From: Candidatus Nitrospira neomarina
GTDB taxonomy: Bacteria > Nitrospirota > Nitrospiria > Nitrospirales > UBA8639
NCBI RefSeq assembly: GCF_032051675.1
Contig: NZ_CP116968.1
Coordinates: 806,001 to 870,000 of the forward strand
Length of the DNA: 64,000 bases
Reading direction: 5' to 3'
Every line of letters starts with the position of its first letter. Positions within the stretch are counted from its first letter, which is position 1. This document shows positions 1 to 64,000 of the stretch, piece by piece. A program made the position numbers and the translations under genes. Under the pieces are notes generated by a model. The model was given only the letters and a program-made list of their open reading frames with translations. It searched no databases and was not told where the DNA came from.

Positions 1-909
1 AATTTATTCGGGCGGGGGTATTTAGCCAGGATCCGGGGGCAGGTAGGAGGACGGCGTACTCTGGGAACTATTACCTTTCGAAATCCGGCTATTTTTGATA
101 CCTTAACCTCCGGCCAGGCTGATTTGTTCAGCTCGCGAACCAATTTCCTGACGTATCTTGAAAAAAAGCAAGGGGCGAATCTGACGTTTGGTCGGGGCTT
201 TTCTGAATACCTGACGGGTACCTTTACTCTTGTAGCTGAAAAAATCAAAATTGATGATGTGGAATCTGATGCCAACGATCTCATTAAAGATCAGGAAGGC
301 ACGCAGTCCACGACCGGGTTCCGTGCCTCTTTATTCAGGGATTCGCGTGATTATTATTTAGACCCCCGTCGTGGCACTCGAATCGGTGTCATCGCGAGTT
401 TTGGAACGGATGTCCTTGGGGGGTCAAATAATTTTTATAGCATGTCGTTGGATGCCATGAAATTTACCCCCTTGCCCTTTTGGGATTTTCGTCATTCCAT
501 TCGGGGACGGATTGGATATGGAGACGGATTTAATGGAGAGGAATTCCCTATTCCTGAGTTTTTTTACGTTGGAGGCATCAACACTGTGCGAGGATTTAAA
601 TTTGGCCGTGCCGGGCCCGTGACCTCCGGCAATGATCCTGAAGGGGGCAATAAACAAATCATTATTAATAATGATTTGATTTTCCCGGTGTTGCCAGATG
701 CCAAGTTGAACGGGGTCATTTTTTTCGATTATGGAAAAGGATTTTCTGAAGGAGATAGTTTAGATTTTGATCTTCGAATGGCTGCAGGCATGGAGGTGAG
801 ATGGATTTCACCATTTGGTCCTCTTCGGGCGGCGTATGGCCGTCCTATAGATGGACCAAAGGATGACAGAAAGTGGGTATTTGAGTTTTCCGTGGGATCG
901 GTCTTTTAG
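1..909 (+). CDS. bamA: Outer membrane protein assembly factor BamA, C-terminal part (5' end outside window)
   Basis: The reading frame is open from base 1, so the first visible codon is internal; about 302 residues of barrel remain. The motif VRGF (bases 586-597) is the hallmark of the BamA/Omp85 loop L6 that sits inside the barrel. The protein ends in Phe (FEFSVGSVF), the usual outer-membrane beta-signal. BamA folds and inserts beta-barrel proteins in the outer membrane; the POTRA repeats must lie upstream. The TAG stop is followed closely by the ompH-like gene, as in the classic bamA-skp order. TamA is the main alternative, but the neighbours (skp, fabZ, lpxA) favour BamA. Confidence 0.93.
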   Translation, partial: NLFGRGYLARIRGQVGGRRTLGTITFRNPAIFDTLTSGQADLFSSRTNFLTYLEKKQGANLTFGRGFSEYLTGTFTLVAEKIKIDDVESDANDLIKDQEGTQSTTGFRASLFRDSRDYYLDPRRGTRIGVIASFGTDVLGGSNNFYSMSLDAMKFTPLPFWDFRHSIRGRIGYGDGFNGEEFPIPEFFYVGGINTVRGFKFGRAGPVTSGNDPEGGNKQIIINNDLIFPVLPDAKLNGVIFFDYGKGFSEGDSLDFDLRMAAGMEVRWISPFGPLRAAYGRPIDGPKDDRKWVFEFSVGSVF

Positions 910-963
910 ATGGGATTTGCAACAAGACCATGCGTGATGGCGAGGGAGAGGAGAGAACATATA

Positions 964-1536
964 ATGAGGAAGATAGGTGTTGGGGGTGTCGGCGGGTGGA
1001 TGACTATGGGAAGTCTGGTTCTGACTTTCGCCTGGGGCTGCACGGCGATAGGGCCAACCAATCCATCGGATCTCCCGGTCGGTGTCGTTGATCCTCAGCG
1101 GATATTGGCTGAAACGGTCAAGGGAAAACGGCTGTCGGATGCGCTGAATGCCTTTATGAAGGATCGGCAGACACTGGTGGAATTAGAGCAAAAGGAATTA
1201 CGTAAGTTGGAAAGTGAATTGATGGCCCAAAGTACGGTGTTGAGTCAGGAGGCCAGAGATCGGAAGGAAGAACAGTTCAGAGAAAAAATGGCCGGATATC
1301 AGCAAAAGGTAGCCGATTTAAACAGAGAAGTCCAAGAAAAACAACGCGAATTGCAAAACGAATTTCGTCTCCAGGTGCAAAAGGTGGTAACGGAAGTTGC
1401 CGGTCAGCGTGGCCTGGGCCTGGTCTTGGAATATGGTGTGAATTCAGGCACGTTGTTTTATCAACCCGGCCTGGATATTTCGACTGAGGTTATTCAGGCA
1501 CTGGATCGGGAGAGCGGAGAAATCCGTATACCCTAG
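964..1536 (+). CDS. OmpH/Skp-family periplasmic chaperone, probably lipid-anchored
   Basis: Skp holds unfolded outer-membrane proteins in the periplasm on their way to BamA. The frame is open from 910, but ATG 964 has a purine-rich Shine-Dalgarno (GGGAGAGGAGAG, 944-955) and starts a normal signal peptide (MRKIGVGG..., hydrophobic stretch, then FAWGC). That Cys could be lipidated, though the lipobox is atypical with Trp at -2. Then come the typical start of the mature OmpH fold (VGVVDPQRIL) and a long Lys/Glu/Gln-rich coiled coil, with a C-terminal strand (GLGLVLEYGVNSGTLFY). About 190 residues, a little longer than E. coli Skp. It follows bamA directly. Family assignment is firm; lipid anchoring is inference. 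Confidence 0.88.
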   Translation: MRKIGVGGVGGWMTMGSLVLTFAWGCTAIGPTNPSDLPVGVVDPQRILAETVKGKRLSDALNAFMKDRQTLVELEQKELRKLESELMAQSTVLSQEARDRKEEQFREKMAGYQQKVADLNREVQEKQRELQNEFRLQVQKVVTEVAGQRGLGLVLEYGVNSGTLFYQPGLDISTEVIQALDRESGEIRIP

Positions 1537-1606
1537 CCAAAGGGTGGCTCATGGTCATTCATAAGGACCAATGGTGTCAGAGTAACATTGAGAGAAAGGG
1601 GTCGGT

Positions 1607-2062
1607 ATGGCTGAGAGCGAGTTAGATATTCTCCAGATTCAGGCATTACTTCCGCACAGGTATCCCTTCTTGTTAGTGGATCGGATCCTTGAATTCGAAG
1701 GTGGGATGCGGATTGTGGGCATTAAAAACGTCACGGCCAATGAACAGTTTTTTCAAGGGCATTTCCCCGGGTACCCCATTATGCCTGGTGTGTTACTTCT
1801 AGAAGTGATGGCACAGGTTGGCGGGGTATTGGCCAGAAAAACGGCGATGGGGACGGGGCGCCCCACCGTTTTTCTCACCGGAATTGAAAAAGCCAAGTTT
1901 CGTCGACCGGTCGTTCCCGGCGATCAATTGCGGGTTGAGGTTGAGGTGATCAGGAGAAAAGATCCATTTTGGAAAATGGCCGGGAAGATCTTGGTCGAAT
2001 CTTCCTTAGTCTGCGAAGCCGAAATGACCGCCATGGTCAAAGTCGAAGAAAGTGAGGCCTAG
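1607..2062 (+). CDS. fabZ: 3-hydroxyacyl-[acyl-carrier-protein] dehydratase FabZ
   Basis: Removes water from (3R)-hydroxyacyl-ACP in type II fatty acid synthesis and competes with LpxA/LpxD for hydroxyacyl-ACP, which explains its place in lipid A clusters. It has the hot-dog fold signatures LLPHRYPFLLVDRI and GHFPGYPIMPGVLLLEVMAQ; His52 and Glu66 are the expected catalytic pair. 151 residues, normal length. ATG 1607 is preceded by an AGAGAAAGGGG ribosome site. It lies directly after ompH with only about 70 bp between, leaving no room for lpxD, which often occupies that place. Confidence 0.96.
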   Translation: MAESELDILQIQALLPHRYPFLLVDRILEFEGGMRIVGIKNVTANEQFFQGHFPGYPIMPGVLLLEVMAQVGGVLARKTAMGTGRPTVFLTGIEKAKFRRPVVPGDQLRVEVEVIRRKDPFWKMAGKILVESSLVCEAEMTAMVKVEESEA

Positions 2063-2133
2063 CTACAGGCAACAGGATTGTTGCGCGAAGTCTGGCTGTA
2101 AATTCATGTTCAACGCAATAAAGTGAGAATTTG

Positions 2134-2943
2134 ATGAATATTCATCCCACAGCAATTGTCCATCCCAAAGCTACAATAGGTGAAGATGTCGTCATCGGGC
2201 CCTATTGTGTCGTGGGTGAACATGTCACGATTGGAGATCAAACCGAATTAGTGGCTCATGTGTGTATAGAGGGGCATACGGACATTGGCCGGTGTTGCCG
2301 GTTTTTTCCATTTGCGTCTATTGGAACCCCTCCGCAGCATTTGCAATATAAAGATGAGCCCACCAGAGTCTGTCTCGGGGATCATAATATTGTTCGTGAG
2401 AATGTGACAATTAATCGAGGGACAGCTTTTGGAAGCGGAGTGACCAGAATCGGGCACCATAATTTTTTCATGGCCTATACTCATGTGGCTCATGATTGTG
2501 AGCTGGGTAATTATATTGTGATGGCCAATGCGGCAAACTTAGCCGGCCATGTCTCCGTGGGCAATTCTGTCGTGATCGGAGGCTTAGTCGGGGTGCACCA
2601 ATATGTACGGATTGGTGAATATGCGATGGTGGGAGGGTGTTCCGCCCTAGGACGGGATGTCCCGCCGTTTGTTCGTGCGGCAGGAGGATATCGTGCACAA
2701 ATGTTTGGGCTGAATACGATCGCGTTGCGACGCCATGGGTTTTCCGGAGCACGCATGAATACCTTAAAGGCCGCATTTGAACTCCTATTCCGACAGGGAC
2801 ATCGCCTGCAAGAAGCCATTAAACTGGCTCGTAACGAGTACGGGGAAAGCACAGACGTCATGACGTTACTCACCTTTCTGGAGAGTACCAGTCGGGGGAT
2901 CTGCCAAGTGTCTTCACGGGAGTTGGATGATGAAGAGGAGTAA
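2134..2943 (+). CDS. lpxA: Acyl-[ACP]--UDP-N-acetylglucosamine O-acyltransferase LpxA
   Basis: First enzyme of lipid A synthesis: transfers an R-3-hydroxyacyl chain from ACP to position 3 of UDP-GlcNAc in the cytoplasm. The N-terminal two thirds are hexapeptide repeats of a left-handed beta-helix (HPTAIVHPKATIGEDVVIGP). The catalytic-His segment is THVAHDCELGN near residue 120, followed by LAGHVSVGNSVVIGG and MVGGCSALGRDVPPF as in LpxA; a helical C-terminal domain follows. Length 269 aa matches the family. A TTG at 2131 is in frame, but ATG 2134 is the better start. A Gfo/Idh oxidoreductase two genes away raises the possibility that the acceptor is a 3-amino sugar nucleotide (see findings). 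Confidence 0.96.
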   Translation: MNIHPTAIVHPKATIGEDVVIGPYCVVGEHVTIGDQTELVAHVCIEGHTDIGRCCRFFPFASIGTPPQHLQYKDEPTRVCLGDHNIVRENVTINRGTAFGSGVTRIGHHNFFMAYTHVAHDCELGNYIVMANAANLAGHVSVGNSVVIGGLVGVHQYVRIGEYAMVGGCSALGRDVPPFVRAAGGYRAQMFGLNTIALRRHGFSGARMNTLKAAFELLFRQGHRLQEAIKLARNEYGESTDVMTLLTFLESTSRGICQVSSRELDDEEE

Positions 2944-2970
2944 GGCCGTAGTTGATTTGGTGCGAAGGGT

Positions 2971-3837
2971 ATGATTTCTCCTGAGCAAGATGAGCGGATT
3001 GGACTGATTGCGGGTAACGGGCGTTTTCCGATTATTTTTGCCGATAATGTCCGGCGGTTGGGGTTTTCGGTTTCCGCCATTGCGCATGTGGGTGAGACAC
3101 TTCCGGAACTTGAATCCCATGTTGATCGCATTCATTGGCTCAAGGTCGGGCAGTTTAGCAAGGCCTTGGCGGCATTAAAGGGTGATGGCATCCGCCAGGC
3201 CGTCATGTTGGGTGGTATCCATAAAACGCATGTTTTCACGGCACTTCGGCCGGACCTCCGGGCCTTGGCCATTTTTAGCCGTTTGAAACATTGGAAGGAT
3301 GATGCGATTCTCAGGGCGGTGGCTGGAGAATTAGAGCGGGAAGGGATTCAGATCCGGGAGTCCACGTTTGGCCTGGAAGGCATTCTGGCGAGAGAGGGCA
3401 ATCTCGCCCATAGGAAACCAACGAGCAAAGAGTGGGACGATATTCAATTTGGTTGGGATACTCTGGAAACCTTGGGTAAGTTAGATATTGGGCAATGTGT
3501 CCTGGTGAAAAATCGGGTGATTGTTGCCGTTGAAGCCGTTGAGGGAACGGATGGGACCATTACTCGTGGAGGGACACTTGGTGGCAAGGGAACCGTGGTG
3601 GTCAAACGCACGAAACCGCACCAGGATCTTCGGTTTGATTTGCCGGCTGTTGGTCCTCAAACCATTCAGTCCATGGTCGCGGTTAAGGCTTCAGTTCTCG
3701 CGATTGAAGCCGGGCGCACGGTCATTCTCGATCGAGAAGAGATGTGTGTAAACGCCAGATCAGCAGGTATCGCGATCGTGGGAATTGCTCCAACAGGCCC
3801 TTTACAGCATGCCGCGTCTTCCGATGCTTCACCATAG
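2971..3837 (+). CDS. lpxI: UDP-2,3-diacylglucosamine diphosphatase LpxI (DUF1009)
   Basis: Hydrolyses UDP-2,3-diacylglucosamine to lipid X, replacing LpxH in many alpha-proteobacteria and other phyla. It begins with the LpxI signature RIGLIAGNGRFPIIFADN, then KVGQFSKALAALK and MLGGIHK. The C-terminal catalytic domain shows VEAVEGTDGTITRGG and KGTVVVKRTKPHQDLRFDLP, with Asp residues expected to bind the metal. 288 aa, slightly over the usual ~275. It lies 27 bp after lpxA, in the position expected between LpxA and LpxB. No LpxH-type phosphoesterase is present in the window, so this is likely the functional hydrolase. Confidence 0.93.
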   Translation: MISPEQDERIGLIAGNGRFPIIFADNVRRLGFSVSAIAHVGETLPELESHVDRIHWLKVGQFSKALAALKGDGIRQAVMLGGIHKTHVFTALRPDLRALAIFSRLKHWKDDAILRAVAGELEREGIQIRESTFGLEGILAREGNLAHRKPTSKEWDDIQFGWDTLETLGKLDIGQCVLVKNRVIVAVEAVEGTDGTITRGGTLGGKGTVVVKRTKPHQDLRFDLPAVGPQTIQSMVAVKASVLAIEAGRTVILDREEMCVNARSAGIAIVGIAPTGPLQHAASSDASP

Positions 3838-3927
3838 TAAGGGGACGGATCCCCCATCGTGGTGTTTCGTGTGGTGTAACTGGAACCGCTGTCTCTATTC
3901 TCCAATTCCGCGACGACCGATCCCTAC

Positions 3928-4884
3928 ATGACACAATCCTTACGAGTTGGGGTGATTGGTGTTGGTCATTTGGGCCGACATCATGCTCGCATATATGGAA
4001 CCCTGCCTTCTGTGACCTTAGTTGGGGTTTCTGATACCGATACCTCACGCGGGCATCTGGTAGCGGATGAATGTAAAGTACCGTATTTTCAGGATGTGGA
4101 CGAGCTGCTGTCTTTGGTCGATGCGGTGAGTGTGGCGGTCCCGACCTCGGCACATGGTGTTGTGGTCACGACATGTTTGCAACGCGGATGCCATGTTCTG
4201 GTCGAGAAGCCAATTGCCAGCCATGTGTGGGAAGGTGAGCAGTTAGTCGAGCTGGCGAAAGTCCGGGGGACCATACTGCAGGTTGGACATATTGAACGAT
4301 TTAATCCGATCGTAGAAGTGATGCGTCCTCTCGTGAGTCAACCTGGCTTTATTGAATGTCACCGTCTAAGTCCTTTTCAGCCTCGAGGAACGGATGTCGA
4401 TGTGGTACGGGATCTCATGATTCATGATTTGGATCTGTTGTTATCCTTAGGGTTGGGTCCTATCCTGCAGGTGGAGGCGAGAGGTATGCCGGTGTTTACC
4501 GATCTGCCCGATATTGCCAATGTGCGGATTTTCTTTGAAAGCGGGTGTCTGGCGAATTTGACTGCCAGCCGCATCTCGACTGGACGCCTGCGAAAGATCA
4601 GAGTCTATCAACGGGATCGCTATCTCTCGGTTGATTTTGGTGGAAAAGAGGCTGTGATGAACACCAGGAGAAGTTTGGAAGGTGGAACGTTTGAAGTTGA
4701 AACGCAACATATCAAGGGTGATGAAGGCGATGCCCTGACTCGTGAATTGGGTTGCTTCGTTCAATCGATTCTGGGAAATCCTTCCGCCCGAGGTGTCTCA
4801 GGAGAAGAAGGGGTGGAAGCTCTGCGAGTCGCAACTCAAGTGGTCTCGCTCATTCAACAACATGCCGGGCACTCGCCACGGTAA
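3928..4884 (+). CDS. Gfo/Idh/MocA-family oxidoreductase in the lipid A cluster (GnnA-like by position)
   Basis: An NAD(P)-dependent sugar dehydrogenase by family. The N-terminal Rossmann fold is clear (VGVIGVGHLGRHHARIYG), then the conserved EKP motif (HVLVEKPIASH) and the C-terminal substrate-side motif MIHDLDLLLSLG with the expected His/Asp. 318 aa, normal length. It lies between lpxI and lpxB, the kind of place where the UDP-GlcNAc 3-dehydrogenase GnnA occurs in organisms that make amide-linked (diamino) lipid A. The partner aminotransferase GnnB is not next to it, so the substrate is not settled; a core or O-chain sugar is also possible. Family assignment is firm, function is inference. 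Confidence 0.85.
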   Translation: MTQSLRVGVIGVGHLGRHHARIYGTLPSVTLVGVSDTDTSRGHLVADECKVPYFQDVDELLSLVDAVSVAVPTSAHGVVVTTCLQRGCHVLVEKPIASHVWEGEQLVELAKVRGTILQVGHIERFNPIVEVMRPLVSQPGFIECHRLSPFQPRGTDVDVVRDLMIHDLDLLLSLGLGPILQVEARGMPVFTDLPDIANVRIFFESGCLANLTASRISTGRLRKIRVYQRDRYLSVDFGGKEAVMNTRRSLEGGTFEVETQHIKGDEGDALTRELGCFVQSILGNPSARGVSGEEGVEALRVATQVVSLIQQHAGHSPR

Positions 4885-4932
4885 TCCGCGTCAGGGCGGA
4901 CTAATTGCTATGAGCGGTCTGTTAGAGTCCCG

Positions 4933-6063
4933 ATGCCAAAAATCTTCTTAGTGACCGGTGAAACATCTGGCGATATTCACGGAGCGCACTTAGCCCTGGC
5001 ACTTCGGGAACTGAATCCCGCTGTGGAATTAATCGGTGTGGGTGGGAGTCGGATGTTGGCAGCCGGGGTCTCGCTTCTTCCCCATGTCAAACGGGTAGAT
5101 GCCATGGGCGTTCCGGGGATCCGGCAGCTCATACAGGGGTGGAAGACCCTACGAACGCTGACTCGTTACCTCCAACGTGAACGGTTTGACGTCATTATCC
5201 TTATCGACAGTCCGGGATTGAATCTTCGCCTGGCCAAGGCCATCGCACAACGGTCATGCAAAATTATCTATTACATTGCCCCTCAGGTGTGGGCATGGGG
5301 AAGCCGTCGTATCACAGTCATTCGAAGAGTGGTCAGCCATGTGTTAGCGATTCTTCCATTCGAAGAGGCCTATTTTCAAAAAGCCGGCATTCCCTGCACG
5401 TATGTTGGCCATCCATTATTGGATGAGCTAAAGCCTGCCTATGATATGGTGCATGAGCGTCAGGAATTAGGTTTGAACAGAGAGGATCTGGTGATCGGTC
5501 TGCTGCCCGGGAGTCGTGTCCGGGAAGTCCGGGAGGTGTTGCCGGCCTTCCTCCGTTCGGTTGAACAGATTCGGAATCAATACCCTAGAGTTCAAGTCCT
5601 TCTTGCGCAAGCGCATTCACTGTCCGATTCGATGATGAATGAGTTCCTTGGACATTGTAGAGAACAGGTCAAGGTAGTCAAAGGTCTGTCCAATGAGGTG
5701 ATGGCGGCGTCAAATCTTTTACTGGTGACCTCTGGGACGGCGACGTTGCAAGCGGCACTGATTGGAACACCGATGGTCGTGGTCTATCGAACATCTCCCT
5801 TGACCTATCATATTGCCAAACGGCTGGTTAAAATTCCTTATATTAGTCTAGTGAATATTTTAGCCGGTCAAGAAATTGTTCCGGAGCTAATACAGGATCG
5901 TATGACCCCGGATGATATCGCCCACGAAGCCTTAGGCATTTTGCAAGACGCTCGCCGCCAACACGACATGACCCAGGCTTTCCACACCATTCGGACTGCT
6001 CTGGGGGGGGCGGGAGCGTCGAAACGGGCTGCAGCATGTATCCTTGCTGAGGCGACCGTATGA
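4933..6063 (+). CDS. lpxB: Lipid-A-disaccharide synthase LpxB
   Basis: A GT19 glycosyltransferase joining lipid X and UDP-2,3-diacylglucosamine into the tetra-acyl disaccharide 1-phosphate at the inner membrane. The start MPKIFLVTGETSGDIHGAHL carries the GE(T/A)SGD motif. It continues with ELIGVGGSRMLAAG, LIDSPGLNLRLAK, YYIAPQVWAWG, HPLLDE and the donor-site region LLPGSR...EV, then TSGTATLQAAL. 376 aa, typical. The 3' end has a G8 run (6003-6010) in the last 20 codons. Its TGA overlaps the msbA start (ATGA), so the two are probably translationally coupled. Confidence 0.96.
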   Translation: MPKIFLVTGETSGDIHGAHLALALRELNPAVELIGVGGSRMLAAGVSLLPHVKRVDAMGVPGIRQLIQGWKTLRTLTRYLQRERFDVIILIDSPGLNLRLAKAIAQRSCKIIYYIAPQVWAWGSRRITVIRRVVSHVLAILPFEEAYFQKAGIPCTYVGHPLLDELKPAYDMVHERQELGLNREDLVIGLLPGSRVREVREVLPAFLRSVEQIRNQYPRVQVLLAQAHSLSDSMMNEFLGHCREQVKVVKGLSNEVMAASNLLLVTSGTATLQAALIGTPMVVVYRTSPLTYHIAKRLVKIPYISLVNILAGQEIVPELIQDRMTPDDIAHEALGILQDARRQHDMTQAFHTIRTALGGAGASKRAAACILAEATV

Positions 6064-7814
6064 AGACCTTCTGGCGAATCGTGTCTTATCTGAAGGGGTA
6101 CCGCCTGCGGTTGCTTGGCGCGTTTGTCTGTTCTGCCGGGGTGGCAGGATTATCAGCGGTCTATGCGTGGCTTGTCCAACCGGTTCTGGATGGAATTTTC
6201 ATTGAGCGCAATCAAGAGATGTTGCTCATCCTTCCGTTGGCTGTCCTGGGTGTCGCAATTTTGAAAGCCTCTTTTGCCTATGGACAGGGTTATCTCATGA
6301 GTTATGTGGGCCACTGGCTGGTGTCCGATATTCGCCAACAATTGTTTATTCATATCGTGCGCCTGCCTATTCGGTTTCACGATGCGAATACGTCAGGACG
6401 GTTGATGGCCAGGGTGATTAGCGATGTCAACGAAATGGCAAATGCCATTCCCAGTGTGTTGAAGGATATCTTTCAACAGGGGCTCACGTTTGTGGCGATG
6501 CTGTCCGTGGTCTTTTATCAAAATTGGAAACTCGCGACGATTGTGTTGGTCGTATTACCCTTCTCTTCATTGGTGTTGATCCGCGTCGGCCGGCGGATTC
6601 GAAAACTTTCAAAGCGTGGTCAGGAATCCATTGGAAGAATGGCTTCCGTCTTAAAAGAAGCGTTTTCCGGTATCAAGATCGTGAAGGCCTACGGTCAGGA
6701 AGAAAAGGAGGCTGACCGATTCTCGTTGACGAATCAAGCCTTTCGGACAGCAAAAGTGAAGTCGTCTCAAACCTCAGCGATGGCCTCTCCACTTCTTGAA
6801 GTCATTGGAGTCTGCGGTGTGGCCTTTATTATCTGGTATGGGGGAGGATTAGTCATTGCCGGAGAGATGAAGCCGGGAGAGTTCTTTTCCTTTTTGGCTG
6901 CCATGTTCATGGCGTATGCCCCTCTCCGGAAAATGTCCGGGGCCAATGAGTCGGTTCAGCGTGCGCTTGCGGGGGCTCAGCGAGTGTTTCAAGTCCTGGA
7001 TCTGGAAAGTGAATTAGCGAAAGACGAGGGCAAAAAAATTCTTCCTCCCATGACGAAAAATTTGGAATTTTCCGGTGTCAACTTCAGGTATGAGGGCTCT
7101 GACGAGGCGGCCTTGCACGGGATCAATTTCACGATCAACGTCGGGGAAGTGGTGGCCTTCGTCGGGGCCAGTGGTAGTGGAAAAACCACTCTCGTGAGTT
7201 TGGTCCCACGGTTTTATCGCCCGACAGAAGGAGCCGTGAAAATTGATGGTGAGGATATTCGCCTGGTTGATCGATCGTCGCTGAGGCGGCAGATTGGCAT
7301 CGTGTCTCAAGAAACCGTGTTATTTGATGATACGATCAGAAATAATATCGCCTATGGCCGTCTGGATGCGAGTGAAGAGGCGGTCATTGAGGCGGCTCGC
7401 GCCGCCTTTGCCTGGGAATTTATTGAGCGGCTCCCTCAGGGGCTGGATACGCTGGTTGGTGAAAATGGACTACGATTATCGGGAGGACAACGTCAACGAC
7501 TCGCGATTGCCAGGGCCATTCTGCGGGATCCCCCGATTCTGATTCTGGACGAGGCGACGTCCGCTCTGGATTCGGAATCTGAGAAGTTGGTGCAAAAAGC
7601 TCTGGCAAATCTGGTAAAAGCCCGAACGACCCTGATCATTGCCCACCGATTGTCCACGGTGCAACATGCCGATCGTATTGTGGTGATGAATCGCGGAAAA
7701 ATTGAAGAGATCGGCACTCATGCCACCTTGCTTCAACAGGGAGGCCTCTATACTCGATTGTATCAAACGCAATTTTTACTAACTCAACCCGAACCGTTAC
7801 CGACGACCTCCTAA
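6060..7814 (+). CDS. msbA: Lipid A export ATP-binding/permease protein MsbA
   Basis: A homodimeric ABC flippase that moves core-lipid A across the inner membrane. The N-terminal half (residues 1-300) has about six transmembrane helices and the coupling region (AYGQEEKEADRF). The C-terminal half is a complete ATPase: Walker A GASGSGKTT, Q-loop IVSQETVLFDDTI, signature LSGGQRQRLAIARAI, Walker B ILILDEATSALDSESE and the switch His in IIAHRLSTVQHADRI. 584 aa matches MsbA (582 in E. coli). ATG 6060 overlaps the lpxB stop by 4 bases. Placement between lpxB and the KDO transferase supports MsbA over a generic exporter. Confidence 0.94.
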   Translation: MKTFWRIVSYLKGYRLRLLGAFVCSAGVAGLSAVYAWLVQPVLDGIFIERNQEMLLILPLAVLGVAILKASFAYGQGYLMSYVGHWLVSDIRQQLFIHIVRLPIRFHDANTSGRLMARVISDVNEMANAIPSVLKDIFQQGLTFVAMLSVVFYQNWKLATIVLVVLPFSSLVLIRVGRRIRKLSKRGQESIGRMASVLKEAFSGIKIVKAYGQEEKEADRFSLTNQAFRTAKVKSSQTSAMASPLLEVIGVCGVAFIIWYGGGLVIAGEMKPGEFFSFLAAMFMAYAPLRKMSGANESVQRALAGAQRVFQVLDLESELAKDEGKKILPPMTKNLEFSGVNFRYEGSDEAALHGINFTINVGEVVAFVGASGSGKTTLVSLVPRFYRPTEGAVKIDGEDIRLVDRSSLRRQIGIVSQETVLFDDTIRNNIAYGRLDASEEAVIEAARAAFAWEFIERLPQGLDTLVGENGLRLSGGQRQRLAIARAILRDPPILILDEATSALDSESEKLVQKALANLVKARTTLIIAHRLSTVQHADRIVVMNRGKIEEIGTHATLLQQGGLYTRLYQTQFLLTQPEPLPTTS

Positions 7815-7833
7815 ATTGAAGGGCGCCGTTTCT

Positions 7834-8558
7834 ATGTTGAATTGGATCAAACTGTCCGTCGCTCCGCCATTGGCCGCACACATGATTCGCATGTTGGGGC
7901 ATACGATGCGTATATCCACTGTCGGTGGGGAAGCCGTGGACGAGTTGTATCGCCAAGGCCGAAAGATCATTATTGCCTTTTGGCATGGCCGTCAGTTGAT
8001 GATGCCGTTGGCCTACCGTGGGCAACAGGCCTCAATTTTGATTAGCCAACATCGGGATGGAGAAATCATCGCGCGAATCATGGGATATTTCGGATTTCAG
8101 TCCATTCGCGGGTCGAGCACACGCGGGGGAATTCGAGCGACCAGGCAATTGTTGAAGGCTGGCCGGAATGGCGGGGATCTGGTTGTGACGCCCGATGGCC
8201 CGAAGGGACCGGCCTGCACGGTACAATCGGGAGTGATTTACCTGGCAAAGGCAACGGGATTGCCCATCATTCCTTTAACCTTTGCCTGCTCAAAAAAAAA
8301 GTTTTTACGAGTTGGGATCGTTTCCAGATACCCTATCCCGGTGGGGTCGGGTTGTTTGTATGGGGCCCACCCATCTGGGTAAGCCAGGATCTTTCGAACG
8401 AGCAGCTGTCCGGTCCGGGGTTGGAGCTGGAAGGTTCGCTGAACCGGCTCACGGCTCAAGCGGAATTGGCTGTTCAGGATTCGGACCCGGTTGAATCATT
8501 TCTCCGCCGAATGTCTTCCCGGAATCTGATTGATATAAATGAGACCTTCGATCGGTGA
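7834..8558 (+). CDS. DUF374 lysophospholipid acyltransferase-like protein, broken by a -1 base frameshift in an A9 tract
   Basis: Resembles the LPLAT-like DUF374 family, often coded beside waaA. Frame 1 (start ATG 7834; TTG 7816 also in frame) shows IIAFWHGRQLMMPLAY, SQHRDGEIIARIMGYFGF, RGSSTRGG and TPDGPKGPACTVQSG, ending at a stop at 8380-8382. The expected C-terminus is in another frame: after the A9 run (8292-8300) it reads VFTSWDRFQIPYPGG, then GLFVWGPPIWVSQD and a helical tail to the TGA at 8558. One extra A restores a single ~242-residue protein, and the tail then overlaps the waaA start by 20 bp, the usual coupling here. Either a sequencing/assembly error, a real mutation, or slippage. 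NodB- or LpxL-type enzymes are less likely. Confidence 0.8.
8292..8300 (+). other. A9 homopolymer at the frameshift point of the DUF374 gene
   Basis: Nine consecutive A preceded by C and followed by GTTTTT. As read, the frame gives SKKKFLRVG and soon stops; with ten A it gives SKKKVFTSWDRF, matching the family. A9 runs are prone to polymerase slippage in replication and transcription and also to base-calling errors. Confidence 0.75.
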
Positions 8559-9927
8559 CCGAATCATGTATTATGTAATATATAATGTGCTGCTGGTTCT
8601 GGCCTTTCCCATTATCATCGGTCTTCTGCTGACAAAAAAACGCAGTCAACGCGGCCTATGGTGCCGGCTTGGGGCCGTTCCTGCCGAATTGCGGGATCTG
8701 CAAAAACCGGTCATCTGGATTCATGCCGTCTCCCTGGGCGAGGTGGCCACAATCGTTCCTCTGCTCCACGCGATGAAAGCACGGTATCCTCAATGGCCGT
8801 TGGTCGTGTCCACGGTGACGGAGACCGGTCGGGAAGTTGTGATCAAGCGTTTGGAGGGTGTGGCTGTCCATTGTTATGCTCCCGTTGATTTTTGGTGGGC
8901 GGTTGACCGGTATATCCGTATACTTCAGCCTCAGCTCTTTATTTTGGTCGAATCCGAATTCTGGCCCAATCTGCTGAAAAATCTTGAACGGCATCGGGTG
9001 CCGATCTGTCTTGTCAACGGGAGAATCTCTTCACGATCCTTTGCCAGATATCGCTGGGTCAGAGGTATGATGAAGCAGGTGTTGAGCTGTCTCGATCTGG
9101 CCTTAATGCAATCGGAACACGATGCTGAGCGCATCGGCCGGTTAGGGGCCGAGCCAAATACTATTCATGTCACCGGGAATATGAAGTTTGATCAAGGGCT
9201 TGGGCAAGGACATTCTGCCGATACTCATGTTTCTTTCAGAGCACTCTTCGCGTGCCAAGCTGCTGAGGTACTCATTGTGGCCGGGAGTACGCACCCTCAG
9301 GAAGAAGAGTGTTTGTTGGATGCGTACCGGCAGGTGATTGCCCAACACCCACAGGCGGTACTGGTGATGGCTCCACGCCATATCGAGCGTGCGGCTGCGC
9401 TTGAAAAGGTTATTCAACAGTATGGATTCGCTTGTGTCCGTCGCAGCCGGTTGGTGAAGGATGTCGGAGAACAGGCTTTTCAGAAGGGCCCCCGTGTCAT
9501 TGTGTTAGACACCAGAGGGGAGTTGGCCTTTGTCTACCGGGAGGCCTGGGTCACTTTTGTGGGAGGTACACTGGTTCCGGTTGGCGGACATAATTTGTTG
9601 GAACCTGCACAATGGGGTCGCCCCGTTCTATTTGGTCCCTATGTCGATCATTGCCGGGACATTGCCGGACGGCTTCTGAGAGCAGGGGGAGGCATACAAA
9701 TTCAGAATCAGGAGGATTTGGCCTCTCAATGGGTTCGTTTGATCGCGCATCCTTCAGCAGCCGAAGAGATGGGCCAAAGGGCGTTGGAAATGGTCCGGAC
9801 CCATGGGGGCGTCATCACCAGGAATCTTCAATGGATTGATCAACTCTTGAACAAGGACAATTCGGCCTTTTTTTCTTTGTCGGCGAAAGGGCCTTCTTCA
9901 CGCAAATCTCAAGAAGTGCTCCGATAA
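8539..9927 (+). CDS. waaA: 3-deoxy-D-manno-octulosonic acid (KDO) transferase WaaA
   Basis: Adds KDO from CMP-KDO to lipid IVA at the cytoplasmic face of the inner membrane. An N-terminal membrane anchor (MYYVIYNVLLVLAFPIIIGLL in frame) leads to WIHAVSLGEVATIVPLL, with the catalytic Glu of the conserved SLGE motif. Then come STVTETGREV, ESEFWPNLL, LVNGRISSRSF, VTGNMKFDQ, VAGSTHPQEEE, APRHIERA and the C-terminal sugar-nucleotide site FVGGTLVPVGGHNLLEPAQWG. 462 aa, slightly long because of a Ser/Lys-rich tail. The start ATG 8539 lies inside the end of the preceding reading frame; ATG 8566 is an alternative. Mono- or bifunctionality cannot be read from sequence. Confidence 0.95.
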   Translation: MRPSIGDRIMYYVIYNVLLVLAFPIIIGLLLTKKRSQRGLWCRLGAVPAELRDLQKPVIWIHAVSLGEVATIVPLLHAMKARYPQWPLVVSTVTETGREVVIKRLEGVAVHCYAPVDFWWAVDRYIRILQPQLFILVESEFWPNLLKNLERHRVPICLVNGRISSRSFARYRWVRGMMKQVLSCLDLALMQSEHDAERIGRLGAEPNTIHVTGNMKFDQGLGQGHSADTHVSFRALFACQAAEVLIVAGSTHPQEEECLLDAYRQVIAQHPQAVLVMAPRHIERAAALEKVIQQYGFACVRRSRLVKDVGEQAFQKGPRVIVLDTRGELAFVYREAWVTFVGGTLVPVGGHNLLEPAQWGRPVLFGPYVDHCRDIAGRLLRAGGGIQIQNQEDLASQWVRLIAHPSAAEEMGQRALEMVRTHGGVITRNLQWIDQLLNKDNSAFFSLSAKGPSSRKSQEVLR

Positions 9928-9973
9928 GCTGCCGTTAGAGCCCAGAATAAGGAGAGAATATGATCTCCGCCAT

Positions 9974-11083
9974 GTGTCCTTCGTGAACACAACGTCTCCT
10001 TCCCTTGATGTGAACCCGGAACGGCTCTGGCGTTGGTTGGACCGGCGTTGCCCATGGATTCTCCGGTGGTGTGCCGTTCCCTATGGTGCAGTCGGTCATT
10101 TGCGGAGGACGGCCTATCAACGTGGCTGGTTTCCTCAACATCGACTGCCAAAACCGGTGATCAGTGTGGGCAATATGACCGTGGGGGGTACCGGGAAGAC
10201 TCCATTGGTGATGTGGTTGGCCGCCAGACTTCATGAGCGGGGCAAGCGGGTGGCGATTTTAAGCCGAGGGTATGGAAGGGAATTTTCGGCAGTGAATAGG
10301 CTGGTCTCTGACGGGGTTTCGCTGAAGGAAGATTGGCGATCGGTAGGGGATGAAGCCATGCTGATGGCGCGCAAGTGCCCATGGGCGATTGTGGCTGTGG
10401 GAACCGATCGGTATCGTCTGGGACAGTGGGTGTTAGAGCAGGCCTCATGCGATTGCTTTCTTCTTGATGATGGCTTCCAGCATCTTTCTCTCTACCGTGA
10501 TCTGGACGTGCTCGTATTTGATGTAACTGATGTTGAGGGCTTAAGGGGAGTCGTGCCCGCCGGTCGAATGCGTGAACCGCTGTCCGCAGCTAAGTGGGCC
10601 ACAACATTCGTTTTCAGTCGCACGGAACAAGTTATATCTGTCGCATCACTTCAGAATCGAATTGAACAGAGCGTGGGAACGTCGATTGTTCCCATACGTC
10701 TGGAAACCGGACCTGGAATATTCACGCATATTGCGACAGGGAAATCTCAACCGGCCGGGGCCTTCAAGGGGACATCCTGTTTGCTCTTTAGCGGGATAGG
10801 CAATCCCGCCTCCTTTCGAACGAGTGTGGTCTCCTGTGGGTTGACGGTGGGTGAGGAGATTCGGTACCCCGATCATTTTGCCTATTCAGAAAAAGATGTT
10901 GAAGCGATTCGTGTAAAGATGCGACGTGTAGGGCTCGCTCTGGCGATCACAACAGAAAAAGATGCTGTGAAAATTCGAGAGCACCTGAAATGTGATGATC
11001 CTCTATGGTCGTTGGATGTGCAAGTCCGGATAACTCAAGGGGAAGACCAGTTACGTGAACAGGTCCATACCATCTGCCCATAG
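9974..11083 (+). CDS. lpxK: Tetraacyldisaccharide 4'-kinase LpxK
   Basis: Phosphorylates the 4' position of the lipid A disaccharide. It shows the family's P-loop region ISVGNMTVGGTGKTPLVMWL, then AILSRGYGRE, VGDEAMLMARKCP, LLDDGFQH and DVLVFDVTD, and the C-terminal TTEKDAVKI. 369 aa, a little above the usual 330-350. The start is uncertain: GTG 9974 and GTG 9983 are the upstream in-frame candidates and neither has its own Shine-Dalgarno. A strong one (AAGGAGAG) sits before an out-of-frame ATG 9960 whose 8-codon reading frame ends at TGA 9984-9986, overlapping GTG 9983. That arrangement suggests coupling through a mini-ORF. Confidence 0.94.
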   Translation: MSFVNTTSPSLDVNPERLWRWLDRRCPWILRWCAVPYGAVGHLRRTAYQRGWFPQHRLPKPVISVGNMTVGGTGKTPLVMWLAARLHERGKRVAILSRGYGREFSAVNRLVSDGVSLKEDWRSVGDEAMLMARKCPWAIVAVGTDRYRLGQWVLEQASCDCFLLDDGFQHLSLYRDLDVLVFDVTDVEGLRGVVPAGRMREPLSAAKWATTFVFSRTEQVISVASLQNRIEQSVGTSIVPIRLETGPGIFTHIATGKSQPAGAFKGTSCLLFSGIGNPASFRTSVVSCGLTVGEEIRYPDHFAYSEKDVEAIRVKMRRVGLALAITTEKDAVKIREHLKCDDPLWSLDVQVRITQGEDQLREQVHTICP

Positions 11084-11151
11084 GACTCGGATATGGTAGG
11101 ACAGATAGGGTCAAGAAGGTCGGTTCATGTGAGAGGGCATATCGTGTTTCG

Positions 11152-12240
11152 ATGAACATTCTCGTCCGCGTCCCCAACTGGATCGGAGATGCCGTGATGT
11201 GCTTGCCGGCACTCATGGATTTACGGAATCATGATCCGCATGCCAAGATCACGGTGTTAGCCAGGCCGATCATCGGAGAATTGTTGGAAGGACATCCGGG
11301 CGTGGATGAGGTCATGATGTATATCCATCAAGGGGAACATCAGGGCCTTTCCGGGCTTTGGCACCTCATTCAACTTGTGAAAAGAAAGAAATTTGATCGT
11401 GCGGTATTATTCCAAAATGCCTTTGAAGCGGCCCTCATTGTCTGGGTGGCCGGCATCCCATCCCGCATCGGATATGCGACGGACGGACGGCGTTGGCTTC
11501 TGTCCGAACCTGTGCCCAGACCGGATCGGGCTCCCCTGCATCATACGGCGTATTATCAGGAACTCGTGAAAACCATCACCCACTCTCCCGGGAAAAACGA
11601 CGGGACCCCTCAACTTTTTCTCTCTCCTGAGGTGAAGCAGGCATGTGCCAGACAGTTTCCTGAGCTATTTCTTCCATCAGACGGTATGGTCATTGGGATC
11701 AATCCCGGTTCGGTGTATGGATCAGCCAAGCGATGGATACCGGAACGTTTCGCGGAGGTGGGTGATCGGCTGGTTGAACAGCTGACAAAAGAATTTCCGG
11801 GGGCTCCGTGTGTCCGCTGTGTCCTGATTGGAGGCAAAGGAGAAGAAGTGCTTGCGCAGGACATTGCCAGACGAATGCGGAATGAGCCGGTTGTCCTGTC
11901 AGGAAAAACCACCATACAGGAGTTAATGGGAGTGTTGACACGCTGCTCCGTCTTGATTACCAACGACACGGGACCCATGCATGTGGCACAGGCTCTTGGG
12001 GTACCGGTCGCGGCGATTTTTGGTTCAACGGATCCCTCCACGACAAGTCCTCATGAGCAATTCAGTGGCGTGGTGACGGGATCGGTCCGTTGTGCACCCT
12101 GTTTATTGCGCGCCTGCCCGATTGACCATCGTTGCATGACCCAAGTGTCCGTTGAGCAGGTTGTGGACGTCGCGCTGTCTCAAATCAGGATGTCATCGGG
12201 CTATCGGAATGAGGGTCGGATCAGAGGGCATGTTGGATGA
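11152..12240 (+). CDS. waaF: ADP-heptose--LPS heptosyltransferase II WaaF
   Basis: GT9 family; adds the second L-glycero-D-manno-heptose to the inner core. N-terminus MNILVRVPNWIGDAVMCLPAL is the WaaF signature. Then come FDRAVLFQNAFEAAL, GYATDGRRWLL, INPGSVYGSAKRWIPERFAEV with the conserved G(S/A)xYGxAKRWP-like stretch, and ITNDTGPMHVAQALGVPVAAIFG with the ADP-heptose-binding Asp. A Cys cluster CAPCLLRACPIDHRC closes the protein, as in many WaaF. 362 aa. Its stop overlaps gmhB (ATGA), tying heptosyl transfer to ADP-heptose supply. Confidence 0.94.
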   Translation: MNILVRVPNWIGDAVMCLPALMDLRNHDPHAKITVLARPIIGELLEGHPGVDEVMMYIHQGEHQGLSGLWHLIQLVKRKKFDRAVLFQNAFEAALIVWVAGIPSRIGYATDGRRWLLSEPVPRPDRAPLHHTAYYQELVKTITHSPGKNDGTPQLFLSPEVKQACARQFPELFLPSDGMVIGINPGSVYGSAKRWIPERFAEVGDRLVEQLTKEFPGAPCVRCVLIGGKGEEVLAQDIARRMRNEPVVLSGKTTIQELMGVLTRCSVLITNDTGPMHVAQALGVPVAAIFGSTDPSTTSPHEQFSGVVTGSVRCAPCLLRACPIDHRCMTQVSVEQVVDVALSQIRMSSGYRNEGRIRGHVG

Positions 12241-12839
12241 GAAATGATTCTGCCGCGCGGGGGAGGGCCGTGTTTTTGGATCGGGATGGCACCTTGAACC
12301 ACGATACGGGGTATGTCACTTCTCCCCAACAATTGATGTTGTTTTCCGGAGTCCCTGAAGCCATCGCTCGATTAAATGACTTAGGAGTTATGGTGCTTCT
12401 GGTCACCAATCAATCGGCTATTGGTCGAGGGATGATGACCATCGAAGGGTTGGAATCGATTCATGACAGGCTGGAGGAGTTGATTCGTCCCTATGGAGCC
12501 AGGATTGATGGTATTTTCTTTTGCCCTCATCATCCTCAAGACGGATGTGGATGTCGAAAGCCCAAGGCGGGATTAATTCAACAAGCGGTCACTCGATTTG
12601 CTCTCGATGCATCGCAGTGTTATCTGGTCGGGGACAAACGCAGTGATTTAGAGGCGGCTCGCACCGCCTCGGTACCCGGTGTCCTGGTCATGACGAGTTC
12701 GTATAGTGCGGATGTGGTGAAGGCGAGAGATGCCGGACAGGTGCCGATTGCCTATGTCGCGGACAGCTTTGTGCATGCCGTTGACTGGATAGAACAGCAG
12801 ATAATGAACCGTGACAACCGAATCAGACAAAACCGTTGA
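12237..12839 (+). CDS. gmhB: D-glycero-D-manno-heptose 1,7-bisphosphate 7-phosphatase GmhB
   Basis: A HAD-superfamily phosphatase in ADP-heptose synthesis. DxD motif VFLDRDGTLNHDTGYV; VTNQSAIGRGMM provides the second motif; the Zn-binding loop CPHHPQDGCGCRKPKAGL is diagnostic of GmhB; YLVGDKRSDLEAARTA provides the acidic motif. 200 aa. ATG 12237 overlaps the waaF stop by 4 bases. The other pathway enzymes (GmhA, HldE/RfaE) are not in the window. A histidinol-phosphatase role is unlikely given the heptosyltransferase neighbours. Confidence 0.93.
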   Translation: MRNDSAARGRAVFLDRDGTLNHDTGYVTSPQQLMLFSGVPEAIARLNDLGVMVLLVTNQSAIGRGMMTIEGLESIHDRLEELIRPYGARIDGIFFCPHHPQDGCGCRKPKAGLIQQAVTRFALDASQCYLVGDKRSDLEAARTASVPGVLVMTSSYSADVVKARDAGQVPIAYVADSFVHAVDWIEQQIMNRDNRIRQNR

Positions 12840-12914
12840 AGCCGCTCATCCATTCATGCGCGTTATTGGGGTATCGTTTGTTGTCGATGGGCTAACTGTT
12901 TCTCGCGGGTACGT

Positions 12915-14015
12915 ATGGACATCACTCCACAGCGCATCCTGGTCATCAAATTAAGTTCGCTGGGCGATATTGTTCATGCTCTTCCAGCAGTGGCTGCGTT
13001 GCGTCAGCGGTTCCCGTACGCCCGTCTGACCTGGATGGTTAAAGAGATCTGGGCGCCGATTCTGGAAGGGAATCCCGATATTGATGACATTTTGTCTGTA
13101 AATGTGTCTTGGCAGAATTGGCCGCATATCTTTCGTACACTCCGGAGAGGGAAGTTCGATCTGGTTGTGGATTTTCAAGGGCTGTTTCGTTCAGGGATCT
13201 TCGGCGGGATGACGGGAGCTCGAACCCGTGTGGGTTTTGCGCGAGCCAGGGAAGGGGCGACCTGGTTTTATACACACCAGGTGCCTTTGCCTGAGACGAA
13301 ACCTTCCCCCTGGCGTTTGTTGGAGGTTCATGCCGTTGACCGGAATGTCGCGATTACCACTTTTCTGGGCGCACCCTCATCTACTCCGGTGTTCCATCTG
13401 CCTCAATCGTCTACCGATTGTTTCACAATCGAAACGATGCTTCAGGATGCACGCGTCCTGGACCATGAATATTTGATTGCTTTGGCACCTTGGACACGGG
13501 CTGCCATGAAATCCTGGCCGTTTGAACGGTTTGTGGCCCTGGCCATCGAATTGGTGCAGTGGCCCGATGTTCGTGTTGTACTTTTGGGTGGGGCGTCAGA
13601 CATTTCTGCTGCCGGTGAATTTGACCGTCTTGTGCCTCAGGGTCTGATCAATCTGGTCGGGCGACTGTCTCTTTCTCAATTACCCTCACTCATGCGAAGA
13701 ATGCACCTGCTCATTGGAAACGATTCGGCGCCCATTCACCTTGCAGCGGGAGTGGGCATTCCTGTGGTCGCAATCTTTGGCTCCACCCATCCCAAAGCCA
13801 CAGGTCCCTATCCCTTGGGAAAGCATGTTATCGTACGCACGGAATTGCCCTGCAGTCCCTGTGGAGCACGAACATGCAGAAATCCCAATTATCTGGAGTG
13901 CATGGAATCGGTCTCGCTCACGGATCTCCTTCGTGAGATCAAAAAAATCGTCGGGGGCTTCTCTCGTCGAAAAGACGATCGCGTGGCGGCAACCCCATTC
14001 CCGGCGAAACCGTAA
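12915..14015 (+). CDS. waaC: LPS heptosyltransferase I WaaC (GT9 family)
   Basis: Transfers the first heptose to KDO2-lipid A. It opens with ILVIKLSSLGDIVHALPAV, the typical WaaC pattern, then WMVKEIWAPILEGNPDID, FDLVVDFQGLFRSGIFG, APWTRAAMKSWPFERF, LGGASDISAAGEF and IGNDSAPIHLAAGVGIPVV. Ends with a Cys-rich stretch CSPCGARTCRN...C like the other two GT9 proteins in the cluster. 366 aa. It follows gmhB after a 75 bp gap. Assignment to WaaC rather than another GT9 rests on the N-terminal pattern and its place next to waaF. Confidence 0.88.
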   Translation: MDITPQRILVIKLSSLGDIVHALPAVAALRQRFPYARLTWMVKEIWAPILEGNPDIDDILSVNVSWQNWPHIFRTLRRGKFDLVVDFQGLFRSGIFGGMTGARTRVGFARAREGATWFYTHQVPLPETKPSPWRLLEVHAVDRNVAITTFLGAPSSTPVFHLPQSSTDCFTIETMLQDARVLDHEYLIALAPWTRAAMKSWPFERFVALAIELVQWPDVRVVLLGGASDISAAGEFDRLVPQGLINLVGRLSLSQLPSLMRRMHLLIGNDSAPIHLAAGVGIPVVAIFGSTHPKATGPYPLGKHVIVRTELPCSPCGARTCRNPNYLECMESVSLTDLLREIKKIVGGFSRRKDDRVAATPFPAKP

Positions 14016-14045
14016 ATCTGTGAGGAGGACGAAGGAAAAAACCGC

Positions 14046-14813
14046 ATGACGGAACAACGCACGAGAGAAAAAGTTTCCGCTGTGGTGATTGCCTATAATG
14101 ATGCACCGAACATGCGGAAATGTTTAGAGAGTCTTCATTGGGTGGATGAATTGGTCGTGATCGATTCTCATAGCACGGATGGGACCACTGATATCTGCCG
14201 TGAATTTACCTCCAAGATTTTCCACTATCCCTTCCAGGGGTTTGGGGTGCTTCGGAATCACGCCCTGACCCATGCCGCGCATGATTGGGTGCTGAGCCTG
14301 GATACGGACGAACGAGTGACGCCAACGGTGCAGGAGGAAATCGAACAGTTGCTTCTGGAGGGGCCTTCGGCACAGGCGTATAAGATCCCCAGAAGAAATT
14401 TCTTCCTTGGGCGGTGGATTAAGCATTGTGGCTGGTACCCTGATTACCGGCAACCCCAGCTTTTTCATAAGGGACATATGCGATATCGAGAGGAGCTGGT
14501 CCATGAGGGCTATGAGCTGAAGGGGAAACTTGGATATCTTCATGCCAGTCTGGAGCAGATACCCTTTCGGGATATCGATCACTACTTTCGCAAAATGGAT
14601 CGGTATTCCAGCTTGCGGGCGGAGGACATGCATCGTGAAGGCCGGACATTCCGCCCCCATCAGTTGGTGCTTCGTCCTTTATTTACCTTTCTGAAAATGT
14701 ATGTGTTTCGGGGGGGGATGTTGGACCGAAAACCGGGGCTGATTTTATCCATGTTGTATGCCTATTACACCTTTGTGAAATACGCCAAGTTGTGGGAAAT
14801 GCAAAAAAGTTGA
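14046..14813 (+). CDS. Family 2 glycosyltransferase, WaaE/KdtX-like LPS core glucosyltransferase
   Basis: A GT-A fold enzyme: VSAVVIAYNDAPNMRKCLES, VDELVVIDSHSTDGTTDIC, then the DXD-like LSLDTDERVTP near residue 85, and YPDYRQPQLFHKG. The C-terminus PGLILSMLYAYYTFVKYAKLWE is typical of WaaE/KdtX-type proteins that add glucose to the inner core. 255 aa. A close paralogue lies at 17012-17833. A G8 run (14710-14717) falls within the coding sequence. Donor and acceptor sugars cannot be told from sequence. A Shine-Dalgarno-like GAGGAGG lies upstream of ATG 14046, though at a long spacing. Confidence 0.87.
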   Translation: MTEQRTREKVSAVVIAYNDAPNMRKCLESLHWVDELVVIDSHSTDGTTDICREFTSKIFHYPFQGFGVLRNHALTHAAHDWVLSLDTDERVTPTVQEEIEQLLLEGPSAQAYKIPRRNFFLGRWIKHCGWYPDYRQPQLFHKGHMRYREELVHEGYELKGKLGYLHASLEQIPFRDIDHYFRKMDRYSSLRAEDMHREGRTFRPHQLVLRPLFTFLKMYVFRGGMLDRKPGLILSMLYAYYTFVKYAKLWEMQKS

Positions 14814-14898
14814 TTCTATGGACCTCCTCTGCGATCCCGTTGATTCTCCAATGACTATGCCGAAGGTAAGCCCAATTTTCTCTCGTCATCAGAGACCC

Positions 14899-16023
14899 AT
14901 GCGCATTCTTCACACGGAATCTTCGTCAGGGATAGGAGGGCAGGAATATCGCGTGTTGGAGGAAGCGAAAGGGATGGAGAAGCGTGGCCATACGGTGATC
15001 GTGGCTGCCCCTCATGGGAGTCAATTGGCCGCCCTTGCCGAACAGCGAGGACTCCAGGTCAAAACAACCACGGCCGGCAAGCTTGGGTGGTTCACCTTGG
15101 TCCCCTCCTATTTGCGAATCCTGAAACACTATGAAATTGATGTGGTCAATACGCATGGGTCTCTTGATAGTTGGACGGCGTCGATTGCCGGACGGATCTC
15201 ATCCCTACGGCCCATTATTGTCCGGACCCGCCATAAAAGCACACCGGTCTCACGGACCTGGCGGCACCGACTCCTCTATGGGAAATTGCCGCACGTCGTC
15301 ACCACCACCGGTGAGGCAGTCAGACAAGGATTGATGACACGGACCCGGTTGAACCCTTCCCGGGTCATTTCGATTCCCACGGGAGTTGATTTGGACCGGT
15401 TCCATCCTCAACCCCCGGATGCGTCCTTACGAAAGAGCTTGGGGCTTGGAAGCCAAGGTCCTCTGATCGGTGCCGTCACCTTTCTGCGCCCGGAAAAGGG
15501 CATGGCGGTCTTGATCGAGGCCGTCCGGTGGCTCACGCAACGCTTTTCCACCGTCCAGTGCCTCATCATCGGAGATGGCGGAGAACAGCCGGCACTGTTG
15601 GGTCGCATTCGAGAGCTTGGCTTGGAGCACTGTGTGCATCTCATCGGGTTTCGGCAGGATGTGCCGGCTCTGCTGGCGATACTTGATGTGGTGGTCATTC
15701 CTTCCTTTGAAGAAGGGATTCCTCAATCTCTCACTCAAGCCTTAGCCATGGAACGTCCTGTGGTCGCTTCTGCGGTGGGAGGAGTGCCTGAAGTGGTGCA
15801 GGACGGCCGGAGCGGACTGTTGGTCCCTCCACGAGCCCCCGAGATCTTAGCCGAGAAAATTGCCTGTCTTCTTTCCGATCCCATTGCCGCGACCCGAATG
15901 GGGAAGATCGGGCGACAGATTATTCACGAACGATTTTCCCTGGATCACATGCTGACTCAAACGGAGTCGGTATATCGGCAATTGATACAATCAACCTCCC
16001 CCGTTGTCGTGAAGAAGCCTTGA
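14899..16023 (+). CDS. Family 4 glycosyltransferase (GT-B), LPS core/outer core
   Basis: The frame is open from ATG 14818, but homology-like sequence begins at ATG 14899 (MRILHTESSSGIGGQEYRVL), the preferred start. N-terminal acceptor domain with GHTVIVAAPHGSQLAALAE and VVNTHGSLDSW; the C-terminal GT4 donor domain follows with ISIPTGVDLDRFHP, VTFLRPEKGMAVLIEAVRWL, LIIGDGGEQPALL, the EX7E region PSFEEGIPQSLTQALAMERP and GGVPEVVQDGRSGLLVPP. About 374 aa. It acts on a sugar nucleotide at the inner membrane; substrate unknown. It sits 85 bp after the GT2 gene and ahead of a deacetylase. Confidence 0.86.
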   Translation: MRILHTESSSGIGGQEYRVLEEAKGMEKRGHTVIVAAPHGSQLAALAEQRGLQVKTTTAGKLGWFTLVPSYLRILKHYEIDVVNTHGSLDSWTASIAGRISSLRPIIVRTRHKSTPVSRTWRHRLLYGKLPHVVTTTGEAVRQGLMTRTRLNPSRVISIPTGVDLDRFHPQPPDASLRKSLGLGSQGPLIGAVTFLRPEKGMAVLIEAVRWLTQRFSTVQCLIIGDGGEQPALLGRIRELGLEHCVHLIGFRQDVPALLAILDVVVIPSFEEGIPQSLTQALAMERPVVASAVGGVPEVVQDGRSGLLVPPRAPEILAEKIACLLSDPIAATRMGKIGRQIIHERFSLDHMLTQTESVYRQLIQSTSPVVVKKP

Positions 16024-16080
16024 ACGGGTGTGGGGCGCGTCCGCGACTTAGCCGGGTTGAGCTGCAAAGGATTCTCGAAC

Positions 16081-16851
16081 ATGGTTTGTCTGACAGGGGA
16101 TGTCCACCAACGCTCGTATCGGGGAACCGATACGCCATTTTCCTCTCAAACAGAAGTCGCATTAGCCGCGAAATATTGTGATATTGCCGGAAAATACGGA
16201 GTGAAAGTCACACTGTTGTTTACCGGAAAAGCCTGTCAGGAAGAACCGGACACGGTGAAAATCCTATCGGATCTGCCGCATTGTGAAATTGGTGGCCATA
16301 CCTTTGCGGCCTTTCGAGATCCGTTATCTCGAATATTCAAGAAAGTGTATGGAACGCCATGGGGAACCACTGCGCACCAACTTCGTGATATTCAGAAGAC
16401 CATTGCCAGCATTCAACAGGTGACGGGCCAACGAATTCAGACCTGGCGAAACCATAGTTATGTACGAACCGCTGATACGGATCGGTTATTAGAATCCTGT
16501 GGAATCCATGTGGTATCCGATGAGGTCTCCGATTTGAAAATATCCGCCGAATGGGTGCGTCCCGGCTATCGTTCGGTTCCGATGAATGTTCTTCCGGATC
16601 ACGAACATGTGTTACATGGAAAATATCAACATGGGAAAACCAAGCCGGAGCGTCTTATCCACCGAATGCCTATCACGGAATGGGCCGATCGAGTGAAGGC
16701 GAGTATACGGTGTATTTGCGAGCAAGGAGGAACCGCGACGGTCCTTGCCCATCCGATGTGCATGGACGTCGCCGATGGCATGGTGGTGTTTGAGGAGCTG
16801 TGTCGATATATCCAGCCCTATGGAACGGTTTGGCTATCAGAAGTCCAGTGA
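16081..16851 (+). CDS. NodB-homology polysaccharide deacetylase
   Basis: Carbohydrate esterase 4 type. From ATG 16081 the protein starts MVCLTGDVHQRSY, giving the first catalytic/metal Asp. Then come VTLLFTGKAC, CEIGGHTFAAFRD with metal His, TWRNHSYVRTADTDRLLESC for motif 3 and TATVLAHPMCMDVAD for the terminal catalytic His. 256 aa; the open frame extends to GTG 16030, but that stretch has no family pattern. No signal peptide, so it likely acts in the cytoplasm on a lipid-linked or core sugar. It lies between glycosyltransferase genes, which suggests removal of an N-acetyl group from a core or O-chain hexosamine. Confidence 0.83.
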   Translation: MVCLTGDVHQRSYRGTDTPFSSQTEVALAAKYCDIAGKYGVKVTLLFTGKACQEEPDTVKILSDLPHCEIGGHTFAAFRDPLSRIFKKVYGTPWGTTAHQLRDIQKTIASIQQVTGQRIQTWRNHSYVRTADTDRLLESCGIHVVSDEVSDLKISAEWVRPGYRSVPMNVLPDHEHVLHGKYQHGKTKPERLIHRMPITEWADRVKASIRCICEQGGTATVLAHPMCMDVADGMVVFEELCRYIQPYGTVWLSEVQ

Positions 16852-17011
16852 AGGAAATGTGCTGAGAAAATGAAATGCCGATTGAGGAGAGGTAGGGTGG
16901 GATACCTATGGGCAGAAATCGACTAATTGACGATGATGAACCAGACGGGACTCTGTGCGGGCATAGACTTTTCTTACCCCTGTTGGTTAGCGATAACGGA
17001 TCATTCATCTT

Positions 17012-17833
17012 ATGAAGAAACAGAATAGTCCTGCCCAAAAGGGTGTCACTTCGGTCAAGCGGGAAACGGTCTCTTGTGCCGTAGTGGCATTTAACGAAGA
17101 GAACAACCTCCAGCCGTGTTTGGCAAGTGCAACGTGGATGGATGAAATCGTCGTGGTGGATTCATTCAGTACGGATCGCACCATGGAAATTGCCAGAACG
17201 TTTACGGACAAGATATTTCAACGCCCCTGGCGAGGGTTTGGGGATCAGAAAAATTATGCGATGGATCAAGCGACCACGGATTGGGTTTTTATTTTGGATT
17301 CCGACGAGCGAATTCCCGCCGAACTTCAGGCTGAGATAGAAGCCGTGCTGTCGGCCGGTTCGAAGGATGGGCCTGTGGCCTATTATGTCCCCCGTCATAA
17401 TTATTATTTTGGCTCCCTGGTGTTGAACGCCGGGTGTTATCCCGATTATCAATTGCGTCTATTCCGGCGGGGAATCGGTCATTTAGATGATGCCGAGCCC
17501 CACAATAAATTCATCTTTTCGGGAGAATCCGCCTATCTCTCGTGTCCTTTGGTGCACCTCACCAGGCCCACGCTGCACAATTATTTTGAAAAATTTCCAA
17601 ACTTTACCACATTGGCTGCTCAAGACCGGGCCAGAACCAAGCGCCATGTGCGTGGCACAGACCTCCTATTTCGTCCGATCTTTACGTTTTCGAAATATTA
17701 TTTCGCCCGAAAGGCTTATCGTGATGGCATGGCGGGATTTTTGGTCAGCGCTCTATCCAGTATGTATACCTTTGTGAAATATGCCAAGCTCTGGCATATG
17801 AGACAGCTTGAAGCCCAGGGATATTCTCAGTAA
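17012..17833 (+). CDS. Family 2 glycosyltransferase (second WaaE/KdtX-like copy)
   Basis: Paralogue of the protein at 14046: VSCAVVAFNEENNLQPCLAS, MDEIVVVDSFSTDRTMEIA, WVFILDSDERIPAELQAEIE with the DXD equivalent, CYPDYQLRLFRRG, and the same C-terminal theme YTFVKYAKLWHMRQLE. 273 aa. A 160 bp gap without an evident gene precedes it, so it may have its own promoter. By family it adds a hexose to LPS core at the cytoplasmic side of the membrane. Substrates unknown; the two copies probably act at successive positions of the same core. Confidence 0.87.
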   Translation: MKKQNSPAQKGVTSVKRETVSCAVVAFNEENNLQPCLASATWMDEIVVVDSFSTDRTMEIARTFTDKIFQRPWRGFGDQKNYAMDQATTDWVFILDSDERIPAELQAEIEAVLSAGSKDGPVAYYVPRHNYYFGSLVLNAGCYPDYQLRLFRRGIGHLDDAEPHNKFIFSGESAYLSCPLVHLTRPTLHNYFEKFPNFTTLAAQDRARTKRHVRGTDLLFRPIFTFSKYYFARKAYRDGMAGFLVSALSSMYTFVKYAKLWHMRQLEAQGYSQ

Positions 17834-17922
17834 ATACAATAGCGAGCGGTGACCAGCCCGCCAGAATGACAGTCCATGGCGATAAGACATTGTCCGATGA
17901 TTCACAACAGTTCAGACACCTG

Positions 17923-19026
17923 ATGCGCGTCGGGTTTGATGCCGGGCCCATGCGTTCTGCCTATAGCGGGATTGGACAGTATGTCCGATGTCTCTTCCCT
18001 GCCATGTTTTCCTTTTCTCAGGACATTGAATGGGAGGCCTATGCCTCATCGCGTGGTTCTTCCCAAACCTTTGCGCTTCCTTTCCCGTCGCATGTCTCTG
18101 TGAAATGCTCTAAGTCCTCGTGGGGGTTTGGTCGAATGGAGAAAGACCAACCCCCGCTCGATATCTTTCATGGGACCAACTTTAAGGCTCCCGATTACGG
18201 CCAACGTCACACCATACTCACGATCCATGATGTCTGGTTGGCACGTCATCCAGAGTATTCGAAGAAACTCTTTGGTCAAGCGCTTTCATCCTGGAAGTTA
18301 GGTCTGCGTGCCAGGAAAGTCTCTCGCGTGGTGGCTGTTTCCACATTTTCTTCCCGGGAAATTCAAGAGGTGTGTCATCTCCCGTCGGACCGTATTAGGG
18401 TGATCCAACACGGGCCGTCTCCCGACATGTTTCCTGATCGGGATGACCAGAAGTTTCAGGAGGCCCGGACTCGATTGCACATTCCCCCCCGTCCGTTTGT
18501 GCTTTTTGTGGGGGGAGCTGAACCCCGGAAAAATCATACCGCAGCTTTTAAGGCATTTGCCCGATCTCCTCGCCTTGTCTCATCGTTCTCTCTTGTGGCC
18601 ATCGGTGAATTAGAATCACGGGGCGCCAGCCTGATGGTGACGGCCAGGGATGTAGGGATTATGGATTCGGTCTGTTGTCCCGGATATGTGTCCAGTACAG
18701 ATTTACGTCTCCTGTATTCCCATGCGGAAGCCTTTGTGTTCCCGTCCTTGTATGAAGGGTTTGGGATTCCACTTCTTGATGCAATGGCCTGTGGTGCCCC
18801 GATTATTACGGGGACGGGGAGTGCTCTCCCGGAAGTCGCAGGGGATGCTGCTCTTTATGTCGACCCTCACGATCCGGAACAATTGGGAGTGGAAATAGAA
18901 CGGCTGGTAAGTGATCGGGAATTACACACGCAATTACGCAACAAGGGGTTCGAGCGGGTCAAGCAATTTTCATGGGAGCGGGCGGCACAGGAAACGCTCA
19001 ATCTCTATAGGGACGTGCTTGGCTAA
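17923..19026 (+). CDS. Family 4 glycosyltransferase (GT-B)
   Basis: The open frame begins at ATG 17866, but the family-like start is MRVGFDAGPMRSAYSGIGQY at ATG 17923. Acceptor domain, then HGTNFKAPDYGQRHTILTIH, VAVSTFSSREIQEVCHL, IRVIQHGPSPDMFP, FVLFVGGAEPRKNHTAAFKA, YVSSTDLRLLYSHAEAFVFP and the EX7E motif SLYEGFGIPLLDAMACGAPI, followed by GSALPEVAGDAALYVDP. About 367 aa. The sequence pattern is that of mannosyltransferase-type GT4 enzymes (MtfB/WbdA-like), but the sugar is not established. The next gene begins 14 bp downstream. Confidence 0.86.
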   Translation: MRVGFDAGPMRSAYSGIGQYVRCLFPAMFSFSQDIEWEAYASSRGSSQTFALPFPSHVSVKCSKSSWGFGRMEKDQPPLDIFHGTNFKAPDYGQRHTILTIHDVWLARHPEYSKKLFGQALSSWKLGLRARKVSRVVAVSTFSSREIQEVCHLPSDRIRVIQHGPSPDMFPDRDDQKFQEARTRLHIPPRPFVLFVGGAEPRKNHTAAFKAFARSPRLVSSFSLVAIGELESRGASLMVTARDVGIMDSVCCPGYVSSTDLRLLYSHAEAFVFPSLYEGFGIPLLDAMACGAPIITGTGSALPEVAGDAALYVDPHDPEQLGVEIERLVSDRELHTQLRNKGFERVKQFSWERAAQETLNLYRDVLG

Positions 19027-19039
19027 CCAAAGGTGCTTT

Positions 19040-19372
19040 ATGAAAATGGCAATGGCTTGGATCACATCCTGGCCGGCTTGGATGATATTGCTATCGGCAG
19101 GTGTCACGGTTGGGCTTCCTCGCGTTCCGTATTATCAGGAGGGGCTTCCGTATATCTATGATCTCGGGGGGATAGCCTTGGTGACGTGGTTTATTGGGCT
19201 CGGGTTTCTCATTCTTGGACTCTATTTCGTTGTCATGGGATGTGTGAGTGCCGGGTGGTTCCTGAGCAGGAGGCTCACGGCGGTACTCTTTGGAGGCGTG
19301 GCGTTGATTCTTGCCTGTGGCTGTCACTGGTTCTATCTGTTTTTGTTGGAGATGTCAGTCAGAGTCACATGA
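19040..19372 (+). CDS. Small three-helix membrane protein of unknown function
   Basis: 110 residues from ATG 19040 (MKMAMAWITSW). I count three hydrophobic segments, roughly residues 11-26, 43-68 and 79-104, with short polar loops and a loop sequence LPRVPYYQEGLPYIYDLGG. No family is recognised. The frame extends upstream to 18911, but that part overlaps the preceding glycosyltransferase in another frame and is not credible. The TGA stop overlaps the start of the next gene (ATGA), so the two membrane proteins are very likely coupled and may work together, for example in LPS or lipid handling. That role is inference from location only. Confidence 0.7.
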   Translation: MKMAMAWITSWPAWMILLSAGVTVGLPRVPYYQEGLPYIYDLGGIALVTWFIGLGFLILGLYFVVMGCVSAGWFLSRRLTAVLFGGVALILACGCHWFYLFLLEMSVRVT

Positions 19373-20100
19373 GACCCGGATTTCTTCAAATGCCCTCGGA
19401 CAGGCCTTCACTCCTCGAGGATAGCCGTCAAGGACAGGCCCAGCTGTGTTGGAGGAACCTTGTGGAGGCGCTCTTTTTCTGTTTGACGATGACGCTCCTG
19501 GCAAAATGGTCGACCGATTTGCCGGCATGGGGGGACGTCATTGCTTCAGAAAACGGACCGGTTGAGATGATGAGTGCGGGCGTATGGTTTGTCGCCATGG
19601 TGTGGTGCCTGATTGCGGGCTTTTGTCATTCCCCCCATCGCATTGAGTGGTTGGGGCTCACGGCTCTCTGCCTTCTCTTTGGGCTGCGGGAGTTAGATGC
19701 GCATGTCTGGGCGACCGGATGGAATTTTGATAAGTTTGCGAATTATTGGAACCCGAACTTTCCGCTGTGGGAACGACTGTTGGTAATTGGGGGTATGATT
19801 ATTCCTGTCATGGTTATTGGAATAGTCCTCTGTTCTCGAATCTGGTCACGTCTGGCGGCAGCATGGAATAGTCGTGCGCCCTGGATTGGCCAATTGATCC
19901 TGGGAGGCGTGCTGCTGAGTTTCTGTGTGGTGGTGGATAAAGTGCATGGCTATTATCTTCCTATTCTCGGATTGGAAGACGCCCAGCTATTCTTCATGGG
20001 GCTGGAAGAATTTGGAGAATATGTACTGGGAATTTATACCGTGTCGGTCTTATGGCCTTACTGGCAAGCAACCATTCCGTTCCATCAGACGGATTTCTGA
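19369..20100 (+). CDS. Six-helix membrane protein of unknown function in the LPS cluster
   Basis: 243 residues from ATG 19369, overlapping the previous stop by four bases. After a polar N-terminus there are about six hydrophobic stretches. Acidic motifs sit at membrane borders: ASENGPVEMMSAG after the first helix, LLFGLRELDAHVWATG after the third, and GLEEFGEYVLGIY before the last. Buried acidic and His residues in helices of this kind are seen in membrane hydrolases and transporters, but I do not recognise the family. It precedes a heptosyltransferase gene by 82 bp. A start at the upstream GTG (19186) would run through the preceding gene and is rejected. Confidence 0.72.
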   Translation: MRPGFLQMPSDRPSLLEDSRQGQAQLCWRNLVEALFFCLTMTLLAKWSTDLPAWGDVIASENGPVEMMSAGVWFVAMVWCLIAGFCHSPHRIEWLGLTALCLLFGLRELDAHVWATGWNFDKFANYWNPNFPLWERLLVIGGMIIPVMVIGIVLCSRIWSRLAAAWNSRAPWIGQLILGGVLLSFCVVVDKVHGYYLPILGLEDAQLFFMGLEEFGEYVLGIYTVSVLWPYWQATIPFHQTDF

Positions 20101-20181
20101 AATGAAGCCCCCTCGGAGTCTCACCCGGACAGTTTCTCTGTAGGGTGATCTTTTCAGGATAATCTCGAAGTCACGATTCAC

Positions 20182-21180
20182 GTGAAACGTCTTCTTCTTA
20201 TTAAACTTCGGTATATCGGGGATGTCGTGTTATCCACCCCTCTTCTCCCCATTCTGCACAAGCGATTTCCCGAAGCGTCACTCACCTTTCTGGTGAATCC
20301 CGGAACGGAGTGTGTGTTGTTCGGGAATCCCTATCTGGAGACAATCATGGTGTTGCCTCGTGAAGGATGGGGCCAACAATTTGAGTGTTACCAATCGCTG
20401 CGTCAGGCTCGTTTCGATGGGGTCGTGGATTTAACGGACGGGGATCGCTCCGCATTGCTGACCTATTGGACCGGTGCCGGGGTCAGGCTGGGGTTTAATC
20501 GGGAGAACCGGTGGCGTGGGAAGCTGTATACGCATGTGCTGCCATCAGCCTATGGTTCCATGCACATGGTGGATTATCATGCCCAGGCCTTGCCCGCCTT
20601 AGGTATCAGTGAGTCCGTGGGCAATCCGGAATGGTATCTGCGACCTGAAGACCATGAGCAAGGGGATCACCTGATGGCCTCGCTCCAGGTCGGGCAGGCG
20701 CCATTGGTGCTCCTTCATCCTCCAGCGCGATATGCCAAAAAAGCCTGGCCTCTTGAGCGATTTGCCGCCTTGGCCGATTGGCTGGCGGCTCAGGGAGCGG
20801 TCGTGGCCTTGATCGGGCACCAGTCAGAGATGCTGATAGGGCAACATATTGTCACTCTGAGCAGGTCCAAACCGCGTAATGTGATGGGACAAACCGGTTT
20901 GCGTCAACTGGCGGCAGTGATGAAGCGAAGCGCCTTATTTATCGGGAACGATGGGGGCCCGATGCATATGGCGGCAGCCATCGGTTGTCCTGTTCTGGGA
21001 TTATTCGGTCCCTCTGATCCTCATGTGTGGGGTCCGAGGGGAGAAAACGTTTCCGTGATTTATAAAGGCCTGGACTGCGAAACATGTGTGCATGACGCGT
21101 GTTCGCGGGGGGAAGAAGGTTGTATGCGGCAAATATCAGTCGAGGAAGTCTGCCGGGTTGCGGGCCGGTTTCTGGATTGA
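20182..21180 (+). CDS. Third GT9 heptosyltransferase (WaaQ-like, heptosyltransferase III)
   Basis: GTG start at 20182: MKRLLLIKLRYIGDVVLSTP, the pattern of WaaQ/RfaQ-type enzymes that add a side-branch heptose. Then FDGVVDLTDGDRSALLTYW, HPPARYAKKAWPLERFA, IGHQSEMLIG, FIGNDGGPMHMAAAIGCPVL with the nucleotide-sugar site, and a Cys cluster CETCVHDACSRGEEGC. 332 aa. It is the last gene of the LPS run; the inverted repeat at 21296-21418 lies behind it and may stop transcription. No close upstream Shine-Dalgarno stands out, so the exact start is slightly uncertain. Confidence 0.86.
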   Translation: MKRLLLIKLRYIGDVVLSTPLLPILHKRFPEASLTFLVNPGTECVLFGNPYLETIMVLPREGWGQQFECYQSLRQARFDGVVDLTDGDRSALLTYWTGAGVRLGFNRENRWRGKLYTHVLPSAYGSMHMVDYHAQALPALGISESVGNPEWYLRPEDHEQGDHLMASLQVGQAPLVLLHPPARYAKKAWPLERFAALADWLAAQGAVVALIGHQSEMLIGQHIVTLSRSKPRNVMGQTGLRQLAAVMKRSALFIGNDGGPMHMAAAIGCPVLGLFGPSDPHVWGPRGENVSVIYKGLDCETCVHDACSRGEEGCMRQISVEEVCRVAGRFLD

Positions 21181-21295
21181 GTGTTCGTGGTCACGCAGGC
21201 ACTCGAAACCTTTGTGACGGGAGTTGTTGATTATTCCAAATATGTGGCATTTTCCCATGGGCATATGCCTCACGAAAGCAACCTGAGGACAATGA

Positions 21296-21418
21296 GGGAA
21301 TGTTCAAAAAGGCTTGTCCAGCTAGGCCGCAGCTGCTTGGGCGAGCGGAGCGTACGAAGGAGTACGTGAGCACGGCCAAGCGGCGAGAACGCCGCTGGCA
21401 GCCTTTTTCAACATTCCC
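21296..21418. repeat. Hairpin-forming dispersed repeat, copy 1
   Basis: The arms 21296-21313 and 21401-21418 are inverted repeats matching at 17 of 18 positions (GGGAATGTTSAAAAAGGC). The interior is GC-rich with further self-complementary parts. Two interior blocks recur in reverse orientation at 26754-26905: 16 bases (21383-21398) and 15 bases (21361-21375). It sits between convergent genes, and its right end touches the TAA of the minus-strand gene at 21419, so it could act as a bidirectional terminator. It looks like a REP/MITE-like element with no coding capacity. Confidence 0.8.
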
Positions 21419-22480
21419 TTACGGGAAGGCGGGTAAGGGTGCATAGATGAGAGGATGACCCACCAATTCCTCCAGCCAATGTTCCGTGGCCTGATGAGGA
21501 AGAGGTCGTTGGTTGAGGCGAATCTCCAGACGAAAGTCACCATTTGTCCCCACCAAACCCACTATGGCCGCGACGTCCTCCCCTTCAGGAAGCAGATAGT
21601 CGGTCTGGAATTCTGCCAGGCTGCCATACACCCGCCCTTGCGGCTCTAGGAGATGAAGCAACTCAGGCATATCGGACAGGGTGCAGTGAATGCTGCAGCG
21701 ATACAGAAACCGCGGATCGGGTGTGATGCCGGTAAAATCCATGAGGGCGGGTTCGGGAAATCCCGTGAGATACACACGCAAATGCGCAGGTTTGCCCTGG
21801 TAGGTCGCAGCCAGTTGACTCGCTGGAACCAAAAACTCAAAGGGATCCGGCGAGTTGAGTTCAAATTGGCAGGGGCCAAACGCATCCGGCCATGAGCAAA
21901 AGAGCGGAGTGTCGGTTCGATCTGTCTGCAGCAGCACTCGTGCGCCTTTTTGCGTCACCTCAATTGGAAGATCCAGGATCTGAATGGCCGTGCGAAAGGC
22001 GGTTTCCCGGTCCGTGAGCCAAAACCGGTCCCGCGGTTTGGCAAGTGTTTCCCCAGGCGTGATCACTTCGGTGGTATGAACCCGGATCCGAATGAATCCA
22101 TGGGTATGTCGAAATCCCAGCCACAGCCAGGCTTCCGGGAGGAGTGTTGTCAGCGGCTGGGTCATCCGCCAGGGATGCGCGATCGAACAGTACGTGTTCA
22201 CCGATTGATGCGTTTGAAAGATAGAGTGATAGTGGCCTGCCAATAAAAAAAAGTCGCCCTGCCAGTTGTCGAGGCGATGTAATAACGTGACATCCTCGGT
22301 GGGCCACGGCGCGAGGGCCTGAATGCGGCGTGGATGGTCCACCTCCCATTCTTCGATATAGCCGATCATCTCCTTATCCTCATGGATGGAGGTCAGGCCT
22401 AACTGTCTCAATTTGCCCGCCACCGATAAAATGTCCTCGAAGGAGAGCGTCGATTGGGTTTCCCAACGATGTTCACGCAT
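21419..22480 (-). CDS. Unrecognised 353-residue soluble protein
   Basis: A long, well-formed reading frame (MREHRWETQSTLSFEDILS) with no signal peptide or membrane segment and no motif I recognise. It contains several Trp/His-rich stretches (HRLDNWQGDFFLLAGHYHSI, YCSIAHPWRM, EAWLWLGFRHTHGF) and a C-terminal part with alternating hydrophobic and acidic residues. It stands alone: the tRNA-Ser gene lies upstream on the same strand, and its stop is in the edge of the dispersed repeat. Codon usage looks like its neighbours. It is probably a real hypothetical protein; function not assigned. Confidence 0.75.
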   Translation of the reverse strand: MREHRWETQSTLSFEDILSVAGKLRQLGLTSIHEDKEMIGYIEEWEVDHPRRIQALAPWPTEDVTLLHRLDNWQGDFFLLAGHYHSIFQTHQSVNTYCSIAHPWRMTQPLTTLLPEAWLWLGFRHTHGFIRIRVHTTEVITPGETLAKPRDRFWLTDRETAFRTAIQILDLPIEVTQKGARVLLQTDRTDTPLFCSWPDAFGPCQFELNSPDPFEFLVPASQLAATYQGKPAHLRVYLTGFPEPALMDFTGITPDPRFLYRCSIHCTLSDMPELLHLLEPQGRVYGSLAEFQTDYLLPEGEDVAAIVGLVGTNGDFRLEIRLNQRPLPHQATEHWLEELVGHPLIYAPLPAFP

Positions 22481-22611
22481 GGGTCATATTCAGCAAAGCG
22501 AAATGCGGGGCAGGTGGATCATTCGGTTTCAACGATACCGGGTAGAGGTGGCCGCAGGAAGGGGTGAAGGTTAAAGAACGAAGGCAGATCCCGAAAATTT
22601 GACGAAAAATA

Positions 22612-22702
22612 TGGCGGAGAGGGCGGGATTTGAACCCGCGGTAGGCTTTTGACCTACGACGGTTTAGCAAACCGTTGCCTTCGGCCACTCGGCCACCTCT
22701 CC
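22612..22702 (-). tRNA. tRNA-Ser(GCU)
   Basis: On the minus strand the acceptor stem GGAGAGG (22702-22696) pairs with CCTCTCC (22622-22616). The D-arm GGCCGAGTGGCCGAAGGC, the anticodon arm with GCT at 22668-22666 (GGTTTGCTAAACC), a long variable arm (class II) and a T-arm GCGGGTTCAAATCCCGC follow. The discriminator G and the CCA end are encoded (22615-22612). It reads AGC/AGU serine codons. Confidence 0.96.
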
Positions 22703-22732
22703 GCGCAAGTGTATGTCAATTGATTGTGACTA

Positions 22733-22762
22733 CTTATAGAGTAACAGCATGGGTAACTTCAA
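22733..22762 (-). promoter_or_regulatory. Likely sigma-70 promoter of tRNA-Ser
   Basis: Minus-strand -35 TTGAAG (22762-22757), 18-base spacer, -10 TATAAG (22738-22733). The -10 lies about 30 bases before the mature 5' end, leaving a short leader for RNase P. Confidence 0.5.
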
Positions 22763-23737
22763 GAGCAGATTGCATCCGGATTGCGGCTAAACCGCTGGTT
22801 GGAAAATCCCATCACCAACCACTGTGCCAATGATCCCCTCACATACATGTCCCTATCCATCAGAATGGTGATCCTACCATGCCCAAACTGTTTTTGGATA
22901 TATTCTGAGGAGGTTTTTGTTGATTGCCATGATATGCATAGATACGCAGCAAGTCGTGAAACCGGATTTGCCTTAATCTCGCGGTTTCTAAAGGCGGGGG
23001 CACAATACAGAACGAAAGTAGCATCGGATCTGCGCTCAGAGTTTTGCGGCCATGCAACCCACAGTCTGAGGTCGGAAAATTTTAAAATTGAAATTCGAAA
23101 ATATAAATTTCCCTAGAAATTCACGAAAAATTTTTGCAACAATAATCTGCAACAGAGGAGTGGTTGATTTTATTGTAGTTCGAAAGATGGGGTTGAACAG
23201 AAAATTATGGATTGTCCCTGATAGGCGTGTGCTTAGCAGTCTCATCACCAGGGCCTTTGAGGGGTCCGTTGAGAACGCGGGACCCCTGATTGCCCAACCC
23301 GTACCCCTGGGGTGGGGGGCATTGGCAGAGTTTTGATGGAAAAGTAGGGGGTTTTAATCACGGTTCGGTCACGGTTTTGGTCACGATCTAGGATGTAAAT
23401 CAATCTTAATTGATCGCACTCGAAAGCGGTCAATTGCCTTGTCAGTCAAAAAGATTATCACTCTTGGTCTTACTCAATCATTCTCTAGGGTAATCCTTCA
23501 AGTTTGCCCTTTTAAGGCGAGGGTCGTGAATCCAAATAAAAACCTCGAACTCACTGTTTTTCGAGGATGTACCTCCAAACTTTAGCAATCCTTTCCTGCT
23601 TGTCTCTGCCCAGCTCTACAAAATGGTCAATCAGCGGCGGATTCCCTATGTGAATCGGCGGGGCGTTAAAATTTAATCTGGCCCAAGTAGAACGATGGGT
23701 TCAGGGTCAAACCGTCATGCCCATGGCCAGGAGGTAG
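22763..23737. other. Gene-poor AT-rich stretch between tRNA-Ser and the STAS gene
   Basis: No convincing gene. Short open frames here (for example 22781-23116) have no ribosome site or protein-like pattern. Contents seen: a tandem TCACGGTT-type repeat (23358-23392), a small inverted repeat ACCTCGAA...TTCGAGGA near 23543-23568, and on the minus strand a protein-like but start-less 49-codon tail ending at TGA 23554-23552 (…HIGNPPLIDHFVELGRD…). The base composition is lower in GC than the LPS region. It may be a decayed segment. Confidence 0.55.
23358..23392. repeat. Three tandem ~12-bp units (TCACGGTTnGG)
   Basis: Units TCACGGTTCGG, TCACGGTTTTGG and TCACGATCTAGG lie head to tail, the third diverged. 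Roughly one helical turn apart, as expected for repeated protein-binding sites, but no gene start is near. Confidence 0.55.
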
Positions 23738-24208
23738 TTAGGAAGAAACGGAATTGGGGGCAGGATGGTGGCTGATCGCTTCAGGAACGGAGGAATAGAT
23801 CGAAATGAGTTCCGTCAAATGAAGAGATTCCATCGTATTGCGGACCATGGGGGACGGGGCCACGATACTGAGGCGCACCTGATTAATATGCAAAGCGTGA
23901 TACCAGGTAAAAAGGTTGCCTACTCCTCCAAGGTCCATGGTGGCCACGTTGGAAAGATTGAGGATGACGTGGCGGCAGGTTCCTTGGTGGGCCTCCTCAA
24001 TGAATTTTTCAAGCCTCAGGGTTTGAAGGGAATCCAGGTGTCCAGAAAGAGTCAATACTCTAGTGGTAGGGTGCTTGGAACTATCGAAGTCCTGCATAAG
24101 AGGTTTATCGGCAACAGAGAGGGGAGAGTGAAGAGTCTTTGTGGGAAAAGACAAATTATGGATGGAAGGAGCGGGCATATTTGGTCCCGCAAAACAGGAT
24201 GATTGCAT
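23738..24208 (-). CDS. STAS-domain protein (anti-sigma factor antagonist type)
   Basis: After about 50 polar, Ser/Pro-rich residues the STAS fold is visible: RVLTLSGHLDSLQTLRLEKF, HVILNLSNVATMDLGGVGNL (the site where SpoIIAA-type proteins carry the phosphorylated Ser; here the stretch reads MDLGGVGNL with Asp-Leu-Gly in place of D-S-S/A-G), RLSIVAPSPMVRNTMESL and LTELISIYSSVPEAI. 156 aa as drawn. A start at ATG 24208 has no ribosome site. A strong one (AGGAGGGG, 24290-24283) precedes ATG 24279 in a different frame that overlaps this gene's first part. No partner kinase or phosphatase is adjacent. Confidence 0.75.
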   Translation of the reverse strand: MQSSCFAGPNMPAPSIHNLSFPTKTLHSPLSVADKPLMQDFDSSKHPTTRVLTLSGHLDSLQTLRLEKFIEEAHQGTCRHVILNLSNVATMDLGGVGNLFTWYHALHINQVRLSIVAPSPMVRNTMESLHLTELISIYSSVPEAISHHPAPNSVSS

Positions 24209-24279
24209 CCAACAACAAACCGTGGGTGTGTGGGGGTAAAATCCTTGGGTTGTGGGGACGGGCTAGTAGATCGTGTCAT

Positions 24280-25230
24280 TATCCCCTCCTGGCATATTTC
24301 TGGATGCGGAAGGTAAGGCCGGAGCCAGGTGACCACCGCCGACCTAGGATCAGCTAGCCCGTTGTCTCCCTTGTTTTGGTGTATCTAATTAACAAACATT
24401 TTCAATGAAAAATCTTCCTTCTGTGATGGCAATTGGAGAGGCAGTTAAACCTACCGCTCTAGGCAATACGAAACAACAATAAACGACTAAACGCCTTTGG
24501 CAGTATTGGCGTTTCTGTGGTTAGGTCTAGGACCGTGTTGACTGGCGTTGCAATATACAATCACCTTTGGGAGCAGGATGTCGGAGGTTTAATCCCATCT
24601 GTCTCGACTAATCACTCAAATACTCAGCCCCCCTTCTTCCACCCCAATTTGGTCATCCCAATATTTGGTAAACTGTTGTCCTAAGCAGCTACATACTAGA
24701 AAACAATTATTAACAAACTTTTCCTTCCAAAAAGTTTTAAAGGTGGGGTGGTGCTTAGAGTATGGGGCCAACTTTTGGGGCAACAAAAAATGTTAAAAAA
24801 ATATTTTGATTTCATAGATTTAATCAGATTTTTGGGGAGTCATGCCCTCCACCATCTGGGTTTCTTTTCTAAAGCCGTAAGTATTTTGTGAAAGGAATTA
24901 TTCATTTTAAGGGGCACTCGGAGCAAAGAGCCATTTACCGCTAGGAGGAATGTTTTTTTGTAAAGGCTTGAATAGATATTCTCGTTTTAGGGTTGCTTCG
25001 GATCTATGGTTCGTCCGAAAAACTGTTCCCCGGTGACATCAGTCCCATCTACTAAGGCTGTGTCGAATTTTTCCGGAAAATTTTCTTCCCCAATATTTTT
25101 CATCACACTTAATTTATGCAGCAGGATAGACTCTCAATCTGAGTTCATGGCACCCGAACGACTGATAGCGTGGAGTGTTAAAGCTTTTTTAGTTAGCGGT
25201 GAGCTGAGAGGTTATATATAGGGGGAGTCA
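24280..25230. other. Gene-poor AT-rich stretch upstream of the STAS gene
   Basis: No convincing gene. I see an inverted repeat ACGGGCTAG/CTAGCCCGT (24258-24266 and 24354-24362) bracketing the leader of the STAS gene, a hairpin AAACGCC...GGCGTTT (about 24492-24514), a hairpin TTCGGA...TCCGAA near 24997-25019, and a 28-codon frame behind AGGAGGA at 24950 that has no recognisable content. The stretch is clearly richer in A+T than the flanking coding regions. Confidence 0.5.
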
Positions 25231-25560
25231 TTATGTGGAAGCCAGTTTGGCAAGTTCCATATCAACAAATGTGAGGATTTTTTCGGCATCCTCGACCAGG
25301 CCGTCCGTGATGGTGAGACCGAGAGCGAGATCTTCTTCATCCAAGGTATCGGCCAATCCGTTATTTTGTAATAAGCTGACATCCCAAAATAATATCCCTG
25401 CGGTGGCTTGTTTCCCGTCGATGGTGGCGACCACGTTGATGTTATCGCCATGCTCAGTCGGGGTACTGATAAAGGTCGGTTCGGCACCTACTTGTTTTGC
25501 TCGTCGAATAATGTCCATGAAGGATTTTAATCGTTGAAGACTGGCAGGGTCTGTCCCCAT
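25231..25560 (-). CDS. Small acidic protein of unknown function
   Basis: 109 residues from ATG 25560 (MGTDPASLQRLKSFMDIIRR), which has GAGGGG upstream; the frame extends to 25641, but that extension is less protein-like. It reads as a compact soluble alpha/beta domain: INVVATIDGKQATAGILFWD, then a Glu/Asp-rich loop and a C-terminal amphipathic helix (VEDAEKILTFVDMELAKLA). No motif recognised. It follows two other minus-strand genes (small protein, DsbA-like) and may share their transcript. Confidence 0.6.
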   Translation of the reverse strand: MGTDPASLQRLKSFMDIIRRAKQVGAEPTFISTPTEHGDNINVVATIDGKQATAGILFWDVSLLQNNGLADTLDEEDLALGLTITDGLVEDAEKILTFVDMELAKLAST

Positions 25561-25697
25561 TACTATCTTTCCCCTCTCGTATGAAAATTCAACTGGTCCA
25601 CCTCCGGTTTCAGATTGACGGATTCGACGGTAGATCTGCAAGGAGTGAATCGAAGGTGGAATTCCAAGGCGTAGTTCCTATGAGCCAATATTAGAAA

Positions 25698-25913
25698 TTA
25701 CGCGGTTCCGTGTTGGCCTGAGGTCGAAGAACCTTGCTCGTTTCGTTTCCGGGCTCGGGTGGCAATGTTTTCCATAAGCCCCGTCAGTTTTTGATATTGC
25801 GGGTGATCGGGAGAGAGCGGTTTGCCATCTTCATCGCACATCAGTTCCTGCATCCCTTCAAGCATTGCGGCCATTTCAGGGAAAAGTTCCTCATCCGATT
25901 TTTTTCGTCCCAT
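25698..25913 (-). CDS. Small charged protein of unknown function
   Basis: 71 residues, MGRKKSDEELFPEMAAMLEG, with a good ribosome site (AAGGAAGG) before ATG 25913. Rich in Glu, Lys and Met, mostly helical, with LSPDHPQYQKLTGLMENIA in the middle and a Ser/Gly/Gln tail. No membrane segment or known motif. It lies between the DsbA-like gene and another small protein on the same strand. Confidence 0.6.
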   Translation of the reverse strand: MGRKKSDEELFPEMAAMLEGMQELMCDEDGKPLSPDHPQYQKLTGLMENIATRARKRNEQGSSTSGQHGTA

Positions 25914-25967
25914 GGTGTCCTTCCTTTGCTGTCGATTCGAAATAGATTGATACCTTCATCCGTTACG

Positions 25968-26603
25968 TTAAGATTTACTGTCCTGGTTCAGAATGCTTTC
26001 GATCACCGTTTTGAGATTTTCGGCGGTTAAGTTCGCCACGCGAATGTTTCCATCCAAGAGCACGGTTGGGGTATGGGTGACCTTGATGCGTTCCCCCCAC
26101 GTCCGGCCTTTCGCTAATGTTTTAAAAGGTTTTCCACTGGCGAGTCCTGCTTCAAATTCCGTAGGATCGAGCCCGATCTCTTTCAGAAGGAGGGAACGCA
26201 TGGTCTTATCAAAGATTTGAATATCTTTTTCATGAATGGACTGAAAAAGAAGTTGCTTCATCTCCGGCCCTTTGCCCATAGTGACGGCCTGATTGTACAT
26301 TTCAAAGGCGGTCGGTAGTTTACCGGGTATGACGGGAAATCCCACCATTCTTATCTCTAGCTTGTCGCCAAATTCCTTTTTCAGTTTCGTCCCGACCACC
26401 CGTTCGAACATGTGGCAATGGGAGCAGTAAAAATCAGCGAATTCAAACAGAATGACCTTGCCGGCTTCATGTTGAGACGGTTCCCCCTCCATCAGTTCGT
26501 ATTCACCCTGTATCTTGCTCAAGGCCACATTGGCCCATCCGAGCAGGCTGATCAGGAGTATTCCTCCAATGATGCGGGAAATTTGCGTCTGTCCTGATTT
26601 CAT
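25968..26603 (-). CDS. DsbA-family thiol:disulfide protein, exported
   Basis: The start ATG 26603 has AAAGGA upstream and opens a signal sequence (MKSGQTQISRIIGGILLISLLGWANVALS in frame). The thioredoxin-like core has the active site FEFADFYCSHCHMFERV (Cys-Ser-His-Cys), then a helical insertion typical of DsbA (FEMYNQAVTMGKGPEMKQLL), and the cis-Pro loop HTPTVLLDG (Thr-Pro). About 211 aa. Expected to act in the periplasm as a disulfide oxidase or isomerase. The longer frame to 26678 lacks a start that would leave a normal signal peptide. No DsbB is in the window. Confidence 0.86.
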   Translation of the reverse strand: MKSGQTQISRIIGGILLISLLGWANVALSKIQGEYELMEGEPSQHEAGKVILFEFADFYCSHCHMFERVVGTKLKKEFGDKLEIRMVGFPVIPGKLPTAFEMYNQAVTMGKGPEMKQLLFQSIHEKDIQIFDKTMRSLLLKEIGLDPTEFEAGLASGKPFKTLAKGRTWGERIKVTHTPTVLLDGNIRVANLTAENLKTVIESILNQDSKS

Positions 26604-26753
26604 GCTTGATCCTTTCTTGATTTCGATCTTTTTTTTGAAGGTTTTCTGTCGAATCGCCGAAGTCAGTTCGGGTAACATGGGAGGTCTTTAGAGACACTCT
26701 CACGTTAGCCCATCATATCAGACTGAACCTAGGGACGTTCAAGGTTTCTGAAA

Positions 26754-26905
26754 GGGGCTGTGGAAAAAAGCCGCCAGCGGCGTTCTCGCAATTTTTCCGT
26801 GCTCACGTACTGGAAGTACGTTCTGCGCGCAAAACAAAAGTTGTGCCCTTCGGGACACGGCAGGCAATTTGCGGCCTTGCGGGACGAACATTTTTGAACC
26901 GCCCC
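26754..26905. repeat. Hairpin-forming dispersed repeat, copy 2
   Basis: Opposite in orientation to copy 1. Shared blocks: 26774-26789 (16 identical bases, CCAGCGGCGTTCTCGC) and 26797-26811 (15 identical, CCGTGCTCACGTACT), plus GCGGCCT and TTTTTGAAC near the right end. Outer arms GGGGCTGTGGAAAAAAG and CATTTTTGAACCGCCCC are imperfect inverted repeats. It lies upstream of the DsbA-like gene and before the cupin gene, in a 480 bp stretch (26604-27083) that otherwise holds nothing I can identify. Confidence 0.75.
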
Positions 26906-27083
26906 GAGGCCTCTGATATGCACCGTGGCTGTGGGTCAATATGCCCTTGGACATGAGTAGTATTCAACACTACCGGAAAATGAAATGGCCGCGGGGCAGT
27001 CCGGGATGGTGAGAGATTATTGAGAATTATTGAGAGAATGGTGGAGGCGGTATCGGCATTGTTCAATTGAGGAGGGCACTGAA

Positions 27084-27404
27084 GTGAATGTGGTGAATGT
27101 TAAAGACTACAGCCAGTTTTCGAAGGAAAAGATGAAGAAGCAGAATGTGTTTCAAACACCGAGATTTTTTTGTGATGTGTATGGATTTGAGCCTGGTCAG
27201 GAGCAAAAAGGCCATGTACATGCCGACCAGGACAAAGTCTATCTGGTCTTAGAAGGGGAGGGCACGTTTCGGGTCGGGAGTGAAAGCCGGGTTCTGGGAG
27301 AAGGGCAGGGGACGATGGCTCCGGCCGGGGAAGAGCATGGCGTGGTGAACCATACGACGAACCGACTTCGAGTGCTGGTGTTTATGGCTCCCAATCCCGG
27401 CTAG
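27084..27404 (+). CDS. Cupin-domain protein
   Basis: GTG 27084 has AGGAGGG (27070-27076) at good spacing; the frame is open from 27030. 106 aa forming a single cupin barrel: motif 1 is GHVHADQDKVYLVLEGEGTF (His-x-His and Glu metal ligands), motif 2 is APAGEEHGVVNHTTN with the third His. Members range from isomerases to oxygenases and sugar-binding proteins; nothing here fixes the substrate. It is a single gene ahead of a convergent transketolase. Confidence 0.8.
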   Translation: MNVVNVKDYSQFSKEKMKKQNVFQTPRFFCDVYGFEPGQEQKGHVHADQDKVYLVLEGEGTFRVGSESRVLGEGQGTMAPAGEEHGVVNHTTNRLRVLVFMAPNPG

Positions 27405-27454
27405 CGGAGGAATGATAGATTGACGAGTCTGTGTGAGGTATTTTGAGAAGGGAG

Positions 27455-27484
27455 CGGGCCTGGTACGGTAGACACCCAGGCCCG
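27455..27484. terminator. Perfect 9-bp hairpin between convergent cupin and transketolase genes
   Basis: CGGGCCTGG (27455-27463) and CCAGGCCCG (27476-27484) form a perfect stem with a 12-base loop. No T-run follows on either strand, so it is not a classic intrinsic terminator, but its position 50 bp after the cupin stop suits an mRNA-end structure. The rest of 27405-27703 holds no gene. Confidence 0.45.
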
Positions 27485-27703
27485 TCTGAGAGGTGGATTC
27501 TGTTCCAGGGGGCTGCTGGTTGCCTGAATTCATGGGATTAAAAATTGTGAGATTCTCTTTCCTTCTACGGATGAAATCCCTATTGCCCCTTTGGCGACCC
27601 GGAAGATGCTGTGATCCGCACGTTCCCTTTGACCGAACTCAGAAAGGCAGGCGACGAGCGGAATGGAGTCCACGATTGGTGGTTGAGGCATCGCTTGGCA
27701 TAC

Positions 27704-29560
27704 TTAAACCAATTGTTTAACTTTCTCGACGATAGCCCTAGCGCTGATTCCATAATGGTCGAGTAGTTGATCAGGCTTTCCGCTATGTGGGATTTGGCTA
27801 ATGCCCATTTTCGTGAGCCGTATTCCTTCACCCGCCATCGCACTGAGTACGGCATCACCGATGCCACCATGCAGGTAATGGTCCTCTACCGTGAGGAACC
27901 GGCTGTTCGTGGCGTTGGCGGCTTCTAGAAGAGTGGCCCTATCGATTGGAGTCACGCTATAGAGATCGATGACTCTCACTGTAATCCCAGCGGTGTGTAG
28001 TTGATCATAAGCGTTTAGCGCTTCGAAGACCGTGACCCCGGCGGCCACGATGGTGAGCTGATCCTTGGCGCTTTGCCGGAGGACTTTTGAGCCGCCAATC
28101 GTGAAGGATTCCGCGGCCCCGTAGAGTATCGGTGTTTTGGGACGCCCTGTTCGCATGTACACCATTCCCTTGTGATTGGCCATGGCTTCAACCAGTCGAT
28201 AAGCGCACATGGCATCGGAGGGATAGAGGACGACCACTCCCGGCTGGGCTGCCATCATCGCGAGATCTTCCAAGCCCATTTGTGAAGGACCATCCTCACC
28301 AATACTGACTCCTACGTGTGAACCCATCAGTTTGATATTGGCTTGACTGATGGCTGCCATGCGGATGAAATCGTAGGCACGGGTGAGAAAGCAGGCGAAG
28401 GTGGCAACAAAGGGAATTTTCCCGCAAGCTGCCAGACCGGCCGCGGTACCCACCATGTTTTGTTCGGCAATGAAGTTTTCAAAGAAACGATCAGGAAAAC
28501 GTTTTTTAAATTTATCCGTATAGGTGGAGTTTTTCACGTCGGCATCCAACGCGACTACGAGGGGATTGACTTCTCCGAGTTGGGCTAATGCCTCTCCGAA
28601 CGCTTCCCGGGTAGCCACGAGATCGGTTGCCCCATACTTGGGGGCCGGTAGTGGTTGGATGGTGCCCTTGGCCCGTTGTACCGGGTCGGGCGGGGCTATG
28701 GAAAGCTGGGGAGAGGAAGACGGTAACGTTTGCTTCAATGCGGTGATCACTTCTTCTGCTTGTTGTGCATTGAGAGGCTTTCCGTGCCAGTTAGGATGAT
28801 CCTCGGCGAAAGGAATGCCTTTTCCTTTAAAGGTTTTGGCCAGAATCATGGTTGGCTTCGTGCGGGTTTGAGCGGCTTCTGCAAAGGCTTTGAGGAGGTC
28901 TGTGTGGTTGTGCCCGTCGACGCAGATGGTATGCCAGCCAAATCCCTCCCATCTGGCCTGGTACCTGGTCAGATCATGTTCCAGCATAGTGGGATCCGAT
29001 TGGCCCAGCCGATTAATGTCCACAATGCCGCACATATTATCTAATTGAGAATTTCGGGCAATATCGGCGGCCTCCCATACTGACCCTTCGACCGATTCCC
29101 CATCGCCTAATAGCACAAAGATTCGGGCTGAAGACTTGTCCAGGTATTTATTATTTAAGGCAATGCCGACCCCCACTGACAGTCCCTGCCCGAGAGATCC
29201 GGTGGCCATGTCCACAAACGACAGGCGAGGAGTGGGATGGCCTTCGAGGTCCGATTCGAGTGTGCGGAGTTCGAGTAATTGTTGGGGATCGAATAACCCG
29301 GCTTCCGCCCAGGCCGCATAGAGCAACGGGGCGGCGTGACCCTTGGATAAGATAAAACGATCGTTGTCCGGGTTGCGAGGATTTTTTGGATCAAATCGCA
29401 TGACCGAGAAAAACAAGGTCGCCACAATATCCGCCGCGGAACAGCAACTGGTCGGATGTCCGCTTCCTGCTGTGGTGGTGGCGCGAATGCTATGGATGCG
29501 AAGTTGATCGGCCTTTTGACGCAGGAGTTCAGAAAGTTGTGATGAAGTATGGGTGGTCAC
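27704..29560 (-). CDS. tkt: Transketolase, animal-type (short) form
   Basis: Thiamine-diphosphate enzyme of the pentose phosphate/Calvin pathways. The start is best placed at GTG 29560, six bases after GGAGGAG; an in-frame GTG at 29575 lies further up. N-terminal TTAGSGHPTSCCSAADIVA, FILSKGHAAPLLYAAWAEAG, GSLGQGLSVGVG and the ThDP motif LLGDGESVEGSVWEAADIAR; second domain FIAEQNMVGTAAGLAACGKI with the catalytic Glu and GVSIGEDGPSQMGLEDLAMM. About 618 aa, against ~660 for E. coli TktA. Its length and wording match the vertebrate TKT type closely. A DXPS synthase is excluded by the N-terminus. Confidence 0.93.
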   Translation of the reverse strand: MTTHTSSQLSELLRQKADQLRIHSIRATTTAGSGHPTSCCSAADIVATLFFSVMRFDPKNPRNPDNDRFILSKGHAAPLLYAAWAEAGLFDPQQLLELRTLESDLEGHPTPRLSFVDMATGSLGQGLSVGVGIALNNKYLDKSSARIFVLLGDGESVEGSVWEAADIARNSQLDNMCGIVDINRLGQSDPTMLEHDLTRYQARWEGFGWHTICVDGHNHTDLLKAFAEAAQTRTKPTMILAKTFKGKGIPFAEDHPNWHGKPLNAQQAEEVITALKQTLPSSSPQLSIAPPDPVQRAKGTIQPLPAPKYGATDLVATREAFGEALAQLGEVNPLVVALDADVKNSTYTDKFKKRFPDRFFENFIAEQNMVGTAAGLAACGKIPFVATFACFLTRAYDFIRMAAISQANIKLMGSHVGVSIGEDGPSQMGLEDLAMMAAQPGVVVLYPSDAMCAYRLVEAMANHKGMVYMRTGRPKTPILYGAAESFTIGGSKVLRQSAKDQLTIVAAGVTVFEALNAYDQLHTAGITVRVIDLYSVTPIDRATLLEAANATNSRFLTVEDHYLHGGIGDAVLSAMAGEGIRLTKMGISQIPHSGKPDQLLDHYGISARAIVEKVKQLV

Positions 29561-29748
29561 AGATAGCTCCTCCACTCATGGGTGTGATCGTAACATTTGA
29601 AGATGGCCAGGACCGTACCAGACACCTAAAATTCAGTCAATTCAATTCTGTGTATTGATCGATGCTCAGTGTCCGATGTAGGGTATGATGGCTTCACGGT
29701 TCTAAGAATACCCATCACAGGTTCAATTGATGCTGGAGGCAAACGATT

Positions 29749-29943
29749 ATGAATTGGAGTCATGCCACAACTCAGGTGACTGTCATCATGTGTTCTGTTT
29801 TCTTGGTGGGAGCGATGTTGGTGGGGTGTTCTTCCACACCCGAATCTCAATCCGATCCGTCAAAAAAGGACATTCAGCAGGATTCCGACCGGTTCTTCAA
29901 CAAGATGGGACAGGAAGAAGGCCAACAAGCTCCCGCACGTTAA
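29749..29943 (+). CDS. Small lipoprotein
   Basis: 64 residues: MNWSHATTQVTVIMCSVFLV then GAMLVGCSSTPESQ with a good lipobox (LVGC). The mature part is short, polar, Asp/Gln-rich (KKDIQQDSDRFFNKMGQ). Exported and lipid-anchored by prediction; function unknown. Divergent from transketolase with about 190 bp between start codons. Confidence 0.65.
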   Translation: MNWSHATTQVTVIMCSVFLVGAMLVGCSSTPESQSDPSKKDIQQDSDRFFNKMGQEEGQQAPAR

Positions 29944-30066
29944 GAGGGAGGAGCCTGGGGAAGTATAGGGTCGTGATGATTGTGACTATCTGTTGCTCTT
30001 GTACTTGCGCAAAAGGCAGTAAACCTTTTAAGGCCTGAAGCGGCGATGGAGGAGTGGGCAGGAAGT

Positions 30067-31440
30067 CTATTCGGTTGAGCCCGCCTGTCGTATCAGTTGG
30101 GTTTTGGAGGGTATTTGATCGAGAATCGTCGATCGCACCTGGTATAAACCCGGGAGGCTTGATCCCTCTGCAAAGACCAGGCCTCCTTCTCTCTTTCCTA
30201 ACATTAATTGTCCGATTTCCTGTCCCTTGCGGTTCATGCCAGAAATAGTGGCGGTGGGTGAGGCCATCCCATTGTCTGTTGAGGCGGAAGAGGAATCAGG
30301 GTGGAATATTTCTGCTGGGACGTCCACGATCCGGCTGACAAAAAGCTTCACAAATTCCTGGTTTATCTCTGCTGAGGGATTGCCATCCAAGATCCACTCA
30401 TCGTGTTGATTAATGAGGACATAATGATCCTGTGGGGTGTGGACTGTCAGCATCGCAATATCGGCGATTTCCATACCAAAGAGACGCTTATCCTGAAAAT
30501 AAAACATTCCCTGGGTGACGGGCTGCAAAATGGCCGGGGGGATCTCGAATAAGGGACTGTTGTCGGAGGTGATCGCGTACGCTTTTTCTGCATCCCCAAA
30601 GTGATACAGTTCCAGATGGTGAGTGCGCGTTCCTTCTATGACCTGGACTGTAGCATGGGAGCGTATCGGTTGACTGAGAATACGTTGTTTGTCTTCTTCA
30701 TCATCAATGAACCCTGTTGCCGCAAGCCCTCCTAAGTCCATGAGGAGGGTACCTACGGCGGTTTTATCTGCTGGTCCCTTGACGGGGCTCTTGAACATCC
30801 AGTTCGGGGTTAAGCTATGGGCTCCCGCCACTCGCGTCATGACCATGGTGTTTGCCCCGTCCTGAATGTGCAGCTCCAAGACCCGGTCCCGGTCGAAAAA
30901 CAGCAGGTCTTTCAGGCGGAAGTTCGTGAGGGACTTTTGGGCAAAGGTCATGACATCCAATGTCGTGAGCACGACCTCATTGTCTGGTTTGGTTTGGACA
31001 TATAAAGATGGGGCAAAAGGACCCGCATCGCCTAAGGCCATTTTCTGCGAATCGGTCGGTGTTTCCAGGGTGAGGGTCAGGTAAGGCGGATCCAGCCCGT
31101 AAGCGGGTAAATTGGTCGGGCCATCCTCGATATGCCGTTTAATTTTCCCGATTGTCAGGGCACGCAAGATTCGACGAATTTCACGGGCGTCGGCCGGGGA
31201 CTGCATGGGTTCGGTTATCATCCACCGCCATTGGTCGTCACGCTTCAGCCGGATGGTTTCCGTATGACCCTCCCAGGTGATGTGCGTAATGTCTCGGTCA
31301 TCAAACGGCAAAATTTGTCGTTCCTGGGTTTCCTGTTTTTCCAGTTGCCGGGATTGTGGAATATCAACGAGGAGGATATAGCCTCCTAATGCAAGGACGA
31401 CCAGAGCCAGGACGAGCGTCACTCGAATGGGATTTAACAT
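30067..31440 (-). CDS. DUF4340-domain protein, membrane anchored
   Basis: 457 aa with one N-terminal membrane helix (VTLVLALVVLALGGYILLVD) and a large extracytoplasmic part showing several repeats of the DUF4340 type (FDDRDITHITWEGHTETIRL, LDPPYLTLTLETP, NFRLKDLLFFDRDRVLELHI). It is the last gene of a four-gene minus-strand operon with an ATPase, permease and GldG-type protein; one base separates it from the gene upstream. Such DUF4340 proteins accompany GldG-type ABC systems in many phyla. Function not established; probably part of the same membrane complex. Confidence 0.82.
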   Translation of the reverse strand: MLNPIRVTLVLALVVLALGGYILLVDIPQSRQLEKQETQERQILPFDDRDITHITWEGHTETIRLKRDDQWRWMITEPMQSPADAREIRRILRALTIGKIKRHIEDGPTNLPAYGLDPPYLTLTLETPTDSQKMALGDAGPFAPSLYVQTKPDNEVVLTTLDVMTFAQKSLTNFRLKDLLFFDRDRVLELHIQDGANTMVMTRVAGAHSLTPNWMFKSPVKGPADKTAVGTLLMDLGGLAATGFIDDEEDKQRILSQPIRSHATVQVIEGTRTHHLELYHFGDAEKAYAITSDNSPLFEIPPAILQPVTQGMFYFQDKRLFGMEIADIAMLTVHTPQDHYVLINQHDEWILDGNPSAEINQEFVKLFVSRIVDVPAEIFHPDSSSASTDNGMASPTATISGMNRKGQEIGQLMLGKREGGLVFAEGSSLPGLYQVRSTILDQIPSKTQLIRQAGSTE

Positions 31441-31441
31441 G

Positions 31442-32965
31442 TTACAGACTTCGCCGCCTTTTCCAAACGGATAGACCGAGAAATAAAGTGAGGAGTGGAA
31501 GGAACAGGACTTGAAAAAACACGAGTACTTGTTCCTGCGAGGGATTCGGTATGAATGGATGAAAGGCCGGATCTTTTGGTGTCAGAGAAACCAGGGCGTC
31601 TTCTTGGGCGAGCCAGGCAACGGCTTTTAAGAAAAAGTCCGTGTTGCCAGGATAGGTCAAATACCCATTGGTTGCAAAGGCGGCATTGCCCACGATTAAG
31701 ACGGCGGGTTGGGCCGGTGGAGTCTGCTCGATGGGTTTGCGGATCAGGAGGCCAGCGACCGTATACGGACCTTTGGCGTCTTCTCCCGCCGTGAATTCCG
31801 GTTGAGGACTCTTCAGGTCCATTTCTTCCCAACTTTCCGGAGACGTTTGCGCTAAGGAGACAAACTCCCAGGCCTTTCCTTGTGCCGCGTCAAAAGTGAC
31901 TGAGCGGGACACGGGAAACAGGATGGGAGTCGTGAAGTCTTCGGTGATGTCATGGGTGGTAAAGGTGCGAACGAGTAAGGCAGTGGGACTGCCACGTCCC
32001 AGGCGATCTTGCTCATCAGCCAGGATGCCGGTTCCCAATTGAATGCCCCACGGTGTGAATAGGGGATCTAATGAGGTGCCGCTGCCTGGATCGTCCATCA
32101 CCAGTACCCGTCCTCCTTTTTCCAGATATTGGCTCATCCGGTGTTGGTCCTCAGGGGATATGGATTCTGTGGAGGAGGCAACGATGAGCACTGCCGCCTC
32201 GTGAGAAGCCGTGTCCTGCCAATCCACCGTCCCGACCGCATAGCCTTGTTTGGTCAGGGCATCGCCGGCACGAGATAATCCTGACGATTCGGTATCGGAT
32301 AGACTTTTTTCGCCATGGCCCGTGACAAAAGCAATGCGCTTTTTCTTGTCCTGTGTGACGCGGAGGAGCGCATTGGTCATGTCGGCTTCAGAAGACCGTT
32401 GGAGATAGACCTTTTGGGGGCCACTTTCCACAACGACGGTATCGATGCGCGTCACTTGATACTCTTTTGCCTTGTCTGGTTGGCGTTCGGGATCGATGAA
32501 TGCCAGTGTGATGAGCGGACTCTCCTTCGCATATGTCGTCAATAGATCCTGGTAGCCGCCATAACCCGGACTCCCTTCATGGGTGAAAACCGTCATTTTC
32601 ACCTCTCTTGGAAGAGTTCGAAGGACTTGATACGTCTGTCGGCTTAAGGTGAAATTCTGCGTCTCTGAGAAGTCCCATTCCGGCGCATGCTTGGCTGCGA
32701 GGAAATTGAGTAAGGCCACGACGACGCCGGCAAGCAGCACCGAAAACAGGCTGTGTGCGCCGAGTCGGGTAGAGCGGGTTCGAGCTAACGCGGTGAGGCT
32801 ACGAAAATGGAAGGCAAAATAGCCCAGGAGGCAGACGGTTCCCACGCCGAGCAGGATTGAGGAGAGGCTCTCTGCAGCAGGATAGACCAACGGGAGCCCC
32901 AGTCCTACCAGGGCGATTATCATTCCGGCTATTCCGAGAATTGAAGACACCCGCGTTATTTCCAT
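31442..32965 (-). CDS. GldG-type ABC transporter auxiliary protein
   Basis: Two N-terminal membrane helices plus one more near residue 95, a long extracytoplasmic domain and a C-terminal helix (FFQVLFLPLLTLFLGLSVW) followed by Lys/Arg. The extracytoplasmic part has the GldG/DUF4350 features LSRQTYQVLRTLPREVKMTV, ITLAFIDPERQPDKAKEY, IAFVTGHGEKSLSD and QYLEKGGRVLVMDDPGSG. The start ATG 32965 overlaps the permease stop by 10 bases; the open frame reaches 33001. About 507 aa. Forms a complex with the ABC permease and ATPase by family; in Bacteroidetes GldG is needed for gliding, elsewhere the role is unknown. Confidence 0.85.
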   Translation of the reverse strand: MEITRVSSILGIAGMIIALVGLGLPLVYPAAESLSSILLGVGTVCLLGYFAFHFRSLTALARTRSTRLGAHSLFSVLLAGVVVALLNFLAAKHAPEWDFSETQNFTLSRQTYQVLRTLPREVKMTVFTHEGSPGYGGYQDLLTTYAKESPLITLAFIDPERQPDKAKEYQVTRIDTVVVESGPQKVYLQRSSEADMTNALLRVTQDKKKRIAFVTGHGEKSLSDTESSGLSRAGDALTKQGYAVGTVDWQDTASHEAAVLIVASSTESISPEDQHRMSQYLEKGGRVLVMDDPGSGTSLDPLFTPWGIQLGTGILADEQDRLGRGSPTALLVRTFTTHDITEDFTTPILFPVSRSVTFDAAQGKAWEFVSLAQTSPESWEEMDLKSPQPEFTAGEDAKGPYTVAGLLIRKPIEQTPPAQPAVLIVGNAAFATNGYLTYPGNTDFFLKAVAWLAQEDALVSLTPKDPAFHPFIPNPSQEQVLVFFQVLFLPLLTLFLGLSVWKRRRSL

Positions 32966-33726
32966 CGGTAGGCGTCGACGGCTTGGTGAGCAGCAAACCA
33001 CATAAACGCTATGCCGGAGACGTAATAAAGAATATCTTTGAGGTTGAACAGCCCACGAATCAATCGTTCATAATGTTCGCTAAAAGAAAGATAGGACAGA
33101 ATGTGTCCGATTGTGGTGTCCCCAACAATGCCCCCTAATGCCCCAAGCATCCAGAGACCTAAAATGCAGCCAAAGCTTAAAAAAGCCGCAATAATTTGAT
33201 TTTCGGTCAATGCCGAGGCAAACAGACCAATGGATATCAGAAGGGCTCCTTGGAGAAACAGAGCGACATACCCAAGATAGATGGGTCGCCAATCGAAGGT
33301 TGCATAGGCGGAAAGCGTTATCGGGATGAGGCTTGTCAGGGATAACAGGCCGCTATAGACGATAATCACGCTCATGAACTTTCCAGACACAATTTCATTT
33401 ACGCCAATGGGAGACGTGAGAAGGAGTTCGAAGGTTCGAAGTTTGCGTTCTTCGGCGAAGAGACGCATGGTGAGTAATGGGAGAATAATCATGAGGATGA
33501 GGTTCATGCTTCGAAAGAGGGGTCTGAACAGCATATCATTGAGATTGAGTTGTGCGTAGGTGTTTTGTATTTGCATCAGGCGGATAGCCTGGTTACTTGC
33601 ATTGGCGGCCGCGGAATAGGCCAACAGCCCCACGATAGCTAAAAAGATGGCCGCAATAACATAAACCACGGGAGACACAAACGCACTTCGTAATTCTTTG
33701 GCAACAATCGTGTGAACGGGAGTCAT
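32956..33726 (-). CDS. ABC-2 type permease (GldF-like)
   Basis: 256 aa with six membrane helices. N-terminus VHTIVAKELRSAFVSPVVYV is the ABC-2 permease start; then LILMIILPLLTMRLFAEERK, the common RTFELLLTSPIGVNEIVSGK, and helices to a C-terminal YYVSGIAFMWFAAHQAVDA. The preceding gene is its ATPase (27 bp away) and the next overlaps by 10 bp, so it belongs to one export system. Substrate unknown. Confidence 0.86.
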   Translation of the reverse strand: MTPVHTIVAKELRSAFVSPVVYVIAAIFLAIVGLLAYSAAANASNQAIRLMQIQNTYAQLNLNDMLFRPLFRSMNLILMIILPLLTMRLFAEERKLRTFELLLTSPIGVNEIVSGKFMSVIIVYSGLLSLTSLIPITLSAYATFDWRPIYLGYVALFLQGALLISIGLFASALTENQIIAAFLSFGCILGLWMLGALGGIVGDTTIGHILSYLSFSEHYERLIRGLFNLKDILYYVSGIAFMWFAAHQAVDAYRWK

Positions 33727-33753
33727 AATGAGCGTAATCCGGCTATACAGCAG

Positions 33754-34722
33754 TTAGTGGGGTCCATCAGGCGTACTAGTCATGCTGGGACCGCTTGGCG
33801 TGTTGGTTTGTGTGAGCACCTTAAACGCATCCTCAAGAGTGAGAGGTTGGGTTTTTAATTCCAGAAGGCCCACATTTCTGGAGACGATTAATTGGGTTAA
33901 TTCCTCCCGGATATCCCGCCCCATTTGCGTGTCCAGAAGATAGGTGTGAGCCGTTGCTCCTTGAGAGACCCGGATGACTCCAGGAATATGGTGCAGCGCC
34001 TCCAACAGGTCCGGGTCGGATTGCTTTACGGTTAGACTGAGCGTTTCCGATTCACGGAGTTTGGTCCCTAATTGTTCCGGGGTGTCCACGGCTACAATGC
34101 GGCCACGGTGAATGATAATGACACGCTGGCAAATAGCGGTGGCCTCGGCCAATAGATGTGTACTGAGAATGATGGTGTGGGAGCCCGCCAGGCTTTTAAT
34201 GAGTTCCCGGATCTCAATAATTTGATTCGGGTCCAGCCCTGTCGTTGGTTCGTCCAAAATCAAAACGGGAGGATTGTGCAACAGGGCTTGTGCCAAGCCA
34301 ACGCGTTGTCGATATCCACGGGATAAATGTCCGATGACTCGTCCCCGGACCTCTGCCAGGCCCGTTTGGGTGATGATCGTATCCATCCGTTCGGTCAATT
34401 GGTCCTCAGAAAGTCGTTTAATTCTCCCCACAAAAGTCAAATATTCCGTGACGGTCAGTTCCAGATACAGAGGAGGAGTTTCGGGGAGATACCCGATATG
34501 TTTTTTGACCTCCCAGGGGGTTTCCAGGCAATCAAACCCTGCAATGCGGACGGTTCCAAGGGTTGGGGGCATGAACCCCGTCAGAATACGCATTGTCGTA
34601 GTTTTTCCTGCGCCATTTGGCCCAAGAAACGCCACGATCTCCCCCTTGTTGATGGAGAAAGAGATGTCATCCAAGGCGGTTGCGTTCCCATAGCGTTTGG
34701 TCACATGTTGAACGTCAATCAT
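33754..34722 (-). CDS. ABC transporter ATP-binding protein (GldA-like)
   Basis: Start at ATG 34722 (MIDVQHVTKRYGNATALDDI); ATG 34737 is possible. Walker A GPNGAGKTTTMRILTG, Q-loop GYLPETPPLYLELTVTEYL, signature LSRGYRQRVGLAQALLHNPP, Walker B LILDEPTTGLDPNQI, switch His STHLLAEATAICQ. After the ATPase (residues 1-220) is a ~100-residue tail like those of GldA/ABC-2 exporters. Drives the permease coded just downstream; first gene of the operon. Confidence 0.9.
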   Translation of the reverse strand: MIDVQHVTKRYGNATALDDISFSINKGEIVAFLGPNGAGKTTTMRILTGFMPPTLGTVRIAGFDCLETPWEVKKHIGYLPETPPLYLELTVTEYLTFVGRIKRLSEDQLTERMDTIITQTGLAEVRGRVIGHLSRGYRQRVGLAQALLHNPPVLILDEPTTGLDPNQIIEIRELIKSLAGSHTIILSTHLLAEATAICQRVIIIHRGRIVAVDTPEQLGTKLRESETLSLTVKQSDPDLLEALHHIPGVIRVSQGATAHTYLLDTQMGRDIREELTQLIVSRNVGLLELKTQPLTLEDAFKVLTQTNTPSGPSMTSTPDGPH

Positions 34723-34856
34723 AGGGATGCCCAGCAAGTTGTGTCGTGAAATGGTGAGAAAAGTGACGTTAAAATGAATAGCTCGACAGGAGTCCGATCA
34801 TACCTATGTGAAAAAAAATCCGTCAAGTTTAAACATGAGGGCAGTGACGATTGAGA

Positions 34857-34884
34857 TTGACTCTTTTAATGAAAGTTGTATGAT
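34857..34884 (+). promoter_or_regulatory. Sigma-70-type promoter of the Pal-like gene
   Basis: TTGACT (34857-34862), 16-base spacer, TATGAT (34879-34884), in the 228 bp divergent gap. The first base of RNA would lie about 75 bases before the TTG start. Confidence 0.6.
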
Positions 34885-34965
34885 AGCTCCAGTTATAGGG
34901 ATTTATGAGGTATGCGAGTAAGGGACCTTCTACCCTGCCTTGGGAGAGTGGAGTAACGGCCACCA

Positions 34966-35577
34966 TTGAGGAAGTTGTTTCAGGGAAAATATGCGATCCT
35001 TGGGCTGTTGGTTGCCATTCTGAGCGGGTGTAGTTCCTGGCATCATGTATCCATCTTCAGCCACAGTGCCGAGCCAGTCGAGGAGTCTCCCGATTCCTCT
35101 CCTGCGTCGGTGGTGAATGCCCCTGCCGTTTCTGTGCCCCAACCGGAACCCTCTGTTCCAATCGTTTCCCAACCTCAAATATCAGAAATCCCGCCGGCAA
35201 CAAATGACATCAGTTCTCAAACTGCCAATCCTTCCCTTCTCCCCTCGACGTTGGAAGATGTTTTTTTTGATTACGACCAATATTATATCCGGAGTGAGGC
35301 TGTTCCTATCCTGATGCAGAACGCGGAAATACTTCTGAATCGGCACGCTACTCGTACCGTCCTGATTGAAGGGCATTGTGATGAGCGTGGAACCGAAGAA
35401 TATAATCTCATCCTGGGTGAGCGTCGCGCGATGGCGGTGAAGAATTACCTGGTGGATTTAGGTGTGAACGCCTCATCTATTCGAATCCTAAGCTTGGGAA
35501 AAAATGAACCGTTTTGTCTTCAACCCACTCGTGAATGTTTTCAAAAGAATAGACGGGCTCACTTCGTGTTGAAGTAA
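34966..35577 (+). CDS. Pal/OmpA-family peptidoglycan-binding lipoprotein
   Basis: TTG start (34966), then MRKLFQGKYAILGLLVAIL ending in the lipobox LSGC. A Pro/Ser/Val-rich linker of about 65 residues follows, then an OmpA C-terminal domain: VFFDYDQYYIRSEAVPIL, VLIEGHCDERGTEEYNLILG, RRAMAVKNYLVDLGVNASSI, SLGKNEPFC and NRRAHFVLK, with the Asp and Arg residues that bind meso-diaminopimelate. 203 aa. Anchors the outer membrane to peptidoglycan. Typical Pal proteins lie by TolB, which is absent, so this may be a second Pal-like protein. Confidence 0.88.
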   Translation: MRKLFQGKYAILGLLVAILSGCSSWHHVSIFSHSAEPVEESPDSSPASVVNAPAVSVPQPEPSVPIVSQPQISEIPPATNDISSQTANPSLLPSTLEDVFFDYDQYYIRSEAVPILMQNAEILLNRHATRTVLIEGHCDERGTEEYNLILGERRAMAVKNYLVDLGVNASSIRILSLGKNEPFCLQPTRECFQKNRRAHFVLK

Positions 35578-35765
35578 TACTGTAAAATTTCCACATAAAT
35601 TATGTGTGTAAGAGGACGTCTTTTTGAACTCATATGACTGGTCCATCATGGCCGTCCATCCTTTTAGGTTATTGAAGGGGTCAAAACCGCGGGATATTTT
35701 GGGAGAAAATTTGCAAGTCTCTCAACAATATTTTTGCCCTTTTCCTCAAGATGAGGAGGATGTCT

Positions 35766-36137
35766 ATGCGGGTTTGGTCCTTAATAATCTGGTTCTTCCT
35801 GTTGCTTCCCTCGTCCGCTTTCTCGGAAGTATGGGATTTTTCCTGTACCGAGGCTGTCTCCCTTTTGAGGGCTGCCCAGGAGCAGGTCGTCCGGAAGCAT
35901 GACCAATTGCAAGAAGCTAAATTTAGTCTCCGGCATGCTCCCAAAGAATTTGATGGATGCAGGCGGAGCCGTCGTGGTTTTCAAGGGGGAGAGATTCATT
36001 GTGTGACTCATCAATCCCCCCAAGGAAATCTACTGAAAGATATTCTTGTTGCGCAACGAAGCCTTGATGTCTCTATCCAGGATTTCAAAAAACACCAAAA
36101 AGGGCTGGTTCTTTCCTGCTCGGAGTCTTCGCCCTAA
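35766..36137 (+). CDS. Small secreted protein with conserved-looking Cys residues
   Basis: The start ATG 35766 is set by GATGAGGAGGA just upstream. A clear signal peptide (MRVWSLIIWFFLLLPSSAFS, cleavage after FS or SA) leads to a ~100-residue mature part with four Cys (FSCTEAV, FDGCRRS, IHCVTH, VLSCSES) and long helices (LLRAAQEQVVRKHDQLQEA; LKDILVAQRSLDVSIQDF). The spacing suggests two disulfides. No family recognised. It lies alone between the Pal-like gene and a 350 bp gap. Confidence 0.7.
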   Translation: MRVWSLIIWFFLLLPSSAFSEVWDFSCTEAVSLLRAAQEQVVRKHDQLQEAKFSLRHAPKEFDGCRRSRRGFQGGEIHCVTHQSPQGNLLKDILVAQRSLDVSIQDFKKHQKGLVLSCSESSP

Positions 36138-36489
36138 TCCGATATTCTTTTTTCTTACCTCCGATTTGCGCGGTAGGTACCCCCTCTCAGGGTGGCACTG
36201 TATCGATCCTGCTACCAAAAGTTTTCTTCCATTGAAACCCGGGACAGCCATTGCTTTTTTCCCCCGCAGTGAGTCGCTTTGATCATCGCCTCGCGCACCC
36301 ATCCCGTGGAGAGATCATGGTTGTTTTGGGCCTCATGCTCGACGCGAATGATGCTGGCTCCGGGCCAATCCACCTTGTGTCAACCAAGAAAAAAAAATGG
36401 AAAAATTCGTATAATCGTCGATCTGTGCCACGAAAAGTATTGGGGGAGTTTTCCAATCATCAATATCGATAGGAGGAATGGAACATTTG
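36138..36489. other. Intergenic stretch with a candidate promoter
   Basis: No gene seen. Holds a consensus -10 TATAAT (36410-36415) preceded by an A9 run (36389-36397) at the place of the -35 box, about 75 bases before the next gene, and AGGAGGA (36471-36477) just before it. A promoter driven by an A-rich upstream element is plausible but unproven. Confidence 0.4.
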
Positions 36490-37281
36490 ATGCTCAGTCT
36501 TAAAAAGATTCTGGCCTCATTTTTTTCTCCTCTCTCTCTGTGTATAGAGATCATAGTTTGCGGGCTGGTCTTTTTGTATTTTTCCCGCAAGCAATATCTT
36601 GGGAAAGTCCTGGTCTCCCTGGGATTCATTCTGCTTGTCATCAGCGGTTATGAAGGAATCTCAGGGCGTATCATACGTACGTTGGAGTCCCAATATCCTC
36701 CTATTAATCTTTCCCAGGTGCTGACTTCTGGGAATATCACAAATACACAAGAATCCCTGAAATGGATTGTTGTCCTGGCCAGCGGCACTGCAGGAGATGC
36801 CACGTTGCCTTATCAGCTTCGAGTGTCTCATCATTCCCGTGTTCGATTAATGGAAGGCATTCGGCTTCATCGCATGCTCCCCGGAAGTAAAATCATTCTG
36901 ACAGGCGGGACGGGGTTTGAGGGGTCTCCTGAAGCGACCACAATGAGTCGAGTTGCCGAGGAATTAGGGGTCAATCGGGCAGATATGGTTCTGGAGGTTG
37001 AATCCCGTGATACCAAGGACCATCCTCTGTATGTTCGGGATATCGTCCATGATGAGCCTTTTATCTTGGTGACAAGTGCTTTCCACATGCCACGTGCGGT
37101 CAAATTATTCGAGAAACAGGGTCTATTTCCAATTCCGGCTTCCACAGGACAATGGGTTCCTCCTATGCAGTTTTGGTCTTTAGTGAACTTTTTCCCGAGT
37201 TCCTCTGGAGTGCGCCTTGCCGAATTGGCTTATCATGAATATATGGGATTATTGGAGGCCTGGGTTCAAGATCAGATTTAA
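36490..37281 (+). CDS. DUF218 membrane protein, ElyC/SanA/YdcF family
   Basis: Two N-terminal membrane helices, then an extracytoplasmic DUF218 domain: KWIVVLASGTAGD, SRVRLMEGIRLHRMLPGSKI, ILTGGTGFEGSPEATTMSRV, VLEVESRDTKDH and LVTSAFHMPRAVKLFEKQGL. 263-267 aa. E. coli ElyC affects undecaprenyl-phosphate/peptidoglycan metabolism at low temperature; biochemical role not settled. AGGAGGA sits directly against ATG 36478, so translation more likely begins at TTG 36487 or ATG 36490, 10-13 bases on. Confidence 0.84.
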   Translation: MLSLKKILASFFSPLSLCIEIIVCGLVFLYFSRKQYLGKVLVSLGFILLVISGYEGISGRIIRTLESQYPPINLSQVLTSGNITNTQESLKWIVVLASGTAGDATLPYQLRVSHHSRVRLMEGIRLHRMLPGSKIILTGGTGFEGSPEATTMSRVAEELGVNRADMVLEVESRDTKDHPLYVRDIVHDEPFILVTSAFHMPRAVKLFEKQGLFPIPASTGQWVPPMQFWSLVNFFPSSSGVRLAELAYHEYMGLLEAWVQDQI

Positions 37282-37480
37282 AAGAAGCAGCGGTGAGACC
37301 CTGAATCTTGACCTTTTAAGGCGAATAAAAAATCAATTGAGAGGGTGAATGCCCCTGCACTGGATAGGATGAACGAATGGCCTAATTTCTTAGCTCAGGC
37401 TATCCGATAGAGATACCAAAGAATGGAGTCTGTGGTTTGGTTCACAATATGGCTGGGACTTTTGGGAGAGTAGCAAAGCA

Positions 37481-37804
37481 ATGATTTGGCAAAGATGGGC
37501 GGGAGGAGCCCTCGTGATGTTTCTGAGTGTTTTTTTTCTGGGGGGGTGTAGTATATGGGAATCGTATTATCATCCAAACCATGGTTCCACTCGTGCGGAT
37601 CGTATTTGCCATCCCTATGGAGACTGCCTACAAGGGGAGTGGGTTTCCACTGAGGGAGGAGTTGCGGATCCAATTGAAACGCATTCAGCCTGTGTTGCGA
37701 GGGTTTCTGCAGAACAGGGGAGTGATTGGAAGAGAGATTCGGTTACCCAGGGATTGGAAATAGGTGAGTGTATGGAACGACAAGGGTTTATTCTCAAACC
37801 GTGA
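37481..37804 (+). CDS. Small lipoprotein with homopolymers in its signal sequence
   Basis: 107 aa: a signal sequence with lipobox FLGGC, then SIWESYYHPNHGSTRADRIC and a mature part with Cys pairs (RICHPYGDCLQG, SACVARV, GECMERQG). The signal-coding region has T8 (37530-37537) and G7 (37540-37546). No family recognised. No strong ribosome site before ATG 37481. Confidence 0.6.
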   Translation: MIWQRWAGGALVMFLSVFFLGGCSIWESYYHPNHGSTRADRICHPYGDCLQGEWVSTEGGVADPIETHSACVARVSAEQGSDWKRDSVTQGLEIGECMERQGFILKP

Positions 37805-37930
37805 TAATACGAGAAAGCTTTATGAAGTCATTTTCAGCACATGACCTCCCGCTACTCATCTGCACACCGCTCTCCTGGCTTCTCCGTGTTGAATGAGGCT
37901 CAGGAAATTGGGGATTCCGCCTCTACAAGC

Positions 37931-38482
37931 TTAACTCTCCTGGCCATTTGTATCCGTTGCGGTTATGCAAATTGTGGCCTGAATGGTTTCCTCCGGTTTA
38001 AGGCTGAACGAAACTTTTTCTCGAATGGTTCCCCCTCCTTTGGGATTGGTCGCCCTGATCTCTTTATATTTGAGTAATCCTTTTCCTATATCCTGGTAAA
38101 TGGTAGTCTTGGCAAGATTGGTTAATGCCTGGCCGTTGGCTTTTGTTGTGGGTTCAATATACGAAATGCTGACAACAGGATTTGATGCCGTAACGGTGAT
38201 TTGGGCAGATGTGAGACAGTTCGAGGCATCTCTTATTTCAAAAGACGAAACCTGCGGAGATAGGGGTTGAGACCCATCTGAGGAAACGACTGCGTGAGTT
38301 GGCTCTGAGGCTGTATCGGCTTGAGGTAGGTTTTCGCTGGGGGATGGGAGCTCTGAGGGAAGGCAAGATGGGCGTAGCCAACATAGTACAGTGTCCAGTC
38401 TTTGCTGAGATTGGGGGGATGAACAGGAAAGAAGACTGGAACAAAGAGCTAAGATCATGAGGAATCGAAAATAACAAATCAC
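37931..38482 (-). CDS. Exported lipoprotein of unknown function
   Basis: 183 aa: MICYFRFLMILALCSSLLSC gives a signal with lipobox LLSC, then a Ser/Pro/Gln-rich linker and a beta-rich C-terminal part (SCL-like VSSFEIRDASNCLTSAQITV, VSISYIEPTTKANGQAL, VSFSLKPEETIQATICITAT). It resembles an Ig-like or carbohydrate-binding beta-sandwich but no family is assigned. Two Cys in the mature domain could pair. It stands alone on this strand. Confidence 0.66.
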   Translation of the reverse strand: MICYFRFLMILALCSSLLSCSSPQSQQRLDTVLCWLRPSCLPSELPSPSENLPQADTASEPTHAVVSSDGSQPLSPQVSSFEIRDASNCLTSAQITVTASNPVVSISYIEPTTKANGQALTNLAKTTIYQDIGKGLLKYKEIRATNPKGGGTIREKVSFSLKPEETIQATICITATDTNGQES

Positions 38483-38646
38483 AGATAAACCTTGTTTAAG
38501 TCGGTTTTACAAAACTGGATTATGGAAATAATAAAAACGGTCGATTGATTGTTAAATTTGGCTGCCTACGAATTTTATCCTTCCTGTGGTCTTAACGGAA
38601 GGCCTGCCTTAAACTTAAGCGTATGCTTAGGATTGCCCTATGAATT

Positions 38647-39261
38647 GTGAATGAGAAAGGTAGAAATGAACAGGTGAGAAAAAACCACGCAATCGCTTCT
38701 TTATCCAAATCCAAAGGGGCAAAAACAGTACGTCTTCTCAAAAAAAAGATTGATTCTCCACGGTCGGTAATTAGACCAGAGAAAGTGTTCAAAGAGCTGA
38801 GATTATTTGCAACGGATGTGGATGGGGTTCTGACCGATGCCGGCATGTACTATGGGGAATCGGGAGAAGAATTGAAAAAGTTCCATACGCGTGATGGTAT
38901 GGGGATTAAGCTCTTACAAGCCCAAGGGGTAATCACGGCTATCATTACCATGGAAAACACCAGAATTGTCGCTCGCCGAGGAAAGAAATTAGGCATTCCC
39001 GAAGTCTTTCAAGGTGCCAAAGATAAGGTGGCCATTTTGCGCCATTTGTCTGAAAAGTACGGGATTCCTTTTTCACAGATGGCCTACATTGGGGATGATG
39101 TGAATGACGTGGAGGCCCTGAAAACGGTGGGATACGCCGCAGCTCCCGCGGATTGTGTAGCGCAAGTCCGTCAGGTTGTGCATTATGTCTGCAAAAAAAA
39201 TGGAGGTGAGGGAGCTGTTCGAGAAATAATCGATAGAATTTTGGCTGCAAAAGGCTCTTAG
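38647..39261 (+). CDS. kdsC: KdsC-type HAD phosphatase (KDO 8-phosphate phosphatase-like)
   Basis: HAD subfamily with small C0 cap: LRLFATDVDGVLTDAGMYYG (DxDGVLTDG-like motif), FHTRDGMGIKLLQAQGVITA, ENTRIVARRGKKLGI, FQGAKDKVAILRHLSEKYGI, MAYIGDDVNDVEALKTVGYA and APADCVAQVRQVVHYV. Dephosphorylates KDO 8-P before CMP activation; some members act on N-acylneuraminate 9-P. The catalytic part starts near residue 50; the first 50 residues are basic (Lys/Arg-rich), unusual for KdsC, and include an A8 run (38740-38747). GTG 38647 or GTG 38674 may be the start. KdsA, KdsB and KdsD are not in the window. Confidence 0.86.
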   Translation: MNEKGRNEQVRKNHAIASLSKSKGAKTVRLLKKKIDSPRSVIRPEKVFKELRLFATDVDGVLTDAGMYYGESGEELKKFHTRDGMGIKLLQAQGVITAIITMENTRIVARRGKKLGIPEVFQGAKDKVAILRHLSEKYGIPFSQMAYIGDDVNDVEALKTVGYAAAPADCVAQVRQVVHYVCKKNGGEGAVREIIDRILAAKGS

Positions 39262-39401
39262 TAGCCCTACAAGTATTTAGTGGATTTTTAAATGGCATAT
39301 TCCGATAATCTTTCTTATGAGCTTTTAACCTTTGTTATTTGAGTATGGTCTTGTATTGGGTCCATTGACTGTTTGAAACGACTGGAGGAGAGGGACCGAA
39401 C

Positions 39402-40850
39402 ATGAATCCTCATGTCTATGGAGTGATTTTGGCCGGGGGGAGTGGTACCCGGTTTTGGCCGTTGAGCCGGGAACGATTTCCTAAGCAATTATTGAGAATT
39501 TTGGGAGAAGGAACCCTCCTTCAACAGACGTTTGAGCGTCTATTACAGAATATCCCCGCGAATCGGATGGCCATTGTCACCAACGCCGTTCAAGCGGAAT
39601 CCATCAAACTTCAACTCAATCAGTGGAAAGATGACATTGCTGGGAATGTCATCCTTGAGCCGGAAGGAAGAAATACGGCACCGGCGATCGCTCTCGCGGC
39701 CCTACAATTGATACATCAAGATCCTGAAGCCGTGATGGTGGTGGTGCCGGCAGATCATGTCGTGAAGGCCTCCAAAAAATTTATGCGAGCCGTGCAATTT
39801 GCCAGTGAATTGGCGATGGGTGGGCATCTGGTCACGTTTGGGATTCAGCCGACTCGTCCTGAAACAGGGTATGGCTATATTCAGCCTTTGAGGCGAATGA
39901 GGGTTGGAGCCAAGGGCCCCTTCATCGGGTATTCGGTGGCTCGCTTTGTTGAAAAGCCGAACCTCCCAACTGCCAAACGATACTTTCGATCTGGAAATTA
40001 TTTTTGGAATAGCGGTATTTTTGTCTGGAAAGCTTCTCAAATTTTATCAGAATTAGCCTTTCACCAACCGGCGTTATCCAAATTGTTGAATGGTTTACAA
40101 GACAAGATGGGAAGTGAGGATTTTCCCTCCCACCTTCGGAAGGTCTATGCAAAAGTCGAATCGCTTTCTATTGACAATGCGGTGATGGAACATTCTTCTC
40201 GAAGCGTGGTGATACCGATAGACTTTGGTTGGTCGGATGTGGGGAGTTGGAGCAGCCTGGAAGAAGTGGTGCCTTTGGATAAAGATGGAAATGTCCGGAA
40301 TGGAAATATTATAGATCTGGGAAGCCGCGATTCGGTGCTGTTTGCGGATCGAAGGGTCGTAGCAACAATTGGCCTCGACAATATGGTGGTGGTGGATACG
40401 CCCGATGCCACCCTGGTCTGTCCGAAAGATCGTGCGCAAGATGTCAAAGCTATTGTCAATCTGTTGAAGCGACAGGGCGCCCCTGAACATTTAGAACATC
40501 GAACCGTGCATCGTCCTTGGGGTTCCTATACCGTCATGGAAGAGGGTAAAGGTTACAAAGTTAAACGTATTGAAGTCGCACCTGGAAAACGGCTTTCCCT
40601 TCAACTCCATCATCAACGCAGTGAGCATTGGGTGGTCATTGCAGGGACGGCCCGGGTGACTCGTGGCGAAGAAGTCTACGACTTGCAAGCCGGAATGAGT
40701 ACTGGGATAGCCAAGGAAACGCCGCATCGTTTAGAAAATCCCGGGCAGATCCCTTTAGAGATTATTGAAATTCAAAATGGTCCCTACCTTGGAGAAGATG
40801 ATATCGTTCGACTTCAGGACGATTTTGGTCGATTACGACCCAGTAGGTAG
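39402..40850 (+). CDS. manC: Mannose-1-phosphate guanylyltransferase / mannose-6-phosphate isomerase (ManC/AlgA)
   Basis: Bifunctional type II enzyme making GDP-mannose. Nucleotidyltransferase half: VILAGGSGTRFWPLSRERFP, LEPEGRNTAPAIALAAL, VVVPADHVV, PETGYGYI, FVEKPNLPTAKRYF, WNSGIFVWKA, SIDNAVMEHS. C-terminal cupin isomerase half: HRPWGSYTVMEEGKGYKVKR, LQLHHQRSEHWVVIAGTARV, ENPGQIPLEIIEIQNGPYLG. 482 aa, typical. GGAGGAGAGGG lies 10 bases before ATG 39402. Followed 23 bp later by the phosphomannomutase gene. Confidence 0.94.
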   Translation: MNPHVYGVILAGGSGTRFWPLSRERFPKQLLRILGEGTLLQQTFERLLQNIPANRMAIVTNAVQAESIKLQLNQWKDDIAGNVILEPEGRNTAPAIALAALQLIHQDPEAVMVVVPADHVVKASKKFMRAVQFASELAMGGHLVTFGIQPTRPETGYGYIQPLRRMRVGAKGPFIGYSVARFVEKPNLPTAKRYFRSGNYFWNSGIFVWKASQILSELAFHQPALSKLLNGLQDKMGSEDFPSHLRKVYAKVESLSIDNAVMEHSSRSVVIPIDFGWSDVGSWSSLEEVVPLDKDGNVRNGNIIDLGSRDSVLFADRRVVATIGLDNMVVVDTPDATLVCPKDRAQDVKAIVNLLKRQGAPEHLEHRTVHRPWGSYTVMEEGKGYKVKRIEVAPGKRLSLQLHHQRSEHWVVIAGTARVTRGEEVYDLQAGMSTGIAKETPHRLENPGQIPLEIIEIQNGPYLGEDDIVRLQDDFGRLRPSR

Positions 40851-40873
40851 GATTCAGAAGGAAAGACAGCCGG

Positions 40874-42271
40874 ATGGGAATTTTTCGGGAATATGATATT
40901 CGCGGGATTGTTGCACACGATTTAGGTCCTGATGTGGTTGAACGAATCGGCCGTGCCTATGCGACCCTGGCTAGAGCACGCGGTGTCTACAATATCGCGG
41001 TGGGGCGGGATGGCCGTTTAACTTCATCAGCACTTCGGGATCATCTTGTTGCCGGCCTGACTCGTTCAGGGATTAATGTACTTGATCTTGGCCTATGTGC
41101 GACCCCCTTACTGTATTTTTCTTTGTTTTCCTGTGATGTCGACGGGGGTATCATGATTACCGGCAGTCACAATGCAGCTGAGTATAACGGGTTTAAGATG
41201 TGTATAGGCCGGGAAGCACTGTACGGGGCTGATATACAGAAATTACAGGAAATTTATGAGAGCGGCGAGTTCGCATCCGGGTCAGGAACGGTGTTAACGC
41301 AAACCATCATTCCGGAATATCTCAAATTTTTACAAGAACATTTTTCTTCTCTGAAAGCCCAGGGACTTCGGGTTGTGATTGATTGCGGAAATGGGGCGGC
41401 GTCTCTGTTTGCCAAAGAAGCTTTGGAACAATTGGGATGCGATGTGACCGGATTGTATTGCGATTTAGATGGTCATTTTCCCAACCATCATCCGGACCCC
41501 ACTGTGCTGGATAATCTCAAGGACCTGATTAAGATGGTCAAAGAAACCGGGGCTGATGTGGGAATCGGGTACGATGGTGATGCCGACCGAATTGGCGTCA
41601 TTGATGAACAGGGGCAGATTATGTGGGGTGACCGGTTATTACTCCTTTTTGCCCGGGATGTGCTGGATGATCATCCAGGGTGTTCCATTATTTCAGAGGT
41701 GAAAGCCTCTCAGGGGTTGTATGACGATATTCAAAAACAGGGTGGACGGGGTATTATGTGGAAGACGGGACATTCCATCATCAAAGCCAAAATGAAAGAG
41801 GAAAAGGCGTTGCTTGCCGGGGAGATGTCGGGTCACCTGTTTTTTGCCGATCGGTACTATGGATATGACGATGCCATTTATGCTTCTTGTCGGCTTATCG
41901 AAATTCTTGTGAAACGGAAGAAGCCCCTGTCTTCGCTGTTGGCTGATATTCCTCAAACGGTGGTGACTCCTGAAATTCGAGTAGATTGTCCGGATGATCA
42001 AAAATTTTCATTAGTCGAAATGGTGAAAATCCGTTTGATGCATGCGGCTAACACGCAAAATTCGAAGACATCAGTTTTGCCCATTCGTGACATCATTACC
42101 ATTGATGGCATTCGTGTCCGTTTTGACGAAGGATGGGGCCTGATTCGAGCCTCGAATACTCAACCAGCATTGGTCCTTCGCTTTGAAGCCTCTTCCCACA
42201 CTCATCTCACTCAAATTCAGGCCTACCTGGAAGGACAACTTTCTGAAGCCACGGTAGATCTCACCACCTAA
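40874..42271 (+). CDS. Phosphomannomutase/phosphoglucomutase (ManB/AlgC)
   Basis: Interconverts mannose-6-P and mannose-1-P (and glucose phosphates), feeding ManC. N-terminus MGIFREYDIRGIVAHDLGPD; active serine loop IMITGSHNAAEYNGFKMCIG (Ser; usual TASHNPxxxNG with Ala-Ala in place of Pro); metal loop GYDGDADRIGVID; sugar loop AGEMSGHLFFADRYYGYDDA; phosphate loop RASNTQPALVLRFEA. 465 aa. In the usual order for an AlgC-type enzyme; the dual-specificity form is likelier than pure PMM. Confidence 0.92.
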   Translation: MGIFREYDIRGIVAHDLGPDVVERIGRAYATLARARGVYNIAVGRDGRLTSSALRDHLVAGLTRSGINVLDLGLCATPLLYFSLFSCDVDGGIMITGSHNAAEYNGFKMCIGREALYGADIQKLQEIYESGEFASGSGTVLTQTIIPEYLKFLQEHFSSLKAQGLRVVIDCGNGAASLFAKEALEQLGCDVTGLYCDLDGHFPNHHPDPTVLDNLKDLIKMVKETGADVGIGYDGDADRIGVIDEQGQIMWGDRLLLLFARDVLDDHPGCSIISEVKASQGLYDDIQKQGGRGIMWKTGHSIIKAKMKEEKALLAGEMSGHLFFADRYYGYDDAIYASCRLIEILVKRKKPLSSLLADIPQTVVTPEIRVDCPDDQKFSLVEMVKIRLMHAANTQNSKTSVLPIRDIITIDGIRVRFDEGWGLIRASNTQPALVLRFEASSHTHLTQIQAYLEGQLSEATVDLTT

Positions 42272-42472
42272 GCTCTCCCCGAATTATTGACCTTTTTATT
42301 TCAGATCGTGTCTGTGGGCATTCTCAACCCCTTCTGGTGAAGGCGTCGTCAATTCGATCAGGAACTTTTGTGGTATCCATCACCATAAAAGCTCGGCGTT
42401 TAATATGCCAGCGGGATTTATTCGTGAGAATATTTCTTTCCGACCGAAACGCGATTTTCTCTCGAACGTGCG

Positions 42473-42501
42473 TTGCTCCTTTATGCGGAAAAGCATATAA
42501 T
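42473..42501 (+). promoter_or_regulatory. Sigma-70-type promoter of fbp
   Basis: Consensus -10 TATAAT (42496-42501), 17-base spacer, weak -35 TTGCTC (42473-42478). The start codon is 36 bases beyond the -10. Confidence 0.5.
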
Positions 42502-42536
42502 GAAAAACCTCTAGTATCGTCTATGGATCATGATTG

Positions 42537-43544
42537 ATGACTCCGCGTTTTTCCTTATCGACACATACCTTCCGTGAGCAAGCCCCTATTCCTGGAACCT
42601 CCGGTGAATTTTCCCGCATCATCATGCAAATTGCACTGGGCGGGAAACTCATTGCCCAGGATCTTCGAAAAGCCGGGTTGAGTCAATTCCTGGGTTCTAC
42701 GGGGTTAATTAATGTGCAAGGCGAAGAGGTCCAAAAGTTGGACGAACGGGCCAATCAGATATTTTTGGATGTGTTTGAGCACATGGAACTGGTGAGTACG
42801 CTGGTTTCAGAGGAAATGGAAAAGCCCTACCTCATCAAAGAAGCCGATGGTCAAGGACGGTATGCGGTCTTTTTGGATCCTTTGGATGGCTCGTCTAATA
42901 TTGATGTCAACGCGTCTTTAGGGTCCATTTTTTCCATTCACCGCCTTTCCGTTGAGGGTTTCCCAACTTCTGAAGATGCTTTGCGAAAAAAAGGGTGCGA
43001 TCAGGTGGCTGCCGGATATGTCTTGTATGGATCGAGTGTGCTTTTAGTGTATACCTGCGGCCATGGTGTGCACCAATTCACGTTGGATCAGGAGGCCGGG
43101 GAGTTTTTCCTCTCAGCCAAAAATATTCAAATTCCCAAGCATGGGAAAATTTATAGTGTGAATGAAGGTAATTACCAAAAATGGTCTGCCGGCACTCAGC
43201 AATTTCTTGACTATCTTCACGAAGTCGATGTTCAGACAGGCAGACCATACACCAGCCGTTATTCCGGGTGTTTTGTGGCTGATGTGCATCGTGTGTTGTG
43301 CAAGGGTGGTCTCTATATGTATCCGGGAGAGCAGAAAAACCCTGAGGGAAAATTGAGGCTCATGTATGAAGCCGCACCCTTATCATTTTTGGTTGAACAA
43401 GCCGGTGGTATGGGGAGTACGGGTGTTGAGCCCGTCAATCAACTAATACCGAAAGCCCTTCACCAGAGAGTCCCTTTATATATTGGCAGTCAGGATGATG
43501 TGACCAAAGCTGAAGCGTTCCTGCGGTCTGAGTCACCGATCTAG
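42537..43544 (+). CDS. fbp: Fructose-1,6-bisphosphatase, class I
   Basis: Gluconeogenic/Calvin-type phosphatase. Features: LSTLVSEEME (metal Glu), VFLDPLDGSSNIDVNASLGS (metal site DPLDGSSN), GYVLYGSSVLLVYTCG, NEGNYQKW, TSRYSGCFVADVHRVLCKGG, MYPGEQKNPEGKLRLMYEAA (substrate loop) and PLSFLVEQAGGMGSTG. 335 aa, normal. ATG 42537; an in-frame TTG lies one codon upstream. A separate transcript is likely from the promoter 40 bases upstream. The aldolase and transketolase elsewhere in the window belong to the same pathway. Confidence 0.95.
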   Translation: MTPRFSLSTHTFREQAPIPGTSGEFSRIIMQIALGGKLIAQDLRKAGLSQFLGSTGLINVQGEEVQKLDERANQIFLDVFEHMELVSTLVSEEMEKPYLIKEADGQGRYAVFLDPLDGSSNIDVNASLGSIFSIHRLSVEGFPTSEDALRKKGCDQVAAGYVLYGSSVLLVYTCGHGVHQFTLDQEAGEFFLSAKNIQIPKHGKIYSVNEGNYQKWSAGTQQFLDYLHEVDVQTGRPYTSRYSGCFVADVHRVLCKGGLYMYPGEQKNPEGKLRLMYEAAPLSFLVEQAGGMGSTGVEPVNQLIPKALHQRVPLYIGSQDDVTKAEAFLRSESPI

Positions 43545-43560
43545 GGAAGGAGAATCTCCT

Positions 43561-44586
43561 ATGGTGTTGCGAATGATATTTATAGGCGTTGGGGTGGTCT
43601 TAGGTATGGCCTTGGCATGGGGAGCAACCGAGGGCCAAATAGGTATTCTGCTCATGGGCGGGGGAATCGGGGCAGGGGTTGGTGCAATAATTCTGGCTGT
43701 GGAACACCGATTGAAGGCCGCGCCTTTACCATTTGTCGTGTGTGGAGGGGGCGGATTAGTTGTTGGTCTCCTTGTGGCGGGGTTGATTGCTTCGGTGACC
43801 GGATTAGTCGCACGCTCTCCTAATACCGTCTTTACCCTTTTGGCCAGCTTGGTGATTTTTTTAGGAATCCCTTATTGGGGATTAATCATGGGAATACGAT
43901 TTGCCACTGAAGGATGGGCTACATCAGCCATTACAACAGGCGGTACGGAGTCGGTTCGCATCAAAAAATTGCTGGATACCAGCGTCATCATCGATGGTCG
44001 GATTGCAGATTTGTGCGAAACGGGCTTTATTGAGGGAACCCTTGTCGTTCCACATTTTATTCTCCAGGAGTTACAGCATATTTCGGATTCTTCTGATGGA
44101 TTAAAGCGGGCACGTGGGAGACGAGGGTTGGATATTTTAAATGTCCTTCAAAAAGTCAGCAACATTAAGGTAGACCTGGTAGAAGATGATTTTCCTCATG
44201 TGAAAGAGGTGGATACAAAACTCATTGAACTCGCGAAGCAAATGGATGCAAAGGTGCTGACCAATGATTTTAATCTCAATAAGGTGGCCGGGATCCAAGG
44301 CGTCAGGGTGCTGAACATTAATGACTTGTGTAATGCGTTGAAACCGGTGGTTCTCCCCGGTGAGACGATCCGGGTTTTTGTTTTGAAAGAAGGGAAAGAG
44401 GCCGGGCAAGGTGTGGCCTATTTAGATGATGGCACCATGGTGGTGGTTGACCATGCCAAGCGATGGATCGGCAAAAATGCGGATGTGATTGTGACGAGTG
44501 TTCTGCAAACGAGTGCCGGCCGAATGATTTTTACCCGCCTGAAAGAAGAAACTGAACACGAGGAGTTAAGCTTTTCGCGTGTTTAA
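43561..44586 (+). CDS. Membrane-anchored PIN/TRAM-domain protein (YacL-like)
   Basis: Four N-terminal membrane helices (residues 1-110), then a PIN nuclease domain: KLLDTSVIIDGRIADLCETG (Asp), VVPHFILQELQHISDSSDGL (Glu), RGRRGLDILNVLQ and KVLTNDFNLNKVAGIQGVRV (Asp), and a C-terminal TRAM domain (GETIRVFVLKEGKEAGQGVA). 341 aa. Family members are putative membrane-bound RNases; function not established. GGAAGGAG lies before ATG 43561 and the 3' end overlaps ispD by 8 bp, a link kept in Firmicutes. Confidence 0.9.
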   Translation: MVLRMIFIGVGVVLGMALAWGATEGQIGILLMGGGIGAGVGAIILAVEHRLKAAPLPFVVCGGGGLVVGLLVAGLIASVTGLVARSPNTVFTLLASLVIFLGIPYWGLIMGIRFATEGWATSAITTGGTESVRIKKLLDTSVIIDGRIADLCETGFIEGTLVVPHFILQELQHISDSSDGLKRARGRRGLDILNVLQKVSNIKVDLVEDDFPHVKEVDTKLIELAKQMDAKVLTNDFNLNKVAGIQGVRVLNINDLCNALKPVVLPGETIRVFVLKEGKEAGQGVAYLDDGTMVVVDHAKRWIGKNADVIVTSVLQTSAGRMIFTRLKEETEHEELSFSRV

Positions 44587-45283
44587 TTCCGTTGTGGCGG
44601 TGATTCCTGCCGCGGGCCTTGGTACCCGCATGGGAGGAAATACTCCCAAGCAATATCTTACTCTTGGTAATCTGCCTCTCTTAGTGCATTCACTCCAGGT
44701 TTTTCAACAACTCGAGGAGATCTGCGAAGTCATTCTCTCCGTTCCGGCCTCGGACCGGGAGTATTGCTGGCGTGAAATAGTGAAACCTTTTGGTCTAGAG
44801 AAAGTCGCCAAAGTGGTGGCGGGTGGAGCGCGGCGGCAGGATTCTGTCAGAAACGGACTTGCGGCCATATCCGACCGACCCGATGGGGTTTTGGTTCATG
44901 ATGGTGTCCGTCCCTTTATTGACCAACGCATGGTCAGGAATGTGATCGATTGTGCCGGAAAAACAGGGGCGGCGGTGGTGGCAATGCCGATCCATGATAC
45001 GGTAAAGCGGGTTGATGCATCTGGGATCATTCAAGAGACGCTGAAGAGGGAAGAACTCTGGCAGATTCAGACACCGCAGGTATTCCGGTATGACTGGCTG
45101 GTTGAGGCACATCAACAGGCGCAACAACACCAATGGGACGTCACCGACGATGCGGCCCTCATTGAACGGATGGGTTACCCTGTTTCCGTTGTGGAGGGGA
45201 GTTGTTTTAATATAAAAGTGACCAAGCCGGATGATCTGGTGTTTGGGGAAGCCATTTTGGGAACGATTGGAAGCCGAAGGTGA
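44579..45283 (+). CDS. ispD: 2-C-methyl-D-erythritol 4-phosphate cytidylyltransferase IspD
   Basis: MEP isoprenoid pathway: makes CDP-ME from MEP and CTP. N-terminus VVAVIPAAGLGTRMGGNTPKQY (first segment below the 20 limit: AAGLGTRMGGNTPKQY) with the CTP-binding Gly-rich loop and Lys; VAGGARRQDSVRNGL; VLVHDGVRPFI; PIHDTVKRVD; WQIQTPQVFRYDWL; VTDDAALIERMGYPV; FNIKVTKPDDL. 234 aa. GTG start overlaps the preceding PIN/TRAM gene. Its pathway partner ispF lies 56 bp downstream. Confidence 0.96.
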   Translation: MFNSVVAVIPAAGLGTRMGGNTPKQYLTLGNLPLLVHSLQVFQQLEEICEVILSVPASDREYCWREIVKPFGLEKVAKVVAGGARRQDSVRNGLAAISDRPDGVLVHDGVRPFIDQRMVRNVIDCAGKTGAAVVAMPIHDTVKRVDASGIIQETLKREELWQIQTPQVFRYDWLVEAHQQAQQHQWDVTDDAALIERMGYPVSVVEGSCFNIKVTKPDDLVFGEAILGTIGSRR

Positions 45284-45338
45284 AATTTCAGGCTAGCCTT
45301 CATTTACATGGATTTTTTTCGCTCGTCTTTGATGTGAT

Positions 45339-45821
45339 ATGAGAGTTGGTCAAGGTTATGATATTCATCCATTCCGGGAAGGCCGTCCCCTGATTTTGGG
45401 TGGCGTGGTCGTCCCCCATTCTCTAGGGCTGGATGGGCATTCCGATGCGGATGCCTTAACCCATGCCGTTTGCGACGCCATTCTAGGAGCCATGGGAGAA
45501 GGAGATCTTGGAACACGGTACCCAAGTAGTAATCCAGAATACAAAAATCTCTCGAGTTTGGTTATGCTAGGAAGTGTTGCACAATGCCTTCGTGATAAAG
45601 GATTTTACCTGGTGAATCTGGATACGGTCATTTTAGCCCAGGCACCGAAATTAGCCCCGTATACGGCCTCGATGCAAGAAAGTCTTGCGAAAGTGCTGCA
45701 GGTTTCCCCTTCTCAGGTCAATGTCAAAGTCAAAAGTGGAGAGGGAATTGGAATGATCGGGCGGACAGAAGGCATTGCGACAATGGCCATTTGTCTCATT
45801 GAATGCACCACGCCTTTATGA
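45339..45821 (+). CDS. ispF: 2-C-methyl-D-erythritol 2,4-cyclodiphosphate synthase IspF
   Basis: Cyclises CDP-MEP phosphate to MEcPP. N-terminus MRVGQGYDIHPFREGRPLIL with the Zn-binding Asp-x-His; GLDGHSDADALTHAVCDAIL (HSDAD motif and His); GAMGEGDLGTRYPSS; VNLDTVILAQAPKLAPY; VNVKVKSGEGIGMIGRTEGI (family GxxGR motif). 160 aa. It follows ispD and is followed by cysE. Confidence 0.97.
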   Translation: MRVGQGYDIHPFREGRPLILGGVVVPHSLGLDGHSDADALTHAVCDAILGAMGEGDLGTRYPSSNPEYKNLSSLVMLGSVAQCLRDKGFYLVNLDTVILAQAPKLAPYTASMQESLAKVLQVSPSQVNVKVKSGEGIGMIGRTEGIATMAICLIECTTPL

Positions 45822-45868
45822 AATGATGCCGTCTCCTTTTCCTTGGGGTATATCCGTATGGTGGGCGT

Positions 45869-46519
45869 ATGCGATGGGTTAAACGAATTACTGAAGATCT
45901 ACATGCGGTTTTTGAGCGCGATCCGGCGGCAACCAGTCGCTGGGAAGTCTTGCTGGCCTACTCAGGTTTTCATGCATTATTAGCTCATCGGGTGGCTCAC
46001 TGGTTATGGGGGAAAAACATTCCGATTGTTCCGCGGTTAATTTCGCAACTGGCTCGATGGCTGACCGGTATAGAAATTCATCCAGGCGCTCAGATTGGAC
46101 GAGGGTTTTTCATTGACCATGGGATGGGGGTCGTGATTGGCGAAACTGCTGTTCTGGGCGACTTTGTCACCCTCTTTCAAGGCGTGACGCTGGGTGGAAC
46201 CGGGAAAGAACGTGGTAAGCGCCATCCAACATTGGGAAACCATGTGGTCGTTGGAGCTGGAGCAAAAGTGCTTGGGAATATCACGATCGGAGATTTTGTC
46301 AAAATTGGAGCCAATTCGGTGGTTCTTCGGTCAGTGCCTTCGAATTCAACGGTCATTGGGATACCCGGCAGAATTATTAAAACCATTGGAGATCGGGTGC
46401 CTGAAGCAACCATGGATCATGCCAATATTCCGGATCCGATAGCTGAACGGTTTGATGCGATGGAACAAGAACTCATCGCCCTACGAAAACAGATGGAACA
46501 ATCTGAGAAGGAATTGTAA
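45869..46519 (+). CDS. cysE: Serine O-acetyltransferase CysE
   Basis: First step of cysteine synthesis. N-terminal helical domain (DLHAVFERDPAATSRWEVLL, SGFHALLAHRVAHWLWG), then left-handed beta-helix hexapeptides: TGIEIHPGAQIGRGFFIDHG, GVVIGETAVLGDFVTLFQGV, LGGTGKERGKRHPTLGNHVV, GAKVLGNITIGDFVKIGANS. 216 aa, resembling the short CysE of Firmicutes/cyanobacteria. C-terminal tail is acidic and helical. No cysK is next to it. Confidence 0.94.
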   Translation: MRWVKRITEDLHAVFERDPAATSRWEVLLAYSGFHALLAHRVAHWLWGKNIPIVPRLISQLARWLTGIEIHPGAQIGRGFFIDHGMGVVIGETAVLGDFVTLFQGVTLGGTGKERGKRHPTLGNHVVVGAGAKVLGNITIGDFVKIGANSVVLRSVPSNSTVIGIPGRIIKTIGDRVPEATMDHANIPDPIAERFDAMEQELIALRKQMEQSEKEL

Positions 46520-46546
46520 TGGACGCGAGGGAATGCTTTATATTGT

Positions 46547-46569
46547 TTTAGAAGGAGAGGTCTTCTAAA
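46547..46569 (+). repeat. 8-bp inverted repeat before the aldolase gene
   Basis: TTTAGAAG (46547-46554) and CTTCTAAA (46562-46569) around a 7-base loop, 55 bases before the GTG of the next gene. Could be an operator or an mRNA hairpin; no T-run follows. Confidence 0.35.
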
Positions 46570-46623
46570 CTACCCAACAAGTCTGACCGCTGGGAATATT
46601 TTGTTGAAAGGGAGGGATATTTT

Positions 46624-47565
46624 GTGAAGGGATCCAACGTTATCACACCACGAGTCAAAGAAATATTACGGAATTATGATGGTAATGTTCCTGGAGTTCT
46701 TGCAAATATTGCCAGGTTGTTGATGACGGGGCGGTTGGCCGGGACCGGTCGTTTGGTGATTCTACCGGTGGACCAGGGCTTTGAGCATGGTCCTGCAAGA
46801 AGTTTTGCCGTCAATTCTGCAGGGTATGACCCCCACTATCATTTTCAGCTGGGAATTGATGCCGGTTGTAATGCTTACGCGGCTCCTCTGGGGTTTCTAG
46901 AGGCGGGGGCGGCAGAATATGCCGGTCAAATTCCACTCATACTGAAATTGAACAATAATGATTCACTATTTGAAAGCAAGGATCCCAATTCTGCAATTAC
47001 CGGGAGTGTCCACGATGCACTACGCTTAGGGTGCTGTGCAGTGGGATATACGATATATCCAGGGTCTGCCCATAGCCAGGAAATGTATAATCATCTGCGG
47101 GAAATTGCCCAGGAGGCGAAGTCCCACGGATTGGCGGTGGTGGTGTGGTCGTATCCCCGGGGAGCAGGACTCAGCAAGGAAGGGGAAACCGGAATCGATG
47201 TCGTCGCCTACGCCGCCCAAATTGCGGCCCAACTCGGGGCTCACATTGTCAAAGTGAAGGTGCCCTCAAATCATATTGAGCAGGCGGCGGCAAAAAAAGT
47301 GTACGAGGCCGAAAAGATTCCTATTAGCACGCCAGCGGAACGTATCCGCCATGTGGTGCAGAGTACCTTTCAGGGGCGACGCATTGTCATCTTTTCGGGC
47401 GGGGCCAAAGGGGAAGATCAGAAAATTTTCGATGAAGCCAGAGGAATACGGGACGGTGGAGGTTTTGGATCCATTATTGGGAGAAATTCTTTTCAACGGC
47501 CGAGACCGGAGGCTCTTGAATTTCTCTCAACCGTTATGAAAATCTATGCCGGAGAACCTTCATGA
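46624..47565 (+). CDS. Class I fructose-bisphosphate aldolase, DhnA/archaeal type
   Basis: Schiff-base aldolase of the DhnA (FbaB) type. Features: GRLVILPVDQGFEHGPARSF (Asp-Gln-Gly-x-Glu-His-Gly), IPLILKLNNNDSLF, GSVHDALRLGCCAVGYTIYP, VVVWSYPRGAG, AAQLGAHIVKVKVPSNHI (likely Schiff-base Lys), RRIVIFSGGAKG and GGGFGSIIGRNSFQRP (phosphate-binding end). 313 aa. GTG 46624 has GGGAGGG upstream. Archaeal relatives are sometimes bifunctional with FBPase activity, but that is a different family and a true FBPase is coded at 42537. Confidence 0.92.
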   Translation: MKGSNVITPRVKEILRNYDGNVPGVLANIARLLMTGRLAGTGRLVILPVDQGFEHGPARSFAVNSAGYDPHYHFQLGIDAGCNAYAAPLGFLEAGAAEYAGQIPLILKLNNNDSLFESKDPNSAITGSVHDALRLGCCAVGYTIYPGSAHSQEMYNHLREIAQEAKSHGLAVVVWSYPRGAGLSKEGETGIDVVAYAAQIAAQLGAHIVKVKVPSNHIEQAAAKKVYEAEKIPISTPAERIRHVVQSTFQGRRIVIFSGGAKGEDQKIFDEARGIRDGGGFGSIIGRNSFQRPRPEALEFLSTVMKIYAGEPS

Positions 47566-47629
47566 CGATTGCAGCAGTCAGGTCGAGAAAGCTGTATGCC
47601 ATACAGACGGGTCCAGGAAGGCCGTGGAA

Positions 47630-48904
47630 TCAGGGATATAACCCTCGGCATTGATGGGCTTGAGCCACTTCCTCAATTCCTGCGATCAATGCGGCGGTTC
47701 TCATTGTCAGTTTTTTCTCCTCGGCATGATAGAGTATGCGGTGAAAGGCCGCGGTGATGATGTTCCTGAGTCGGCTGTGGATATCTGATTCCTGCCAAGA
47801 AAATCGTTGGGCGTCCTGTACCCATTCAAAATATGAGACAATGACTCCGCCGGCATTCGCGAGAATATCCGGGACAACAAAAATTCCTCGTTCCTGTAAA
47901 ATGGCATCCGCTTCAAGAGTTGTTGGGCCGTTAGCTGCCTCGATCAGGTACTGGCATTGAAGGCGCCATGCGTTATTGACGGTGATTTGTTCAGACACTG
48001 CCGCCGGAATGAGCACATGGCAGGGCAGCAGGAGTAGGTCTTCGTTAAAAATGGGTTCTCCAAATTGTTTAAGAGAAGGAATCGACGCTTTCTCGGTCTC
48101 CAGGTGAGAGAGAATACCTGGAATATCCAGACCTTTTTGATTATACAACCCGCCCAACTGATCGCTGATCGCCAGTATTTTTACGCCTTCCTGATGAAGA
48201 ATTCGTGCAGTATGGGATCCGACATTGCCAAACCCTTGAATGACTACGGTCGTGTCTGAAGTGGACAAACCAAAATGACGTAGGACTTCCAACGTTACAT
48301 CCACCACTCCACGACCCGTCGCTTCTTCTCTGCCAAGGGTGCCTCCAATTGAAAGGGGTTTGCCCGTGACCACCCCACGGACGGTAAATCCCACCTGCTG
48401 ACTAAAGGTATCCATTATCCATCCCATAACTTGCTGATTCGTGCCGATATCCGGGGCGGGAATATCTTTGTCGGGTCCCAATAATGGAAAAATTTCTGCG
48501 ATGTAGCGTCGGGTAACGCCTTCTAACTCAGCTGGAGAAAGCATGGAAGGATTGACTGCGACTCCGCCTTTCGCTCCTCCGAATGGTAGCCCCGCTAACG
48601 CCGTTTTCCAGGTCATCCACATGGCCAAGGCCGCGACCTCTCCGAGACTGACGTCGGGATGATAGCGAATGCCGCCTTTTGTGGGGCCGCGGGCTACATC
48701 ATGATGCACTCGATAGCCACGGAAGACTTGAACTTTTCCGTTATCCATTCGGACAGGGATGCTGACGCAGAGAGACCGCTGAGGGGCTTTGAGGCGATCG
48801 AGAAGGCCTGAGTCTAGATTCATATGATGGGCCGCCTGATCAAATTGAGCCACAGCCAAGCGGAATGTTGGATGATTGAACTCTGGAGCAAAGTCAGTGT
48901 TCAT
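47630..48904 (-). CDS. Glutamate dehydrogenase (Glu/Leu/Phe/Val dehydrogenase family)
   Basis: Oxidises glutamate to 2-oxoglutarate or makes glutamate from ammonia. Features: VFRGYRVHHDVARGPTKGGI, MTWKTALAGLPFGGAKGGVA (catalytic Lys), DKDIPAPDIGTNQQVMGWIM (Asp), VVIQGFGNVGSHTARIL (Rossmann), LIPAAVSEQITVNNA, IEAANGPTT and NAGGVIVSYFEWVQD. 424 aa, the NAD-type hexameric size (rocG/gudB-like). ATG 48904 lacks an obvious ribosome site. It stands alone, converging on the aldolase gene. Confidence 0.93.
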   Translation of the reverse strand: MNTDFAPEFNHPTFRLAVAQFDQAAHHMNLDSGLLDRLKAPQRSLCVSIPVRMDNGKVQVFRGYRVHHDVARGPTKGGIRYHPDVSLGEVAALAMWMTWKTALAGLPFGGAKGGVAVNPSMLSPAELEGVTRRYIAEIFPLLGPDKDIPAPDIGTNQQVMGWIMDTFSQQVGFTVRGVVTGKPLSIGGTLGREEATGRGVVDVTLEVLRHFGLSTSDTTVVIQGFGNVGSHTARILHQEGVKILAISDQLGGLYNQKGLDIPGILSHLETEKASIPSLKQFGEPIFNEDLLLLPCHVLIPAAVSEQITVNNAWRLQCQYLIEAANGPTTLEADAILQERGIFVVPDILANAGGVIVSYFEWVQDAQRFSWQESDIHSRLRNIITAAFHRILYHAEEKKLTMRTAALIAGIEEVAQAHQCRGLYP

Positions 48905-49153
48905 ACGAAGTATCCGGTGAGATGGTTGAAATCTCGTTTTTTAATTATATCAGGAATTTCGGCGTAAGTAGTTTCTTTCCCTGGAAAAAGTTTAGGCCTT
49001 CTGAGGGATAAATAGTCAGCTACCAATGGGATTAAATCAAAAAAAATTCTAAAAGGCTTCCGCCGTCCGTGACCTATTGCGGGAATGACAAGCGTTGCAG
49101 ATGGGCCATTCGGCATGATTCATGGCAGGGGTTTTTAAAATCCTCGTGAGGGT

Positions 49154-49888
49154 CTAGTAGAACACCTGAAGGAGATAAAGCCCTTGGGGAGGAGCGGTTT
49201 CTCCTGCAGCCCGTCGGTCTTTAGCCTGAAGAATATCTTGAATGGACGCCGGTGATCTTTTGTGTCGTCCGACTTCGGTCAGGGTGCCAATAATCGCCCG
49301 AACCATTTGCTTCAGGAATCGATTGGCCTGGATCTGAATGATCAGGGAGGTGAGATCCGAGCTGAGGGAAACTTGGGACACGACGCACATGGGGTCCGAT
49401 GTACTGGCACGTGGGCCTTGAAATGAGGTGAAGTCATGACAACCTATCAATCCAGACATGGCCTGCCGGATGGCCGGGATATCCAGGTCATAGGGTAGGT
49501 GCCAGACACGATGACGATCGATAGCCGGGCGGGCGGGATGTCTTGAGATTCGATATTCATACAATTTTTCTTTTGCGCTATAGCGAGCATGAAACGATGC
49601 AGGAACCTCTTCACTCGACAGGACAGAAATGTCGTGCGGAAGGGCGCTATTAATGGCGAGTCTCCACTTATGAATGGGAATGGGTCTGTCAGTTTGAAAG
49701 CTGACGACTTGTCCACGGGCATGGACGCCAGCGTCGGTTCGTCCAGCGGCGATGACAGAAATGTGTTGTTGGGTGATGCGTGTGAGCGCTGTTTCTAGTG
49801 CGGCTTGTATGGTTGGCTGATTGGGTTGTCGTTGCCATCCAACGTAAGCCGTGCCGTCATATTCGATTGTTAGTTTAACCGTAGCCAT
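49154..49888 (-). CDS. truA: tRNA pseudouridine(38-40) synthase TruA
   Basis: Modifies U38-U40 in the anticodon stem. N-terminus VKLTIEYDGTAYVGWQRQPN, catalytic motif IAAGRTDAGVHARGQVVSFQ (Asp), LPHDISVLSSEEVPASFHAR, LYEYRISRHP, ANRFLKQMVRAIIGTLTEVG and GETAPPQGLYLLQVFY. 244 aa. Ends 143 bp downstream of the amidase start region; nothing else sits between apart from a 140 bp gap. Confidence 0.95.
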   Translation of the reverse strand: MATVKLTIEYDGTAYVGWQRQPNQPTIQAALETALTRITQQHISVIAAGRTDAGVHARGQVVSFQTDRPIPIHKWRLAINSALPHDISVLSSEEVPASFHARYSAKEKLYEYRISRHPARPAIDRHRVWHLPYDLDIPAIRQAMSGLIGCHDFTSFQGPRASTSDPMCVVSQVSLSSDLTSLIIQIQANRFLKQMVRAIIGTLTEVGRHKRSPASIQDILQAKDRRAAGETAPPQGLYLLQVFY

Positions 49889-50031
49889 GATTCGAAGGGG
49901 AAGGAGGATGACGAAACGGGATTCGGGGTCATGAAAGCTATGGGCGTGGAAATCATGAGATTACCGTGTGCTGGTAGTTATGGGAGCGTGAGGCCAGAGG
50001 AGTCAATTGAAGAAGGCGGAGACCGTCCCGG

Positions 50032-51276
50032 CTATCGGGAAGCGGTTTGTAAGGGGGTAATGTAGGTTTGAAGTCCCTTAAAGATACCCTCGGCCACTCG
50101 CTTTTGATAGGTAGAACTTTGTAAAAGTTTTTCTTCCGTTGGATTGGAGATGAAGGCAATCTCCGCCAAGATGGCGGGCATGGTAGTCATTCGCAGCACA
50201 AAAAATGGAGCTGTTTTGATCCCATGATCCTTAATTTTATAAAAGGTATCCAAAAATTTCACCAGGGAATTTTTGGTTGTCCAAGCTAACTCACGGGAAT
50301 CGTCAATTTTTTTATCGTTAAGTTTGTCGGCAAGGATAAATTGCCAGGGTGCGGCATTTTTTTCAAGAGGGGTGCCATTTTCCCGTGCGGCGACTGCCAG
50401 GGCTCGTGGGTCACTGGCTTCACCAAAATGATAAAATTCCAAACCTTTCACGGAACTCTGGGAATGGGAGTTAATGTGAATCGAGACAAAAAGATCCGCT
50501 TTGTGTGTATTGGCGAATGTTGCCCGGTCCTCCAATTCGATGAAGACATCCGTTTCCCGAGTCATGAAGACTTTCGTGGAACTTTCCTTGGCGAGCAGGT
50601 CTCGCAAATGATTCGCCACATGTAAGACCACATCCTTTTCTCTCGTGCCTTTGCGTCCCAAGGCCCCAGGGTCTTTTCCTCCGTGTCCCGGATCAATCAC
50701 GATCACCAGATCTTTTTTTATGACAGGTGGTGGCGGAGTTGGCGGAGGAACCACTGGAGAAGCCGGTATGCTGCTATCCGGCGCACGGGCGAGAGATGAC
50801 GCCTCAGTTATGGGATACAAGTCAAGGACGATGCGAGCAGGATTTTTGAGGACATACCACTTATAGCGTTTCCACCCCTCAATGGGTATGCTGAGAAGAA
50901 TGGATCCGGAAGAAGTGGTGGAAAGGTCCAATTGTAAAGGAAGGGAGTCTGTTCTTGATTTGGTAACGGCAGGATTCGCGAATTTGGTGTTGGGAAGTTC
51001 CAATTCAAATGTTGTGGCCGTTTGATGCTCTTGGGGCGCTGGATGGACAGAACGAGTGAGGTCTAATACAACACGGGTATAATTTTTATGGCGATGAGCA
51101 CGAATATTGCGGATGGAGGTTGACGATGGTGATTGGGCAATAAGATGAATCTGTGGTTGGGTTTCATCTCCGGCGAACGGTCGAATTTCTGTTGCTCCCC
51201 CAGCCAGGGGAAGAGATCCCGACAGGAACACTATGCCGATGCAGGAATAAAGGGATATCATTCGAATGGAAGGCAT
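50032..51276 (-). CDS. N-acetylmuramoyl-L-alanine amidase with AMIN domain (AmiC-like)
   Basis: Cleaves septal peptidoglycan. Signal sequence (ISLYSCIGIVFLSGSLPLAGG), an AMIN domain (IRNIRAHRHKNYTRVVLDLT; RIVLDLYP), a Pro-rich linker (PASPVVPPPTPPPPV), then an Amidase_3 Zn hydrolase: VIVIDPGHGGKDPGALG (His), REKDVVLHVANHL (Glu), LFVSIHINSHSQ (His), VKGLEFYHFG and MPAILAEIAFISNPTEEKLL (catalytic Glu). 414 aa. Domain order and length match AmiC. EnvC/NlpD activators are not in the window. Confidence 0.93.
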   Translation of the reverse strand: MPSIRMISLYSCIGIVFLSGSLPLAGGATEIRPFAGDETQPQIHLIAQSPSSTSIRNIRAHRHKNYTRVVLDLTRSVHPAPQEHQTATTFELELPNTKFANPAVTKSRTDSLPLQLDLSTTSSGSILLSIPIEGWKRYKWYVLKNPARIVLDLYPITEASSLARAPDSSIPASPVVPPPTPPPPVIKKDLVIVIDPGHGGKDPGALGRKGTREKDVVLHVANHLRDLLAKESSTKVFMTRETDVFIELEDRATFANTHKADLFVSIHINSHSQSSVKGLEFYHFGEASDPRALAVAARENGTPLEKNAAPWQFILADKLNDKKIDDSRELAWTTKNSLVKFLDTFYKIKDHGIKTAPFFVLRMTTMPAILAEIAFISNPTEEKLLQSSTYQKRVAEGIFKGLQTYITPLQTASR

Positions 51277-51415
51277 AGAATAGTAAACCGTTCCTCTCTT
51301 TTTTCGCAGAAGATCGCCTTCTTGTCAAGGGAAGAAGCGCTTTCGAGGCAGGTCCTATTGCGGGTAGACTCCATCATTATGGATAAATCATGCATCGCAT
51401 CATGAAGGAACCACA

Positions 51416-51961
51416 GTGGCACCGAAATATTTGATCATCGATGGATATAATGTGTTGGGCGCAATGGGCCTCCCGCCCCATCGGGTCGTTGAACAGGGGG
51501 AGCATCGCCGAGAGGAGTTTATTGTACGGGTAGGCCTGTATGGGCACAAATTCCACAATCCGATCACCCTAGTTTTTGATGCCTGGCAACAATCGGGAGC
51601 GAGTCGGCAGGTCATCCATCGAAATGGTGTGACAGTGATTTATACTGGCCAGGGTGAAAAGGCAGATGGGGTGATTCAGGATTTTATCCGGAGCCATGGG
51701 AAAGGGGCTGCAGTCGTCTCTTCGGATCTTGAAGTGATAGCGGTTGCAAAAGCTTTTGGGGCGTTTTCGATCAGATCTCAAGAATTTGTCACACGCCTTG
51801 GTAATTCCGGTATTCAAGGCTCACCGGTAAGTCGATCCCGAGGCGGACTTTCCCAAAAGGATAGTGATGAGGAGCCGGTCCGATCCAAGGACAAAAAGGG
51901 GAATCCACGAAAACTTCCCAAGAAGTTGCGTCAACGCAATCGGATCATGAAGAAATTTTAA
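51416..51961 (+). CDS. NYN-domain protein YacP-like (Rae1-type putative ribonuclease)
   Basis: 181 aa from GTG 51416, with AAGGAA six bases before. The NYN fold is visible: YLIIDGYNVLGAMG (Asp), REEFIVRVGLYGH, ITLVFDAWQQSGASRQVIHR (Asp), VIYTGQGEKADGVIQDFIRS, AAVVSSDLEVIAVAKAFGAF (Ser-Asp). A basic C-terminal tail (DKKGNPRKLPKKLRQRNRIM) could bind RNA. In B. subtilis the homologue (Rae1) is a ribosome-linked endoribonuclease; same role here is inference. Its 3' end overlaps tatD by 17 bp, convergent. Confidence 0.87.
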   Translation: MAPKYLIIDGYNVLGAMGLPPHRVVEQGEHRREEFIVRVGLYGHKFHNPITLVFDAWQQSGASRQVIHRNGVTVIYTGQGEKADGVIQDFIRSHGKGAAVVSSDLEVIAVAKAFGAFSIRSQEFVTRLGNSGIQGSPVSRSRGGLSQKDSDEEPVRSKDKKGNPRKLPKKLRQRNRIMKKF

Positions 51962-52727
51962 AGAGCTGACAGGCATTATTGGTGGTCAGTTCGGCTACTC
52001 GTGCCAATCCTGTGTCAGTGTCACCATATTTAATTTTCGCAATCTGTTCTGCCACATAGGTGACGTAGGACGATTCGTTACGTTTTCCTCGAAACGGCAC
52101 AGGGGTCAGATATGGGGCATCGGTTTCAATAAGCAACCGGTCATCGGGGACCGTGCGAATCACTTCATGTAACTGAGAGGCATTGCGAAAGGTAATGATT
52201 CCTGAAAATGAGAGATGAAAGCCCAGGTCTAAGGCACGTTTGGCAAACGCCAGATCCTCTGAAAAACAATGAAAGACGCCACCCACCTTTTCGGCATGTG
52301 CTTCTTGCAGGATGGCCATCGTATCCTCTTGCGCTTCACGTGTGTGAATCACCAGTGGAAGGGAGAGTGATTGCGCCAATTCAATTTGTTCACGAAATCG
52401 TTGGCGTTGAGTTTCCCGAGGAGAGTGATCGTAATGATAATCCAGCCCGATTTCGCCGAAGGCGACGACCTTTCGTTGTTGGGCCAGTTTCCTGAATTCC
52501 GCATACCAATTGGGCTCAATGCGTTTTACTTCATGGGGATGGACCCCGATCGTGGCATACACATTGGATTGGCTTGTGGCTAATTGCACGGCTGCATGAC
52601 TTGTAGAAAGATCGCATCCAATAGTGACAAATTTTTCAACACCGGCTTCCTTGGCACGTTGAAATATGGCGTCTCGATCTGGATCATAACGGGGATCGTC
52701 CAAATGAACATGAGTATCGATCAGCAT
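51945..52727 (-). CDS. tatD: TatD-family metal-dependent hydrolase (3'-5' DNase type)
   Basis: ATG 52727 (MLIDTHVHLDDPRYDPDRD) is the proper start; the frame reaches 52766. TIM-barrel amidohydrolase: DTHVHLD (His-x-His), AFGEIGLDYHYDHSP (Glu), LPLVIHTREAQEDT (His), GVFHCFSED (His) and LIETDAPYLTPVPFRGKRNE (Asp). 260 aa. Includes the family's C-terminal Asn-Ala region (LTTNNACQLF). TatD, YcfH and YjjV cannot be told apart by reading alone; MetG, a frequent neighbour of YcfH-type genes, is absent. Confidence 0.93.
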   Translation of the reverse strand: MLIDTHVHLDDPRYDPDRDAIFQRAKEAGVEKFVTIGCDLSTSHAAVQLATSQSNVYATIGVHPHEVKRIEPNWYAEFRKLAQQRKVVAFGEIGLDYHYDHSPRETQRQRFREQIELAQSLSLPLVIHTREAQEDTMAILQEAHAEKVGGVFHCFSEDLAFAKRALDLGFHLSFSGIITFRNASQLHEVIRTVPDDRLLIETDAPYLTPVPFRGKRNESSYVTYVAEQIAKIKYGDTDTGLARVAELTTNNACQLFKISS

Positions 52728-52832
52728 GAAAAAGGCCTTTCTTGTTAAAAAACTGTACCGTATCATATCCGTCTAATTTCTTGCAGGATATCGTGTCCGC
52801 TGAGGACAAGTAGGGTTAGGTACGGGACAACG

Positions 52833-53375
52833 ATGAATATCGATGAATTATGGTTTGCGTCGATAAATGGGTGGGCCGGTCAGTTTGCTGGATTGGATTG
52901 GTTCATGCTTCAGGTGTCGCAGGAAAGCAATCTGGTGATTCCTGGCATCTTGCTCGTGGGGTATTGGGGGTGGATGAAATGGGGCGAAGCCAAACTCGCG
53001 ATTCCCTGTTTAGGGCTCCTTATCGGCTTGAGTGATTTCCTGGGCGGCCAGCTGAAAGTCTTGATTGGTCGTCCACGGCCTTGCCAGGTTCTTGAGCACA
53101 TTCATGAATTAGTCGGGTGTGGGGGGGCTTTTAGTATGCCGTCCAATCACGCGTTGAACTCAGGCACGGCTATTAGCTTTCTTGTCATGCTCTATCCCGC
53201 GCTAGGGTGGGTATTGTGGCCGCTCCTTGGCCTGATTGGATTGTCCCGTGTGTTTCTGGGTGCGCATTATGTTACAGACGTGTTGGTCGGGGTTGGCCTT
53301 GGGGCCCTGTTAGGAGGAGGGATGGGATTTTTACTCAAGACGCGGGTGTTTCGAAGGAAGCCTCTTCCTGGTTAA
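52833..53375 (+). CDS. PAP2-family membrane phosphatase
   Basis: 180 aa with five to six membrane helices. Three catalytic motifs: KVLIGRPRPC (KxxxxxxRP), SMPSNHALNSGTA (PSxH) and SRVFLGAHYVTDV (SRxxxxxHxxxD). May hydrolyse undecaprenyl diphosphate, phosphatidylglycerol phosphate or lipid A 1-phosphate; LpxE-type action is conceivable but not shown. A G7 run lies near 53120. Ends 4 bases into the convergent metal transporter gene. Confidence 0.87.
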   Translation: MNIDELWFASINGWAGQFAGLDWFMLQVSQESNLVIPGILLVGYWGWMKWGEAKLAIPCLGLLIGLSDFLGGQLKVLIGRPRPCQVLEHIHELVGCGGAFSMPSNHALNSGTAISFLVMLYPALGWVLWPLLGLIGLSRVFLGAHYVTDVLVGVGLGALLGGGMGFLLKTRVFRRKPLPG

Positions 53376-54325
53376 TGATGATGCAGATGAGGAGGTATGG
53401 GTTCTGCTCCCGTTGAGCCCGTCAGGTAACTGAGATTGCAATGCAGGTCCTCTTGCTCCTGGCATTCGGTTTCCAATTGAATGGTTAAGTGGTGAATGCC
53501 GAATTGCGAAGAGAGTGTTGATTGAATGGGTTGGAGTAGTTGATCTTTATCCGGAACCGCCTCGATGTCTACCAATACGTGACACGTCAACATCACAATG
53601 CGGGGTTCAACCGACCAGATATGCAGATCATGAACTTTTCTGACACCAGGAACGTTTTCAATGGTAGCCACAATATCTGATGTTTTGAGGTGAGGGGGCG
53701 TCGATTCCAATAAAATATCCAGCGACTCACGAAAGAGTGGCCAACTGCCTTTTATAATAATGATGACTATGAGCAGACTGATCAGAGGATCTAAAATGGT
53801 GAAGCCGGTCATGGCGATACCCAACCCGGCGATGATGACGCCAAGAGACATCCAGGCATCCATCACCATATGAAGAAAAGCCCCACGAATATTCAGGTCA
53901 TCTTCGGCTCCACGACGCAATAACAGGGCGACGGCAAGATTGGCGATCAAGCTGATACCGGCGATCACCATCACCCAAAAGCCAGGTACGTCAACCGGTG
54001 AAAACATCCGGTTGAGAGCAAACACTCCAATAATTCCACCTGTGAAAATTAACAAAAGGCTATTGAGAAACGCCGCAATGGTTCCAGCGCGGTGGTAGCC
54101 AAACGTCCGATGTTCTGTGGCGGGTTGGGTGGCCAGAATATGTGCATACAAGGCTAACAAGAGAGAGCCTTGATCGATCAAATTGTGCCCGGCATCGCTC
54201 ATTAGCCCAAGACTATTGATCGCATAACCGCCGATGAATTCAGCGAGAATGATGATGCCATTGAGGACGAGGCCCAGCTTAAGCCGATACGTGAGTGGGG
54301 AGGCGTTCAACTCGGAAGGTGTCAT
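53372..54325 (-). CDS. Cation diffusion facilitator (Zn/Co/Cd efflux, CzcD/ZitB type)
   Basis: ATG 54325 (MTPSELNASPLTYRLKLGLV) is the preferred start; the frame goes on to 54394. Six helices with the metal sites SDAGHNLIDQGSLLLALYA (His-x3-Asp) in helix 2 and AFLHMVMDAWMSLGV (His-x3-Asp) in helix 5, plus a cytoplasmic C-terminal domain (HDLHIWSVEPRIVMLTCHVL; FGIHHLTIQLE) ending in a His-rich tail (PPHLHHH). About 317 aa. Proton-coupled export of Zn2+ or similar. Its distance from ytxH (150 bp) argues for a separate unit. Confidence 0.9.
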   Translation of the reverse strand: MTPSELNASPLTYRLKLGLVLNGIIILAEFIGGYAINSLGLMSDAGHNLIDQGSLLLALYAHILATQPATEHRTFGYHRAGTIAAFLNSLLLIFTGGIIGVFALNRMFSPVDVPGFWVMVIAGISLIANLAVALLLRRGAEDDLNIRGAFLHMVMDAWMSLGVIIAGLGIAMTGFTILDPLISLLIVIIIIKGSWPLFRESLDILLESTPPHLKTSDIVATIENVPGVRKVHDLHIWSVEPRIVMLTCHVLVDIEAVPDKDQLLQPIQSTLSSQFGIHHLTIQLETECQEQEDLHCNLSYLTGSTGAEPIPPHLHHH

Positions 54326-54481
54326 AGAATCTACTCTCGCATGAATCTCAATTCTGGACAATGGGAAGGGGCAAGCCTTCCTTCGTCTTGCCACAAACGG
54401 AATGGAGCGATCCCGGCACTTGCGAGGTTGAGAATGGTGAAGGGGGATGTCCCCCTCCCTTCTAGGCGGCGGGTGCGATAG

Positions 54482-54790
54482 TTACACGTCGAAGGAGTCG
54501 GTTTTGACGGCCTGTTTGGTGGCATCCACAGCGGAGTTGACTCGCGTGGCCGCTTGTTTCATGGTTTTTCTGGCCTCTTCAGACCAGGCATGCACGGCCT
54601 CTTTCGTTTGAGAAGCCATATCTGAAAATTCGTCCTGTGCGGTCTTCGCACCTCGTGCCAATCGATCACGCACGTGAGTCCCTGCCTCAGGGGTTAAGAG
54701 TATGGCACTACCGGCGCCCAATAGAAATCCTGCAATGAAGACAAATGTATTAACCCAACATGAGTCGCCTTGCGTTGTATGCTCATCCAT
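54482..54790 (-). CDS. YtxH-domain small membrane protein
   Basis: 102 aa: a single N-terminal helix (WVNTFVFIAGFLLGAGSAIL), followed by the family's LLTPEAGTHVRDRLARGAK and a long amphipathic alpha-helical part (EFSDMASQTKEAVHAWSEEA). GGGAGGAA precedes ATG 54790. General stress-type protein by family; role unknown. It follows another small membrane protein after 36 bp, and the two probably end the glg/tre operon. A GGGGGA/TCCCCC hairpin (54441-54456) lies after its stop. Confidence 0.8.
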   Translation of the reverse strand: MDEHTTQGDSCWVNTFVFIAGFLLGAGSAILLTPEAGTHVRDRLARGAKTAQDEFSDMASQTKEAVHAWSEEARKTMKQAATRVNSAVDATKQAVKTDSFDV

Positions 54791-54826
54791 CGTGATATTC
54801 CTCCCTAGTAATGCTTTGTTTGAGTG

Positions 54827-55084
54827 TTATGACCGGTCCTCTTGATTCTTCGATGAGACCATTGCCATGATGGCTCCTCCCAAGAGAACTCCAGAGGCAA
54901 AGATAAGACTGTAAGATAAGCCCGTTCGGAGTTCAGGCCATGTGTCCAAAACTCGTTTCCATAGTGGGACGTTTTCAGAAAAATGGACATGTCCCTCCCA
55001 GCCTAATCCTCCCTCCGGCGTGGACTGCTCAGAGTATGATTCTTGGTTCGCAGCGTGTGCCGTGTTCAATTTGCTCATATTCAT
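54827..55084 (-). CDS. Small single-helix membrane protein of unknown function
   Basis: 85 aa. A polar N-terminal half, then [20 protein letters not shown] as one membrane helix and a basic end. ATG 55084 overlaps the treY stop (ATGA), so it is translated with treY. No family recognised. Perhaps paired with the YtxH protein coded next. Confidence 0.66.
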
Positions 55085-57987
55085 GAGGCGGGCTCCAATA
55101 GGGCAAAAGGAAAATGTTGAAAAAGCATTCCTAGGGGTAATCCTACCATGCTCAGGCCATTTTGTGGAGTGACAATTTCTTGGGTCAAAAGATTACGAAA
55201 CGAGTGTGTCGCGAATTCCGGGGGGAGCCGCATCGAAGTTTGTCCCCATATGGATTCGCCGAGCGGACTGATGGTCTGGTCGGGGATGAGAGTCGTTAAC
55301 AGGCGTGGAAATATGACCAAACAGATATGTGAATGACTTTGTCTCATGAATCCGCACACATGATGGGCCTGCTCCCCCTTGAATTCCAGGGGCAGATACG
55401 ATCCTTCCAGAAACAGGTGGGGGTGGCTCTTCCGGATATGAAGCGCGGTAGTGGTCAAATACATTTTGATCAGGCCGCTTTCCGCATCTTGTAATAATGT
55501 CTGGACAAGGTCGAGAGGAGCAGTGGTCTGTTGCAAATGTTGTAATTGGGATAGCCGTTGTTGTCTGTAGAGATAATCCACGGGTTGTCGGTTGTCTGGG
55601 TCGACCAGACTGAAATCCCAAAGCTCCGTACCTTGATAAAAATCGGGGACACCGGGAGCGAGGATTTTAATAAGGACCTGACTCAGAGAATTATAGATGC
55701 CGTATTTGGAAATGCGTTGTTGAAAGGGGATGAAATCTTGAAGAAAGACATTTGAAGGCCTGAGAGCAAGAATGCGGGAAAGAAATTCTCCAACGGCGGT
55801 TTCCCAGGCTTCGTCGGGGTTTAACCAGCTGGTGTTAACTTTCGCTTCCCGTAAGGCTTTAACCATATATCCCTGCATGCGCTCCAGGAATTGAGGTTGA
55901 GCCGGTTCAGAGAGACCACCCAATGGCCAGGTGCCGAGCAGCGTCTGGTAAATCAAATATTCTTCATTCAAGCTCGGTGCCCGTTGATCATTGATTGTTT
56001 GCTTGGCTTTTTTATTCAGCCGATTCCAGGTTCGAAGATGGTGCCGCCATTCTTTGGGAATTTCCGACAACACATTGATTCGGGCCCGGACATCCTCGCT
56101 GCGTTTGGTGTCATGGGTGGACGTGGAGGAGAGACTTGCCGGCCATTGGGTGGCGCGATCCTGCATATATTGGTGAAATGTTGAAAGCGGGACCCCAAAG
56201 TGTTGCGGCTCGCCGCCGACTTCATTGAGCGATGTGAGGCGGTTGTAACAATAGAACGCGGTATCTTCAACGCCTTTCGCGGTGACCGGGCTGGTTGTCT
56301 GCTGGAATTTCATAACAAAAGGGCGAATCACCTCCCAATCAAGATCCGGTGAGTTCTGGGGAATTCTCAAGAGGAGATCGCGGATAAAATCGAAGACCAG
56401 GTTGCTGATGGCAGGATTGCGCCGTTTAGCTCGGGCTACCGCTAGCCGAATATACGCGCGATCACGATCCAGGACGCCTTCGAGAGGATCGGGTCCAATA
56501 TAGGTTCGATATACCGGGAAACAGGCAATGATTTCGCGGATCGCGTGGATCAGACTATTGAGCGTAAAGTCCCGTGAGCGCCGGTTTCGCTCGGAGAGGA
56601 CATTCAGCTGATGCCCCAAGGCATTGATTTCTCCTGACATGGAACTGGTCATGATGAGGTTTTTGCAGTCGTAGATCAGATCGTCATAGTGGAGCGACTG
56701 TTTGGTAAATCGGCTGTAGATCTGTTCGATCTGTCGTTGGTGGGTTTCCTGGATGAATAATTGATTGACGAGGGCAAGGTAGTCGTATCCAGTTGTGCCA
56801 TGGCACAGCCAATCGGAAGTGAGACGTTCCTCTGTACCCAGAATTTTTTCAACGAGAAGATAGAGGGAGCGGCCTTGGGTGTCGGCCTGAACCTTCAAAT
56901 TTTCAGCCGCCCATTGTTGCCATTGGGCCAGAAAGGCTCTTGGATTATACAGCCCGTCGACATGATCAATTCGCAGTCCATTCACGGCACCGGATGTCAA
57001 TAATTCAAATATTTTTTTATGGGCCGCTTGGAAGACTTCCGGTTGCTCCATGCGAATGGCCGCCAATTGGTTAATGTCAAAAAACCGGCGATAATTTATT
57101 TCTTCAGCGGCGACCCGCCAATAGGCCAGGCGATAGGCTTGGTGACTCACCAGGCTGTCGAGGACATCGAATGTGCGGGGAGAGTTCTTCATGCCATTCA
57201 GTAACCGAATGTTCTCCAGCAGAAAATCGCGAATAGTGGAATTGTCGGCAATCACCGTGGAGAGGCGGCGGCGGATCACCTCTTTCTCCCGGTACCGTTC
57301 GGCAACACGCTCGGCTTCCGTCTCGGTTCTGGCCGGTAAATGGGAAAGAGCGGTGATAATGCTTTGGTATTCATGCAAGTGCGGATCAGAATTTTCCAGG
57401 CTTTGGTTGAGGGTGTCTTGCCTGAAGGTCAGAATGGTACTCCAAGTGCAGGGATCAATGGGCAGACGATTTTCATAGTAGGTGAGGAAAAATTGTCCGT
57501 CCTCATAGTGGAGGATGATTTCCTGGTTTTCAAGCACAATGCCGTATTGATCTCCGAGAATGGGAAGAAGCACCTTGTTTTCTAATTCCGGTTTCACCGG
57601 TGTCCAGTCAATATCGAAAAATGTGGCGTAATGTGAAGAAGGACCATTTTCCAAGACATCCTGCCACCAAAGATTCGTCGATGCGGCTATCCCCATATGA
57701 TTCGGGACGACGTCCAGTATCTGACCCATGTCGTGTTGGTGGAGTGCTTGGATAAATGCCTGGTAATCGGCCTCCGTCCCGATCTCCGGATTTAATTCCG
57801 TGGGGTCGACCACGTCGTATCCATGGGTGCTCCCGGGAGTGGCTTTCAGATAGGGAGAGGCGTAGCAGTCGGTAATGCCAAGTTGAGACAAATACGGGAG
57901 GATGCGAGAGGCGTCTTGGAATGTGAATGACGCGTTAAATTGAAGGCGATAGGTCGAGAGCGGAATGTGCAGAGGCAGAGGAGTCAT
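55081..57987 (-). CDS. treY: Malto-oligosyltrehalose synthase TreY
   Basis: GH13 enzyme that turns the reducing-end alpha-1,4 link of maltodextrins into an alpha-1,1 link (maltooligosyltrehalose). [20 protein letters not shown] and [20 protein letters not shown] open the protein; then [25 protein letters not shown] (nucleophile Asp), [12 protein letters not shown] (acid/base Glu) and [20 protein letters not shown] (stabilising Asp). 968 aa, longer than some 700-900 aa homologues, in family range. It lies 10 bp after glgC; its product is cut by TreZ, coded at the far end of the block. Confidence 0.94.
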
Positions 57988-57997
57988 GCTCCCTCCT

Positions 57998-59290
57998 TTA
58001 TGTTAAAGAGGAGGGTGAGGAATGGATGGCCCGTCCGCCATAGGATTGCCCACGAGGGAAGAGAGTGAGGCCGAGCTTCCCGGCTGCGGATCGTCGACTG
58101 TCTCGTCCGTGTTTGTCGCCTAGTTTGGTTCCGGACGAGATAATGTTAAATCGGTCAATGATACAACGATGGAGATGGCAATTGGAGCCAATGAGTGTCC
58201 CATCAAGAATAATCGATTCTTCAATGGTACAGCCTTCTCCAATTCTGACATTGCGTCCAATAATGGAACGTTTCACCGTACTGTCTACGACAAGGCTGCC
58301 TTGGCCGACCATGGCATCATCCATGTGGGATCGGACCAGACTGGCAACGGGTTCAACGGACGCATCGGTCAGAATAGGCCATTTGACATTTCGTAAGTCA
58401 AGGATCGGCGATTCACCCAAGATATCCATGTTCGCTTGCCAATAGGCCTCCAGGGTTCCCACATCGCGCCAGTACCCCCATTCTTCGTAAGGATGGATGC
58501 CGGGAACCACATTGTCCATGAAGTCATAAGCGAGGACCCGGTGAGATTTGATGAGCGACGGAATAATGTTCCTACCAAAATCGTGCGTGCCGGCTTGACT
58601 GGCATCTTGTTCCAGGATTTTTACAAGAATGTCGGCATTAAAAATATAATTTCCCATCGAACTAAACGCCATCCCGGAATTTTCAGGCATGGGTTTGGGA
58701 GAGGCCGGCTTTTCCTCAAATCCGATAATTTGATGGTCGGCATTGACTTCGACAATTCCGAACCCCTTTGCCGCCTGAATCGGAACGGGAAGCGACGCGA
58801 CGGTCACATCCGCTTCCTGGTCAAGGTGAAATTGGATCATCTGCCGCACATCCATCCGGTAAATATGGTCGGCTCCGAAGACGGCCACCAATCCTGGCGC
58901 AAAATCCTGGATAAGATTAATATTCTGATAGACGGCATCTGCTGTCCCCTCATACCATTTCCCGCGTCCCTTCATTTGAGGAGGGACGACCGTAATGAAG
59001 TTTTGTCGGTTGGTGCCACCAAAGCGCCAGGCCCTTCTCAGGTGTTCAATCAAGGATTGTGAACGGTATTGCACCAAAACGTACATGGACTGGATGCCGG
59101 AATTAATAAAATTGCTGAGGACAAAATCCACAATACGATAGGTGCCGGCAAATGGCACGGACGGCTTACTTCGTTGTTCGGTTAACGGCATGAGCCGTTC
59201 CCCTTTGCCACCGGCCATGATCATGGCAAGGATTTTTTGTGGCGTCCGTTCGATGAGTTTTTTGCGGCGAGGTCCGGAAGAGCTTTTCAT
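57998..59290 (-). CDS. glgC: Glucose-1-phosphate adenylyltransferase GlgC
   Basis: Makes ADP-glucose for glycogen. [20 protein letters not shown] (Gly-rich loop), [65 protein letters not shown]-type [42 protein letters not shown], and a C-terminal beta-helix ([20 protein letters not shown]) for allosteric control. 430 aa. Six bases separate it from the lapA-like gene upstream. Confidence 0.95.
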
Positions 59291-59296
59291 ACGGAT

Positions 59297-59578
59297 TTAG
59301 GTGTTGGACGGAGGATTGGTGAACTGGGCGACGGATTGTTCCAGTGTCGCGATCGTTTTTTGTTGCTTGGCGATCAGACGGATTTTTTTTATATAGATGG
59401 GCAATGCAGCCAGTACGGTCAGGCCGACACCTAATGCCAAAGCTGAGAGCAACATCAGGGCCCGCGACCCTTGAATGGTCCAGGCGAAAAAGTTCAGAAT
59501 AATGGGTTCGGAGTTTTGTATCGAAAAAGCAACCGCAAAGAACAACAGAAGCAGCAAGGCCAACAGTGCAGAATACAT
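59297..59578 (-). CDS. LapA-domain (DUF1049) small membrane protein
   Basis: 93 aa: two membrane helices (LLALLLLLFFAVAFSIQNSE; LMLLSALALGVGLTVLAALP) with the loop PIILNFFAWTIQGSRALM typical of LapA/YciS, then a short coiled coil (LIAKQQKTIATLEQSVAQF). E. coli LapA works with LapB in controlling LpxC/LPS synthesis; here it is first in the glgC-treY operon, with no lapB nearby. A role in sugar storage would be inference only. Confidence 0.82.
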   Translation of the reverse strand: MYSALLALLLLLFFAVAFSIQNSEPIILNFFAWTIQGSRALMLLSALALGVGLTVLAALPIYIKKIRLIAKQQKTIATLEQSVAQFTNPPSNT

Positions 59579-59603
59579 AGTCCCTTTTGTTATGTTAGGA
59601 TGT

Positions 59604-59615
59604 TGTTAATTAACA
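59604..59615. promoter_or_regulatory. Perfect 12-bp palindrome in the lapA-glgC / glgB divergent gap
   Basis: TGTTAATTAACA sits in the 56 bp between the two divergent starts. It is placed to overlap both promoters, so one repressor or activator could switch both directions. GTT(N)AAC-type sites suit several helix-turn-helix regulators; no regulator gene is in the block. No clear -35/-10 pair was recognised. Confidence 0.5.
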
Positions 59616-59634
59616 TAGAAAGGAGTCATTGGCA

Positions 59635-61839
59635 ATGCCAACGCTCTCAAATCGTTTTCAACGTCTGGTTTCTGCCACTGAATGGGATCCGTTTTCCGTG
59701 TTGGGTCCTCATCGTGGGGAATCGACGGATTCTTCCGGTGTTTGCATCAGGGCTTTTCTGCCTGACGCTGCCGAAGTTGCGGTGCTTCCGGGCCGAAATG
59801 GCAACACCCCTATTCCCATGAAGCTCGTGCATCCTGCTGGAGTGTTTGAAGCTCGATGGGAGGGGCATTCATTGGGAACGGATTACCAATTTCGCATTGT
59901 CGATCGGCAGGGAAAATCCAGTCAACGTCATGACCCCTATGCGTTTCTTCCGCGTATTTCAGATTTTGATTTACATCTGTTCGGTGAGGGGAAGCTTTAT
60001 AGAAGTTATGAACAGCTTGGGGCGCAAGTTTGCACCCATCAGGATGTTCCGGGGGTCAACTTTGCTGTGTGGGCACCCAATGCCAAACGGGTCAGCGTGG
60101 TCGGAGACTTCAATGAATGGGATGGGCGTCGGCATCCGATGAGAAGCCGCGGAGGTGGTGGTATTTGGGAGTTATTCATTCCTGACATGAATGATGGTGC
60201 GGTGTATAAATTCGAAATTTTACCGCAAAATGGGGATGCACCGTTTTTGAAAGCGGACCCCTATGCTTCCTCAGCTGAATTACGACCCAAAACCGCCTCT
60301 GTTGTCCGTGATCTTTCGGGATATGAATGGCGGGATGGTGAGTGGATGGCATCCAGGCAAAATTGGGATCCCCTCGCTCAGCCTTGGTCCATCTATGAGG
60401 TGCATTTGGGATCCTGGAGACGTGTCCCGGAGGAAGGGTCTCGATGGCTGACCTACTCAGAATTATCAAAAACCCTCATTCCCTATGTGAAGGACATGGG
60501 GTTTACCCACATTGAGCTGATGCCGGTGACGGAACATCCCTTTGACGGGTCTTGGGGGTATCAGGCCACCGGGTATTTTGCACCCACAAGCCGGTTTGGC
60601 ACTCCTGCCGAGTTTATGGCATTTGTGGATGCCTGTCATCAGGCCGGAATCGGGGTCCTGATGGATTGGGCTCCTGCGCACTTTCCGGAAGATCCCCATG
60701 GCTTGGCCTGGTTTGATGGGACAAATTTGTATGACCATTCGGACCCGCGGCTAGGATTTCATCCGGAATGGAATAGCCGGATTTTTAATTACGGTCGGAC
60801 CGAAGTCAAAAACTTTCTGATCAATAGCGCACTCAGCTGGTTTGACCGGTACCACATTGATGGCCTTCGGGTGGATGCCGTGGCATCGATGCTCTATCTC
60901 GATTATGCCCGAAAAGCCGGCGAATGGATTCCCAATAAATTCGGGGGCAGAGAGAATCTTGAAGCAGTGGAATTTTTGAAAGAGCTCAATACCGTGGCCC
61001 ATCAGGAACATCCCGGTATTGTGATGATTGCCGAAGAATCCACGGCATGGCCTGGGGTCTCCAAGCCGACTTATGTCGGAGGGTTGGGATTTACGTTTAA
61101 ATGGAATATGGGGTGGATGCACGATACCCTGGATTATTTTAGTCTGGATCCTATTTATCGGAGGTTTCATCAACATAATGTGACTTTTGGATTAGTCTAT
61201 GCCTTTACCGAAAACTTTGTCCTCCCGCTTTCTCATGATGAAGTGGTCCATGGCAAGAAATCGCTTCTGGATAAAATGCCCGGGGACGAATGGCAGCGAT
61301 TTGCGAATTTGCGGGCCTTGTATGGACACATGTGGGGCCATCCTGGAAAGAAAATGCTCTTTATGGGATGCGAGATCGGCCAATGGTGGGAATGGAACCA
61401 TGATGATAGCCTTCAATGGCATTTACTTGAGTATGATCGGCATCAGGGTCTCCAGCGTTATGTCGCTGATCTCAATCGATTATATGCCTCACAACCCGCG
61501 CTCCATCAGGTTGACTATGATTGGACGGGGTTCCAGTGGATCGATCTTCATGACAGTGATCATTCGACGCTCACGTATTTCAGGCGCGCAAAAGATCCTT
61601 CCGATATTGTGGTCTGTGCCATGAACCTCACTCCGGTCCCTCGGGAAACATATCGAATGGGTGTGCCCAACGCCGGATACTATCGAGAGCTTTTGAACAG
61701 TGACTCTGAAGCGTACGGTGGAAGTAATATGGGGAATGCTGGAGGTGTCCAGGCTGAAGACATGCCTTGGCATGGCCAGCCGTTTTCTGTAGTGATTACC
61801 CTTCCGCCTTTAGCCGCAGTCTTTTTTAAGCCTGTTTAG
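59635..61839 (+). CDS. glgB: 1,4-alpha-glucan branching enzyme GlgB
   Basis: GH13 branching enzyme. N-terminal domain N1 ([20 protein letters not shown]), CBM48 ([20 protein letters not shown]), then the barrel: [49 protein letters not shown] (nucleophile Asp), [17 protein letters not shown] (Glu) and [17 protein letters not shown] (His-Asp). 734 aa, the long form with N1. ATG 59635 has AAGGAG nine bases before; an in-frame TTG 59629 is less likely. Confidence 0.96.
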
Positions 61840-61984
61840 CTTTCCAAGATCTCCGTGAAATGGCTGTTCTACCTCTTCCATTTCGATCAGGTTGGTATGT
61901 TGAGCCGACTAGGACAGATATCCTTCCGGACAAAGAGTGAGCGATGTTCATTGATATGCTCCCTCTAATGGTCATCACCTGAGC

Positions 61985-63862
61985 CTAGTCAGATTTCAGA
62001 AAAATCCAGGCGGGATAGGGTGGAAGCTTGAGAGAGACCTGCTCCACATTCTGAACGGTGAGATTGGAGGGAGCCAGGAGTTCTTCCTGATCGCCGGCGG
62101 CGAATGTTCCACTATCCAGGCGGGATTCCCAATTCCCTTTTGGAAGTTTGACTAAGGCTAAAGAGGCCTTGTGGTGAAATCCCAGAAGGACCAGTGCCTC
62201 GGGCCCCTGTTTCGCACGGCGATGAATAATCAGCAATTGACTTTTCGCATGTGACCCAATCTGGATTTTGTGGCCTTTCACTCCGGTGCCTAATGCGGGA
62301 ATAGATTTTCGCAGGTGAATCAACGCCTGGCACCACCGCGCGTGGGTGTGTTGCTGGGGATTGGTCTCAAGACATGGATGAATGATGGAACGATCGAAGG
62401 TTTCTTGAGCATAGGGATCAGGAATGTCCGTCCATCCGAATGCGGCAAATTCCCTGGTTCTCCCTTGTCGGACGGCTTCAATTAACGCAGGATCCCCATG
62501 GTCGATGAAATACAAAAAAGGAGCGGTTTCGCCGTATTCTTCTCCCATAAATAAAAGAGGAAGATATGGTGAGAGCAGCACGGTGGCATTGGCGACTTTG
62601 AGGGCTTCAAAACTCACCAAGCTACTGAGTCGGTCTCCCTGTGCGCGATTGCCGATTTGATCATGATTTTGGGCGCACACCACAAGTTGTGTTGGTGAGC
62701 AGGGTTTAAAGGAATTGCCATGTTTCCGTCGCCGGTGTGGAGAATATTGTCCTGAATAGACCACACCTTCCCGTATAGCCTTACCCAGGTCTTTAAGTTG
62801 TCCAAAGTCTTCATAGTAGCCCTTACGCTCATTTGTGAGCAGGGCATGCAGGGCATGATGAAAGTCATCGCTCCATTGCGCGTCCAACCCATATCCCCCT
62901 CGTGAGGGAGGCGAAATGATGCGGACATCATTCAAATCACTTTCGGCAATGACCTGAACCTGGCGCTTGAGTCGGTCTCCCTCCGTATGAACCGCTTCCC
63001 CGATGTCCTGAAGAAGATGCTTGGCGCTGAAGTCGAAGATGCCGTGAATCGCATCAAGCCGTAACGCATCAATGTGGTATTCATGAATCCAATAGACCGC
63101 ATTGCTGATCATGAAATGTCTGACAGCATCACTATCGGGTCCATCGTAGTTGAGGGCGCTCCCCCATGGGGTTTTATAGGTGTCGGTAAAGTACGGACCA
63201 AAATCACCAAGGTAATTTCCTTCCGGACCCAGGTGGTTGTAGACCACGTCCATGATCACCGCGAGACCCGCTGCATGACAGGCATTGACCAATCGCTTGA
63301 GGCCATCGGGTCCACCATAGTTGTGTTGCGGAGCAAAGAGAAAGGTTCCATCGTATCCCCAGTTTCTGGCCCCAGGACATTGCGCCACCGGCAAGAGTTC
63401 AATGGCGGTAATGCCAATCTGGTCACGCAAATATGGCAGACGGCTGATGATGGCATCAAAGGTTCCATCCTGGGTGAACGTGCCGGTATGGAGCTCGTAA
63501 ATGATGTATTGATCGAGGGGCAGGCCACGCCAAGCTGTATCCGTCCAGGAAAATGCCAAAGGATTGATAATTTCCGAGGGGCCGTGGACACCGTCCGGTT
63601 GGAATCGGGAAGCCGGATCAGGGCGTTCAATGGAGTGATTTAATACATATTGATAGCGGGTGCCTGGAGAAATGTCTTGCAACGTGCCTTTCCAATATCC
63701 AAAAGGTTCCTGGCTAAGGAGGGTCGCTTCCCCGGTACTTCCCATGATTTTGACGGCCACCGACTGGGCCTTCGGTGCCCACACCCGAAACTCCACAGAT
63801 GAGGTGTCGATATATGAGGCGCCCAGGTCTAATTGCCATTCTACTGGCTCTAATTTTTCCAA
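61985..63862 (-). CDS. treZ: Malto-oligosyltrehalose trehalohydrolase TreZ
   Basis: Releases trehalose from the product of TreY. TTG start with GGAGG at ideal spacing. N-terminal CBM48-type domain (VEFRVWAPKAQSVAVKIMGS), PDPASRFQPDGVHGPS, YELHTGTFTQDGTFDAIIS, ELLPVAQCPGARNWGYDGT, VVYNHLGPEGNYL, DALRLDAIHGIFDFSAK (nucleophile Asp), VIAESDLND (acid/base Glu), AQNHDQIGNRAQGDRLSSL and LLFMGEEYGETAPFLYF. 625 aa. Converges on glgB with a 145 bp gap. The last 138 bases of the window upstream of it hold only a 24-codon frame (GTG 63920, plus strand) of doubtful meaning. Confidence 0.95.
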   Translation of the reverse strand: MEKLEPVEWQLDLGASYIDTSSVEFRVWAPKAQSVAVKIMGSTGEATLLSQEPFGYWKGTLQDISPGTRYQYVLNHSIERPDPASRFQPDGVHGPSEIINPLAFSWTDTAWRGLPLDQYIIYELHTGTFTQDGTFDAIISRLPYLRDQIGITAIELLPVAQCPGARNWGYDGTFLFAPQHNYGGPDGLKRLVNACHAAGLAVIMDVVYNHLGPEGNYLGDFGPYFTDTYKTPWGSALNYDGPDSDAVRHFMISNAVYWIHEYHIDALRLDAIHGIFDFSAKHLLQDIGEAVHTEGDRLKRQVQVIAESDLNDVRIISPPSRGGYGLDAQWSDDFHHALHALLTNERKGYYEDFGQLKDLGKAIREGVVYSGQYSPHRRRKHGNSFKPCSPTQLVVCAQNHDQIGNRAQGDRLSSLVSFEALKVANATVLLSPYLPLLFMGEEYGETAPFLYFIDHGDPALIEAVRQGRTREFAAFGWTDIPDPYAQETFDRSIIHPCLETNPQQHTHARWCQALIHLRKSIPALGTGVKGHKIQIGSHAKSQLLIIHRRAKQGPEALVLLGFHHKASLALVKLPKGNWESRLDSGTFAAGDQEELLAPSNLTVQNVEQVSLKLPPYPAWIFLKSD

Positions 63863-64000
63863 ACGTGGTGCCTCCTTTTTTGGTATTTTTCGATTGAATT
63901 GTTAGCTGGTGGGGGATGAGTGAAGTTTAACAAAAAAGCTGAAGAGCTGTATATGGAACTGCAGGAGCGTCTGATTAGGTTTGCCCCATTTTGAGATATG

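What the first reader, a model, noticed from the sequence alone, without database searches (positions are those of the whole stretch)
8282..8558. DUF374 acyltransferase split by a one-base shift in an A9 run: error, decay, or slippage
Up to the A9 run (8292-8300) frame 1 gives a normal DUF374 protein (TPDGPKGPACTVQSG); after it the family's expected C-terminus (SWDRFQIPYPGG ... FVWGPPIWV) continues in another frame as if one A were missing. With ten A a single ~242-residue protein results, its stop overlapping the waaA start as other genes in this operon do. The downstream frame shows no decay (no stop for ~85 codons), which suits a sequencing error or transcriptional slippage more than an old pseudogene. 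Poly-A runs of 9-10 are known slippage sites in bacteria. If real, two products (full-length and a truncated ~182 aa form) would be made from one LPS-operon gene.
Basis: partly seen in the sequence, partly recalled or inferred. Interest (0 to 1): 0.6.

Follow-up and report, generated by a model that had tools for sequence, protein, structure and literature searches.

The report
Lipid A gene needing frame slippage
Across much of the Nitrospirota phylum, one lipid A acyltransferase gene is written in two mismatched reading frames joined at a run of nine or ten A's, so the working enzyme can only be made if RNA polymerase (or, less likely, the ribosome) slips there; this is neither a sequencing error nor a dead gene.

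Summary
Confirmed: the DUF374/LpxJ-like gene (7834-8558), in the order lpxB-msbA-[gene]-waaA-lpxK, changes frame by one base at A9 (8292-8300). Error and decay are excluded. 111 distinct relatives from at least 11 families of the phylum carry the same frame change, every one at an uninterrupted A9 (95) or A10 (16). The distance to the next motif is constant, and downstream codons are under purifying selection only in the shifted frame. A tree needs one ancient gain and five losses; in all but one of the losses the run has decayed. The unslipped product stops before the S-W-D motif, whose W and D are essential in Rickettsia LpxJ, so it should be inactive. The window's genome has no second DUF374 gene and no LpxL/LpxM-family gene. 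The third Lys codon of the run is AAA in 111 of 111, while neighbouring Lys codons are mostly AAG and flip often; no upstream SD-like signal or RNA structure was found. This favours transcriptional slippage (about 75%) over -1 ribosomal frameshifting (about 20%). Slippage itself was not observed; RNA or proteome data are needed. The kind is known (Thermus dnaX, Shigella mxiE); phylum-wide conservation in a lipid A gene appears unreported in the searched papers.

The parts
7834..8291 (+). 5' part of the DUF374/LpxJ-like gene in frame 0 (start ATG 7834; TTG 7816 possible)
   Evidence: PF04028 match E 1.3e-28; conserved in all relatives
8292..8300 (+). A9 run, the slippage site (TCA AAA AAA AAG in frame 0)
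   Evidence: A9 or A10 in 111 of 111 frame-shifted relatives, none shorter; no change on the tree
8301..8558 (+). 3' part of the same gene in the -1 frame, stop TGA 8556-8558
   Evidence: homologous to the C-terminus of in-frame relatives; pN/pS 0.21 in this frame against 1.45 in frame 0 within the genus
8310..8318 (+). S-W-D motif, present only in the slipped product
   Evidence: invariant in alignment A1; W172 and D173 of R. typhi LpxJ are essential (PMC6148475); equivalence inferred from motif and spacing
8302..8382 (+). non-homologous tail of the unslipped, truncated product, stop 8380-8382
   Evidence: frame-0 reading; tail length and sequence not conserved
4933..6063 (+). lpxB
   Evidence: TIGR00215 E 2.1e-103
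6060..7814 (+). msbA
   Evidence: TIGR02203 above its curated cut-off
8566..9927 (+). waaA (Kdo transferase)
   Evidence: PF04413 E 8.2e-64; start by conservation
9974..11083 (+). lpxK
   Evidence: TIGR00682 E 3.5e-63

Best explanation
This is a working LpxJ-type (DUF374) lipid A secondary acyltransferase gene whose full-length product depends on slippage at a conserved A9 run. Most likely RNA polymerase slips on the A9 and makes a mixed mRNA pool; transcripts with one extra A (or 1+3n) join the two frames and give the ~241-residue enzyme, while unslipped transcripts give a ~182-residue truncated protein that lacks the essential W-D pair and part of the fold. The state arose once, early in the phylum, and has been kept. 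Because an A10 in-frame allele should be easy to reach by mutation, its rarity suggests that limited output, and hence a set level of lipid A secondary acylation, is favoured. Shown: two-frame structure, conservation, selection, localisation of the shift to the run. Inferred: that slippage happens, that it is mainly transcriptional, and the dosage benefit.
For: 111 distinct shifted loci, all A9 or A10, and 38 in-frame loci, of which only one has such a run. Constant 20-nt geometry from the Ser codon to the S-W-D motif in 111 of 111. pN/pS of 0.18-0.41 in the -1 frame against 1.2-1.6 in frame 0. One gain and five losses on the tree. In some lineages a -1-frame stop overlaps the start of the run and in others a frame-0 stop lies 12-13 nt after the run start, which places the shift inside the run; 69 of 111 have no ATG/GTG/TTG start for a separate C-terminal protein. 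Third Lys codon AAA in 111 of 111, although AAG is 57% of Lys codons in the same genes, and two other conserved Lys codons change AAA/AAG 17 and 15 times on the tree against 0 here. SD-like 4-mers upstream in 1 of 111 and no RNA-structure excess. Bacterial RNA polymerase slips efficiently at 9 A or T (PMC5009743). W and D of the motif are essential in R. typhi LpxJ. Only one DUF374 gene and no PF03279 gene in the window's genome. In a predicted model of an in-frame relative the part after the joint supplies three strands and the long C-terminal helix; fold matches are PatA and LpxM.
Against: No RNA, protein or biochemical data were available. The slippery heptamers A AAA AAA or A AAA AAG are present in frame, so -1 ribosomal frameshifting is possible. 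Relatives share ancestry, so counts of loci are not independent events. At least five lineages lost the arrangement, so it is not indispensable. Enzyme activity is inferred from family and motif only.
Confidence: 0.75

Rival explanations
1. Programmed -1 ribosomal frameshifting at A AAA AAG or A AAA AAA makes the full-length protein from a uniform A9 mRNA.
For: The direction is always -1, and an in-frame slippery heptamer is present in all loci.
Against: A heptamer would leave the third Lys codon free (AAA/AAG) in the 49 loci with C after the run, yet it is always AAA. Run length of at least 9 is kept even when the run starts in another codon position. No SD-like stimulator and no structure excess downstream. 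The constant direction is explained by common descent of one indel.
Confidence: 0.2
2. Sequencing or assembly error in the window.
For: Homopolymers are error-prone (general knowledge).
Against: The same frame change is in 111 distinct loci from many independent assemblies, always with constant geometry.
Confidence: 0.01
3. Pseudogene or plain recent frameshift mutation.
For: The reading frame is broken at DNA level.
Against: Purifying selection in the -1 frame, maintenance over several families and classes of the phylum, sole DUF374 gene.
Confidence: 0.01
4. Phase-variable locus: replication slippage switches the gene on (A10) and off (A9).
For: One relative (G011) has A10 in frame.
Against: Only 1 of 112 run-bearing loci is in the on state. 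The 16 other A10 relatives are still out of frame, since their extra A came by substitution next to the run with unchanged geometry.
Confidence: 0.02
5. Two separate proteins by reinitiation or translational coupling.
For: Overlapping frames occur in coupled genes (general knowledge; PMC3711429).
Against: 69 of 111 have no ATG/GTG/TTG in the -1 frame before the S-W-D motif; in-frame relatives are one chain.
Confidence: 0.01

Closest known systems
Thermus thermophilus dnaX transcriptional slippage (A9 in the sense strand)
   Same: Cellular gene with slippage at nine A giving two product sizes (PMC1088944; PMC5009743)
   Different: There the templated frame gives the long product and slippage the short one; here slippage is needed for the long, active product
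Shigella flexneri mxiE
   Same: Two overlapping ORFs joined by one extra untemplated base at a homopolymer run; the long product needs slippage (PMC1088944)
   Different: Run of U in a regulator gene of one bacterial group; here a run of A in a chromosomal lipid A enzyme conserved over a phylum
Citrobacter rodentium tssM transcriptional frameshifting (PMC4256274)
   Same: Rescue of an interrupted gene by slippage, two length variants (title and abstract)
   Different: Reported for one species' secretion gene; here ancient and widespread
LpxJ / DUF374 lipid A late acyltransferases (PMC6148475)
   Same: PF04028 match; conserved W-H, D-G-P and S-W-D motifs with matching spacing
   Different: The known enzymes are encoded in one frame as far as described; here the gene is split by a frame change

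Membership tests
DUF374 / LpxJ acyltransferase | Pfam PF04028 above its cut-off | tested here: met
   98.8 bits against 26.8
DUF374 / LpxJ acyltransferase | Essential residues W-H, D, D and the W-D of region 4 | tested here: met
   W50 H51 D75 D121 W160 D161 invariant in A1; compared with residues named in PMC6148475 by motif and spacing; the W-D pair lies after the frame change
DUF374 / LpxJ acyltransferase | 3' secondary acylation activity | not testable with these tools
   needs expression and lipid A mass spectrometry
Gene using programmed transcriptional slippage | Two frames that homologues join in one chain, with a conserved homopolymer of about 9 or more at the joint | tested here: met
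Gene using programmed transcriptional slippage | Purifying selection in the downstream frame | tested here: met
Gene using programmed transcriptional slippage | mRNA population with differing run lengths | not testable with these tools
   no RNA data available
dnaX/IS-type -1 ribosomal frameshifting | In-frame slippery heptamer | tested here: met
   A AAA AAA or A AAA AAG in all loci
dnaX/IS-type -1 ribosomal frameshifting | Upstream SD-like element or downstream structure | tested here: not met
   1 of 111 with SD-like 4-mer; mean z -0.24 to -0.28 downstream, no better than control windows
Phase-variable contingency locus | Mix of in-frame and out-of-frame run lengths among close relatives | tested here: not met
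   1 in-frame run against 111 out-of-frame

The most novel reading that the evidence does not exclude
Slippage at this run is a regulated dial: the fraction of slipped transcripts (sensitive to temperature, nucleotide pools or polymerase state) sets lipid A secondary acylation across Nitrospirota, and in-frame alleles are selected against because output must stay limited or tunable.
Probability: 0.25. Interest if true: 0.88.

Novelty: new member of a known kind. Interest (0 to 1): 0.72.

Why it matters
Few cellular bacterial genes are known to rely on programmed transcriptional slippage, and the known cases are mostly narrow in range. Here the arrangement seems to have been kept since early in a phylum that includes major nitrite oxidisers, in a gene for the outer membrane's lipid A. 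Gene finders will tend to call it truncated or a pseudogene in these genomes. It offers a direct test of why a lineage keeps a costly-looking frame break when the in-frame state is one base away.

Tried and rejected
Translational coupling of waaA to the full-length stop was considered: 7 nt gap in most of the window's genus but up to 212 nt elsewhere, so not a general purpose. RNA hairpin or SD stimulators: none found. A functional role for the short product's tail: rejected for lack of conservation. Literature searches for the gene with slippage or frameshift in Nitrospira found nothing; the 2011 survey by Sharma et al. was not held.

Full report
Observation. The sequence is as described: A9 at 8292-8300, frame 0 open from ATG 7834 to a stop at 8380-8382, and the family C-terminus open in the -1 frame from 8301 to a stop at 8556-8558. 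The upstream part matches DUF374 (PF04028, E 1.3e-28). The neighbours are lpxB, msbA, waaA and lpxK, a setting that fits a lipid A late acyltransferase. The genome (4.80 Mb, one contig) holds no other DUF374 gene and no LpxL/LpxM-family gene, PF03279.

Relatives. The same-genus genomes, and MAGs named Nitrospira, Nitrospirales or Nitrospirota in public records, show the same thing. I gathered loci from the order and the phylum and classified them by separate profile searches for the two halves. After removal of duplicates, 149 loci remained: 111 with the frame change and 38 in one frame. All 111 have an uninterrupted run at the joint, A9 in 95 and A10 in 16. Among the 38 in-frame loci only one (G011) has such a run, A10, in frame. 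The frame change occurs in families coded f1, f2, f3, f5, f6, f8, f9, f15, f16, f19 and f26 of the phylum. Two genomes have contig sizes that I recall as those of Nitrospira defluvii (G045, 4,317,083 bp) and N. moscoviensis (G083, 4,589,485 bp); both have A9 and the shift. The naming rests on memory.

History. A maximum-likelihood tree of 139 proteins needs six changes of state, read as one gain at the base of a 113-row group (SH-aLRT 94, just short of the tool's starred class) and five losses (G011; G223; G124; G420; the f4 genomes). In all losses except G011 the run has decayed, e.g. TCG CAC AAG CAT in G223 and GCC AAG AAA TAC in f4. Outgroup families f18, f21, f22 and f32 are in frame without a run. 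The run is kept only where it is needed.

Selection. In seven genera of the order and one other of the class, pN/pS of the downstream part is 0.18-0.41 in the -1 frame and 1.2-1.6 when read in frame 0. This rules out a pseudogene and any constrained frame-0 tail. The frame-0 tails after the run vary from 5 to 92 codons.

Where the shift happens. In f9 and f19 a TAA in the -1 frame overlaps the first two A of the run, so the shift must occur inside or after the run; in f16 and f15 frame 0 stops 12-13 nt after the run start. Together these place the event in the run. In 69 of 111 loci the -1 frame has no ATG, GTG or TTG between its upstream stop and the S-W-D motif, so a separately started C-terminal protein is not a general answer.

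Which mechanism. The distance from the Ser/Arg codon before the run to the S-W-D motif is 20 nt in all 111 loci, so one ancestral indel explains the constant direction. The run may begin at the third base of that codon (TCA) or at the next codon (TCT, CGC, CGT), but where the first is lost the run reaches further at the other end: neither end is fixed, the length of at least nine is. For ribosomal slippage on A AAA AAA the third Lys codon would be free to be AAG in the 49 loci where C follows the run; it is AAA in all of them, and in all 111 overall. In the same genes AAG is 57% of Lys codons, and two other conserved Lys codons change between AAA and AAG 17 and 15 times on the same tree, against none in the run. 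SD-like tetramers lie upstream in 1 of 111. Predicted RNA structure on either side is no stronger than in control windows. Nine A is a length at which bacterial polymerase slips efficiently (PMC5009743) and at which many genomes show selection against A/T runs (PMC1088944). I therefore prefer transcriptional slippage, about 75%, with -1 ribosomal frameshifting about 20%; both may contribute. Neither has been observed here.

What the products are. In Rickettsia typhi LpxJ, W60, H61, D86, D132, W172 and D173 are essential (PMC6148475). The spacings match W50, H51, D75, D121 and W160-D161 of the joined window protein read one Lys short; this equivalence is inferred from motif and spacing, not from an alignment with the Rickettsia sequence. 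The W-D pair lies just after the joint, so the short product should be inactive. An AlphaFold2 model of an in-frame relative (L050, mean pLDDT 92.5) shows three strands and the long last helix after the joint; its best solved matches are PatA and LpxM. The model is of a relative about 40% identical in the shared N-terminal part, since the tool could not take the joined window protein.

Why kept. An in-frame A10 should arise often by replication slippage in an A9, yet 111 distinct loci keep the break. This suggests selection against constitutive full-length output, or for a set ratio. That is an inference; a mutational trap that is merely tolerated is not excluded, and five losses show that the in-frame state is viable. 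Coupling to waaA is not general.

Known or new. Programmed transcriptional slippage is a known kind (dnaX of Thermus, mxiE of Shigella, insertion sequences, tssM of Citrobacter). Searches of the held literature for this gene, family or phylum with slippage or frameshift gave no report; most subscription papers and the GeneTack database itself were not searched. I file it as a new member of a known kind, notable for age, breadth and gene function.

Noticed in passing
36389-36397: Second A9 run of the window (+ strand), upstream of the 267-aa ORF 36478-37281 on the + strand; it overlaps only a 102-aa minus-strand ORF of the mechanical list.
   Followed up: no
window genome G000; G001, G083, G144: No LpxL/LpxM-family gene (PF03279) found, while G045 and G120 have one or two; the DUF374 protein may be the only lipid A late acyltransferase in several of these genomes.
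   Followed up: partly
8539-8566: Longest-ORF start of waaA (ATG 8539) differs from the conserved start (ATG 8566, MYYVIYN); in relatives the gap to the acyltransferase stop varies from -1 to 212 nt.
   Followed up: partly
L018 / L132 (G011): The only relative with the run in frame (A10, GTG follows); a MAG of about 250 contigs, so a true reversion or an assembly slip cannot be told apart here.
   Followed up: no
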